Of a stretch of 64,000 nt of DNA, positions 1-64,000 are shown one piece after another. Made by a program: the position numbers and the translations under genes. This DNA comes from Rhynchonema sp. JSB1_4 (taxonomy: Eukaryota; Nematoda; Chromadorea; Monhysterida; Xyalidae). Each line of letters begins with the position of its first letter. The stretch's first letter is position 1. Where the stretch lies: NCBI GenBank assembly GCA_030248065.1, contig JASAMV010007643.1, positions 1 to 64,000 on the forward strand, in the 5' to 3' direction. Under the pieces are notes generated by a model, which was given only the letters and a program-made list of their open reading frames with translations, was not told where the DNA came from and searched no databases.

Positions 1-117
1 CCCCCCATCCCCCCCAGCCACTACAGTGGTGGAAGTGGAATGACGGGTTTGGCTGTATGCGGGCGGGCTGCGGAGTCTTTTTTTGTCGGTTTAAAGTTAT
101 AGTGACTGGAAATTTAT

Positions 118-565
118 ATCAGAAATTAGGATCGGGCTGGCCCGGCCCGGCCCCGGGACTTTGGACCAGAGGTCGCAACGGCCCGGCCCGACCCCCCCCC
201 AAATCTCCGGCCCGGTCCGGCCCCGGCCCGATTTTTTGGCTCATTTTGACCCCAATTTTTGTTATAATTTTTGGGTTTTTTGAACCAATTTTTAGTTGAA
301 AGTTCATTGTTTTCGTTGAAAAAGTGGTCAGATAGACCATACTGATCACTTACTTGCCGAATCCGTCAGAACCCGACCCTCCAAATCTCCGGCCCGGCCC
401 TGCCCAAGCTAAAAGCCGAAAATCGCGGCCCGGCCCGAGGTCTGGCCGGCCCGATTGCGACATCTGCTTGGGACTTTTGACTCGGGCCGGGCCGAAAATT
501 TGGAGGTTCGGGCCATGCCGGGCCGGACTTGCCGGCCCGAATTGCTCAGATTTCAAGCCAAAAGT
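118..565. repeat. GGCCCGG word island
   Basis: Two blocks (about 130-240 and 355-545) are made of degenerate, irregularly spaced copies of GGCCCGGCC separated by an A/T-rich middle. The blocks pair as imperfect inverted repeats: CTCCAAATCTCCGGCCCGG near 380 faces CCGAAAATTTGGAGG near 495. The outer edges also look like weak inverted repeats. It lies upstream of the first visible SEC31 exon, probably in the first intron. Confidence 0.7.
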
Positions 566-622
566 CGCACTGAGCCTTTTCATTCATTGTTCATTCTCTT
601 ATGCCCGTTTACCACTTTTCAG

Positions 623-3600
623 GGCCCGACAAGCCGTGGTTGGTGGCCGGCACGAGCGCGCAGCAGTTCGACGCATCCTTCAACACATCGGCACAATTGG
701 AATTGTGCGATTTGAGTGCGCAGACGGCTGGCGGCGATATTGACGTGCAACCGGTCGTTTCCGTCGATGTGCCAAATCGGTGCGCGGTCATGCGCTTGGC
801 TGGCTGATTTTTTGTCGATTCGTGCAGTGAACTTTGTTGAAACGCTGAATAACCAACTCGAATCGATGTTGCATATCATATGCACTAGCTCGTCAGCTGA
901 GCCGAGTCGGAGCTTTGAGCGTACCGAGCGGAGTTGAGCCGCGATTTTCAGCTCGATTTGATGTGTGTGCACACTTCTCTGATGTCCTGGGTGGTGCATC
1001 GCACATCTTTCAATGCGCACGCTTTTCTCACATTGAAAAATGAGAAATGATTGATAAACATCGCGCATTCTTCAAGTTGTATGTCGCCAGAAAACGTCGC
1101 GATCCTGTGCCAAAACGCAGTGACCTTGTTTTTTTTCAGATTCCACCGCGTTTTGTGGGCGGATTTCCGCGCCGGCGGTCACGGTCGCGGTCTGGTGGTT
1201 GGCGCCAGTGACAATGGAGTGTTGCAGTTGTATGATGTGCTCAAATTGCTCAATAAAGACAAGGTGGGTGACTGGAGTACAGTGTAGTTCCTGGAGGGAG
1301 GGGGTCCCCCTGGGGTACGCTATCTCCCCATCCGCGTACACTATCTTATACTTGCGGGCCGAAAAAAAACGTTTTTTTCCGGAAAAAAACCGAAAAAAAC
1401 CGTTTTTTTCCGAGGCCCGGAAAAATGCGTTTTTATTTTTCCGGAAATTTTTCCAAGTGGCAACTTTTGGAAAAAAAAACGGTTTTTTTCCAAAAATTTC
1501 CGAAATATTTTCAAAGGTTGCGAAAGAATGTTGTCAAAACCAATGTAAATCGGTGCTAAACAGTTCAAAATGAGCACTTTTTAATCTCCAAGTGCATTTT
1601 TAGCCTGTTTCAGGCCATTTCCCGACAAAATTTTCTCCAAAATAGACGTTTTTGGACCATGGGTATCCTTAAGTACTGGAAAAATATTTGGAAAAAAAAC
1701 GGTTTTTTTTCCAAAAATATATTTTGCGGAAAAATACGCAAGTATACACTATCTCCCCCAATTTTGCCTAAAATGGCCATTTTTAGGCCTAAAATGTGTA
1801 AATTTCAGGTCAATGTTCTCAACAGTCGCCAAAATACCCTTTTTATGAAGATTTTTTTTCCAAAAAGGGGCAAAAAATAGGTCAAATTTTCTACCTCAAA
1901 AAGTGACTTTTCCTGAATTTGGGTCTCCCCCCTTCCTCCCCTCGGGGGGTCCGCTATCTCCCCCTCCGGACCAGCAACTACACAACTGGAGTGGACAGTA
2001 TTGTGGAATCGGTCATTTTTGCCAACTCAATGAGACTGAGCCAGTGGATTGTGGCAAATGAGTCAGCCGAATCTGGAGTGTGGAATCACACTGAAAATCG
2101 TTCAACATCATTGTCAAGGTGCTGTGTCCGTGTCAGCCGGAACTGGTTTGAATAACCAAGAAAATAAGAAGGATAAGCTCAATTTCGCGCCCCGGCTCCA
2201 AAGGGGCTTGTTATTAAAGCTTCCGCGGTTGTTTGACAAAAACGTGTTGCAAAACACACATGTTCCGAACGGAACATTGCAAGATGTGCCATTTTTACGC
2301 GCTACTGGCAGACAGAAGAAAATTTCTTAAACACAAATGAGGTTCACCCTCTGGGGACTTACTCTGGGGGGAGAATAATCGACCTCCTCCGATATCATAT
2401 GATCAGAATAAAAAGGGCATGGACCTAAAACTTGCAGTCGAAAAGACCCAAAACTCATCCGAACTTGCAGTCGTCGCGTGTGAGTCACACGCAAGCACAC
2501 ACCGGCCATGTGTTAGCTATTGATGCGAATCCATTCCAAGCCAATCTGCTCGCGTCGGGCGCCAGTGGCAGTGAGATATTCGTCTGGGATCTGGCTAACA
2601 TGACTCAGCCGATGTCACCCGGACCGAAACAACAGGTTTGTTTTGTTGTTTTTATTCATTGGATTTTGTGCCCGTTGTTTTTCGGTCTGCGACGACCAGG
2701 GGTTTGAATGGTGAAATTTACATATCACTGTTGTCTGTCTGCCAGCATTTTATACCCTGGCGCCGAAATATTTTTTGACCCAAAAAACGGTGTTGAAGTT
2801 GCAGTCTGAACCGAAGACTTTGACAGTTCAGAATTTGGTTGTTCATTACATCACCTGAATTATTTTTTTCCGTTGGCCCTTAAAACTGACTACCGGGTTG
2901 ATTATATTTGTCATGTCACATTATGCACAGAAAGCCAGTGGACGACACCGCCATTTGTTAGAAAGCCAGTTGCTTTTGTCTGACCGATAAAGTGACCCGA
3001 ACGCTTTCTCTATTTCCTCACTTCACAAGAACAAATATCACTATAAAGTTGCGATCTTTGCAGCCATTCGACCAAGTACTTAGTGTGCAGTGGAATCGCA
3101 AAGTGGAGCACATTCTTGGCACGCTCACTGCGGGAAGGGCGCTCATTTGGGATCTGCGCAAGAATGATGGACCCATTCTGACATTGGGCGATATTGGCGC
3201 CAGGGTACGGCTATTTATATTATTAGAAAAGTAATAATGGCTGTCGCAATATCTATCATCGGGTATGGTCTATTTCAGATGTTTAACCAACTTCTGCTTT
3301 TTTTCAAGGTTTTTCATGCTATTTGAGTACGCTACATATAGGCAATCTAGCCGCTGATGTCACCGCCGCGAAATCTACAGTATACCAGAGGCTGAGATGT
3401 TCAACCGCTTCTCGACTTAGACATGAAGCGATATTTACGTAGTTCGATGTTTCAGGCTGCTTTTCAGCCACGCGGATGAGCTGAGTGCTCTATACTCAGC
3501 TCTAGAGGTACAATTTTACAACACAGGGAATTTTTCTTTGGGCCACAGTTTGAGATAGAGTTGCTCCACTAATTGCGACCAGCGTAAAAGATGTTCATTA

Positions 3601-6375
3601 GCTGTAGAGGAATAACTTTTATGCTGGTCAAAATTAGTGGAGGAACTCTATTTCAAACTGTGGCCCAAAGAAAAATTCCCTGTGTTATAAAATTGTACCT
3701 CTTTAGAGCCATTCGGCTTACACAGCAGTGGTGTCGTTGAGAAATCGAAATTTTCCCATACCCAGCCCAATTTTCGGGAAATTTCCCATACATACCCCCA
3801 AAAATCAAAAATTTCCCATACCAGGGGGGGGTTTTCCAAAAACTCAAAAATTTCCCATACCCGAGGGTGGGGGTTTTGAAAAAAATGACCCCAAAAATCT
3901 TCTAAAAGTGCCAAAATTGGTCTAAAAAGTGCTTAAAACAGAGTTTTATTGCGGTAGTAAGCAATTTTTGACATTTTTGGGCGAAAAATGGCCAATTTTG
4001 GTACTTCTCGGGGTCAAAAAGTCATTTCTTAGGGGTGCTTGTTCCAAAAGTGAAAAATTTCCCATACCCCATACCCCCGGCCGATTTCCCATACCCCATA
4101 CCAGGGGGGTAACCCCCCCCCCCCAACGACACCACTGTTACACAGTACTTAGCTGCGTGGCATGAAACAGCATGAAACATTGAACTAGATAAAAATCGCT
4201 TGATGTATAAGTCGAAAAACGGTGTAATGGCTCAGACTCTGGTATACTGTAGATTTCGCGGCGGTGACATCAGCTGCTGGATTGCCTATACCACCAAGTA
4301 ATTTCATGCCAAATGCTGTGGGAATACGTACAATGAGCGAAACATTTTTGAGGCTGTCAGGCAATATTTCGAGTCTGAAAGCGAACGTAAGCTGAGTGTG
4401 GAAGTCTTACCTTTCCACTCAACAGCAGAGGTGTTGCGGGGTGGGGTAAGGGAGGGGTTACCCCCTTGTATCCGGTATCATCATTTTCACCGATGGTATC
4501 CTGCCCTGACTTTTGTCCAGGAGTACCTGACCACTTTCCCGAAACCCGATCATTTTTACTTCCAATATGCTAAAAATGGCTTGCTGGCGCACGCATAACC
4601 CCCAAAATATTCGAACAGCAATTCTGCTCAATTTTCCTCGGGAAAATACATCTTTTTTGGACAACCTCCCTTGGTATCCGAGATCTTTTATTTTGGGAGG
4701 CCCCCTCTGGTATTCAATATCTGAGATTTTTTATTTTGGTTATCTGTTATCCGAAAATTTGGATTTTAGGTATCCCGGTGCTCTGACGTTTTGATTTCCC
4801 AACGACACCGCTGCTCAACAGCAGTGTCTGGCTGTTTCACTGCAAATTCAATGTGGTGTAAAAAGAATAGCAAAGATTAGAACTTGAGCGTGTGAACTAA
4901 AAAGTGTGCACCATTGTTGTTGCAGTCGTGCTGGCGTCAACTGTCGTGGAACCCGGACTCGGCGACGTCGTTGTGTCTGGCGTCGGATGACGATTCATTC
5001 CCGATCGTGCAAAGTTGGGATGTGCGCTATGCGAATGCACCGGTGTTGCAGCTGGACGGACATCAGAAGTGCGTATGGTGTTGTGTTTTTACTGTTGTTA
5101 TTGTCTGGTTTGTAGTTTTTCTTGCCTGTTTATTCCGACTGATACAAATCGCATACATGTGCTCGGCTGTAGTGACGGCGAGACGAGGAAGTTAGTTGTG
5201 TCTGTCTGGACATCTTGATCAGTTGTTTGCATATTTGGTTCGATTTTTTGTACGAATCCATGGTAAAGACGTCAAATTGGGTTTTGTAATCTACCGTAGT
5301 TCATACGCCTGAAAAGAAACATTTTTGTTTGTGTCGCATTCAGGGTTTATTTTTTTCAAAATGGGCTAGAAGCAAGAAGCTAGTAAAATAAAAAATTTAG
5401 TAGCTTTTTGCCGCTGAAAAGCCAATTTACTGTTTTTTTGGCCAAAATACAAAATTTAGTAGCTTTTAGGCTGCTAAATTTGGAAATTTACTAGCTTTTC
5501 AAAAAAATTTAGTTGCTAAAAAGCGACTAAATTTGGTTAAAAAAATCCATGGTCGCATTGCTTAGTTTAAAAGGAAATATTTTTTGATCATTTCTTTGAG
5601 AATGATTGAAAAGCCATAAAAACTGTTGGCAAAATTGCGAAGTAAAATTATTAGGCGTCTATCCAGAAAAAGAGCAAAATGAGTTTTCAGGGGCATTTTA
5701 TCGATGGACTGGTGTGCGAGCGATCCAGACCTGTTGATCACTTGTGGCAAGGACATGAAGATGTACATTTGGAATCCGAATTATGGCAACTTTCAAGCAG
5801 AAGTGCCGTGTGCCGCCAGAAATTGGCCACACGAAGTTAGTTGCGCTTTGCGTTTGGGTTTTCTTTGTTCATGGTTTTTCCATTCACAAGTACAGGTTTC
5901 GAGTTTGGTGCATTGTGTCATCGTAAAATGACCTGGTTTATCGTTCCCAGACAAAACATTCCTGCCGATAGAAACGGAAACGGCCGTGTTTTGTTTTGCC
6001 ACGTTTGATTGTCCGCAACGGCACTGAAAGCTATCAATATATTAACACAGAATTGGCGTGTTCGTACTGCCAAAGTGACAGAAAGAAATAAGAAAGCGCA
6101 TCAGTTTTAAACCAGCTGGTTGCGTGTGTCGGGGAAAGCGGGCCTTTTGTCGACATTGTCCCAATAAAGTGCACATGATATTGTCTTGCCACATGCGTAA
6201 TTGAAGTTGAACACAAGTGCTTTTGTCAAAACGTCAGGTGTCGTGGTGTCAAACGAACCCAAATTGGATCGGTTGTGCGTCGTTCGATGGACGCGTGACC
6301 GTGTACGGTCTGATGGCCGGCGCTGAATCGGGCACTGGTGGCGACTCGGGTGCCTCGCCAATGCCCAGTCCGAAG
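623..6375 (+). CDS. SEC31: SEC31 WD40 propeller exons 1-7
   Basis: Seven exons encode the N-terminal WD40 repeats. Visible blade motifs include [11 protein letters not shown] (about 2580), [10 protein letters not shown] (about 3145), [10 protein letters not shown] (about 5005), [10 protein letters not shown] (about 5758) and [12 protein letters not shown] (about 6277). By analogy with yeast and human Sec31, this region gives six blades of a propeller completed by partner insertion. The acceptor of exon 3 is ambiguous: TTGCAG occurs just before 2438 and again 36 bases later, both in frame. Confidence 0.93.
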
Positions 6376-9300
6376 GTACGACCTTGGCTGGGTTGGATTT
6401 TGTGTTGATGGGATTTTGGATTGTATAATTGTACTGATGATAAGTATGTTGTTGAATGTGATTTGATTGATTCAGATATGATTGTACATGCGACCATATT
6501 ATCGATAACGCTTTCTCTTTCCGGCTCAAAATTTTCAAAACCTTTGTTCTCGGCATTTAGTATTTTTCGCTTTTTTCATTCGGCATTTTTTTATGTTATC
6601 GCCCTTTTTGACGGCTGACCGTCAGTAAATATCGGATGGTTTTCTTGCCTTGTGGTGATTTACGTGTCTCTTCTCTTTTCTTCATCTTGTTCATCGTTGT
6701 CTTCCAGCTGGCCGAGTCATTCCCGGGCGCAGATTTTGGCGCCGCCGCCCCCCGACGTCAGTCCGTTTCACAACAAGGCGCTGCCGGTCAGCAAACATCC
6801 GCCACTGATGTGCTACAACAACCTGTGCATTTGCCGCAGGTGAATGTTTTGGGGGTTCATCTTGTGTTTTGAGTGAAGGTGAATAGTCACTACGAGGGTT
6901 TTATGCGGCCGAATTTTTCTGGAGGTTTTTTGTCAAACCAGCTTTGTGTTTTTTATTAGTTGAGGAGCGCAACGTAAATTACCTGAACCTGGTCAGTGAT
7001 TGTGCTTGGGCTTGATTGAACCAGACAATGACCTGACGAAACTTACAAGCTGTCAGATCGGCAGGCAGAAGTCGCGCTGACCCGTCGTACGATTTCTTTT
7101 TTGTGTTGGTACCAAATGGCTGGACCGACGTACTGTATTGACCATTAATTATCGTCAACGTACCAACTGACAAAAGTTAATAGTTGCTCAACTTGCAGCC
7201 CCCACGCTGGCTCCGCCCCGGTCCGTGCTGTGCGCGATTTTCATTCGGCGGTCGGCTGGTGTGTTTTGGCAGATCGCCAAATGAAGTTGAGATGGTGCAA
7301 GCTGGACAGACTGTGCCCAGACAAGTGTTCATCAAGCAGGTATGCGCAATGGGATCTAATTTTTGTTGTTGTGCCATGTCCAAACATTTTCATTTCCATT
7401 TTCCACTTTGACTAAGGGAGCCCTTATAGTCAATGAACATCCACATTCGGTTTCATAATTTACAAATCTCTGGCTGGCGTAAATGCAAGATTTCCCTGCA
7501 CACAATAAACAAATTGATCGAAATTAGTGCGCCAACTCGTCACAAAATGCAGCTGAGTCGAAATTTTCCCGTGCCCAATCAAAGCGCATGCCAACGGACT
7601 TGCCTTCAAAGTTGGCACGGCCTAATCTGACCTTATGCCAGTGCACCGAGCAACCAAAAAACGGAATATTTGATGGGCTTGTTGTAGCAGATGCGAGTTG
7701 GCCAACAAGCTGGTAATAGCGCGAAACTTTCATTTTGAATTCGCCTGTTGGGCATGCTTGATGGACAAAGCCGCCAAAACACATACATACAAACGATAAC
7801 GAAAGCGCGTTCTGTAGATGAACTCTTATAATATTTCAATCAGCTTGATGGTTGCGATTCTAACACACACACCACTGACCAAAACGAAGAAAACCACAAT
7901 GAACAATTTCGATCACGCATGAAATAAATAATTCGTTCGCGTCACACAATAATATCGTGGACAATCACACGTGTGTACTCACCCGTATACCTAAATCTAC
8001 TATTAACCGGTATCATTGCACTGGTGAGTACGGCAGTGAACAACATGAAGGTCCCGAATCCCAGTCGTTGCACAGCGATCGCGCCGAAAAACGGGCCGAC
8101 TGTGTCGACAAACGAATAGGCAGTGTCCCAGAGGGCGTAACTGACGAAGAAAAGAGAATCTCAGATGAACACGGGTTAGGCGAGAAAATATCAGTGAAAT
8201 GACCACACGTATCCATGAGTAACGCAGCGATCCAACAAAGACATTCTTTTGGCGTTACCGCCTTGCTGATGTTTCACACAAAGTATATAATACCCGCATC
8301 CATAGCTTTTCGACTTGAAATCAGCGTCAAATCGTTCATCGATCAGATCGCCAATCCAGGGCACGACCGCCGTTTCGGCTTGCACCTCGGCGAACATTAG
8401 GGCACACAGGCAGGCTGACAGGCCGATGAGACTCGGCTGGTGCAGTGCCAAGGTTATGCATGCCAGACTGATGATGAATAGTGCTGAATTAGAATGATGC
8501 GATGTTGAAGTTCAACGGTTGAAACGGGCATTGTACGTATATATGACAGGTGAGCTTTAGATGTGACGCCTCGGGCGTTCACGTGACAATTTGCCCACCA
8601 CAGCTGCTGTGAGATTGTCTGGCAAATAGTGCTACTTGTTGAAACCCAATACAGACTGACAAGCCAACGACGACACACAGTTACTGGCTGGCATCTACCT
8701 GTTTGCACAAGTGTCACATGTGCGTGTGCATAATGCCGCATTACACACGTGCTGATGTAGGTGGCCAGCAGCATTGACACGCTACACGGCAGCCAGACGA
8801 CGCCAACTGTTGCGTCCGTACTGTCGGGGACCTGTTTGAATTTAGGGAATTGAGTTGATTTGAAACCTGAACAACAAGAAAGCTGATTTCTCCACAAGCA
8901 ACCTGCTCCTCAATGTAGAAAGTGAGCACTGCCTCCAGGCAGGTCACAGGTAGACATGAGATCACAATGTTGGTCACACAGAGTGAGATGTATGGATCCC
9001 AGAGCATCTGTGACATGGTCGCACAGTCGCTTTGCTCGGGAACCTGACGTGCGGATTGTGGCTTGGCTTGATTGTCAGTTCTGGATTGACAGGATAGAAA
9101 CTGCTCACCTGGATCTTGGCTTGTCGCTGGTTTTCGGTGCACGCGACGGTGTGTCTTGCCTGTGAGCACAAGAGTACAGTGAGCAGTAACAAAGCGACCG
9201 CACTGGCGTGGTAAGGCAGCGGCTTATCGCCGTACGTGTACAGCCAACTGGCCACAGCTGGACCCGCGGCGTATCCGAAACACATCGCGCACATGGCCAT

Positions 9301-12300
9301 GCCTGCGTGTGTGCGCGATTAGGTATAAAGCTTGTCGAAGAATTCTGACAGCACGAAGATGGTTTACCCATGACGGTGTCTCGACGTTTGTTGTCGCGAT
9401 TCTTGTCGGCGAGAATCGACAGCGCCGATGCGTTGATCATGCTGCTGGCGAGGCCCTGCATCGCGCGCGCCACAATCAGCGCCGGCACACTGGAGCCGAT
9501 TGCGAACAGCTCGCATGACACGCTCATGATCAGGACACCTGGAGAATGAGGGATTCAGAAGCAAGAGGATATGGAAAGACAAGAAATGCATAAAAGGTTG
9601 GAGGGAAGTGAACCTCCAATCAAGACGATGTAGTAACCCAACCATCCAATCAGGGATGCCGTTACGCACAAGCTGGTAATTGTTTGAACAAGCCCTTTAG
9701 TGGCGATTATTAGTCCGCACAACTCTTGAGCACTCAGTTGCGGTGTCAAAGTAACTGATGAAATGTCAGTTTGAAGATCTGATGTGATTGTGGCATTAGT
9801 AACGGAAATATGGTTCTCCATGTCGATGATATAAAGTGGCAATACAGTGACGGCGAGCATAGTGCTCAATTGTTCCAATAAGACGCACGTGATTATGATG
9901 ATCACTTCGAAATTTGCTCGAATGAATTTGTAAAGTGCCAGCATGACACTCGGACGCTTGGTCGGACGCATTCGAGTCGTCCTGATAATTTGTTTGTACT
10001 TTTGGCTGAAAAAACTTCGCATTTCATTCATGATTCTGGTCGAAGAGCCGCTTGCGTATTGGTCAAACATGACCCTTTGACAAATTGCTATTTTCATCTT
10101 ATCACCACATCAGGCTGGCTAGACAGACCCTTGAGTCAACGAAATTCAAGCATTGCTACAAGCATGTTGACATTGTTGTCATGCTCTTGTGTCTGATGAC
10201 GACAAACATGAACGCTTGTAGCAGCATCTGTTGCCGAAAGCAAACATGTCTTATTATGGGGATTAACATGGGCTCAATTTTGGATGGCCCTTTACGGCAG
10301 ACAAAAACACGTAACCACGAGCGGCCGCACCGCACCCCACAACCCGTTTTTATGTTTGAAAAATTGGTTTTCCTCGTTCTTATCTGACAAATTTGACAAC
10401 CATAGGCACATAATACTAAGTTATGGCGAGCCTGCTGCGCGTGTCTGCTACCAAAATGTTGCTAAAGAGTGCTGGACACCTGCCTAGTGTGCCCAGATTC
10501 GGTCGCTATTGGACCTGAATCATTTGCCAAGATAAGACTGACATTTTTATTTGATACATTTATAAACATTCACGCACCAGCCAGGCGACGCCAGAATAGA
10601 ATAGGCGTGTTGATGGTGCACTGTTGTCAGTTACACACGTGTATGTGAGTAGATCAGGCGCGCTCAATGTTTTTGTTGTTGTTCACAAAATGGCTAAACT
10701 GATCATACGCACAGAACACATGCTCTGGGAGCACATGGCGCACTATACGCTGAAACCAAACCATAGACATGTGCGTTGTAGTTTTTCAATCTGTGTATGA
10801 ATGAGGTTTGATGGCGACCGGTTTTTGAACTATGTGACAGTATTTACGGACAGTGCATAAACTAAACAAGAAGCGGAGATCGGATTGACCTTGATTGATT
10901 GATTGGCTCGTTTGTATATTTCAAGCAAAACACTTCTCGTTGGTGGCTGATTTCAGTTTAGTGCCGCAACGAATACTGCCTGAAAAATTAAAATAAAGCT
11001 TTCCTGTATCTATTTCAGGTCACCACAGATGACACGGTGCAGGCGCGGGCCAATGAGCTTCGTGCGGCGCTCGAAACGCGAGACATGGGCAGCTACTGTG
11101 ACAATAAAGCAAACTCGAAAGGTTGTGGTTTCCAACAAAATTAAGCATTGTCTTTTTATGTGATGCACTAAAACAGTTTGTTTTCAAAATCAGCGGCCAC
11201 CTAAAGAGTGTTTGTTTCGTGTTCTGTCTGAGGCCGACTCAACTTCTTGAGCGCTATACGCTGTTGCTAAGACAAGAGATCATGTGGAAAAATGGTATAC
11301 TAGATTAGCTCGCCACAATGGTAGTTTAGGCTTCAGTTTAGGCTTTGGCATAGGAGTAGGTTTAGTCTTTGGCTTGGGCTGTGTGTAATCCTGAGCCTGA
11401 GCTCAAACCTAAACTACCATTGGGGGGGGCGGCGAGCTGATCTGGTGTCGAAAAAATGACTGGCTTGTTTCGAGTGCCTGGCAATTTTCCCACAATCTTT
11501 ATAGTACTGCGTAAAATGATATGGTCAATTGTAGACCTGAGCGAAGCCGAACGTACGTTGTGGTCGTTTCTGAGTGCGCGCGTTCACGGCTCAAGTCGCA
11601 AGGACTACGCGAATGCACTGAATCTGAGTGAGTCTGGCTGTGGGTAGGGGATTCACTATTGGTTTTCATCGGTTTTCGCTTGCGAGCGATGATTTTTTCG
11701 GGAAATTTCATGATTGATAGTACCGTTTTATTTGTACAAAGCGTGAAACATTTGCTGTCCAAATTGAGACATCGACAAAGTTGTTTATGCCCATGTTTCA
11801 CGCACACACGACCAGAACAATGTGCGCAAGCAGCATCGATTGTTTGATGTAAAATGCTCCAACTATGAAAAAGTGGTCGTAATACAACATCGTCATTCTG
11901 GAAGAAGCAAGTCACTGCAATGGCTCTGTTGGAGTAGTCAGACAGACTGACTGATTTGTGCTCATGTTTGACAAAAATGTGTCATGGCTGACAAAAGTGT
12001 CCTGATGCACTGTAACGGATGTGGGTGTTTCAAATCAAATGTCAGAAAACATTAAAAAATAATTGAAGATTCGGAAGAAACGGCTGCGTCGAACATTCTG
12101 CAAATGTTGGGTCCGAAATCGCAATGGATGTTGGGCGCGGCAGCGAACGAACCGAACGCAGTTGACGGCGAATACGTACAGGACGAGGAAGTGAGGACAC
12201 GAAGCAACAGCAATAGTGTCACGTCCGAGGAACTCACACAGGTCGGGACCGGGGGTCGGTTTATTCTTGTGTAAATTGTGCACTGATGATGTCTCGTCTG

Positions 12301-15300
12301 GGAGACACCGATGTCCGTGTTGGTCATCGAATCCGTCCTAGCTTGGTGTACTTTTGTTTTGTGATCTGGGATGTTTTTGAGATTCACGCACGGGTTTGTC
12401 GTTGATTTCGGCCGCATTTTTGGTGCCCACCACACCTGGGAACGAGAATACGACTCGCAGCCTCGATTTCGGTGTTTTTTATTTTCTATGTGTGTTCAAC
12501 TGAACAGCATATTGCGCATCTAGTTTGTAAATCGGAAGTTATTTTTTTTAAAATGCAGAGTGGCGGTTCTCAAATGGCATCAGAATTGAGTGCGCTGCGA
12601 CGACCATTCGCGATACCCGTCGGTGGGCATGATCGTAAGTTGATTAGTCGATTTTTTGTTGATCTCGTCTGTCTCGGTTGCTGAAAATTGGGTTCCCAGA
12701 TGATTTATGAATTTAGTTGTAAATAACGTTCTCACAACTGTGAACGAGAAGCAAAATGTTCTGCCGAACTGGTATTAATCCAGGCATTCTACTCATCAAC
12801 GTTACTGCGCAGTCTGCAATGATGCCAAAAACAAGAAAACACGGCCTTGAAAAAGTAATTCCTTGAAATAATTTTATGGAAAAAGTTTCTACTAACCCCG
12901 TTTGGATGCCGATGTGACCTCACCTGACCTGAGCTGCACTCAGTTTGCGTGATTCCTCTGGTCACTTCACTGCTTTCCCCAACCTTGCACCAAATAAGTG
13001 TTGGTTTATTTGTTTTTGCAGTCGGATCGCAACAAGAGAGCACGGTGTGTCAAGCGATTATTCACGGCGACGTGGTGCCGGCGATCGAGCTGCTGATCAG
13101 ACGCGAACAGTGGGCGGATGCGATCCTGTTGGCCATGTCTGGCTCGGATCATTTGTTCACGCGCGTCCAGCGACTGTACGCAACGGCGATGGGCAAACAG
13201 GTGCGCACCTGCCGCGGCATAGTTGGTTTTGGTTGTTGGCCACGGCTGAGGGATGATTTGTCCGCTCTTGCGCTTAGGCTAATGCGCGTGTTTGCGTCTT
13301 GCGTTTGAGCTGATAAAGTGATCGCACGTGTTCAAAGCTGGGCGAAAGACAAAAACGTTGTTTGTGGCTGATATTTGGTCCCGGAAATGTTCCGCGGATT
13401 TCAGATATGGTTGGTTTATTGAGCGATTGAGCGATTCTGAACTTGTTTTCAATCTGGTGCTTGTATAACGCTCCAAGAGGAAAAAAAGTGCCGAAAAAAA
13501 GATATTCACCAATAGGAACGATTTCAGAACAACTCTGTCAGTCGATTGATTGCGTTCGTTTCGTCTGGTCGTTGGGGTGATTTGATCGAAGCGATCGATA
13601 TATCGCAATGGAAGGACCTGCTCACCTTGATGCTCAAGTTTGTTCGCCTTCGTGCTGCCTTTTTTGCGGGAAACATTTTGTTTCGTGTTTGTGTTGCCGG
13701 TGTTCGATTTGGTGTTGTTTCGTAATGAACTGCCAGAGAAACGCCTAGCAAACGTGGTTCTGCTAAGCTGTTTTTTAGCGAGTTTGTTTGAAAACGCGTT
13801 ATGTGCGCTCAAAGTCCAGACTAGAGCATGCGGGGATCTACATCCAGATTCTGACCTGTTTACATAACCGGCGGTGAAAGCAAACAGCAACACACACTGC
13901 AGATGGGCTCCACTGAGTTCTCAGTTTATGCTGGTCACCTAAGTCACAGATTGTGCAACAGCAATGTGTTCATTATGTTGCAGTTTCGCTCCGTCCGATC
14001 GATTCACCCAATTGTCAGTCAGATTGTTGGAGCGAATGCGCGAGTCGACCGACGCCGGCATACGGTCGCAAGCGGCATTAGTGGCCATTATGGCTGGATC
14101 GGTGCAGCCTTTCATCGATGTGTTGATTGGCAATAGCGAACAGACGCAGGTTGGATTGGGCTGGGACAACGGTGAATTATTGTTTTAGGGTTGTTTTAAT
14201 GCTATCCGTGATTGTGGTGTGTAACATGAGCTGTGCGCGTTTTGTTTGGTGCCCGATTCTGCCGAATTTTACACACATTAGTCACATAATCAATCCAAAA
14301 GCACAGACGCGCTGGGTTAAAAAATCTGGTTCGGTTGTTTGTCTTGTATATTAACTGGACACTTACTGTGTGTGTAATTCCCACTTACCCTCAAGTCAAT
14401 TTAACCAAGCTTGAAGAACTGCTCCAAAATACATTTGCATTTTTTTTGCAGTCGATAATCGAGAAAGCGACCGCTCTGCGTTGGCAAGTTGGCGGTGGCA
14501 GTTTGCGCGTCGCTCCCTCCACGCCGCAGTACGCCCAACTTGTGTATGATTGTGCACGGATGTTGACCGTGCAGGGTTGTCTGCACACGGCGCTCAAACT
14601 GATGCAGAGTCTGCCCGAGTCGGAGAATGACTCGCAGGTTATGGCGAGAGTGATTTTTTAAAATAGTTTTTTTGTCGTTTTTGTGTTTTTAAAGTAAGCT
14701 TGGTCGGATTGTCGTTCGCGCAGGACTGTAATCCTTCATAACGTTCCCGAAACATTTGTGCTTGAGCATTTGTAATCATGCATTCGGTCTCGGTCACCTA
14801 ATTTTAAAACTTTTTGTATCACATGCTCAGGAGCGATTCAGCCAGTATGTACAGCAATATGACAGCCTACTCTCGTTATAGCGACACTGTTTATTGGGAA
14901 GAAACCCTAACCCTCTTCTAGTTGACATTTTTCAGCGCTATTTTGGTTCCCGATCTTGCGTTTACCCAATCGTAATTGCCATGGTTTGTGTCCATTGAAT
15001 GGCATAAAATGGCCGGTCGTGTCACAATGAAGAGGCCAGACTGTACGTGTGGCAATATTCACAAACGAATTCATTTGCAGGAGGTCAAGCTGCTCAAACA
15101 TCGTCTGATGGGTGCCTGTGGTGAGACGCAGCAACAGGGCGGTGCTCAGGCACCGTTCACAGTCACACGAATTGGGGCCAAACGGCAACAACAACATCTC
15201 ATACCCGGCAGAACAATGCAACCGCCTTCCAGGGTTGGCTAGGGGAATTTCTTGGAATCTGTTTTAGTTGTTATGTTTGCGAATATTCGGCCTTCAGACT

Positions 15301-18300
15301 CGAGTTTCAAGTTTTGTGTAATTGTTTTGTGCAATTTGTGCGAGTCTCCTTTGCTCAAAAAATTTTGTTCTGGTGTGCAGTTCAGTCGGTTCGCTTCTTT
15401 TTGCGTTTTATCTCTGACGATGTCGTACTGCATTGGCATATGACGTCGTGGTTTCATTGTCGGTGTTTCGGTATGCAGTGCGAAATGTCCCAAAGACAGC
15501 TGTCCTCCGCTAGGGTAACTCCCGACAACCGACACCTACACTTCGACATCTAGGAGGCTATCACACCTACAATTTTTTGGTGCCGATACCCGACCTTGCC
15601 CGATTCCGGCCACCAAGTTCCCTATTGATCACAACAACTTCTTAAAGGGCTCGGGACATGTTGTTACATACCGTTGGAAAGCATTCCGACAGCCTGTGTC
15701 ACGCACAAATTTTAGGCTCCTTGGAGATTCGCTATCTCTTCGTAGAGTGACTTTTCGTTCCAGAAAAAAGTGAATTTTTGCACAAATTGGAACGATCGGT
15801 GCAGAAACCCCAAATGAGTTGAAGGTTAAGTAACACGTGGTTAGGATTACAACAGCCTCTGAATAGCTTACCATCACAACTTCAGTCGCTCAAAGCATTG
15901 CTTCATACGGTGCGGATGCGAAACGTTCCAAAAATCGGCCTCATTTTTCGAGAACACAAGTTTGTCCCTAAATTTTGAGGCCACGCTTAGCGCTGCGGAA
16001 ATAAGAATGCAATGGGGAAATAGAGCATCGTCGAAAGTACCAGAAAAGAAGGTTTTTAAATTTTTTAACTCTTGGCTAGCTCTGTGACAGGCCTAAAAAT
16101 CCATTAAATTACCGCTAAATTAGGTGGTTACATTCATCGCCAGAATTGTGACACATAAAGGACACAGATTGTATCGGATTCGAAACAAAATAATGAGAGA
16201 AACGTCTGGTTTAACAACCTATCAAGGTCCGAAAACCCCAAGGTCTACAGATCTCTCGGAGCAGCCATACTAACCTGAATATGATATTCAGCTATAAATG
16301 CTTATGGTTAACAGCTATTGTAAATGTGACAGCACCAAACAATGTATCTCGGGAGTAGCTTTCGAATGATCAAGCCCCAATAAATTCTTACGCTTAAGGG
16401 CACAGGTTAAAAAATTGCTTTTTTGACGATTCTGGAATGAACCGTCACGTCACCGTGTGCGATTTCGGAATTTTGACCGTTTCTTGTCCATAGTAAGAGA
16501 TAGTATGGACATGTTATATATCGTTCGATCGCTACGTTAAAGCTACCTCGTTTGGTGCTATCAAATGTGCAATAATCTTTAACAGTAACGACTTATAGCC
16601 AAATATCTTATTCAGGCTGGCATGGCTGCTGCAGCCGGACCATGGGGTTTGAAGTCTTGAAATTCGTCTAGATTGTTGGACTGTGCGTTTATCTGACTTT
16701 CTCGTTTCCAATGCAATGCAATACGTGGCTTACTTACATCACATTTCCGTCAATGAATGCAACTATGCAGTATAGTGGCAATTTTCAGGTCTATTTCGGC
16801 CTGTCGCGCCGCGATCTAAGTGCTTCCAAATTTAAAAACCTTATTTTCTGGTACTTTCGAAAATGCTCTATTTTTCTATTGCATTTTCATTTCTGCAACA
16901 CAAAGCGCGGCGTCAAAAATTAGAGACAAACTTGTGTTTTCGAAAATGTGGCCGATTTTTGGAACATTTCGCACCCTCACTGAGTGAAGCAATGCTTTGA
17001 GCGACTGTTCTCGCAGTTCTCATGATAAGTTATCATGCAGCGAAGTTCTCATGATAAGTTATCCAGAAGCTGTTGTAATCCTATCCACGTGTTACTTGAC
17101 TTTCAACTCACTTGGGGTTTCTGCGTCGGTCGTTTCAAGTTGTGAAAAAATTCATTTTTTTCCGGAACGAAAAGTCGCTCTACCAAGAGATAGCGAATCT
17201 CTAAGGAGCTTGACATTTGTGCGTGACATATGCTGTCACAGTGCTTTCCAACGATATAACACTGCGCTCTGCTGCCCTTCCTTCGGTTGTGTCCCGAGCC
17301 CTTTAATTGTGGAATGAACAAGATAAAGGGGTGTCAGTGAATTTGTGAAGATTCAACAAAAATATTGTTTTTGCAGCAAACGCGTTCATACGGGGGTCTC
17401 CCATCGGCGCCTCATTCAATGTCTGCATATCAACAGCCACAAGCGCCACCCCCAATCATGCAGCAGGCACAAATGCCACCAAGTATGTGACCGATTTGGA
17501 ATTGAATTTGGTATTAGGGTTCTAATGGTGATGATCTGTGGTTTATATTTATTTCAAACATGTTTCGTCATCATCAATACCGTGTGCGCAAACTTGCAGA
17601 TCCTTATCGTGTTGGCGAAACATTGTTTCGTGCAAATATGATATGTGTGTTGAAATTAGTTTTGTTTGCTTGAACAAGGCTTCGTTAGGCCCGAAGCTGC
17701 AATGCGCTGAAGCAAAAAAAACTTTTTATTCTTCGCCATTTTATGCACACAATTTGTCATTCAGCGTCTCATCATCACCAACAAGTCACATCTCCGTACC
17801 ACCAACAAGCGCAACAACAACCGCACTGGGGTCAGCCGCCTGCCATGAATGGTATGATGCAAGCACCGACGCCACAGTTGGGTACGTTCTAATGTTTGAA
17901 ATTTTTTGGGCTTCACGATCTGTTCCTCTTTAATCCATAATTTCGGGACAACTCTGTGACATTGGGGTGGCAACCTGTCGCATTCAACGGTGAACATGCA
18001 TCGCTGTCCAAAATTCTGCTTCTCTTTGTGTCAATCGCCGCCTGTCCGTTTATGTTTCACGATAGAGTGACCGGGCTCGAATCTGACGAGTGAGACTAGT
18101 GTGCTCAGCGCCAATTTACGAATCCAGACCTGAAACAGTGATCACTTTCATTGATAAAGTCGGCTGCCTTGCTGGTGTTGCCACAGCGCAAGCAAACAGT
18201 AGCTGACTGCAACAGCCAATAATCAACAAATTTACTCCACGTGGTGGGTGCGGATGTTATTATGCGTCACACAGTTGAACAGTTAACCTCCTGTCTACGT

Positions 18301-20172
18301 ATATGTACATGGGTGGCCGTCGAAAACCCCGAAAAAAACGCGAAAAGGAAAACCCCGAAGGTTTTCGACCCCACACTATACATGACACACATACCGCACG
18401 TGTGCACTTTCAGCGCCACCACCCACGCAACTGCCGCCGGGTGCCGGAACGCAACTGTTGTCAACATCACGCACAAGTTTGAGAGATGGACAACAATCGG
18501 ACAGACAAGGTGGACCACCGGTGGCCGCTGTGGCTCCGCGACCCGCGCAGGCCTGGAATGACCCACCGGAGTTGCCGAATAGGTTGGCTTTGGTTGCATT
18601 ATAGGTTCCCTACGCTCAGGAGGTGCATTAATTGTTATTGCTGGTAATGTGCAAGCGCACAGCGACTTATTTCTTTGTTTGTTTGTTTTGGCCAGCTTCA
18701 AAACTCCATCTGTGGACATGTGCTGCACCAAAACCATCGATTGTGGCTGAGCACACAGCCTTATTCGCAAATTTTGTCAACAAATATTACCTGTCTTTCA
18801 GTAAAATTTCCAGCTACTGACTGACAAACAACCTTGTCAATTTTTCAGACCCCCGCCCGAGCCGAAGCCCCAGGCGCCCGCGCCTGCCCCACTCACCACC
18901 CCCGTGCTCGGCGGGCCCGACCCAAATCAATACAATATGATGGCACAACCGCCGACTAGTATGGCCATTGGACAAGTGGTGCATCCGGGAATGCATAATC
19001 AGGTTTGTAGGTATTTCTTCAGGGAGATGCCGAATAAAGAATGGGGATCAATACGGGCTTCTCAGACATAGCTGACGCAAATGTCTCCGGGACGCCAACT
19101 TTTGTGCACGATTCATGTGAAAGCGTTGTTTTTCGTTCCTCCCGTGTAATTTTCACTCCAGCACGCATTTTGTGAGATGTCTATACAACAACAGGCTGAT
19201 GTTTCCCAACCGGCACTTATAGGCGCCCGCACAAATGGCGCGCGCGCCCCCGCAGCCGGCCAAAGAAGTGGCGCCGCCCAAACCGATGCCCAGTGAATAC
19301 CAACCGATACAATACGCGTTGGACCAATTGATTGCGACTTGTCTGGCCACAAACGGACTCACACCGGTTGGTTTTAGCAGCGTTTATTTAGACGCTGATT
19401 TCATTGGCCGATTGTGCACCATTCAACCATTTCTGTTTTTTTTGTGTTTTCTTTTGGCGGAACGTTCTTCTTATTTATCGCTGTCATCACAGATTAGGTA
19501 AACACTTGTTTTGTGAATGAAACATTTCCAGCCAGACCAGTGCAAACGACCTTTTGATCCGTAAATCATTTGTATATCGTTGCTTGATTCTCACAAGCGA
19601 TCCTAGTTGGATGGAGTGCAATTTATCGTGGTATTGACTCAACGCAAATCCTTGGTATCACCATTGAAACACTCGGGTTAGACAAGTCACTAAACTTCAG
19701 TCGAATAAAATCAATCACGCTTCGTTCATTTCAGTTATTCCGCAAACGTATCGAAGAAGCCAAACATAAAATCGAAGCCGAATTGTATCCGTGTCTGTGT
19801 GACCATCGAGTGAGTGACCTTTGTCATTCAGGGTTTCCAGACGTTTGATCAAAATCTTCAGAAATTGTTGCTCCTGTGCTAAAAGTTGCTACGATGTTTT
19901 ATTCGCATTTTTTGAATTTCTCATTTACAGCGTGTGAGGGTATGAATTCACCAAATACATAGAAAATCTCAACGTTTGTTCACAAGTTTCAGCTGAGTGC
20001 GACCACGGTGGGCAATCTACAGTACCTGGCGCACTACGTGCAGTCACGTGACTACCACAACGCACTAGCCATCTACACGGCCATGGTTCAGGGCAGTGAC
20101 TTCACTACAATATCTCACTTCATGCCTGCGCTGAAAAGCCTGCTCGGCACGGCGCAGCAGATGCGGATTTGA
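623..20172 (+). CDS. SEC31: SEC31, COPII outer-coat protein (25 visible exons, 5' end missing)
   Basis: Sec31 pairs with Sec13 to form the outer cage of COPII vesicles at ER exit sites. Exons whose phases all join: 623-779, 1140-1263, 2438-2635, 3064-3204, 4926-5068, 5691-5835, 6238-6375, 6708-6839, 7199-7339, 11019-11121, 11535-11627, 12069-12241, 12559-12634, 13022-13200, 13528-13637, 13984-14149, 14452-14637, 15081-15233, 17377-17482, 17765-17881, 18414-18582, 18849-19002, 19223-19366, 19735-19809, 19993-20172. They encode about 1167 residues, near the roughly 1200 usual for the family. Order is as in the family: WD40 repeats, helical solenoid, proline/glutamine-rich linker, C-terminal helical domain. 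The family hallmark near the start reads [12 protein letters not shown]. The first exon, encoding about 16 residues with the start codon, was not found and probably lies upstream. Intron 9 hosts an antisense transporter gene. Confidence 0.95.
1290..1975. repeat. GGAAAAAAACC word island in SEC31 intron
   Basis: Degenerate copies of CGGAAAAAAACCG and its complement fill 1360-1750. Both edges carry a C/G-rich block with CTATCTCCCC (about 1319 and 1950), and the G-rich left edge (GGAGGGAGGGGGTCCCC) is roughly complementary to the right edge. This looks like a short inverted-repeat element whose core is one word repeated imperfectly. Confidence 0.6.
3338..4294. mobile_element. Foldback element with nested hairpin and inserted hAT MITE
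   Basis: The outer arms start TAGGCAATC near 3340 and are mirrored by GATTGCCTA near 4288; the match continues inward through TGATGTCACCGCCGCGAAAT and its complement. An inner near-perfect palindrome spans about 3502-3710 (ACACAGGGAATTTTTCTTTG pairs with its complement near 3663). Flanking TA bases would fit a TA-target element. A second transposon occupies 3726-4137. Confidence 0.75.
3726..4137. mobile_element. hAT-type MITE with 8-bp target duplication, TTTCCCATACC core
   Basis: Terminal inverted repeats CAGTGGTGTCGTTG and CAACGACACCACTG are perfect. The 8-bp TTACACAG lies immediately outside both ends (3718-3725, 4138-4145). Eight-base duplications and CAG(T/C)GGTG-type ends are the hallmark of hAT transposons. 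No transposase is present. The interior is a degenerate series of TTTCCCATACC. Confidence 0.88.
4426..4813. mobile_element. Second hAT-type MITE, related ends, different core word
   Basis: Ends CAGAGGTGTTGCG and CGACACCGCTG; exact 8-bp CTCAACAG on both sides (4418-4425, 4814-4821). Next to the left end a G-run leads into GTTACCCCC, the same sub-terminal arrangement as the right end of the 3726-4137 element in reverse, so the two are one family. The core uses GGTATCC and TTTTATTTTGG words, not the word of the other copy. Confidence 0.85.
5368..5555. repeat. TTTAGTAGCTTTT word island
   Basis: Degenerate repeats and inverted copies of AAATTTAGTAGCTTTT and GCTAAATTTGG in a SEC31 intron. No target duplication recognised. 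Confidence 0.6.
6708..14637 (+). CDS. SEC31: SEC31 linker and alpha-solenoid exons 8-17
   Basis: Exon 9 has the family signature [12 protein letters not shown]. Exons 10-12 carry the acidic stretch after the WLFS-like block ([10 protein letters not shown]). Exons 14-17 are the solenoid: [20 protein letters not shown], then [18 protein letters not shown], matching the Sec31 ancestral coatomer element helices. This region forms the rod edges and the Sec13-distal dimer of the COPII cage in known structures. Confidence 0.92.
7942..10097 (-). CDS. SLC18-like (vesicular amine/acetylcholine transporter-type) MFS protein, nested in a SEC31 intron
   Basis: Major-facilitator proton antiporter related to VMAT and VAChT, which load monoamines or acetylcholine into secretory vesicles. 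Eight exons with consistent phases: 10097-9614, 9538-9368, 9302-9109, 9007-8876, 8831-8747, 8606-8568, 8483-8294, 8140-7942; about 497 residues, the usual length. TM1 (about residues 51-75) is followed by a long N-glycosylatable loop (NAT) as in VMAT. Conserved blocks: [10 protein letters not shown], the glycine-rich TM5 region [13 protein letters not shown], the central loop GKLSRER and the TM10 block [16 protein letters not shown] with its aspartate. The TM1 aspartate of VMAT is glutamate here (LLEQL), and the TM11 aspartate is not evident, so the substrate is uncertain. It lies wholly inside SEC31 intron 7340-11018 on the opposite strand. The 39-base exon 6 is the weakest call. Confidence 0.85.
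10098..11018. other. Rest of the SEC31 host intron; likely SLC18-like upstream region
   Basis: No coding similarity on either strand. It must hold the 5' UTR and promoter of the antisense transporter gene, but I see no clear TATA box or initiator to mark. Confidence 0.4.
11303..11443. repeat. Foldback element with TTTAGGCTT word core
   Basis: AATGGTAGTTTAGG at 11319 is mirrored by CCTAAACTACCATT at 11406, with AGCTCGCC and GGCGAGCT outside. The interior repeats GGTTTAGGCTTTGGC-like words. A G-run sits beside the right end. Confidence 0.7.
15081..20172 (+). CDS. SEC31: SEC31 proline/glutamine-rich linker and C-terminal domain exons 18-25
   Basis: Exons 18-23 are low-complexity P/Q/H-rich sequence, including [11 protein letters not shown], which resembles the short conserved WNDPP motif of animal Sec31 and, in the family, the tract that contacts Sar1/Sec23. 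Exons 24-25 encode the helical C-terminal domain and end [13 protein letters not shown] at 20172, matching the usual C-terminus. The long intron 15234-17376 is filled by an inverted-repeat element. Confidence 0.92.
15625..17312. mobile_element. Long inverted-repeat (foldback) element in SEC31 intron 18
   Basis: The arm beginning about 15640 (AAAGGGCTCGGGACA, then GGAAAGCATTCC, GAGATTCGCTATCTCTT, CACGTGGTTAGGATTACAAC) is mirrored by the stretch ending about 17312. Arms extend to about 16170 and from about 16730, roughly 500 bases each, with about 80% identity by eye, around a 500-base centre. No transposase reading frame. A degraded relative lies at 44050-44190. Confidence 0.75.
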
Positions 20173-22097
20173 GGATTTCGTCCATACTTGAATTGAGCGA
20201 GGATTTTGCGGTTCGGGTATTTCGTTGGTATTCCTCAGGAAATCTTGAAGTGGAGTCAGTGTGTCTAAGTTAAATTACCGAACTCCATATACCTGAACTG
20301 CAATAATAAATTCTGGCTTATGTGATCAAATCAGATCGCCAACAAAAGTTGTCGACGCACTCCCAATCCATTGTATTGTTTCTCTCTGTCACTCAGTGCT
20401 TTTTGAGTTGACGCCTTTTGTTCACGATCTGACTTGAGCGCGTATCAATCAGCCGTATTTAATTCTTGGTGATATTGCTGTTTTGTTTTTGTGTTCTTAG
20501 TGATGTTTTGCCGCCAACACCCGCAATATGACTCTCAAACTTTCGTTGGGGTTTGATTGACTTTTAGAGTTTTCCTGTTATCACTGCACTGCACCTGCTC
20601 AAAAAGGACAAATTTTAAGAAGACTGCTATTTATTCTTGCTGTTTGTATTGAAATATACACATGTGAAATATACACATGTAGCGTCTGGTTGGTAAAAAT
20701 CTGAACTTTTGCCTTTTGATGGTATGGACTTTTGAACAGTTAGAGTGGGCAACTATTTTTACTGAGTGAGTGTTTTTGGCTACGCATTTGGTTTTGTACT
20801 GGAATCGGCCATTGTGGAGATCTTTCTGATGTGTTGTCTAAGGGTCTTACAAATCTCACAAAGTCCCATGAAACATTTTCATTGTGATCCTGTCTGGCGC
20901 CTTTTATATTGCTGCGGAAGACAAATTTTTTTTGTGTTTTTGTTTGTTTTTAGTGTCCGAAGTTTATATTGCTATCATTTCCTTAAATTATACTTGCGGG
21001 CCTTTCATATGTACTTGTGCTGTTGTTTTCATTGCGTTTTCTGTCACAGTTCATTGCATTCATAGTGCCGTTATTTATAGCCTGGTGTTTGTTAATTCTG
21101 TTGGTGTGTCGGGGAATAAAGTTGGAAATGAAAACTAGGTTCAACGTAGTTTTGTGCTTAAAATGGCTCAAAATCTGATCCACTTTCATTCATTGAATGA
21201 AAATTTCACAATAAATGCTATGTTGCTGTTTATCGCTTGCTGCCGAGCGTTGGGGATAGAAATTGACGTCACTTTTCGAGTGACTAAGCACGATTGGGTT
21301 TGTTAGGTGCTGGTAGTGCACAACACTGCAGACTTTTGTGCCTGAAACATGTTGATGACTCATTATTTTGTCTGAGTTGGCAAGTCTTATGGTCACGCCA
21401 GGATGCTTGCGCTGTAGATATTGGTTGGTACCTGTTTTCAGACCTTGCTCACTGTTCAAAAAATCGTTCACTGCCAGTTGTACAGCCCTTTCGGCTTATG
21501 TTTTCAACATTTTTATCTCCATGTGTATGAAGCGCGATGTGTGATATATTCTTAGTCTGTTTAACGGTCCAACACTGCTTATTTCCATCAAATCGACATG
21601 TTATACACGGGCATCAACCCAGACGCTATTTCATTTACCATGTTTTCGTTGGTTGTATTTTTTCTGACCCGCGTCGTGAAAAAGACTGTTTTTTTTCGAC
21701 TTACAATCACAAGCTGTGCGCTTCAGGGGCGCCACACATCGTCAAAACATTTATTTTATCGAACTGGCGCTTCATAGAGATTTTCAGCGTGCTGTGCCGG
21801 CCCATAGCACATAGGCTGGGGATTCTGTTGTGTTTCCTGGCTGTTTTGTAGGTCAGGTGCACATGGCTAGGACCGGTTTATTTAGTTTCGCTTGGCTTTG
21901 GTGACGGTTACAACTGTGTGACTGGTTTTAGAATATTTTTTATCCGACATTTTTTCGTAAAAAATTCTCCTGTGAATTGCAATTCGTGCTGGATTTGATT
22001 ATCATTGTGACAGAAAATTCTGATTTTTTCAGGTGAGCATTCTGATCGACCTCGCAAGTGCCAATCCCAAAAATATCCGCACAAATTTGCAATCACA
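20173..22097. other. SEC31 3' flank and spacer
   Basis: About 1.9 kb with no recognisable exon on either strand. It includes T-rich sequence and several AATAAA-like motifs (for example near 21114). Nothing further seen. Confidence 0.4.
20305..20310 (+). terminator. Candidate SEC31 polyadenylation signal
   Basis: AATAAA lies 133 bases after the SEC31 stop codon. This is position and motif only; no transcript evidence. Confidence 0.4.
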
Positions 22098-23263
22098 ATG
22101 GCCGTTCGCAGCTGTCTACTCATCATACTGGCTTGCTTCATTCCGGTACGTTGTTCCTAAAACCTATCGAGATTTTTGGAACAAAGTTCACTATTGGATA
22201 TGAACAGTAAAGCAACTTTGAGATTCCGTTGCATTTATCGGGTTCGGTTCGGGGGCGGGGATGAAAAACGGGTACGCAGGGTCATGTCTTGCAATTTTGT
22301 CGTTTTTGTACTTTCAACCAGCATAGAGAAGTTGTTGTCCAACGAGCTGCGAGAAACATTTACGTTGTCGATCGACAAATGCAGAAACAACCAAATCGTG
22401 AGTTAAAAATGACCCAACCCATTTTGCGCGCCCGTCACGCATGCGAGCAAAGTGTATACCCCGGTCCATGTTTTCTGAGTGTCGCTTGTTCGCTTGGACT
22501 AAACAAACCAGGTAGAAACAACCTAATTTAGGAAAGAGACAGAACATGAAATGTTTCATGCTTTACAACAAACCCACAGATTCAGAGCATTGATCGATGA
22601 ATTCACGCCACGATTCGTAGCAAAAAACTGCTAAATACAACAATTACACAATGCTCTCGCATCCCTCAGTATAAAATGGCTGTTAGGAGGGCGCACTGCG
22701 CACGCTGTTGTATCTCTATATATCCGATCCCATTGCAGCCTCTGGCCGTGTGCCTCCATCTGAACGACTGTTGCAATGTGCACGTGCTCATCAACCTCCT
22801 GCTAACGATATTCATCCCGTTGATTGGCGGCATTTTGCATGCCATTTGGGTGATTTGCGCCAAAAGCGAACATCAAGAGGTGCGTGGTTGGATGTTTGCT
22901 TTGGTTTTCCTAGAATTACTTTTTGGATGTCACTTGGCCAGAGGTGTTCGCGCCGACTAGGCCTGGCACCTCGCCCCTCTGAAAACAGGCTGAAACGGGC
23001 AAAACTCACTGCTGTTACATTTTTGTAAGAGGTACGATATGTAGACAGTTCGGTAGTTTTGTGGCCTGCCCATGGTTTTTTGTTATTTTTTGCGGAAAGT
23101 TCGATTTGTCGCGGCAAATACATCTAGTGTTTTTGTAGTTAATTTTCGGCGAACCAAGAATGTTTTCCATTGTCCACAAGAGTGATTCTCAATTTTGCAG
23201 AGCACTACAGCAAACAGTTCTGTGCGCAAGCCTAAACAAAACTCAAATGTTGTAATTGATTAA
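22098..23263 (+). CDS. Pmp3/UPF0057-family membrane proteolipid
   Basis: Three exons, 22098-22145, 22739-22879 and 23201-23263, join in phase to give 83 residues. The fused sequence has the family layout: a first hydrophobic helix ending in FIPPLAV, a short cysteine-containing loop, then a second helix LLLTIFIPLIGGILHAIWVI. The PPLAV and (G/I)xLHAxW(V/I)I motifs are the Pmp3 signature. Yeast Pmp3 and plant RCI2 affect plasma-membrane potential and cold/salt tolerance; animal members are little studied. The C-terminal 20 residues (STTANSSVRKPKQ) are an extension beyond the core. The first exon ends exactly between the two prolines. Start chosen as the only ATG in frame before the first helix. 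Confidence 0.88.
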
Positions 23264-25404
23264 TCAATGATCATTAGTTTTTATTTGTTATTTTTAAAAT
23301 TACGTTCCAGATGTAGTACCGCTGAGAAGTTGTTTACAATTGATGATACTGATACTCTTAGTATTTTCGACCCTGAGTCCAGGTACAATACCACCGGGCT
23401 TGACTGGGAGCTTGGGCTAATTTCAGGCTTGCTTGAGAAAATGAACCCGAAATTATGCATTTGCTTTTTAATCCCGCCGGGAACTGCTATCCCACCCGGA
23501 CTCCTATTTTTCTGGAAAACTGCCCCCTTTCCTCGGTGCCAAAGTTGGGTCCGCTGGACTATTTGGTCACACGAATTTTCTCTTTCTTTTCATTTACAGA
23601 TTGTGGTCGTACACCGTCAAGCGTAATGATTCGGATGATCTGATCTCTCCGACCCGCCAAAATGTGAATCTTTTTGATAATATCTTGTCAAGTTAATTTG
23701 CGATTATCAACCATAATCACTTATCACATTTTGTTCATTAGATTTTGTTTCTCCACCAGTATGGATTCGCTTTGGACACTCATTTTATCTCCGTAATACC
23801 AGAGTATTTTTGTTGATATTTGTGAAACATTATTTTTTCGTGCTTGGCTTGTATTCGGTGTTTCGGCGTTGCCTTCGGACTGTGCTGCTTTTTTTGTCAG
23901 AAATGGTGTTCTAGAAATCATCTTTTTACTTTTGTTTGTAGGTACGGTAAAAAAGTTGTCATTTTTTGTTATGTGAACGCGGGTTTTGTTTTCATGTTCG
24001 CATAAGGAGTTATACTTTTGCTAATTAGCCAGATTTGTATATACTGTATGTACATGTTTACAAATGCCATACCATAGTCACCAAGAAGTCTAATCTTGGT
24101 AATTTAAATGCATAAGTTCAGTTAAGTTTTATGCACTTACTGCCTTGCTAGCCGTTCTTATGGACGTTTATCTGATGTTTTCGTTTTGGCACATCACTGG
24201 TGAATAAAACATGAGGAGTAAATGATGTTCCATGATTCAGCTTCAACGTTTCGACACATTTATGAAACGCTACAAAAATTCCTTTCATTGATAACACTTC
24301 GGAAAGCATGATGTATTCTGCTTCGATTTCTGGGCCATTGCTCAAGAACGCATTGGTGCACGTGTGATGAGTTGGTATCTGCGCCCGTATGATGTACGCT
24401 GTGCAATGAACATGATTTTGACGCCAAACTCTCATTTGAGATAAGCATGGCGCGCTTGCTTCTGCCACCGTAACCCATTGCGCGGTGTGCGCGCAGGTGG
24501 TGGGACCACGCATATACAGTGTGCACGCGTAAACGCAAAGTATAGTCCGTCCATCAGCTCATGACACTTTGTCAGCCGAAAAGCTTGGCAGGATCCAGTG
24601 CTGTTCTCGTTCCGGTTGGCTTACGAAAAAAGAAATGAAAGAGAAATCCGTTTTTAATTTATTTTTGTGTGCGCCGTTTTCTCTGACATTGCCTTGCGGA
24701 AAAACAGTTCTCCACAACCTGAATCTCCCAAACAAAAGTGCCATGAGCTGATGGATGGACCATACAGTCTGTCTTTGTCGTGGTCGGGAACCGCCCTTTT
24801 CGGTTACTGAGAATAATATTCATCATAGCTATCACGAGTTTGATCAGCTGATGTTTCACATTCAACTAATTGTGCATAAATTTAAATGTATGGCTAGCTT
24901 TGGTGTATTTCCGTGATCTCAAAGTGCGCACAGTTGCTTTTTAGCTGCTCGTTTCGACCCGCCTGCGCGGACGGACGGTGCATCAGACCATCGTCAGTGC
25001 AAATGCACCAGATAAATCCAATGGAAATCAAGTACATCATCAATGGCCATCAACTTCAGGTTCAAAGCATCACATTGCATTCACCATGTCAACGCATCGC
25101 ATCCGCAGATATGCTACAACGTATCGAAATAATTGTTTTCAAAAATGATCTTTTGAATACAAAACAATATCTCTTAATAAATATTTTGATCAAGTTTTCA
25201 CTCAATCCCAAGATTTTGGTTCCGTTCTGAAGCAAATTTCTTGGGTCCGGCTCTTGGCCCGCGCACATCATCATGGGACGATGGCTGACTGTATACGGTC
25301 ATCACGTCGCCCGGCTGCATACTGCAACACCCATCTCAACTAATATGTGAATATGTGTTCACATTGCTTCTTGTCGTTGCGATCACAGATCTTATACATA
25401 CATA
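23264..25404. other. Spacer downstream of the Pmp3-family gene
   Basis: No convincing exon on either strand. A/T-rich 3' flank to about 24120, then mixed sequence. Nothing further seen. Confidence 0.4.
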
Positions 25405-25710
25405 CGTGTAAAGGCGGTCTACGGGAGCTTGTCATTCAGCCCCCGAATACCGTAACCCACCGTAATTTTGATCTGCAAGGATCGTGTCGAGACCATTTTG
25501 TTTTTATCTATGTTTTTAAGTGTTAGAGCCAACACCAACCAACAATTCCAAGTTTTGGTGATCGACGCGCACGATGACAATTTCCAGCTGGCTGCCGCTA
25601 ATACACGTGTCGATAAGCAGCGATCAGCATGGGTCTCGCAGCGATCTCGCTTGCGGTGGGTTACGGTATTCGGGGGCTGAGTGACAACCTCCCGTAGACT
25701 GCCTTTACGT
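25405..25710. mobile_element. MITE-like element with about 57-bp inverted repeats
   Basis: Left arm GTAAAGGCGGTCTACGGGAG...CCCCCGAATACCGTAACC is mirrored at 25645-25710 with few mismatches. Interior about 190 bases without coding content. No exact target duplication identified. Confidence 0.8.
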
Positions 25711-26065
25711 TATTGAGCGATTCACTTTGCTGATACAGAGGTTGAACACTAGTGTTGTAATCAGATCCGTACTGATTTCATCGAATGTGTATCACAGTTT
25801 TAGTCGGTAAGTTTTAGTCGGTAAGGTGAGACCGCAGTGTTTTAGTATTTGCAAAAAAACTGCGCTATACGGACGAAAGCGGTGTGACACAGTTCAGTGT
25901 GGGAGCACATCCGGCTTCATCCATGTGTACTCTTTGCATGAAATTCTGGATGACATTGTTTCTTGTTGATTTGGCAATATAAATCATGCTCGTGTTCAAT
26001 TTTCATATTGAGTGAGACGAACCAGGTAAAAAATTGCATTGTTATAGAACTCAAACCCTGTCATC

Positions 26066-27424
26066 ATGTCACTGCTACCGACCAAATTTGTCCTGTTGGT
26101 GATGGTGATCACATTGGTTTTGACGACAAGATTCCCAGAGTTGGTCAGGATGAGGGCACTTTTCTAGGCGCTCGGAAGTTGTTACCGTTCCTAAACTACA
26201 AGTACGTACGTGCCATTTTTTAGAGTCGACTGCGGTTCACCAGATGATTACGAGCAATTCGGGCAGGATCTGCGTTCGAAACGGGTTCATTGATGAATTT
26301 TTACATTTATTGCAAAAACGAGCACGAAAACGTGCATCGCAACCCTCTTTTCAGTCGGGAAGAGGCGGTCGAAAAGCAGCCGATCGAATAGCAGAGTTGG
26401 AGCGCCGTATCCACGACCTTTACGAATCGCAAGCTGATGCGGCCGATGAGATCAATGAAGGAGGAATGCTAGCTGAAGAAGGGCATCGGCTTATTGACAA
26501 TTGGAACAGGGAGCGAATGCGACTCACTGCTGAACTGAATCGACTGCATGCTTGGTGGGGCTCGCACTTGAAATTTTTTGGTTTGGGGAAGTTTCCCGTT
26601 TTCCCGCGGGTTCAGGGAAATTTGCGGGATATTTATTTTTTGTTAAATTTCTGACGGACGGGAAGTTGAGGGAAAACGCCTTTCCCTCGGGAAATGTCTC
26701 GCGGTTAACGGAAAAAATAGGGGAGATTTCCCGCGGATATTGACCTAATTTCCGAGGAAATAATTGAATTTTCCGCGGGAAATGCATATTGTAGCTGGTA
26801 AGTCAGCGGTTCGGTGGGTGATGACCGGGTAACGGGGTCCACCGATGGACATGGTCCTCTTTGGGCTCCGATATGGGTGGGCTATCAATAAGGTAAAAAG
26901 TACACAACACATAGAAGTCAGTCGGTTTCAGAACCGATGTCAGAATTGCGATTGGAGACTTTTTAAGGAATTTAGATAAATTCAAACTGGGTGGCCGGCT
27001 AAGCCTAAGCCTAAGCGTGCTACCTAGATCACGGCCAGCAACAACTGATCAAACTTGGAGCGCTACTGCCAGTTCAGGTCATCCCGCTGTGAGCCTATTT
27101 TATTCAAATAACGATGCGCACCACTCTAAACTACGATCGCCACCGAAAATTCGTTTTCACAACTACCTATGTACACCTAGCCGCTAACTTGCCAGGCATG
27201 CGTATGATCGATTGAGAACCAAGGAACGAGTGAAACCGAAAACGATTGACGAACGACGAGACGAATTGTTTCAAATTGATCAAGACATTATGGAGCTGCA
27301 CGATCGATTCAAGCAGGGAATTGTGAATAAAAGTGAATATGAACGAAAGATGAAGGAACTAAAGAACGAACAGCTGAAAATGCGTCAAGAGCTGAATCGA
27401 AAAATGAACAGAGATACGGACTGA
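26066..27424 (+). CDS. Secreted coiled-coil protein, tandem family copy 1
   Basis: Exons 26066-26139, 26224-26284, 26355-26554 and 27196-27424 join in phase to 187 residues. Exon 1 is a signal peptide (MSLLPTKFVLLVMVITLVL). Exon 2 encodes a short acidic segment with one cysteine, VDCGSPDDYEQFGQDLRSKR, ending at a furin-type RSKR site. Exons 3-4 encode a charged helix (ADRIAELERRIHDLYES; IDERRDELFQIDQDIMELHD; YERKMKELKNEQ) typical of a coiled coil. Donors GTTGGT and GTTCAT are weak, but GTT donors are common in this DNA, and reading through would hit stops in sister copies. The third intron contains a TTTCCCGCGG island. I do not recognise the family; no function assigned. Confidence 0.75.
26560..26790. 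repeat. TTTCCCGCGGGAAA word island
   Basis: Degenerate self-complementary words (TTTCCCGCGG, GGGAAATTT) in the third intron of copy 1; the corresponding introns of copies 2 and 3 lack it. Confidence 0.6.
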
Positions 27425-28513
27425 TCATTGACGAAGAATCCGAAGCTGAGAATATGAATTCCATAGAATCGTTGATTATAATAGATGAGGGCAGCAAAAT
27501 ACCCCCCACCCTGTCTAACATTTTTAGCTATACCGTGTATTGTATTTTGTATGAAAGTCTGAACGGCACAGGTTTACACTGACGACCTTTTTGTGCGTTT
27601 GGTTCACGGCTGCCCTGAAGGCGCTCAATTCCCTACACCGTTTTGGTGTTGAAGACGTATACGCCATGGCCGGCCCATGTGGTCCACACATTTTTGTGAG
27701 TGGAAAGCTGATGTCTATTACACGCAAAAGTCAAGATACCGGACCGATCGTACCAAGCTTAAGATCGCCTTCGTGTTTCAGACACAAATGTGTTAATGAA
27801 ACATCGTTGTAGACAAGATTGAATAATGAAAATAATAGGTACATAAGTACAGAAATGCAAATATGAAACATATTTCATGACAGGAGCCAGAACCGGAACT
27901 AGAACCGGAACTCAATGCTTACTCACGTGAATAAGCAACACAATACTGCTCTGATCATGAAGACAGTCGGAGCGGTATACAGATTTTCGGGGTCGAGAAA
28001 TCTAAAGGTGACATTGGTTTTTAAATCCGGAACTTTTCGGAACTAGAACCGGAACTCGGTATTGATCAGTGAGCATAGATAGTACAATAGTGATCTGATA
28101 TCCAATAATGTGTCAGCTGTTTTTGTTTTTTCGGTGGGGAATCCAATGGTGACATGGTTTTTTACCTCTAGTTTGATTGAGGTGTGAAACAGTAACATGA
28201 ATACATTCTAACCTCCACATGTGTTCAGTTGTAGAAATGTGCAATTGTAAACTTGTACAATTGAATAATTGTACATGTGACAAGTTTTACATTCGAACAT
28301 TTTTTGTTTGAAGGACTGTTCGCATTTGAATAATTGTTCATTGACGCAGACGTACAGCCAGCGCTATCCGCATTTGTGCTCTCTGTATGAACATCCAGAC
28401 TACGTGGTTTTGTTGATTGGCAAACAAATTCATGCGGTCGGGATCATTTATTCCATATATTGACCAGACCAAAAACAGCTGCGTTGTTATTGCACCCGCG
28501 CCAATCTGCCATC
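27425..28513. repeat. Spacer with two word islands (CCGGAACTAGAA; AATTGTACAATTG)
   Basis: GAACCGGAACTAGAACCGGAACT-type repeats occur at 27890-27915 and 28028-28060; AATTGTACAATTG-type words fill 28230-28340. No exon recognised in the rest of the spacer. Confidence 0.5.
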
Positions 28514-29759
28514 ATGTCACTGCGACCGACCAAATTTGTCCTGTTGGTGGTGGTGATCACATTGGCTTTGACAAAATGCCCAGAGTTGGTAAAGTTGAGA
28601 GCACCTTTCTAAGAGCTCTGCGAAGCTATTGCCCTTTCACCGTTTCTAAAATACAAGTTACTGTAAACGCCATTTTTTAGAGTCGACTGCGGTTCACCAG
28701 ATGGATACGAGCAATTCGGGCAGGATCTGCGTTCGAAACGGGTTCATTGATGCATTTTTACTTTACTTATGACAAAAACGAACACGAAAACGTGCATCGG
28801 AAGCTGATTTTCAGTCGGGAAGAGGCGGTCGAGATGCAGCCGATCGAATAGCAGAGTTGGAGCGCCGCATCCACTATCTTCACGAAAGGCAAGTTGACGC
28901 GGCCGGATGGATCAAAGAGGGAAGAGTGAGAGCTGAGGAAGTGCGTCCCCTCATTAACAAATGGAACAAGGAACGAGTGCGACTCACTGCTGAATTGAAT
29001 CGATTGCATACCTGGTAGGTTAGCGGGTCGGTCAAGTCAACTGTAGCGGTTCCGTAGTGTGTCGCGCGCGTTGTGAAAACGAGTTTTCGGTGGCGCTCAT
29101 AAGTTTAGAATGACGTGCGTTGCGTGAATAAGCCTTAGGCCGATCTCATATAGCAAGCGGGTTGCGGGTTAACGGGTGCGATTTTACGATTAGGCCGGGT
29201 TCTATCATACGATAATGTGAGCGCAAAAGCGGGCGTAAAAAGCGGGTCCGCTGATCCGCAACCCGCTAACCCGCTAATAATCCGCTACATTGTGAGACCA
29301 GCCTCACAGCAGGCTGATTCGAACTTGCAGTGGACGCTCTAAATGTTTGATCAGGAGGTGCTGCCTGCCACACACCACACAAACTTGACTTTCGTTAAGT
29401 CGCCCAAAAAAGGCTCCAAACGCGATTCTGAAATCAGTGATTGATGACTTATGTTGTTGCTCAAACGTTTCCCGAATGCTGGTTTTCACAACGCGCATCT
29501 CCCGTCGCGCCGCCAACTTGCCAGGTATGATCCGTCGACAGCCAAGGACCGAGCGAATCCGAAGACGATTGACGAACGACGAGACGAATTGTTCCAAATT
29601 GATCAAGACATTATGGAGCTGCACGATCGATTCAAACAGGGAATTGTGAATAAAAGTGAATACGAACGAAAGAGGAAATATCTGGAGAACGAACAGCAGA
29701 GAATGCGAAAAGAGTTGAATCGGAAAATGAACAGAGATACGAATTTAATCATTGACTAA
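28514..29759 (+). CDS. Secreted coiled-coil protein, tandem family copy 2
   Basis: Exons 28514-28584, 28681-28741, 28815-29014 and 29525-29759; 188 residues. Signal peptide MSLRPTKFVLLVVVITLAL, the acidic VDCGSPDGYEQFGQDLRSKR segment and the coiled-coil exons as in copy 1. Reading through the second intron would meet an in-frame stop, which supports splicing. The third intron carries a GCGGGTT foldback island at 29140-29290 that copy 3 lacks at the same place. Confidence 0.75.
29130..29312. repeat. GCGGGTTAACGGG foldback island in intron 3 of copy 2
   Basis: GATCTCATATAG at 29141 faces CTACATTGTGAGACC at 29283; the interior repeats GCGGGTT and AACCCGC. Short flanking GCCTTA and GCCTCA could be an imperfect target duplication. 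Absent from copy 3, so the insertion post-dates that duplication. Confidence 0.65.
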
Positions 29760-30444
29760 GAATCCGAAGCTGAAGAGCTGTGCATCTCATATGGCTGTTT
29801 TGTACTACAGGTTAGGAATTAAGAACTGATTATATACACGCGAAAGCAGTAAAATGCGCACCATGTCTAACTTACTTAGCTGCACTGTGTGTCCACCCTT
29901 TGAACCACGTTTTGTAAACCGTGCATTGTACTTTTGTATGAAACTCTGAACGGCACACATGTTTGCTCTAACGGCCTTGGTATACATTTGGAGCGTGATG
30001 TTTTACGGGAGCATAAAACCAGCTCATGTGCGTGTTTTTGGTGTGATAATGTCGTCACCAAGTCGTCAACTATGGCGTCGGAGCTGGCATGTATGCATAC
30101 TGTATAGATAATTTTGCCGCTAATATCTTAAACAAGCATACCTGATACATATTTCTCATTTAGGGCTATGTACTTCTGACTTCGTCGGAGCATCAAATGC
30201 ACACAACCCGCGTGGATCACATAACAGATTGATGGTTGATGACAAAACTATTAGCCGACCTGATGCACCACATGTCCTCGAAACTGGGCAGAAACGGGCT
30301 ACAAAAACGCCGCACAACTCTTCCCATTCGACATTATTTACCAATAAGAGCTGTCAGATTTACAGCGCACACATATTTTATATTGACCGAACCACAAATT
30401 GTTTTATTATCTGAACAATTTTTACTGTCCAACAATCTGCCATC
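29760..30444 (+). promoter_or_regulatory. Upstream block of copy 3, conserved with copies 4 and 5
   Basis: The stretch from about 30065 to the start codon (GGCGTCGGAG, TAATTTTGCCGCTAA, GGGCTA, CATCAAATGCACACAACCCGC, TATTGACCGAACCAC, CATC-ATG) recurs before copies 4 (about 32220-32628) and 5 (about 33915-34312). Conservation of about 400 bases shows the duplication unit includes the promoter region. No single element can be named. Confidence 0.5.
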
Positions 30445-31643
30445 ATGTCACTACGACCGACCAAATTTGTCCTGTTGGTGATGGTGATCACATTGGTTTT
30501 GACGACCAGATTCCCAGAGTTGGTCAATATCAGAGCACTTTTCTTGGCGCTCGGAAATTATTGCTTATTGCGGTTCCTAAACTACACAAGTGCCCACTGC
30601 TGTACATGTCATTTTTAGAGTCCGTTGCGGTTCACCAGATGACCACGAGCAATTCGGACAAGATCTGCGTTCGAAGCGGGTTCACTAATGGATTTTTACT
30701 TTTGACAAAACCGAACACGAAAACGTATACTCCAGCAATTCTTTTGGGAGAAACTTTTCAACCGCGTTGCCTGATCCGTAAAGCGCATTTGCGTGCACTG
30801 GCTGCGGAAGTCACGTGACCACTATAGCCAGTGCACGCATCATGCGCTTTACGGATCAGGCAACGCGTTTGAAAAGTTTCTCTCAAAAGAATTGTCAGAG
30901 TATACATCTCAACCCTCTTTTCAGTCGGGAAGAGGCGGTCGAAACGTAGCCGATCGAATAGCAGAGTTGGAGCGCCGTATCAACAACCTTCAGGAATCGC
31001 AAGTTGATGCGGCCGGATGGATCAAAGAGGGAAGAGCGAGAGCTGAAAAGACACATCGCCTCATTAACAAATGGAGCCAGGAACGAAAGCAACTCACTGC
31101 TGAATTGAATCGATTGCAAACCTGGTAGGTTAGCGGTTCGGTCGTCAAGTCAACCACAGCGGTTCGGTCGTGTGGCACGCGCGTTGCGAAAACGAGCTTT
31201 CGATGGTCGTGATAGTTTAGAGTGGCGCGCGTTGCTTGAGCAAAGATCACAGAAAGCTGATTTGAACTTGCCGTGAGCGCTCCAAGTGTTTGATCAGGAG
31301 ATGTGGCAAGCCACATCGCGATTCTGAAAACAGCGATTGATGACTTATGTTGTTGCTCAAACGTTTCCCGAATGCTGGTTTTCACGACGCGCACCTCCTG
31401 TCGAGCAGCTAACTTGCCAGGTATGATCGATCGACAGCGATGGACCGAGCGAATCCGAAGACGATTGACGAACGACGAGACGAACTGTTCCAGATTGATC
31501 AAGCCATTATGGAGCTGTACGATCAATTCAAACAGGGAATTGTGAATAAAAGTGAATATGAACGAAGGATGAAACAGCTGAAGAACGAACAGCAGAAAAT
31601 GCGAACAGAGTTAAATCGAAAAATGAACAGAGATACGGATTAA
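30445..31643 (+). CDS. Secreted coiled-coil protein, tandem family copy 3
   Basis: Exons 30445-30518, 30619-30679, 30925-31124 and 31421-31643; 185 residues. Against copy 1, exon 2 changes three third-codon bases (GGG/GGA, CAG/CAA, AAA/AAG) without altering EQFGQDLRSKR, the pattern expected of a translated, constrained exon. Intron 2 contains a 157-bp foldback insertion (30737-30894). Signal peptide MSLRPTKFVLLVMVITLVL. Confidence 0.75.
30737..30894. mobile_element. 157-bp foldback insertion in intron 2 of copy 3
   Basis: Arms of about 66 bases: AATTCTTTTGGGAGAAAC...GCCTGATCCGTAAAGCGC and its complement, around a short loop. Absent from the same intron of the other four copies. Confidence 0.85.
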
Positions 31644-32628
31644 TCGTTGACTAGGAATCCGAAGCTGAAGAGTTACTATGAATTCCATATAGCTATGAAC
31701 TGAGATAAGAATCATTGAGAATTTTAGATGAAGGCTGCAAACTTTCCCACCATGTCTAACTTGTTTAGCTGTATGTATAACTGTGTCTATTGCCCATCGT
31801 TTTGCAAACCGTGTATTCTATTTTCGTATGAAACTCTGAACGGCACACATGTTTACTCTAACGTCCTTTGTACATTTGGAGAGTGATGTTTTACGCGAGC
31901 ATGAAACCAGCTGTTGTGCGTGTTTTTTGGGTCGCGTGGCCATATCTCTGACATTCGCTGACCGCTTATATAATGGGTGGCATTTTCGAAATGGTGTAAA
32001 GCTCAGTTGGGTGTAAAGGTCGGTGTAAGCTCGGTCGAAAGCTCGGTCGGTGTCAGCTCAGTGTAAACATGAAACATTCCACGTTAACAGCAGGCAATGT
32101 TTCATGTTTACACCGAGCTGACACCGACCGAGCTTTCGATTCAGCTTACACCGACCTTTACACCCAACTCACCTTTACACCGTTTCGAAAATATCACCCA
32201 ATGTCGTCACTCAAGTCGTCAACCATGGCGTCGGAGGTGGCATGCATGCGTACTGCAGATCACTTTGCCGCTAACGTCATGTACAAGTATGTATATATGT
32301 ACCTATACATATATTTCTCGCGCTCATTCAGGGCTACTTCGTCGGGGCATCAAATGCACACAACCCGCTTGGGTAACATAACAGAGACCTGCCAACCTGG
32401 GTGGATATCCAGATTATTTGATTTGATGACAAAAATATCAGCCGACCTGGTGCACCAGCCGTTCTTGACGGGGTGCCAAAATTTTAAACTGCACAACACA
32501 TCACATTCTTCCGACATTATTCATCAATCAGAACTTTCAGCTTTCTGAACTCGCTTCGATTATTTTACACTGACCGAACCACCAGGGTTTTGATCTGAAC
32601 AATCTTTACTGTACAACCAACTGCCATC
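31644..32628. other. Spacer with GGTGTAAAG hairpin and the copy-4 promoter block
   Basis: At 31978-32190 a word island (GGTGTAAAGGTCGGTGTAAG) is followed by its inverted copy (CTTACACCGACCTTTACACC), forming a long imperfect hairpin with GTTTCATGTTTACACCGAGC at the turn. The rest matches the conserved upstream block of copies 3 and 5. No exon seen. Confidence 0.65.
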
Positions 32629-33343
32629 ATGTTATCACGACCGACCAACATTGTCCTGTTGGCAATCCTGATCGTATTTGTTGGCACCAAATCACCAAAG
32701 TTGGCCAGTTTGAATGCATTTTTATTTGTGAACTGTAAAATTATTATGCCGATCACATAGGCTTAGGCAAATTTTCAAAATAGCCAGGCCACAATTTTCA
32801 GAGTTGCGTGCGGTACACTGGATGAATCCGAACAACACAGTGGTCGGGATCTGCGTTCAAAACGGGTTCGTGAGATTTCCAACTTTCTTTTATCAAAGTG
32901 TAGTTATATTCGTTTGAAGCCCTCTTCAGTCGGGACGACATAATCAAAGCGTTGCTGATCGCATAGCCGAATTGGAGAACGATATCGAGGAACTTAACGA
33001 ATTACAAGCTGACATGGCGGACGATATCATACGCGACAGAAAAAAAACTAAACTGGGACGGGAAATGATTGACGTTTGGGACAAGAAGCGAATGAAACTC
33101 ACTGCTGAATTGAATCGATTGACAGCCGTGGACCAAGTGAATCCGAAATCGGTTGATGAGAGACGCGACGAATTGCTGAAAATCGATCAAGACATCATGG
33201 TGCTGTACGATCAACTCAAACAGGGAAATGTGGATAAAAGTGAATATGAACGAAAGATGAAAGAACTACAGGACGAACAGAAGAAAATACGTAAGGAGCT
33301 GAATCGAAAAATGAATACCCAATTTGACCGATCAAATGGCTAA
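32629..33343 (+). CDS. Secreted coiled-coil protein, tandem family copy 4 (fused-exon subtype)
   Basis: Exons 32629-32699, 32802-32865 and 32930-33343; 182 residues. Signal peptide MLSRPTNIVLLAILIVFVG, cysteine segment VACGTLDESEQHSGRDLRSKR, then one long exon in place of exons 3 and 4 of copies 1-3, missing the intron and about seven codons around it. Coiled-coil body MADDIIRDRKKTKLGREMID, DERRDELLKIDQDIMVLYDQ. An in-frame stop in the second intron rules out read-through. Confidence 0.75.
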
Positions 33344-34312
33344 TTCCAAAGCTGAGGGGTGGAAGCACCCAGTTTCTGACTTTTTCACTGCTGTATTACC
33401 ATCTTTTTCATATGGAAGAGGTACTGTATTTTTGTTCGAAAATCTTTGCTAGATGAAAATTTGGTTCATAGCGTTGGGTAGCTTCTTTATTTAAAGCATT
33501 AAATGGGCATGTAATTTCACTCAGATGCCAGTTGATCTCAAAGTGTGGTCATATTCTGAACAGTTTCTCGGAAAGGTACCTTTGTTCCAGCTCGAAATTT
33601 AGGAAACGAGGTAACTCAGCGTATTCTGATTTTCTATGGAAACGTTAGTTCGCTTGATGACTTTTGGTATTTAAAAATGTAAATAACTTCTCCTGCGTGT
33701 GTCACACACGGCGGTGCACCAGGTCGCAGTCATTGTGAGTGAACCAGCGAGCACAATTTCCTCTGCGACCTGTCCTCAGGCTCATCATTCACACCCCACA
33801 ATCTCAAAACACACACTGCATGGATGTGCTATTAGGTGAGCGGCAGCAAACTTATTTCAAACTCCTTTTCTAAAGCAACTTTCTGTCAAACAAAACGACA
33901 GGACAAAGTAGACGGGGTTAGCATGCATGCATACTGTAGATAATTTTGCCGCTAATGTCATGTACAAGTACAGTTCCCTCTCGCGCTCATTTAGAGCTAC
34001 TTTTGCATGTAATGTCGTCGGGTCATCAAATGCACGCAACCCGCGTGGGTCACATTACAGAATCGTGCCAGTCTGGGTGGATATCCAGATTATTTGATTT
34101 GATGACAAAAAATATCAGCCGACCTGGTGCACCAACCGTTCTTGACGTAAGGCCGAAACGGGGTGCCAAAATATAAACTGCACAACACATCACATTCGAC
34201 CGACATTATTCATCAATCAGAACTTTCAGTTTTACACTTCGCTTATTTTAGATTGACCGCACCACAAAGGTTTTTGATCTGAACAATCTTTACTGTACAA
34301 CCAACTGCCATC
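33344..34312. other. Copy-4 3' flank, DEG/ENaC tail relic and copy-5 promoter block
   Basis: 33400-33850 matches 39225-40660 (interrupted there by other DNA). On the - strand, 33850-33915 still reads VYFVLSFC, the end of the DEG/ENaC last exon at 40694-40760, but is followed by a different tail. From 33915 on it is the conserved upstream block. Confidence 0.7.
33850..33915 (-). pseudogene. Relic of the DEG/ENaC terminal exon
   Basis: About 60 bases matching the 3' end of the channel gene's last exon at 40694-40760 (VYFVLSFC, then diverged residues). It is a fragment carried by the tandem duplication, not a gene. Confidence 0.7.
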
Positions 34313-35027
34313 ATGTTATCACGACCGACCAACATTGCCCTGTTGGCAATCCTGATCGCATTTGTTGGCTCCAAATCACCAGAGTTGGCCAATTTGAATG
34401 CGTTTTTGTGAACTGTAAAATTGTTATGCCGATCACATTATGTACAATTTTCGAATTTTCAAAATAGCCAGGCCACAATTTTCAGAGTTGCGTGCGGTAC
34501 ACTGGATGAATCCGAACAACCCAGTGGTCGGGATCTGCGTTCAAAACGGGTTCGTGAGATTTCCAACTTTCTTTTATCAAAGTGTAGTTATATTCGTTCA
34601 AAACCCCCTTCAGTCGGGAAGACACAGTCAAAGCGTTGCTGATCATATAGTCGAATTGGAGAACGGTATCGACGAACTAAACGAATTACAAGCTGACATG
34701 GCGCAAGCGATTAGATACGAAAGAATTAAAGCCAAACTGGGACTGGAAATGATTGACGATTGGGACAAGAAGCGAATGAAACTCACTGCTGAATTAAATC
34801 GATTGACAGCCGTGGACCAAGTGAATCCAAAATCGATTGATGAGAGCCGCGACGAATTGCTGAAAATCGATCAAGACATCATGGTGCTGTACGATCAACT
34901 CAAACAGGGAAATGTGGCTAAAAGCGAGTATGAACGAAAGATGAAAGAACTACAGGACGAACAGAAGAAAATGCGTAATGAGCTGAATCGAAGAATGAAT
35001 ACCCATTTTGACCGATCAAATGGCTAA
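34313..35027 (+). CDS. Secreted coiled-coil protein, tandem family copy 5 (fused-exon subtype)
   Basis: Exons 34313-34383, 34486-34549 and 34614-35027; 182 residues, the sister of copy 4 (same exon fusion, VACGTLDESEQPSGRDLRSKR). Its 3' flank was identical in layout to that of copy 4 until an LTR element inserted after 35082. Splice phases agree with the other four genes. Confidence 0.75.
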
Positions 35028-37190
35028 TTCCAAAGCTAAGGGGTAAAGCACCCAGTTTCTGACTTTTTCACTGCTGTATTACTGTGGTCTGGCGAATAGA
35101 CACACACCGCGTATTACGAGCCCGAGAATATTATATGTACTGTACGCTGTCCGCATGTGGTTATTCAAATTTTTTGCATTACCGTAACCCGTTTTCACAA
35201 CCATTCCCGCGCGTCGGTTTTCTGTGCTGTGGCAGCCCCTCATCTCACCCAATAGCATGTTGCGTGTTCTTGCGTTGTGTATGCTGTGTCTGTGTTACAT
35301 GTTCATGTCCATTATGTATTCTGTGTGTGTGCAATCTGTGAATGTGAATGGTTTAGCAACTAAACACAAATTTGATGAATTGATCGTGCATTGTGCAACG
35401 TCCGAGCCCCGACCCGATGTGCTGTGCGTCCAAGAAACCAAGTTGGACGATCAATCATGTGACGATTTCAAGATCCCAAATTATCGATTCCTCGCCAGGA
35501 ACCGAACTCAGCACGGTGGTGGTGTCGGGGTTTACATTAAGAACAGTCACAACCCATACATGATGCCTGTCAAAATTCCTGATAATCTAGAAATTCTGCC
35601 CGTCGCCTACACGATTGCCGGGGTCAAGTGCTGTGTGATCACCGTGTACAAGCCGTCGTCATGCAACAACGCCACGTTTGTCGATGGACTCAGTACGGTA
35701 TTGGCTTTGGTGTCACAAACAGGAAAGTTTGACAACATTATTGTTTCGGGTGACGTAAACATGTGTGCTTTGGTGCCAGCTGAGTTCAAAAACCTGGAAA
35801 ACACTCTCAAACAATACAATCTTGCCCAGGTCATCACTGAACCGACTCATAAGGGTCGGTTAATTGATGTTACATTCGTGCCTGACCATCTGGCGGTACA
35901 ATACGAACTCCTTGCACCAATCGAAAACCACCATCACATGACATCAATAACATTCGATATTTCCAGCACCCAGTCTCCATCCGACGCTCCGCTGCGCCGT
36001 GTCTGGCAGTACAAGAAGGCCGACTGGGACTTGATGAACAGTTTGCTCATCGTCTACAACCTGGTAAAACAGGTCGTTGATGCAGTAGACGTCAATCAGG
36101 CCTGGGACGCAATCAGTCAAACAATCGTTGGTGCTGCTGCGAAAGCCATTCCTGCCCGATCCGCTCGCCCAAGACCACAGAATGACCAGCCGTGGGTGAC
36201 GCCGAAGGTCAAGCGGCTCAGTCGGAAGAAGAGCGATCTGCACAGGAAGTGGAAACAGACCGGTGACAAAGGAACGTATGAAAAGTACTTTGTTTTGCGT
36301 GAGCAGTCAAGGCAGGCCAACAGGGCAGCCAGACGTGACTATGCCATCAAAACGTTTGGTAAAATAGCTCATCTGTCTGACTACTGGCAAAAGCTGAATA
36401 AGTACACGGGACGGAGCAACACAGAACAAGTGTCTCTGGCCAACACCGATGGGGAGTGCGTTGCTGACAGTGCTGGTTTGGCTGCACTGTTATCAACACA
36501 TTTCTCCAGTGTATGGAACGTCAATGACGTTGAGGCACTGGTTCTGAACTCAACCGGTCCCGTGCCACCCGAATGGTACACTGATGTTTCACACGTGCTT
36601 TACAGTCTCATCACAGCCGACCCTCGCAAGGCCAGTGGCATCGATGGCATCACCGGCGAAATGCTCAAGAACTGTGCCCACGTGATCGCTCCGGCTCTCG
36701 CTGTGCTCATCAATCGATCGATAGACGAACACACGTGGCCGTCGGGTTGGAAACGGGCCGTTGTCACTGCCGTGCCGAAAGTCAAGACCCCTCAAAACCC
36801 ATCGGACTTCCGCCCCATCTCAAAATTACCGCTGTGCTCAAAAATCGCTGAGAAGCACATTCGAAACATCCTGAACGGGTTCATTGCCCCCAAACTCTCA
36901 GAAACGCAGTTCGGTTTTCGTGGAGGTCGGTCTACAACTGAGGCCCTGTTGCATTTCAATACTACAATCACTCGTGCTCTTGATGTTTCAAATTCTGTTG
37001 TTGCTGTGTATTTTGATGTTCGAAAGGCTTTCGATACCGTTCCTCACAATCTATTATTGCGTGTGTTACAAGACGATTTCAATGTTCCACCCGATTTATT
37101 GTTGTTGATTCAATCCTATTTGTCTGATCGAACCCAATGTGTGAATGTAAATGGTGTGTGTGTGATCCTGAACCGCCACACCAAACGTAT

Positions 37191-37272
37191 GCTCCCGGAA
37201 GGACTCGAACCTCCGACCTCCCAGCCACCAGGCCTGGATAGCCAGTTGCTCTACCAACTGAGCTACGGGAAC
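37191..37272 (-). other. tRNA-like sequence inside LTR (copy in retrotransposon)
   Basis: 82 bases with a 7-bp acceptor stem (GTTCCCG/CGGGAGC), D arm GCTC-AGTTGGTA-GAGC and T arm GGAGG-TTCGAGT-CCTTC. A box TAGCTCAGTTGG and B box GGTTCGAGTCC match pol III consensus. The anticodon arm is irregular and about 10 bases too long, so no isotype can be given. Confidence 0.75.
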
Positions 37273-37584
37273 GCGGTCTGGTTGCGGCTCAGAATCACTC
37301 ATAAACCCAACGCACGCACGCTCAATACACAGTGCACTACCGCAGCACACACACATAATACCGGTCCGTTCGTTATACGCCTCGACGCGTATGGGTGTGT
37401 GTCTATTCGCCAGACCACATCACCTCCCGTTCTCGGAAGTTCCGACCGCGGAACACAACGTCACGCACCCTCCTCCACTCGAGAAGGTTCGGTTCGTTTC
37501 ATCCGACCCGGCTCCACGCCGCTATCGGACTATCACGTCATCGGCTCACCACTTGTGAACTCTGAACCGCCACACCAAACGTAT

Positions 37585-37666
37585 GCTCCCGGAAGGACTC
37601 GAACCTCCGACCTCCCAGCCACCAGGCCTGGATAGCCAGTTGCTCTACCAACTGAGCTACGGGAAC
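37585..37666 (-). other. tRNA-like sequence inside LTR (second copy in retrotransposon)
   Basis: Same 82-base tRNA-like sequence as 37191-37272, in the other LTR of the same element. Confidence 0.75.
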
Positions 37667-39126
37667 GCGGTCTGGCTGCGGTTTAGAATCACTCATAAAC
37701 CCAACGCACGCACGCTCAATACACAGTGCACTACCGCAGCACACACACATAATACCGGTCCGTTCGTTATACGCCTCGACGCGTATGGGTGTGTGTCTAT
37801 TCGCCAGACCACATGTGTTCTGATTTCTTGTCTGTTCTCTCTGGTGTGCCGCAGGGCAGTGTATTAGGACCGTTATTGTTTCTCGCATACGTCAACTCTG
37901 TTGCAAAACTGCATTTCTCTCCGTGTTCTCGCATTATTCTCTATGCTGATGATCTGGTACTGATTCACTTCATGTGTACACCTGACTGTGAAAAGCATTT
38001 GCAAGAGGATGTGAACTTGATTGTCGAGCACTTCTCCAAACACAAACTTCTCTCCATTAATTCTACCAAAACAAAACTTCAACAATTTGCTCGCTCAAGT
38101 TCATGTCCCGCTGTCCCTGCTATTGTGATTGATGAATGTCTGATTGATGTTGTCGATGCAAACAAATATCTGGGTGCTGTTATTGATTCCAAGTTTGATT
38201 TTGGTCTGCATACTACTGCCACGTCTGTGAAAGTGAAGAAAATTGCTGGTTCATTGTACCGTACCTTTCGTAATGATCTACCTGTGTCTGTCATGCGTTA
38301 TCTGTATCAAACCTTGATTTGCTCTGTCATGTACTATTCGTGTGAGGTGACCTATCCTATTCATGACTATTCACGTAATTTGTTGGAAAGAACACAAAAA
38401 TCCATTATTCGCATGTTCTCTGGCAATTATGATCGGTCTGTGTCATATTCGCAGTTGTGTTCAATGTTTGGTGTTGATTATGTGGGTGTCACTGTCATGA
38501 AACGTCGTCTGAGATTGATGCATTCTTATGTTCTTGGTATTCGTGCTGCTCCTGTTGACTCTATTTCGTTCATTTCTGATTCCAATTCTCGCTCCAGTTC
38601 TCGTCTTAATCATTCTCGTGCCATTTGTATCCCACGTGCTAAAACTCATATTCTCGCTACCAGTGCTATTGTTATCATGTCCCATCTTTACAATGCTTTA
38701 CCTGATTTTGCTGTTTTCCTGCGAATGGGCACATTCAAAGGAGTCATTCGTTCGCAAAGCTTGATTGTTGAATTGTTGTACAAATTGCGATTGCTGCCAG
38801 TGAAATTTATTCCGTCCGTGTGTGAAATGTAATTGACCGATCATGCTGTGTTTCTGTGTTTTCTGTGTTTTTTTGCTCCTTATCATCATCTACATCTCTC
38901 GATCCGTAACTATCCACTGGCCCACTAAACACCTGTAATTGTTTATGGTTTCGTCGTTACTGTCCAGCTTATGCGTGTTGTTGACGTTACCATGTTGCTT
39001 CTGATGCAATAAAACTTGAACTTGTTTCGTCCCTGCAGCGTAACGTTCGGAGAAAATCGGGTGTGTGCGCTGCGGTGCACTGCGTATCGTTCGGTTTATG
39101 AAGTGGTTAGTACGGCCAATGAGCTC

Positions 39127-39195
39127 GCTCCTGTAGCTCTGTTGGTAGAGCGCCTGGCCGGTTGGGAGGTCGGAGGTTCGAGTCCTCTCAGGAAC
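39127..39195 (+). other. Shorter tRNA-like sequence in the divergent solo LTR
   Basis: 69 bases: acceptor GCTCCTG/CAGGAAC with one mismatch, D arm GCTC-TGTTGGTA-GAGC, B box GGTTCGAGTCC. The anticodon region is 13 bases shorter than in the 82-base LTR copies and lacks a regular stem. It could be mistaken for a tRNA gene, but its LTR context argues for a mobile-element part. Confidence 0.65.
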
Positions 39196-39220
39196 ATTGT
39201 TTGGCGGTCGCAAGTCGACA

Positions 39221-40693
39221 TTGCCCTCTTTTTCATATGGAAGGGGTATTTTTGGTATTCTTTGCTTGCTTGAAAATTTGGTTCATAGCGTTGAGTATGT
39301 AGCTTCGTTATTTAAAGCATTAAATGGGCATAATTCCACTCAGATGTCAGTTGATCTCAAAGTGTAGTCATACTCTGACCAGTTTCTCGAAATGGTACGC
39401 TTGTTCCTGCATCGAAATTTAGGGAGCGAGGTATGGAGCGGCAGAGTAGCACAATTCCGTTCAGCGGCTTAACGAAACGAAAATGAGTAAAAATGGGAAT
39501 GGTCCGAAACAAGTGTAAAGATGTCAATATAATTGGGGTTTTCAAATACCAAAAACTGTTCACATAATTAACAAAATGTCCATAGTTTAGGTGTATCAAC
39601 TCCAAAATTTAATAACGGTATTCTGGCACTCCTACCATGTTCTGTCGGTGTCATAAAGTACGGCTTGTTAATGCACATGTGGCGTTTCCATTTGCGTCTT
39701 ACCGAGTTTTACAGCTGTTATAGTTTTGTCGGAAATGACTTGTTTTGGAATCGGATGGCGTTTTCGAGATCGCGAAAGCAATTGTTGCCTTGGTTGTTGA
39801 CTCGTAATCTAGGAGCTTTATTTCATCAAGTGAAGTATGCATTTAAGCAATTTGCAAACAGGAAGGTTTTGACAGTTGAGTGCGATATTGGCAGCAATGA
39901 AACACTTACAGCATCAAGCATTTAATATACGTAATCAGTGGAGCCTGAGAAATGTTTAAATCCATTCAATTTAGAAAAAATGTAAAGAAAAAGTATAATG
40001 ATCAGAATGTTTCAAAATCCTTAGAATGTAACGATCACAGTACATGTTCGCTTTCACCATTCTGCTGCATGGTACACATGTCAGCCTTGGTGAGCAGAGT
40101 GGAATGAGAGTTCAATCTTTTCTCTTTCATGTTCTCGAAAGTGGAATGCTCCAAGTTATCATCCATGCGTCGCACAACCGCCTGTTCGGTTGGCATATCG
40201 GACACCAACACCACTTTGCCGTCGTTGAGTACACTTTTCATGATCTCTTCCGTGTCCTCGTGGACGGGCGTTTTTCTGCAAAATCAATCAATGAAAAATG
40301 CATCATATACCAATTAGAGCCACCGGGGTGCCAAGCGGAAAGTTTTCCACCTAGAGTCCTCTTCCCGAGGACAATTCAAGGTGTGATTTTGCGTGGAAAC
40401 GAATAACAAGGGTATTCTGATTTTCTACGGTAATGGTACATAGTTCGCTTGATGACGTTTTGCTATTTGAAAATGTAGAACTTCATCCTGCATGTATATC
40501 ACAGACGGCGGTGCACCAGGTCTTAGTCATTGTGAGTGAACCGTGAGCTCAATTTGCTCAGCGACCTGGCTTCAGGCTCATCATACCCCGCAATCTCTAA
40601 TCACACTGCATGAAGGTCTTCGAAACTCTTTTTTTGCTTTTTTGTCATGAAAATTTAGAAACCGGTAGCAAATTCTTTTTTCAAACTCCTTTT
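39221..40693. other. Downstream part of the copy-5 duplication unit
   Basis: 39225-39435 and 40395-40693 match the flank of copy 4 (33400-33850), with about 960 bases of unrelated sequence between them (39436-40394). The unit runs into the last exon of the DEG/ENaC gene. No exon recognised in the middle. Confidence 0.6.
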
Positions 40694-43600
40694 TTAAACC
40701 AACTTCTGACAACAAAACGATAGCACAAAGTAGACGAGATGCACCCATGTCAATATGGATGCACCAGTCCACAAGCCCATCGCACCGCCGATCGCCGATA
40801 TGAAGGTGGTCATGGTCAGGGCCGATTTTTGGACAATTTCGTTATACTGAATGTCGCCGAAGAACACGTCGGCTATGATCAGACTGCGGAAGATCTCTTC
40901 TGAAATTGGAACCAGAATGTCTTTCTTGCCTTAAAAAGAGGGAATTGAGTCATTTTAACAATATGATTATTATTATTGTTGTTAACATTTTGCATAACCA
41001 ACATGATTGAACGAAAGAAAACACACGACACTCTGGGCCCGCAACTAAATAACAGTGCAGTGAGCAAATTTTCACGCGCACATGCAGGCAAATATGCTGG
41101 TGTTGTGACCTAATCATATGCATACATAGCTGAGGCGGCCAAGAAAACGCACACTAACGCTCCGATGTTTCATGGCCAGTTTGAGAACCGTTTTCGTACT
41201 CTAGAAATGGCAGGATGAAACTCAATTTGCAAGTAGGTAATTTCAAACTGTAATTAAACAACAGGTCTGTTTCCGGCCTTTTGGGGACATTGACATTGCG
41301 GGGGACCCCGGTGTGGTAACCAGTGAATGCCGAAATGTTCGAGAGCTCCGAAAAACTTTTTAGCCCAGACAAAAATATTCAACTGGATTATTCGTAAATT
41401 TCCGAATAATCCCCCCGGTGGGGATTATTCGGGTGATTAATCGCCAATCTCTGGCACATATTCGTAGTTGCGTATTGTGTTAGCATTGACAATGGGGCAA
41501 AATAATGGTGACAACAAAACCACGGAGGCGGGATATTGGGTTCTCCATGCGTAGCGAGCAATTCGAAGTGGGGCACTTGCGTTCAGGCGCCGACGACAGT
41601 CGCCAGTACTTTCGCATCTGATCAATACAACACGGATGGAAGACGTGCGCGACGGTGAGTGATGGTTTGTAGGTCCAATAGTCGCACGATTCGCGGCATT
41701 TGTCGAAACGACAGCTGGTCAGGAAATCGGCGAAATTCAGCACGAGTCTGAAGGAAATGGGTCACATTATTGGCCAGAGCGCACGGTTTCATTTATCCGA
41801 TCCACCTGTCTTTGACGGAGGTTGTGTAACCCACGAAAACAATCTTGGCAAAGTCACAAATGGCTCTCAGAACATGATCACATATCCCACAAACTTTTTG
41901 TAGCACTCCATCGCCTCCTTCGGTGGACATATCTTATCATGGGGCAGATGGCCGTAGTAGTGCACTCCTGAATTGGATAAAAGAATATTTCATTTTGATT
42001 TTGAACATTCGAGGATATGCACCGTGTGTGTGGTTCCGCACCTGTGCAGTTGCAATGTTCCAGCGTTGTGTTGATCAGGCATTCCACCTGACACTTCTGA
42101 TAGCTGTAGTCCTCGTGCGGGAAGTAGCGAAGCGACGGGTTTTTGCAGTGAATGCGGCCGATTTCGTCGACGCTCTGTTTCACATTGCGAATAGCCTGCG
42201 AGAGAAACGTATACGCAAGAACTGACAACCATTCTGGAGTTTGGGCACATGTAGGTACACTAGTTGTGGCTATAGTTATAGTTATGTACTAGACGGGATC
42301 CGTGCCTACGCCCCTCACGCGTTTTTTGTAGTTCTTATGAGTTTTTTATGTAAATTCATCTTTATAGAGGTACAGTCTTAGGAACCGAGCCATTTGTTAG
42401 GATGTTAGGTCATCATACCGAATTTAATAATGAAGGCTCGTTGTCATAAATTAGAAAGAGAATTCTCAAATTTTAAAAATAAAAGAAGAAGAGAGAGATG
42501 AATGTAAGGATGAAGTCAAAGCATCGAGTGGAAGGTGTCATGAGGTTTAATTTATATGCGGAAGGTTAGAGGGATTATGAGTTTTCGGTAGTTTTTAATT
42601 ATTTTATTGTGTTAAATTTTATACCAACATGTTGAACGAGAAACACACACACTCATATAGAGTAGCATTCCGAGCGAGTGGTTGACTCAATGCAGTGGGA
42701 CGCATATACTTTCAGTTTTGTATTCAGTAATTAAACAACAGGTCTGTTCGCCTTTTGGGACAGAATACCTGGGTAAAAAATTTAGCAGACAAATCACTAT
42801 TCGAATTCCACCGGATTATCGGGTGATTAATCGCCAATCTCGAATATTCGTAGTTGGTTGTGTTAGATTGAAATGGGGAAAATGACAACAAAACCAGAGG
42901 GATTTCTCATAGGGCAATGTTGGGAGTACTTTCATCATCAAATGAGCGTGAGATGGTTAGGCATAGTTTTAAAGCTGTAGGAAATAATAGCACCTGAAGG
43001 AAACACGCAGTTTTACCTGTCTAGGAGGTTGTAACCCACGAACAACGCCAAACTCAATCAATTCCCACAACTTTTGAGCACTCCATCGCCTCCTTGTGGA
43101 CATATCTTATCAGGGAGATGCTAGTATACTCCTGAATTGGATAAAAGAATATTTCATTTTGATTTTGAACATTCGAGGATATGCACCGTGTGGTTCCGCA
43201 CCTGTGCAGTTGCAATGTTCCAGCGTTGTGTTGATAGCATTCCACCTGACACTTCTGATAGCTTAGTCTCGTCGGGAAGTAGCGAAGCGAGGGTTTTTGC
43301 AGTGAATGCCCGATTTCGTCGACGCTCTGTTTCACATTGCGAATAGCCTCGAGAGAACTATTCAAGAACTGACAACCATTCTGGAGTTTGGGCACATGTA
43401 GGTACACTAGTTGTGGCTATAGTTATAGTTATGTACTAGACGGGATCCGTGCCTACGGTCCGGCTACAGCGCCGCGCCCGTGCCGTGACACCCCCCCCCC
43501 CCCCCCGAAGAGGTTGCGTGACAAGAGGGTCCAGTGTTCAAGACGGTCCAGTAAAGGTCCAGTAGCAACATATTTTAAAAGGGCGAAGGGTCAAAAAACG

Positions 43601-46600
43601 GTCAGTTGAGAGGGTAAGTGAGAGCCAGTGAGAAGTGAAAGGAGTAAGCAGAGCAAATAACATCATGGTGAAGGGAGTGAAGAGTCCATGGTTAGAGGGT
43701 CAGGTGCAAGAGGGTCATGTTAAGAGGGTCAGGTGAAGGGGGTCAGTGAAGAGGGCCAGTGAAAGGTATGGTGAAGAGGGTCAGGTGAAGAGAGTCATGG
43801 TTAAAGGGTCAGGTAAGAGGGTCATTTAAGAGGGTCAGGTGAAAGTCATGAGAAAGGTCCAGGAACAGTCATGGTGCAAAAGTATGGTGAAAGGGCAGGT
43901 GAAACTATGGTGAAGGGTCAGTAAGATGGTCCGCAGCGCGCAACCTTTATTTTTTTGAAAAGAGGTTTCAACATGACTTACAACAACTGAGAAATACATT
44001 TGCTGAGGCATCGTGCTTGGCGTTTAAAGGGTCGGGAATAACCGAAGAAGAGCAACAATGTAATACTGGAAAGCATTCCAAGCCTAGAACGAAAATAAGC
44101 TCTTGGAGATTCGACTCTTGGTAGCGGATTTTTAGTTCAGAAAAAACGAATTTTTAGATTTTTGCCCTAAAATGAGTTCTTGTAGGTTCACACTCACATT
44201 TTCAGAGTAGAAATTTATTAACCGGCACATGCATAAATGCACAGAGATTATCTCGATAGAATCAAATTCATTGCTCTAATCCAATACAAGGTCTGGATAA
44301 AGTCACTTTTGTTCCACTGGAGATGAATTTCTGAAAAATTAGAAAACTTTGGGTCAGGTAGTTACAGGGCTGCTAGGCAAAGTGAGCATGTGTTGTGCCA
44401 GACATCTATACTTTTGTTTAATCCCACAACTCGAAAACTAAGAGATTCGTTATTTTGGCGCGCCTGACACCACAACAAGACAATGCGAATGGTATTTCAG
44501 GACAATCTTGGAAAGAACAAAAGACGCAAATTTATGTTAAACAAAAGTATAGCCGCAGACAGAGTTCCGGGTGCAATTCCAGGCTGAAGTTGAAGTCGGC
44601 GCGCGGCAGACTTCCTAGTACAAAACATAGTCAGCGGCAGCGCACGCGCAAAACACCGCGCACCGAGTTTCGACTTTGGCCTATACTTTGCACTGTTTCC
44701 ACGCCGCACGCACTCAGCTTTCAGCCTAAATTGCACCCGGACTGACCCAAATTTAAGCGCCAAGCACAATGTAGCCTCGCCCCTGCCAGACCCTCACACA
44801 GGACCGTGCACCAGACCCTCTTGCACCAGACCCTCTCACCAGACCCTCCCATGCCCTCTGCACCATGACCCTCTTGCACAGACCGGTTGCACCAGACCTC
44901 TCACCAGACCCTCTCACCAACCGCACCAACCCTCTCACCAGACCCTCTTGCACCATGGCCCTCTTGCACACCCTTACACAGACCGCCAAGACCCTGCACG
45001 GACCCTCCTGCAACTGACCTGTTGCTTCTGGACCCTGACAACCTCCCTTGAAAATACCGTTGCACGGACCCTCTTGCACGCTACCCTTACACTGACCCTC
45101 TTGTCACGCAACCCCCGAAGACCCGTTAGCATACCATAAGCTACCCGTGAAAATTGCCCCGTCCGCACCTCCGAGGGAGGGGGCCACAGACAGACGTACA
45201 CACATACGTCTTCCTGTTTTAGTAGTATAGATTATACGTACACAAACGGTGGACAGCGTGTGAAACATCAGCTTTACACATAGTTTGGCCGGAAATGGCA
45301 CTCGTCGAGCATTGTCTTATTCTCCGGCTCTGGCTTGGACGTAAGGTTGGGCTTATGTTTGGGATTTGGATAAACTTGCAGATCGGTTCAGGCTCTTCAC
45401 ACAATTCTGTTGTAACAATGCGCACCAGAATTTCACAATCAACTTTTTGACCGACTTGTTCCCATCTTCGAAATAGCTTGTTTATGAATGAAAGCTCGTA
45501 GTTTCACACCAGTGACTCGATGAATTTTTACACACCTGCAGATTGACGTGCGAATGATAGCCGATCGGTATCGATATCGGATTATTCTCCAACATCGCGT
45601 CCATCGGACTCATGTACATGTGCAACGCGAATTCGTTGTAGGAATTGTAGGCCGTATTGAATAGACGACGATTCGGGTACCAGTACACGAAGCCGAAACC
45701 ACCGACCGGTCCTGAAGGTTCATTCCATCCAAGTAAAGCATATTTTGACAATTTTTTAAGACGCACAAGAAAGGGGTGACAATAAATGAGCAAACTGACC
45801 TGGCAGTCGCTGTTTTCGTTTGCTGACGAATTCGAAACAGGATCCGGAATGTGCGAGCAGCCGACGCACCTCCATGAACGGATTCTTGCGACAACACGGA
45901 AACACCAGGCCGTTCTCGAACCAGCACATCAGGAACTGGTATTCGCAATCGAACATCACATCCTGAACGACATGTGTCTGCCGTTTGTGATCACATTTTT
46001 GTGCGATATGTAGCAGCGAAGGTTCTTACATTCTCGGGATGGGATATGATAGTCGCATCACATCAATGTGATCGAATCGAACTACCTGCTCACACTGATG
46101 GGATCGGTCTTGGCAGTCACATAACGTGATGTGATCGGATCCACTGTAGTCACATCACATCAACAACGTGACTAGTTATTCCGGTCCGATTACACTGATG
46201 TGATGTGACTAGGTAGACCGATTTGATCTGACCACATCCGATCACCAAGTCGACGTGATTGTGCAAACTTACAACCTTGGTAGTATCAAGATCAGGGTAA
46301 GCTACTGAGTCCATTTTAGAATGGAGGTTCTCGGAGTTTCCATTCCTTCTTCTGGCGCCCTATTTTGATATTGGTCGCACAAACAAAAAAAATTTTCCAA
46401 AAAAAAAACCCAAAAAATCCCTAAAATAAAAAACAAAAAACAAAAAATACCGAAACACTGTTACCGTGACTAGTCCGGACCTTGCAAGGCGGCCGAAAAA
46501 ATCTTTAGGTTGCAATTCGAGAACTTGGCTAATGAAGCATACCGTGAGCATTCTAGTCACATTCCTGTGTCCTATTGTCTCGAATAGCTCCTCCTGTAAA

Positions 46601-47913
46601 TCATCGCGCAACGTTTCGTTGAAATAGTCGAGGTCCGTGAGAGCAGTGCTGGAGAAACGTAAAAGAAAATTAAAGCTAATTGGTATATTGTTTTCTCGAA
46701 GATTATTTAAACTTTTTTTCAGACACTTTAGAAAACACACAATTTGTCAATTTTGGTCGGAATGAATAAATCAAGTTGAAATATCACCCCCACCTGTAAG
46801 CTGACCAAAACGCCGACATCCCGAACTCAGCCATTGAGTCGGACATGTTTGGATAAATGGCGTTTGCCTTCTTCTTGTCCATTTTGCACAGAATGCATAA
46901 TGTGACATTCGGAAGCATCAGACCTTCCTAAAACAAGATCAGCAAGAAAAATTCTCACACAAGAAACCAGATCGTCTGGACTACCGAGTGAGGTATACGA
47001 CACGCACAGTATATCAAACCGCAATCACGGCTGAGAGCCCTAGCCCCTCGAAAGAGTTTCCGTGCTTCTTGGGTCACCCTATGTGTGTTTGCTCATTCTA
47101 CCGTTTGAAAAATGCCGGTCGTCATAAAATGAGCCTTTTATTCGTCAAAATGACAACAAAAAAGTTCGAACCTCTGGGTATCTGACGTTGATGTCGGTGA
47201 CGGTCGGATTGTCCATGAAGTAGTTGAAGAGAATTTTCAGCTGCGTGATTGCGAACGCAAAGACGAGACAAATGGTGATGAACCAGAAGATTCGATTGAA
47301 CCATGAATTGGATTCGAAAATCTAAATTGAACAGCCAGAACAGGAATTGTTTTACTTTGTTTTGCTCAAACGGTGCATTTGGGATTAAGCTACAGTCTTT
47401 TTCTGGATCCCATATACCCAATATCAATACAGGACACCGGACTGTATGGTACAATCTTATTTCTGCTGATCTTTTCTGAAAGTGACTAACCTGACTAAAT
47501 CCGTGAAACGTGGTGTTCTTGAGGAAATTTTTGAATTGGTTTTTCAAGAACGCTTGCTTGCCGCCTTCATCGTCCTGGTCGCTGTCGGAATCCGGCGATT
47601 TAAAATTTGAATTGCCGCGCATTTGTCTGCACCGGACGGTTGGGCTGAAACTGGAGACCCAGTCTTTAACCAGAAACAATTCTGTGCGGACAGTTATTTC
47701 AAGTTTGCAATGGATCAAAATTTGATAGCCATTCTTGCGATCAGTGACCATTATCAACCTTTGAGTGATAACTGGTGACTTCAGTTTGTGCGCGCCCTTT
47801 CTGAGCCTTGCTCGCTGTTTCAGCCTGCCGCCAACGGGTCCATTCTCCGACTCTGCCATGTTCATTTCGGGATCGGTGTGGTATCGATAAGCGGGTCGTT
47901 TCATTCGAAACAT
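40694..47913 (-). CDS. DEG/ENaC-family sodium channel subunit
   Basis: Trimeric, amiloride-type cation channel family with two membrane helices and a large cysteine-rich extracellular domain. Ten exons in phase: 47913-47491, 47321-47172, 46927-46794, 46648-46465, 45962-45800, 45711-45536, 42195-42042, 41967-41895, 41747-41521, 40929-40694; about 639 residues. Landmarks: pre-TM1 HG motif FLKNTTFHGF; TM1 WFITICLVFAFAITQL; LPNVTLC after TM1; cysteine pairs YSYQKCQVECLINTTLEHCNC and KICPPKEAMECYKKF; SCRFDKCRESCDY; TM2 SAIGGAMGLWTGASILTW with the GAS selectivity-filter triplet as in ASICs. The frame is open upstream of the chosen ATG, so the start is uncertain. Intron 6 (42196-45535) holds a decayed copy of the exon 7-8 region and satellite-like DNA. 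Ligand or gating stimulus cannot be told. Confidence 0.88.
42720..43480 (-). pseudogene. Decayed tandem copy of the DEG/ENaC exon 7-8 region
   Basis: Matches 41255-42316 in order (GTAATTAAACAACAGGTCTG; GGGTGATTAATCGCCAATCT; the exon 8 and exon 7 sequences; GACGGGATCCGTGCCTACG), but is shorter by about 300 bases through many small deletions that break the frames (for example GATAGCATTCC against GATCAGGCATTCC). Few substitutions. Either a degraded duplication or poorly polished assembly sequence. Confidence 0.8.
43480..43935. repeat. Degenerate GAGGGTCAGGTGAA satellite
   Basis: A 15-base C-run is followed by imperfect copies of AGAGGGTCAGGTGA with frequent one- or two-base deletions. Confidence 0.75.
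43985..44420. repeat. Decayed relative of the SEC31-intron foldback element
   Basis: 44060-44190 (GGAAAGCATTCC, CTCTTGGAGATTCG, TTCAGAAAAAACGAATTTTT) resembles the arms of 15625-17312 but is shorter. The rest of the interval is A/T-rich without features. Confidence 0.55.
44770..45120. repeat. Degenerate CACCAGACCCTCTTG satellite (mirror of 43480-43935)
   Basis: Imperfect copies of ACCCTCTTGCACCAG, the complement of the GAGGGTCAGGTG unit 1 kb to the left. The two arrays are therefore in inverted orientation. Confidence 0.75.
46025..46290. repeat. CACATCAATGTGATCGG word island in the DEG/ENaC intron
   Basis: Irregular direct and inverted copies of GTGATGTGATCGGA and TCACATCAATGTGATCG. Lies between exons 4 and 5. 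Confidence 0.65.
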
Positions 47914-50900
47914 CGTCGTCCGAACCACACGACGTTTGTTCTTGGGCGTCCCCACGCTGTTTGCACCGGGCGTCGGCCGAGACAGGAATCTGAAGTGCCT
48001 TTCATTCGCTCAGGTTCTGGGGGTGGTTGCGCCCCCAAACGCGATGATGACAACTTCCCCTTGGCTGACTTCATCAATTCGATGCGGTCTTACGCGAACA
48101 GCAGGGTTCTTTTAACGCACGCATGTTTGGGGAATAAAAGTGAATTTATACGCACCGAGGTGGAGAGCGTAAGATATATCAAATACACTGTTACGCAACA
48201 GCTCCCGGTGGCGATGACGCTTTCGAGAATTGGGACCAATGTTGTTCAAATGTTTGGATCAAGGCTGTGAGTGGTAAATGCGGGTCGCATTCAAATTTCA
48301 GCTGAAGTTCGAAAACAGCAAACACGGGCTTTTGGCCCTAGGTAACTTGCTACTCGTGAGCCAATACATTTCACAATGTACTATTTCGCTGATTAGTTTG
48401 GTTGGTTGGTTGGTTGAGCTTGGTTTAAGGTTCTGATTATCCAGTAGTTTTCAAATGGGTTAATTTCGGAAATCTTCGCAATAAGAATTCAAAATCCCCT
48501 CAGCGGCTTTGCGTGCGGATGAGAATAGACAGAATGCAGTTGCGCAAGGGATGCACGCGAACACCATTTTCACAATGCTTTTTAGAAGGGGTTCAATGAG
48601 GTCCAACGTTCATAAATGGCTGTATCACTTATGCAGCCTATGTCAATATCTTTGCCACAAGCGATCTTCGGAATCACATCGACATTAGGTACCACGATGA
48701 TTGCACCATAACTTCCTTGCTGCGGATCGTGCTGATTCAAAACTCAACAGTGAGAGCAGTGGCTGATCTGGCTCGGCATCTTCGGTGCAATTTTGCTTAT
48801 GGGACTAAAGCTTTTTCCTCATAAGATGCAGTGCACACAGGAGCTCGGATTGTACGCACGTACCTTAAAGCGTTCTTATACATACACTCACACAGGCCGA
48901 ATTCATGTGACCTGCATGATGAGTATTGAATCGCATGCACAAAATCTTTGATGTATGAACGCGGAACTGGCACTACCATCCATTATATACATATGGTGAG
49001 CAAGAGAACGTGGGCATGGGCATAGTATACCGGGCACGTAGGTATGGGTACCTTTATCTGCCTTCATATACCTAAACTTCATTTTGACAGTGACTGAAAG
49101 CATGAAAAATTGGTGAAATACGAAAACCGGCACCGCTTTCGTTAAAACTGCCACTATCACTGCACTAGTTCATGACAACAATACTCAGCGGACAAAACTA
49201 AGCGCAAATGACACCCTGGGGAAATTTTGTGCCTGCATAAGCTATACACCTTGCGTATGCATAAAGTCTGGTTACCGACAGAAACGTGTGCAATCACGAC
49301 ACCAGTGCTTTGGGGTCAGGGCAATATTACTGAAGCGTCTACCGTGCCCAAAAAGTCAATTTTAGGTAACAATGCACAAAAAATAAAGGCCCAGTAGCAA
49401 CCTCCAAGAGGAGCTAACCTTCCTCGAACGTCCCCATCTTCTTCACTGCTGTTATCACTATCCTGCATTGTTTCGTTGCGTGTCAATTTGGGAACATTTT
49501 TTGAGGATTTGTGACCAGTGAAGATCTAGGTGTTTGTGATCTGCGGAAATTTTGAATCTGAAGCAGTAAAATATGGAACAGCAAGGTGCAGAAAAATCGG
49601 CTGGCAATTTCTTCGCATCTCTTCATTTAGACAAACGGCTGGGACTCTGTATAAGTGGTTTGAATCACGCAATCCGCGTTCCGACAGTCCACTGATACAG
49701 TATTCCTACACAACAAGGTACCAAAACAAACAAATCGAGTATATTTTTTGCCATGCTCGTCTTCTAGAATCCAGCATGCAACCTGAGGACTGCCGATTAA
49801 AACGCGCAAATGAGTCGTCTTTGGTGGATCGTGGAACATTCTGGGATGCACAGAATTATAGAGACAGAAATAAAATAAATTCGGTCGGCTAATGTATGTA
49901 TATGCATGGGTGTACTTTACTTCGCCAATCCTGTTTCCCGTGGTTCAAACTATACCGCTTTAACAGTACGAACCGGAGGCCAGCCTTGTGTTTTTTATAA
50001 TTTGAACGGCCACATTCAGCAAAACATATAATTGAAGCCATTTTTATTTCACGGCGTTTGTTCGTGTGTTTTCTCGTTGTGTATCGTGTATACGGGAAAA
50101 AGCGCGACCAAAAATTGGTAAGAGAACGTGTGTTCACGCTTGAAACGCGCGCTTTCCAACCAACATTCGGTCTGCACACAGGAAAAATGGTGTGTTCGGT
50201 TTGTTCTCCGCTCGCGGCTCAAGAGTCCCTGCGGGGAACGAATGTTTGGTGGCTCAGAAAATATGACCGTCGTTTGACGCCACAGGCATCGGCCATCATT
50301 TGCGCATGATGAATCAACTTGATGACACGATTATAATAGCAATCCAAATTTTGAGACACTACGGCAGAGTTCCTTGATTTACAGATGCGGCAGGAATGTA
50401 AGTTAGTATGTTTGTGCCGTGCCGTTTTATAAACGCTTTAACAAAAAAAATGCCACCTACAGTATGCCAGCGAACCATGGCCCCCCACACGCACAATGGC
50501 TGCCAGGCTTGCTTTGCGGGCACCTCAAAAATTTCATCCTTCGTTCTGGTTCGGGTCTGATCGAGCGTTAAACAGTATGGTAGCAATGGCGCGTGGTGAA
50601 AATAGGACCTCTCGAAAGGCGCGTACTCTCAGGTCATTGACTCTCCTCACCTTAGTGGCATAGCGATGTCCGCCCATGTATTTCCCTTGCGACCGCTGAC
50701 CACATCAGCGTTTGAGCCACGTGTAAACAAGCTGACTGGAGCTTACAAGTGTCATGAAAATCCATTGCATTTTTGCGTCATCACGACGGAATGCTGATTC
50801 TACACCGCGCAGTTCGTGACATTTCGAATTAATCTCAGGAAGAGTTTTTCTGTCGGTTCAATCTTCAGAGTAATGATAAAATGGCTGTTTTGAGTTCGGT

Positions 50901-51596
50901 TAATGGAAAAGAGCGAGCACTTGCGCTGAAAAAACCGCTAGCTTTTGTCGGAAATTACAATGACGAACTACAGTAGCAAACTTGGCAGTGGGTGTGGCCT
51001 GGCCTGGGCTCTGAAACCGATTTGACCCGCTTGCGAGAAACAACATTTAATGACTCAGGACCGGACAGCGCTCAGTATCACGTCCAAAAATGCACATACC
51101 AGCCACAAAAGAAGTTCCGCATTCTGTTGAGCACTATAGTGCATGCACAGTGTACTGGCATACGTGAAAAGGTTTCAGACAAAAAAGAGAAAGTGTAGAG
51201 CTGTCGGTCCCCTCTGATTTATGATTGTGATAAACCACGTGATCCAGCTCCCCGCAATTTGAACGCTGCCTCAATGGAAACACAAAAGAAGCTTGAATGA
51301 CGGAGATGGTTGTTTGAAGCAAATCTGCAATGCTATTCAAATTCTTGTAAAGGCACAAAGACTTTCACAGTTTTGTTTATGCTGCATGGATGGGACATGA
51401 AATGGAGATACAGCATCAGTACAAGACAACTTTCTCATTTGGTGCATTTTGAATCCAGCAACGTGCATAATGTCACATGTCTTACTTACTACATTTCACA
51501 CTGCCGACAGTATAATGAAGACCTTTATTGACCGAACAGCGAATTGCTTGACATGACATGCAAGATGAACAACATAAAATTTCTGATCCAATGTTT
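47914..51596. other. Spacer between the channel and peptidase genes
   Basis: 3.7 kb. It should hold the channel promoter and 5' exons, if any. I see no domain, RNA gene, inverted repeat or array that I can support on either strand. Confidence 0.4.
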
Positions 51597-55568
<3,972 letters not shown>

Positions 55569-56112
55569 AGTCTAAGACAACAGTTTACTTGCGCATTTGA
55601 TGTTTCATTTCACACTCCGTTACTTTTTACATCTTTTGCCTTCGATTGGATATTATTCGTGTGTTCCCAATTTAACGCGTCATCATCTACTGTATATGTT
55701 TTTGTTCGTCCAAGCGCAAAACGCAGCTCAAAACTGGAGGCGGCTCAGTAGGTCGGCCAATCTCAGGCGGCCTACGTAAATGCAGCCTGCAATGTAGCGT
55801 GGTGAAAGCATATTTATATGTTCAAACAGCACAGCGCATTGACATGACACAAGAGATCGGGCAAAGCATACGAATTTATTTGTTTGAAAATGGTGTAGCC
55901 TGTATGTACATACATACTAACACACAAGGACACGCACAAGAACAACAGTACAAAGTACAGCATTCAAATGAACATGAACAAACAATAAAAAACATCCGGA
56001 AACGGCGAAGAATTACACATTAAAATCAGTCCAAACGTGGATCCACTGCACTTCGGACAGATGTTATCCCAAAAGACTGCTTCGTACAAATCGAGAATAT
56101 TCCCGGTCATTG

Positions 56113-57604
56113 TCAATGATGACGAACATGATGACTGGCCAATTGCGTGACAATAGTTGGCGTGCTTGTCTTGCATTTCAGCACGGCCACAATCGCGTGT
56201 CGAATGTCTGCGTGCCGTGTCACATAGAGCACGATGTTCAGGATTGGGTTCACATTCCCGATAGCCGCCGTGGCCGGTACAACGAAGGCCTGGGTCAGAG
56301 GGGGCAGGGTCTGCGCCGACCAGGACTGAATGGCGCTCGGGATTACCAAGAACACAAAGGTGCACACGGCTGACATCCCGAGCGTCACGGTGATGCGCTG
56401 TTGTTTCTTCCACTGTTGCGCCTGCGCCCGACTCTGATGCAGCTGGTGCGGGTGGTGGTGATCGGATTTGTGGTCACCGTTGTTCTGGTGATCACTTTTG
56501 TGACTGCGCTCAGCGGCGGCCACTGCGTTCTTTCGAATATGTCGCCACAGCAACAACGGTACGACGCAGTACAATAGAACACTGGCGCTGCCGGTGAGCG
56601 TGCGTGAGCCAAAGTACAACGTCTTGCCCCACGTGCTGCCGATAGCCGAGCTGGACACACAAGTGGCGCTGTGCTTGATGTCGGCGGGGTCTTCTAAGAA
56701 AGCGGAAAGGAAAAGCGCACACGAAACACCGATTGAAGTCAGATAGAACGAGGAAGCCAAACGCCAGGTGTGTTTGACTGTCCATTTGAAATATTGGGTT
56801 GGCGCTGCGACGGCGATTAGACGCTCGACACTGACCAGCAGCAACATGAACCCGGCCATTGGGTATGCCAGGATGAACAGGATGCTTGGTGTCAATGGGT
56901 GCATGCACGTCCAGGAGTTCACCTGCGTCAAGATTATTATGGTAAATAATTTAAGGATATAAAGTGCTCTTCAAGAGACTTAGGCAATCCCATTCCTGCG
57001 ACTGAATGACTTTGGTCTCCCGTGAATTATGGTAACGACAAAGTTGTCTTCAGCTCAAGTTAATGTACACCCACCTTGATGAGATACTCGCCCGTCAAAA
57101 TGGTGGGCAAACGGTGAACTGCAGCCCAAGCGAAACAGATGCCTGAAATTGAAAAGTTTAGATACAAATGATAATTATGGAATGGCTTAAGTTCATCCTC
57201 CGCCTTTTGTTCTGGATCCCAGTGCAGGCCACTAAGCGAGACAAAGCAGTTGACCAACAAAGTACACCACCAGACTAGCCTTGCAAGCAATCGGCAAATG
57301 CCAGCGAAAAGATCGTCACGTACTCTTTCTTGTGTCGCATTTGTTTGTAACCCATTATAGCGGCAGCGATCAAAAAGTTGGTAACCGTGAGTATCACGCC
57401 TAAAATGGAGAAGGATAGAAGGAAGAAGGCCTCATATTTTATGCAAATATGCAAACGGATTCAAGAATTTATGAACAAACAACCTTGAAAGAAGTACACG
57501 GAGTAATTAACGATGCGAATCTTCTCCAAGTCAGTGTACTCGCTCCAGCTGCGGTACTTTCCAACAGTGAAATTGAGCTGTGCATCGCTGCTTTCCTGAA
57601 ACAT
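56113..57604 (-). CDS. Class A (rhodopsin-like) G-protein-coupled receptor
   Basis: Exons 57604-57484, 57399-57280, 57142-57075 and 56922-56113 join in phase to 372 residues. Extracellular N-terminus with an NFT glycosylation site; TM1 GVILTVTNFLIAAAIMGY; TM2 includes FSLAFADCLQG, with the class A aspartate; TM3 cysteine in WTCMHP and SVERLIAV (ERL in place of DRY); TM6-TM7 end GNVNPILNIVLYV (NPxxN for NPxxY). Intracellular loop 3 is histidine-rich (HKSDHHHPHQLHQ). The style recalls invertebrate orphan peptide or SRSX-like receptors; ligand unknown. Intron 2 appears to use a GC donor (CAAG/GCTAGT). Confidence 0.87.
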
Positions 57605-58228
57605 CACTGATTGGGTAAGCTGATCATGTGCATAGCCAAGCGCACGTGCAAAACAAAAAAACCCACGCTCTCCATGTCAATGCGTCCGCTTAACACCGCT
57701 CATTGTGAATTGACAACATTCAACTTTTAGTCGATTGCTTGACAGATCTACATTGTTATCCAGCGGTGTAAATTGAATGCAACTTCAAGCAATGGCATCG
57801 AAAAGTGCGGCAACATCCCAATCATGGAAAGTCACGTCGTCGTTGTTCTGAACTGCACGTAGCAAGTCCAGTAATTGACGTCACATAACAATGTTGATGA
57901 AAAGATAATCGTGAGGAAAACAATAATTAGCAGGTGTTCCATTACTGGCCATTATGTTAGGTTGTTTTGTGATTGACGCTGGATGTCTCTAATTATTATT
58001 ATTGTTATTGCAGGAAGGATGATTTGTATGTACGCACCGTATCAGCAAAGCAGCGAAAGCAACTCGGATAAAATTGTGTCATTCGCACGTGAACTGTACA
58101 GCAGCAGTAGCAGCAGTCACACAGTCATTTATGCCTTCCACTGAATGAGAAGTCCTTCGGTCTTGAATATTGAACGACAGGGTTGTGACGAACGACAGCA
58201 GTAAACCCACCATGTAGCGGCATTTATT
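57605..58228. other. Spacer upstream of the GPCR
   Basis: No exon recognised. Contains an AGCAGC-type short run near 58102. Likely includes the receptor promoter, but no motif can be supported. Confidence 0.4.
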
Positions 58229-59156
58229 TTATTCGTTTCTCCACACCCCGTGCACCCAAACTAACAGCAAAACTAGCGCATTCGAAAAATAATAAACACA
58301 AAGAGCAAAGAATCCCGTGTTTTGTGCCAATATCAATAAAATCACCGAAGTCACAGTGGCGAAAAGCGACCAAATGAGCAAAATTGTCCTGAGCGTATGT
58401 GGGTCGTATTGGCTCTTGACGAAAAACAAAAAAGAGTCCTCCACAAGCCGCAAACTGAATAGTTTTCGGTGGAATTCGCCTTTTTCGATTGCGAATGGGA
58501 GCGGCATGAGCAGAGCAAGGCAGAATTCGTAACAGGCCATTCGTCGACTACCGAAAGACAGACTCGCACTTCGGGTCTCACTGAAAGACGGAATATTCAG
58601 AAACTTAGATTGCGATCTGTCTAACCTGGACACAAATACTGTTAAAAGTGTCAATTTGGTATGCGATGTTTCCAAAGCTACGCGCCCTCACATTTTTTTT
58701 GTTTGATGCCCTCCGCTACAACTTATCAGCAAAACCATACGATTAACACGATGCAAACGAAAAGCGCTTGAGGCGCAACTGTGTTGTCTTTCTTTCTTTC
58801 TCAGCAACATTTTCAGAGCGTCAACCCAGTGGGCAACTTTGTCATCGGGACTGCGAGTAGCATAAAATCAAGCGATGATCAGGATGGGATGCACAAGTTT
58901 GTCACTTCTTCTGCCGCTTCTGCTCCTCAGTTCAACTTGAAGGCGTCGTGTTGGAACGCCGTGTTTTGTCCCACGCACACACTCACGTTTCATCCAACTG
59001 GCTTCCGGCCATCGGAGTGCCGTAAACCGATTTAGATGTGGACAGTGAATCCGACCCGGCCGGTGTTGGTGGTGGTGCGCTGTAGCCACTGGTGTTTTGG
59101 GTCACGTGACTTGTTGAGGGTGCAAAAAGCGGCGTTTTGAAATTGGAAGTTGCCAT
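58229..59156 (-). CDS. Unrecognised 173-residue membrane protein
   Basis: Two exons, 59156-58987 and 58580-58229, with a strong GTGAGT donor and TTTCAG acceptor, join in phase. Residues 1-75 are polar, Ser/Thr/Pro-rich (YSAPPPTPAGSDS), probably cytosolic. Then come hydrophobic stretches: CLALLMPLPFAI (short), TILLIWSLFATVTSVILLIL and FFALCVYYFSNALVLLLVWV, ending HGVWRNE. I do not recognise the family; two firm membrane helices and perhaps one or two weaker ones. No signal peptide. Confidence 0.6.
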
Positions 59157-59500
59157 ATTATTTTGACTATCTCGGTTTTTTATCATAAGCAACCGCAAGA
59201 ACCGTGTACTGCTGTGAAAAATAAAATAGCACTGCGCGGCACTAGTAATTCATTACGTTCGTGTTGACGGGCAGTGAAGGACACCATCACTGATGTCTAT
59301 AACGAAGCGAAAAAAGGTAAACAACGAGAGACGCATTTCCTCGAACATCAAAATACGTTTTTGGGCTGCGGGAACTTTATTGTTTAAAATACGTACAAAC
59401 AAAAACTTTTTACTAACATGCACAGTCGGTTTTGGCAAGAGTCAGAACGCTGCAAGCACAGTTGGGCAATCGCGCACCACTCTGCGATCACGAGCAATGA

Positions 59501-59935
59501 GTATAGTCCGACAACAACTAACGCAGAATTTATGGCAGTCAATCTGCCTGATCCGTAAAGCGGAAAACGTGCGCGCTCGCTTCAGACATGAAAATTGGAA
59601 TGGTTCGACTGGGGGTTACGGTAGCATGCAAAAGACTGCGAAAGAAAGAAAGAGAAAAAGAAGTGGCCAAAGTATGAATTTTTCTGCATAACGACACAAA
59701 AGAGGGCAACCATATGAAAAGACTGCCAGCCAAAAATTGAAAAAAAACTTTTTGAAGGCACCGAAGTGTTGAATAAGCCGATTCTGAAGGTGAAGAAGAA
59801 GAAAGAAAAGAAAAAGAAAAAAAGGTCTGCGAGCTTCCGGTCTAAAACCGGGCAAGCTTATCGCTGGATTTTCCGCTTTACCAATCAGGCAGTGTGGCTG
59901 CCATAAATTCTGCGTTAGCTGTTGCTGGACTATAC
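59501..59935. mobile_element. MITE with about 68-bp terminal inverted repeats
   Basis: Left end GTATAGTCCGACAACAACTA, then CGCAGAATTTATGGCAG and CCTGATCCGTAAAGCGGAAA; the right end is the complement with few changes, to 59935. Interior about 300 bases, including AAGAAGAAAGAAAAG-type purine runs. It shares GCCTGATCCGTAAAGCG with the foldback at 30737-30894. Confidence 0.85.
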
Positions 59936-60234
59936 CTGTCTGAGAACAGTGCATACTGAAAAAAACTGATAGCAGTGTCTAACAATAGCAAAATTTTTAA
60001 AAATCAGTTTTGTGTAGTGCTGTGACCTTAACGAAACCTTGCAGGTTATTATTTTTTTGCAGTTACTCTGAGCAAGTGCAAATAACTGCGCGCGAAACGT
60101 CAGTAAAAATATCTAGTCTGTTCATCTGCGGTTATTCGTCCCACAAAGACAGCCCTCAAGTACGAAGATGCCCAACCGCAACCAAAAGAAAGTTTTCTGA
60201 AACACTGCTCACCCAAAGAATCACGCTCTAAGCG

Positions 60235-60812
60235 TCTAGTTTCACAAATGGGAAGAGTTGTTTGGCATGGCGCACGATTGGCGCGAAAGCTCCGTTGTGT
60301 AAAATCAGGTAGCCACATTGGCCGGAACCACTTTACTGATCTGAAATTCTAAGTAGTGCTGCTTTCAATAAATAAGGAATAGAAACGGTTGGCCAAGAGC
60401 AGGTCATTGTTTCCGACGGTTCGTGGATAAAAGTAAATGTTGAATAAAATTTCAATCTCGCAGCACTGACACCACTTTGGGCATGATGAAGCTCATGAAG
60501 TGGTCATTGGTCAATGCAGTCAAATCCTCGACGAAAATCTGGTAATCCTGGACATGTAATTTTTCGTTGTCAGTGGAACAGAGACCAGAATATCTGCAAA
60601 TCTTTTACCAAATCTCGTTGGTATAGTTACGTCCCATCTCATCAAATTTTGATAGTGGGTAGTGTTTAAAAATGAACATATCCAAATATTCACATGTTGA
60701 TACCAGGGTGTATTTTGGCGAAATGATCCATGCCTTCGGAACCACCTGTTGCCCAGCCCCACGCTTCTGATGATTACCCATTAGGATTCAAGTGCAGACC
60801 GACCCAAGGCCC
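60235..60812 (-). pseudogene. C-type lectin pseudogene
   Basis: Two exon remnants (about 60812-60700 and 60342-60235) match exons 2 and 3 of the lectin at 61331-62125. GPWVGLHLNPNG is followed by an in-frame stop before SSEAWGWATGGS; the donor GTACGA has become ATGTGA; the last exon starts with another stop, keeps SGSGQCG and has lost the terminal YICE cysteine region. Confidence 0.75.
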
Positions 60813-61330
60813 CTGTAATAGCCGTGTTGAATCTAATAAATAAATAAGCCCAAAAATAAAAGTGTTGCAATGATGCAAACGTCATAAACAATGCTGAAAA
60901 ATATCCAAAATGTTTTTTTGATCGTAATTTCTCTGAGAAAATCGACCTCGAATTTGGAGGCGATCAATCCGCGTTTTATAAAAGTGAATTTTGTTAGTGA
61001 AACCATGACAAAAATATTTCTGGATGTTTTTATTCTATGTTATATATCCTTAACAAGGGATGCGTAACACCGAATTTTAGCCAAATCGAGTGCTATTGCC
61101 GAATTTTTTTGGTACATTTATTTAAAAACGCGACGAACTAGATTTTTCACTCGCGCAAAACTCTGTGATCATGTTGTGTGGTTGTGCAAACAGAAACCGT
61201 GAAATAAAAACCTGCTAAGAGAGAGAAGACTGGAGACAGCATGTCCCAGATGACAGGTTCTTGTGCACTGCAAAGTTGGGGTCAAATTAAGAAAGTTTTA
61301 AATTTACACAATGAATCACATTGACGCGGT

Positions 61331-62125
61331 CTATGCGTCTTTAGTTTCACAGATGTAGGGATGAGTTGAGTCGCATACAGCATCATTAGCACCGAAGGTG
61401 CCATCGTAAAGCATCAGGTCGCCACATTGGCCATCACCACTTGGCTCACCTGAAATTTGAATCAGTGAAGGTCAGGAACTGAGAGGCACACCGAGATGAA
61501 TAAAAAATTTGCTCTCATATCTAAAAATCACATCCTGCTCATATGGTTTAGCCAACTAGACAAGAAACGATCGTCATGTATTAGCATTATGACGGAAAAA
61601 GTGAAACTGTCTAAATATCGGAATACTCGCACCCGCGAAAAGCACATTAGCAATGATAGAACTGCGTGCAGATGGCGAGATCTCAAAACAGTCTCAAAAT
61701 AGGCTAATCGCTGGAGCGTGTACAACAGGAAAAAAAGGAATATTCGTACGTTGATGCCAAGGAATACTTTTAGCCCAATGATCCACGCCGCCACCGGAAC
61801 CGCCTTTTGCCCAGCCCCACGCTTCTGATGATGAGCCATTGGGATACAAGTGCAGGCCTATCCAAAACGCCTGCAAGAACCGTTTTGCGTCCAGTAAACC
61901 TGGTGCAGGCAAAAATGAAAGTATCGCCAAACGCAGGTATTTTTTAGAGCACTCGTACAAAACTTATTTCGTTGACTTTTGCAACACGTAAAACGTTGCC
62001 TATTCATTCTTTATGCAACCGTCACCGAATTGTCTCGCAATGGCTTGTAGATTCCATTCAACCACGTCAACATGACTTGCAATGTTTGTCGGTCTTCCAC
62101 CCACGCTAACCGACCACTGAAGCTG
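61331..62125 (-). CDS. C-type lectin-like domain protein (5' part not found)
   Basis: Carbohydrate-recognition-type fold. Exons 62125-62020, 61870-61750 and 61449-61331 join in phase. Motifs in order: SGRLAWVEDRQTLQVMLTWL (GG-LA helix region), FWIGLHL, EAWGWAKGGS (the W-W block), DHWAKS, GDGQCGDLML and the terminal HPYICETKDA. EPN or QPD and WND calcium/sugar motifs are not evident, so classic sugar binding is doubtful. The signal peptide and first cysteines are missing: the acceptor CTATTTCCAG before 62125 implies upstream exons, beyond the LTR array that starts 78 bases upstream. An in-frame ATG at 62184 is a less likely start. Confidence 0.78.
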
Positions 62126-62346
62126 CTGGAAATAGAGTCGTCTGATAAGAATGCACCTCCGTAGACCGGACTAAATGGTGCCATCTATCTGAAGCGTACT
62201 ACTGTGGTCTGGCGAATAGACACACTCCCATGCGCGTCGAGGCGTATAACGAACGGACCGGTATTATGTGTGTGTGCTGCGGTGCACTGTGTATTGAGTG
62301 TGCGTGCGTTGGGTTTATGAGTGATTCTGAGCCGCAGCCAGACCGC

Positions 62347-62428
62347 GTTCCCGTAGCTCAGTTGGTAGAGCAACTGGGTATCCAGGCCTGGTGGCTGGGA
62401 GGTCGGAGGTTCGAGTCCTTCCGGGAGC
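62347..62428 (+). other. tRNA-like sequence in LTR 1
   Basis: 82 bases with acceptor stem GTTCCCG/CGGGAGC, D and T arms and consensus A and B boxes. One base differs from the other copies in the anticodon region (GGGTATCC). Not followed by a TTTT terminator within 15 bases. Confidence 0.75.
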
Positions 62429-62737
62429 ATACGTTTGGTGTGGCGGTTCAGAGTTCACAAGTGGTGAGCCGATGACGTGATAGTCCGATAGCGGCGTGGA
62501 GCCCGGTCGTATGAAACGAACCGAACCTTCTCGAGTGGAGGAGGGTGCGTGACGTTGTGTTCCGCGGTCGGAACTTCCGAGAACGGGAGGTGATGTGGTC
62601 TGGCGAATAGACACGCTCCCATACGCGTCGAGGCGTATAACGAACGGACCGGTATTATGTGTGTGTGCTGCGGTGCACTGTGTATTGAGTGTGCGTGCGT
62701 TGGGTTTATGAGTGATTCTGAGCCGCAGCCAGACCGC

Positions 62738-62819
62738 GTTCCCGTAGCTCAGTTGGTAGAGCAACTGGCTATCCTGGCCTGGTGGCTGGGAGGTCGGAGG
62801 TTCGAGTCCTTCCGGGAGC
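62738..62819 (+). other. tRNA-like sequence in LTR 2
   Basis: Same tRNA-like sequence; reads CTATCCTGGCC where the others have CTATCCAGGCC. Confidence 0.75.
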
Positions 62820-63127
62820 ATATGTTTGGTGTGGCGGTTCAGGATCACAAGTGGTGAGCCGATGACGTGATAGTCCGATTGCGGCGTGGAGCCGGGTCGG
62901 ATGAAACGAACTGAACCTTCTCGAGTGGAGGAGGGTGCGTGACGTTGTGTTCCGCGGTCGGAACTTCCGAGAACGGGAGGTGATGTGGTCTGGCGAATAG
63001 ACACACTCCCATACGCGTCGAGGCGTATAACGAACGGACCGGTATTATGTGTGTGTGCTGCGGTGCACTGTGTATTGAGTGTGCGTGCGTCGGGTTTATG
63101 AGTGATTCTGAGCCGCAGCCAGACCGC

Positions 63128-63209
63128 GTTCCCGTAGCTCAGTTGGTAGAGCAACTGGCTATCCAGGCCTGGTGGCTGGGAGGTCGGAGGTTCGAGTCCT
63201 TCCGGGAGC
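63128..63209 (+). other. tRNA-like sequence in LTR 3
   Basis: Same tRNA-like sequence, matching the consensus of the copies. Confidence 0.75.
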
Positions 63210-63522
63210 ATACGTTTGGTGTGGCGGTTCAGAGTTCACAAGTGGTGAGCCGATGACGTGATAGTCCGATAGCGGCGTGGAGCCGGGTCGTATGAAACGA
63301 ACCGAACCTTCTCGAGTGGAGGAGGGTGCGTGACGTTGTGTTCCGCGGTCGGAACTTCCGAGAACGGGAGGTGATGTGGTCTGGCGAATAGACACACTCC
63401 CATACGCGTCGAGGCGTACATATAACGAACGGACCGGTATTATGTGTGTGTGCTGCGGTGCACTGTGTATTGAGTGTGCGTGCGTTGGGTTTATGAGTGA
63501 TTCTGAGCCGCAGCCAGACCGC

Positions 63523-63604
63523 GTTCCCGTAGCTCAGTTGGTAGAGCAACTGGCTATCCAGGCCTGGTGGCTGGGAGGTCGGAAGTTCGAGTCCTTCCGG
63601 GAGC
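63523..63604 (+). other. tRNA-like sequence in LTR 4
   Basis: Same tRNA-like sequence with one change in the T stem (GGAAG for GGAGG). Confidence 0.75.
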
Positions 63605-63638
63605 ATACGTTTGGTGTGGCAGTTCAGGATCACACTAC

Positions 63639-64000
63639 AGTACTTGTTCGAAAGAGCAAACACGATGGAGGCCGGTATGCACGGTGCTGGAATGCGTTTC
63701 TGGTTTGGTCGTTTGCGGTCCCAGGAGTGCTAAATGAGTTGGCTCATATCTTGCGATTTCGTTCTTTCTGCCTGTTTGATCAGCGTAAAAGTCCGTCGCA
63801 TCTCACAATGGAATAGCTTTTATGCTGGTGGAAACCACAGAACCAATGAAATCACAACATTATGACCAGCCCCACTTTGCATCCCCGAGCGCACCCGATC
63901 CACATGCCAGCATAAAGTGCGTACCGGACTGAGTGGCTTGGCTTGTAGAAAAACAATCAACAGAATTTAAATACTGTTCGAACATCGTGAATATGAAACG
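63639..64000. other. Sequence to window end
   Basis: No exon recognised on either strand, although upstream lectin exons on the - strand are expected somewhere beyond 63638. CTTTTATGCTGG near 63817 and CCAGCATAAAG near 63910 form a short inverted pair resembling the hairpin of the 3338-4294 element. Confidence 0.4.

Follow-up and report, generated by a model that had tools for sequence, protein, structure and literature searches.

Helenus-like miniature LTR retrotransposons with tRNA-like LTR sequences, single and in tandem array, in Rhynchonema sp. JSB1_4

The window analysed here, a stretch of 64,000 nucleotides of DNA from the nematode Rhynchonema sp. JSB1_4, carries at 62203-63634 a tandem array of a miniature LTR retrotransposon (TRIM) with a tRNA-like sequence in every LTR, and the described features alone give good support for placing this array in Helenus, no tested feature having failed. 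Helenus comprises TRIMs with tRNA-derived sequence in the LTR and has been reported from six animal phyla as well as from fungi and a single plant (Kojima 2024, PMC10886601). The initial annotation of this DNA, which knew of no animal TRIM with a tRNA-like LTR, was therefore wrong on this point, and its claim of novelty fails because Helenus had already been described in 2024. Across the genome we found scattered LTR-internal-LTR insertions with 4-bp duplications, as produced by an integrase. Taken as a whole, we regard it as very likely that these elements are best explained as integrase-inserted TRIMs which use RNA polymerase III (Pol III), are served by a larger partner and are joined into arrays by additional steps.

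Structure of the array and its two families

On the plus strand the array reads LTR-internal-LTR-internal-LTR-internal-LTR, and Tandem Repeats Finder returned exactly 62203-63634 as a single repeat (period 391, 3.7 copies, 97% matches), which together with our reading of the LTRs and internal pieces confirms the miniature LTR retrotransposon in tandem array proposed in the initial annotation. Reading the sequence also bore out its four repeats of 256-260 bp with TGTG...CACA ends and three 134-bp pieces: LTR 1, of family 1, occupies 62203-62459 (257 bp), LTR 2 62594-62849 (256 bp), LTR 3 62984-63240 (257 bp) and LTR 4 63375-63634 (260 bp), separated by internal pieces of 134 bp apiece at 62460-62593, 62850-62983 and 63241-63374. 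The exact CTAC duplications named as boundaries are present at 62199-62202 and 63635-63638, on either side of the whole array, as one outer duplication supported by the sequence and by the duplication count given below. In the first internal piece, the primer-binding-site region TGGTGAGCC..ACGTGAT lies at 62462-62481 (plus strand); the primer-site-like start noticed earlier is thus real, but this form (variant A) holds two extra bases compared with the canonical tRNA-Trp site TGGTGAGCCCGACGTG. The canonical site opens 17 of 54 family-1 internal pieces, the two-base-longer site 36 (all three array pieces included) and another variant the last one. By inspection, the internal piece also has the purine tract attributed to it, GAGAACGGGAGGTGA, located ahead of LTR 2 at 62579-62593 on the plus strand.

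The LTR start motif occurs 359 times genome-wide (up to two mismatches, families 1 and 2 together), compared with 0 for a reversed control. Of 913 initial LTR candidates in the genome searches 40 were scored, as were 40 of 83 candidates for the internal piece, and the loci examined comprised 53 of family 1, i.e., every listed place, and 20 of family 2, the latter covering 20 of 30 other listed contigs, with one more of the 30, L020, already in the sample; as these loci are the best matches, the sample leans towards young copies. Including the window, they contain 61 family-1 and 26 family-2 clusters (87 in all). Among the family-1 clusters, which are scattered over contigs, 25 are LTR-internal-LTR elements and 11 are single complete LTRs, the rest being arrays or truncated forms. 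Families 1 and 2 agree in LTR start, primer site and tRNA-like promoter region, and differ widely in other parts of the LTR. The family-2 copy L066, for example, measures 271 + 158 + 271 bp, and the family-2 purine tract reads GGGAGGGGGGTAG by inspection. LTR pairs of single elements are 96.9-100% alike in family 1 (median 99.2%, 6 of 25 identical) and have a median identity of 100% in family 2 (5 of 9 identical). A diverged relative of the family-2 LTR at L068:685-814, with 80% identity to the window copy and a broken tRNA-like part, perhaps represents an older layer of this lineage.

For counting target-site duplications, 58 of the 87 clusters had a complete LTR at both ends (29 excluded), and dropping three with an unreadable end motif left 55 complete copies. 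Exact 4-bp duplications flank 43 of these 55, none of which extends to 5 bp, compared with a mean of 1.4 and a maximum of 7 (of 55) in a shuffled control, and 12 copies have no exact duplication. Taking into account that some copies share their left flanks (L041 twice, L058 and L059; L044 and L045), duplications are found at 40 of the 51 sites that are distinct. Broken down by type of copy, they occur in family 1 at 20 of 25 single copies, 10 of 11 solo LTRs and one of three arrays, and in family 2 at 8 of 8 single copies and 4 of 8 solo LTRs. A genome-wide pattern of copies without LTR-internal-LTR structure or duplications, which the initial annotation had named as refuting its reading, was absent at the loci examined.

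A second family-1 copy in the window, which like the split family-2 LTR around it does not appear in the initial annotation, provides a view of a single insertion. This LTR-internal-LTR element of 653 bp (37161-37813, minus strand) is inserted in the open frame of a LINE and flanked by TGTG at 37157-37160 and 37814-37817 (plus strand; CACA in element orientation). When 37161-37813 is deleted together with one duplication, the interrupted LINE frame (35224-38832) is open over 983 aa instead of 803, and the rejoined protein aligns across the junction with all five relatives compared, as predicted by a clean integrase-mediated insertion. The LINE itself splits a family-2 LTR on the plus strand, whose 5' part lies at 35083-35159 (right boundary approximate) and whose 3' part at 39029-39220 includes a tRNA-like sequence at 39127-39196 (44.2 bits against Rfam tRNA); the outer flanks of this LTR, TTAC and TTGC, match at three of four positions. 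This nesting gives the order of insertion as family 2, LINE, family 1.

Besides these elements, the window has an (AC) repeat of about 141 units at 52441-52723, overlapping an ORF at 52432-53067 on the minus strand (metallopeptidase-like, with a HEIGH motif), and two minisatellites about 0.9 kb apart, at 43694-43843 and 44786-44948 with 14- and 13-bp units, whose motifs look like mutual reverse complements. In mitochondrial COX1, conserved sites read TGA as W (11/11), AAA as K (4/4), AGA as S (3/4) and ATA as M (7/9), a pattern that resembles the invertebrate mitochondrial code and speaks against flatworms, tunicates and vertebrates. Within the 120 best COX1 matches, identity is at most 65% to proteins that carry a taxon name (arthropods for the most part, plus an onychophoran and a nematode), and the top match of all reaches 76%. 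A receptor search had no match, and a search for nematode SL1 came up empty here and in the control genomes alike.

Formation of the arrays

Four arrays were compared, namely that of the window and those at L018, L043 and L050. Adjacent LTRs within arrays have a median identity of 97.7% (n=13). The two LTRs of a single element are more alike than this (median 99.2% over 25 pairs, p=0.0002), and LTRs taken from different insertions are indistinguishable in identity from adjacent array LTRs (median 98.0% over 4220 pairs, p=0.41), these p-values being rough because the pairs are not independent. With array LTR identities at the level found between insertions, the arrays appear to have been built from different copies joined through their LTRs. 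Moreover, three of the four arrays contain both primer-site types, that of the window having a single type. Both the identities and this mixing of types speak against tandem arrays arising solely by unequal exchange within one inserted element, an explanation that we consider unlikely even though three observations agree with it: the single outer duplication around the window array; the six-unit array at L043, in which LTR 2 equals LTR 4 and LTR 3 equals LTR 5 in an a-b-a-b order; and the complete-ended arrays at L043 and L050, which have no duplication, as fits rearrangement after insertion, and leave the window's as the one that does. That just one of these three arrays has a duplication also counts against a simple view of each array as a single insertion. 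The a-b-a-b order at L043 indicates that later unequal exchange took part there too, in addition to the apparent joining of different copies.

For plant tandem LTR elements, single insertions are argued for in the abstract of a 2025 report, the discussion of which calls single insertion and recombination both possible (PMC11899658), and both template switching and unequal crossing-over have been considered for the arrays of Cassandra (PMC7215508). At L020, a family-1 LTR-internal-LTR element is followed by AGAG and then a family-2 LTR, all inside one TACT duplication, which is a possible cross-family recombinant.

tRNA-like sequence, primer and candidate partners

The tRNA-like sequences of the array lie at 62347-62429, 62738-62820, 63128-63210 and 63523-63605 (plus strand) in LTRs 1 to 4 and score 44.9, 46.3, 46.7 and 41.2 bits, all above the Rfam tRNA gathering cut-off of 29 bits, so that the tRNA-like fold ascribed to each LTR holds, with a length of 83 instead of the proposed 82 nt. 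Across the elements examined these sequences reach 41-52 bits, and among 4227 Rfam families compared with the window tRNA alone reached its gathering threshold, with no match to 5S rRNA. ARAGORN calls three of the array sequences tRNA-Gly and that of LTR 1 a tRNA without assigned amino acid, and for all six family-1 LTRs of the window five tRNA-Gly genes and one unassigned tRNA, which should serve as a warning for genome annotation. The A and B boxes had been reported as intact throughout; this applies to box A TAGCTCAGTTGG, unchanged in all four array LTRs, and to box B GGTTCGAGTCC in LTRs 1-3, while in LTR 4 its first G is replaced by A. Among 93 family-1 LTRs, the commonest box A string is present in 83 and the commonest box B string in 89. 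Folded as RNA, two of the array sequences exceed shuffled controls in stability (z -3.1 and -3.8), and the older family-2 copy at 39127 does not (z 0.2).

In both families the T stem is paired, and the acceptor stem is paired at 7 of 7 positions in 86 of 93 family-1 and 28 of 29 family-2 LTRs (three and one unparsed, respectively). Between the families, acceptor pair 6 has changed on both sides, being C-G in one and T-A in the other, and pair 2 has gone from T-G to T-A. The family-1 sequence is about 12 nt longer than its family-2 counterpart, the extra length lying in the anticodon region, and a working tRNA is unlikely because this region differs strongly between the families. Such a sequence is evidently not kept as a tRNA, which would suit a canonical TRIM transcribed by Pol II and carrying the tRNA-like stretch as a passenger SINE fragment without promoter role. 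We nevertheless judge this explanation quite improbable, as both families retain box A, box B and the paired acceptor and T stems while other LTR parts diverge, and the common poly(A) signals AATAAA and ATTAAA occur in 0 of 55 complete copies.

Two further readings of the array have next to no probability. A tRNA-derived SINE duplicated in tandem by chance would share the tRNA-like promoter region, the shortness and the interspersed spread; SINEs of this type are without LTRs or a tRNA primer site and are moved by LINEs, and the complete LTR-internal-LTR copies with TGTG...CACA ends, a tRNA-Trp primer site and duplications at 43 of 55 rule this origin out. A satellite array with an accidental LTR look would agree with the tandem layout and the six units at L043, and is likewise ruled out by the 25 single units and 11 solo LTRs among 61 family-1 clusters, which are scattered over contigs and carry duplications.

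From what is established about Pol III promoters of the tRNA type, we infer that transcription would begin at about LTR position 145 and read through into the flank. None of the 55 complete copies contains TTTT, and we set aside the depletion of this motif as proof of Pol III, since dinucleotide shuffles are frequently free of it (37% in family 1 and 12% in family 2) and AAAA is missing from the copies likewise, making the absence of TTTT weak evidence for Pol III. The first TTTT downstream lies at a median distance of 54.5 over 54 copies, with a background of 92, both being descriptive figures.

The canonical primer site is complementary to the 3' end of tRNA-Trp, which makes this tRNA the likely primer type. 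Its motif (G or C at one place) occurs 124 times genome-wide, with 0 in the control, and has G in all 100 places listed. A tRNA-Trp gene of the host, the sole one found, is located at L093 (C286), and with CCA added it can pair with a family-2 copy and with L088, which has a family-1 LTR, at 17 of the initial 18 positions. At L090, 36 of 38 positions of the site are complementary to the host tRNA-Trp, the match extending via the T arm towards the anticodon arm, as would be expected if the tRNA itself had been copied into the element. The gene is off by one acceptor base, with T where the primer sites of the elements imply G, and a looser genome search found no further tRNA-Trp gene, whether with the expected G or otherwise. 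The longer variant of the primer site pairs with tRNA-Trp at 9 of 18 positions without gaps. By eye, in three of four aligned family-2 copies, L066 and L074 have the canonical site and L067 has the variant. L088 continues from its family-1 LTR end into a different internal piece, possibly a third internal variant, whose primer site complements the tRNA-Trp gene at 21 of 23 positions. When the 3' end of the tRNA-like sequence plus CCA is compared with the element's own primer site, pairing would cover TGGTG and a few further bases and then stop, as judged by eye and unscored.

Candidate autonomous partners were sought by comparing 100 of the 124 primer-motif places with 150 of 198 candidates for the integrase zinc-binding domain PF17921 within 12 kb. 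At least 15 of the 100 listed motif sites fall in examined TRIM loci. Eight of the 100 are followed on their own strand by a downstream integrase domain, at a distance of 8086-8096 bp in five of these eight (C1533, C1638, C3462, C1720 and C4090), compared with two upstream on the same strand, two downstream on the opposite strand and none upstream on the opposite strand. In addition, the leader at C1291 recurs with 76-78% identity at C1533, C1638, C1720 and C631, i.e., at four of the eight integrase sites, and the LTR end of C1291 reappears 12.5 kb further downstream, as found among the 40 scored of 47 candidates. Based on the excess of downstream integrases and the recurring leader, larger elements sharing the tRNA-Trp primer site very probably exist. 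The 4-bp duplications, the reports on animal Helenus (PMC10886601) and the CsRn1 lineage, which combines a tRNA-Trp site with 4-bp duplications (PMC3630058), lead us to expect a partner that would probably belong to the Gypsy superfamily. Past the primer site, the internal pieces of the TRIM are unlike both candidate leaders compared by eye. A 1.8-kb piece behind the site at C1107 holds a glutamine-rich frame that, judged by eye, may be gag; the C1107 LTR was dropped as a tRNA-free parent of the TRIM LTR, the piece read having no clear likeness to it by eye.

In the mechanism that we favour, Pol III would start close to where the tRNA-like sequence begins, at LTR position 145, which would assign positions 1-144 to U3 and 145-257 to R and U5. 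Given that no TTTT is present in the 55 complete copies, the transcript is expected to run past the first LTR and the internal piece, enter the second LTR and end at a T-run in the flanking DNA. Reverse transcriptase and integrase would be supplied by a larger element, probably of the Gypsy type, that has this tRNA-Trp site too, and the TRIM would be copied and inserted by them. Arrays may then result from LTR-mediated recombination between copies, either when cDNA recombines with a copy already in place or while reverse transcription is under way, followed in one array by what look like subsequent unequal exchanges. A more far-reaching version, in which a Helenus lineage in a phylum so far unlisted combines terminator-less Pol III transcription with arrays formed by recombination between copies, possibly during reverse transcription, and travels as mixed concatemers including L020, is a tentative suggestion that we put forward with considerable doubt.

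Comparison with known systems

Among known systems, tRNA-derived SINEs resemble these elements in their internal tRNA-like promoter, but differ in having no LTRs and no tRNA primer site and in being mobilised by LINEs (PMC10886601). Cassandra shares with them a small-RNA promoter in the LTR and the occurrence of long tandem arrays (PMC7215508), whereas it is a plant element with 5S rRNA instead of a tRNA in its LTR, and its transcription ends in the 5S of the 3' LTR (PMC10886601), in contrast to the copies found here, which are without an internal T-run. Ajax of nemerteans is likewise a TRIM whose LTR contains a small-RNA promoter, yet it carries a partial 5S rRNA, has 5-bp duplications and uses a tRNA-Leu primer (PMC10886601). 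The CsRn1 lineage of Gypsy elements has a tRNA-Trp primer site and typically 4-bp duplications; it is autonomous, is marked by a CHCC gag motif and a GPY integrase motif, and is comparable only as a possible partner, with one example of 4.3 kb (PMC3630058) versus about 12.5 kb between the LTR ends of one of our candidates.

The closest agreement is with Helenus, which is described as 311-1263 bp long, without proteins, and with the LTR motifs TRGCY..YGG for box A and GGTTC for box B (PMC10886601). The elements studied here are TRIMs of a few hundred bp, and the copies of 653 bp (family 1, window) and 271 + 158 + 271 bp (L066) lie within this range, being non-coding as judged by length alone. 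They also have a tRNA-derived sequence with boxes A and B in each LTR, a primer site, a purine tract (by inspection) and 4-bp duplications, the last of which are reported for animal Helenus as well, together with tandem arrays in LTR-11_DR (PMC10886601). According to the same source, the tRNA-like part of Helenus is not complementary to its own primer site, which is shared with autonomous Gypsy elements, and the primer is tRNA-Trp in some hymenopteran families and other tRNAs in vertebrates and bivalves; the use of Pol III is presented there as inferred and not experimentally validated. PMC12859917 mentions this work, and a search by title and beginning of abstract, covering few subscription papers, yielded no account of tRNA-bearing TRIMs besides PMC10886601. 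Arrays made up of different copies, as those found here appear to be, are not mentioned in the available text of PMC10886601.

Helenus was defined from consensus sequences (2024). The present analysis adds two Helenus-like families, a likely primer, candidate partners and signs of arrays that join different copies. With young copies, two sister families, candidate partners and a type of primer tRNA at hand, the transcription and mobilisation of Helenus-like elements become testable in this genome.
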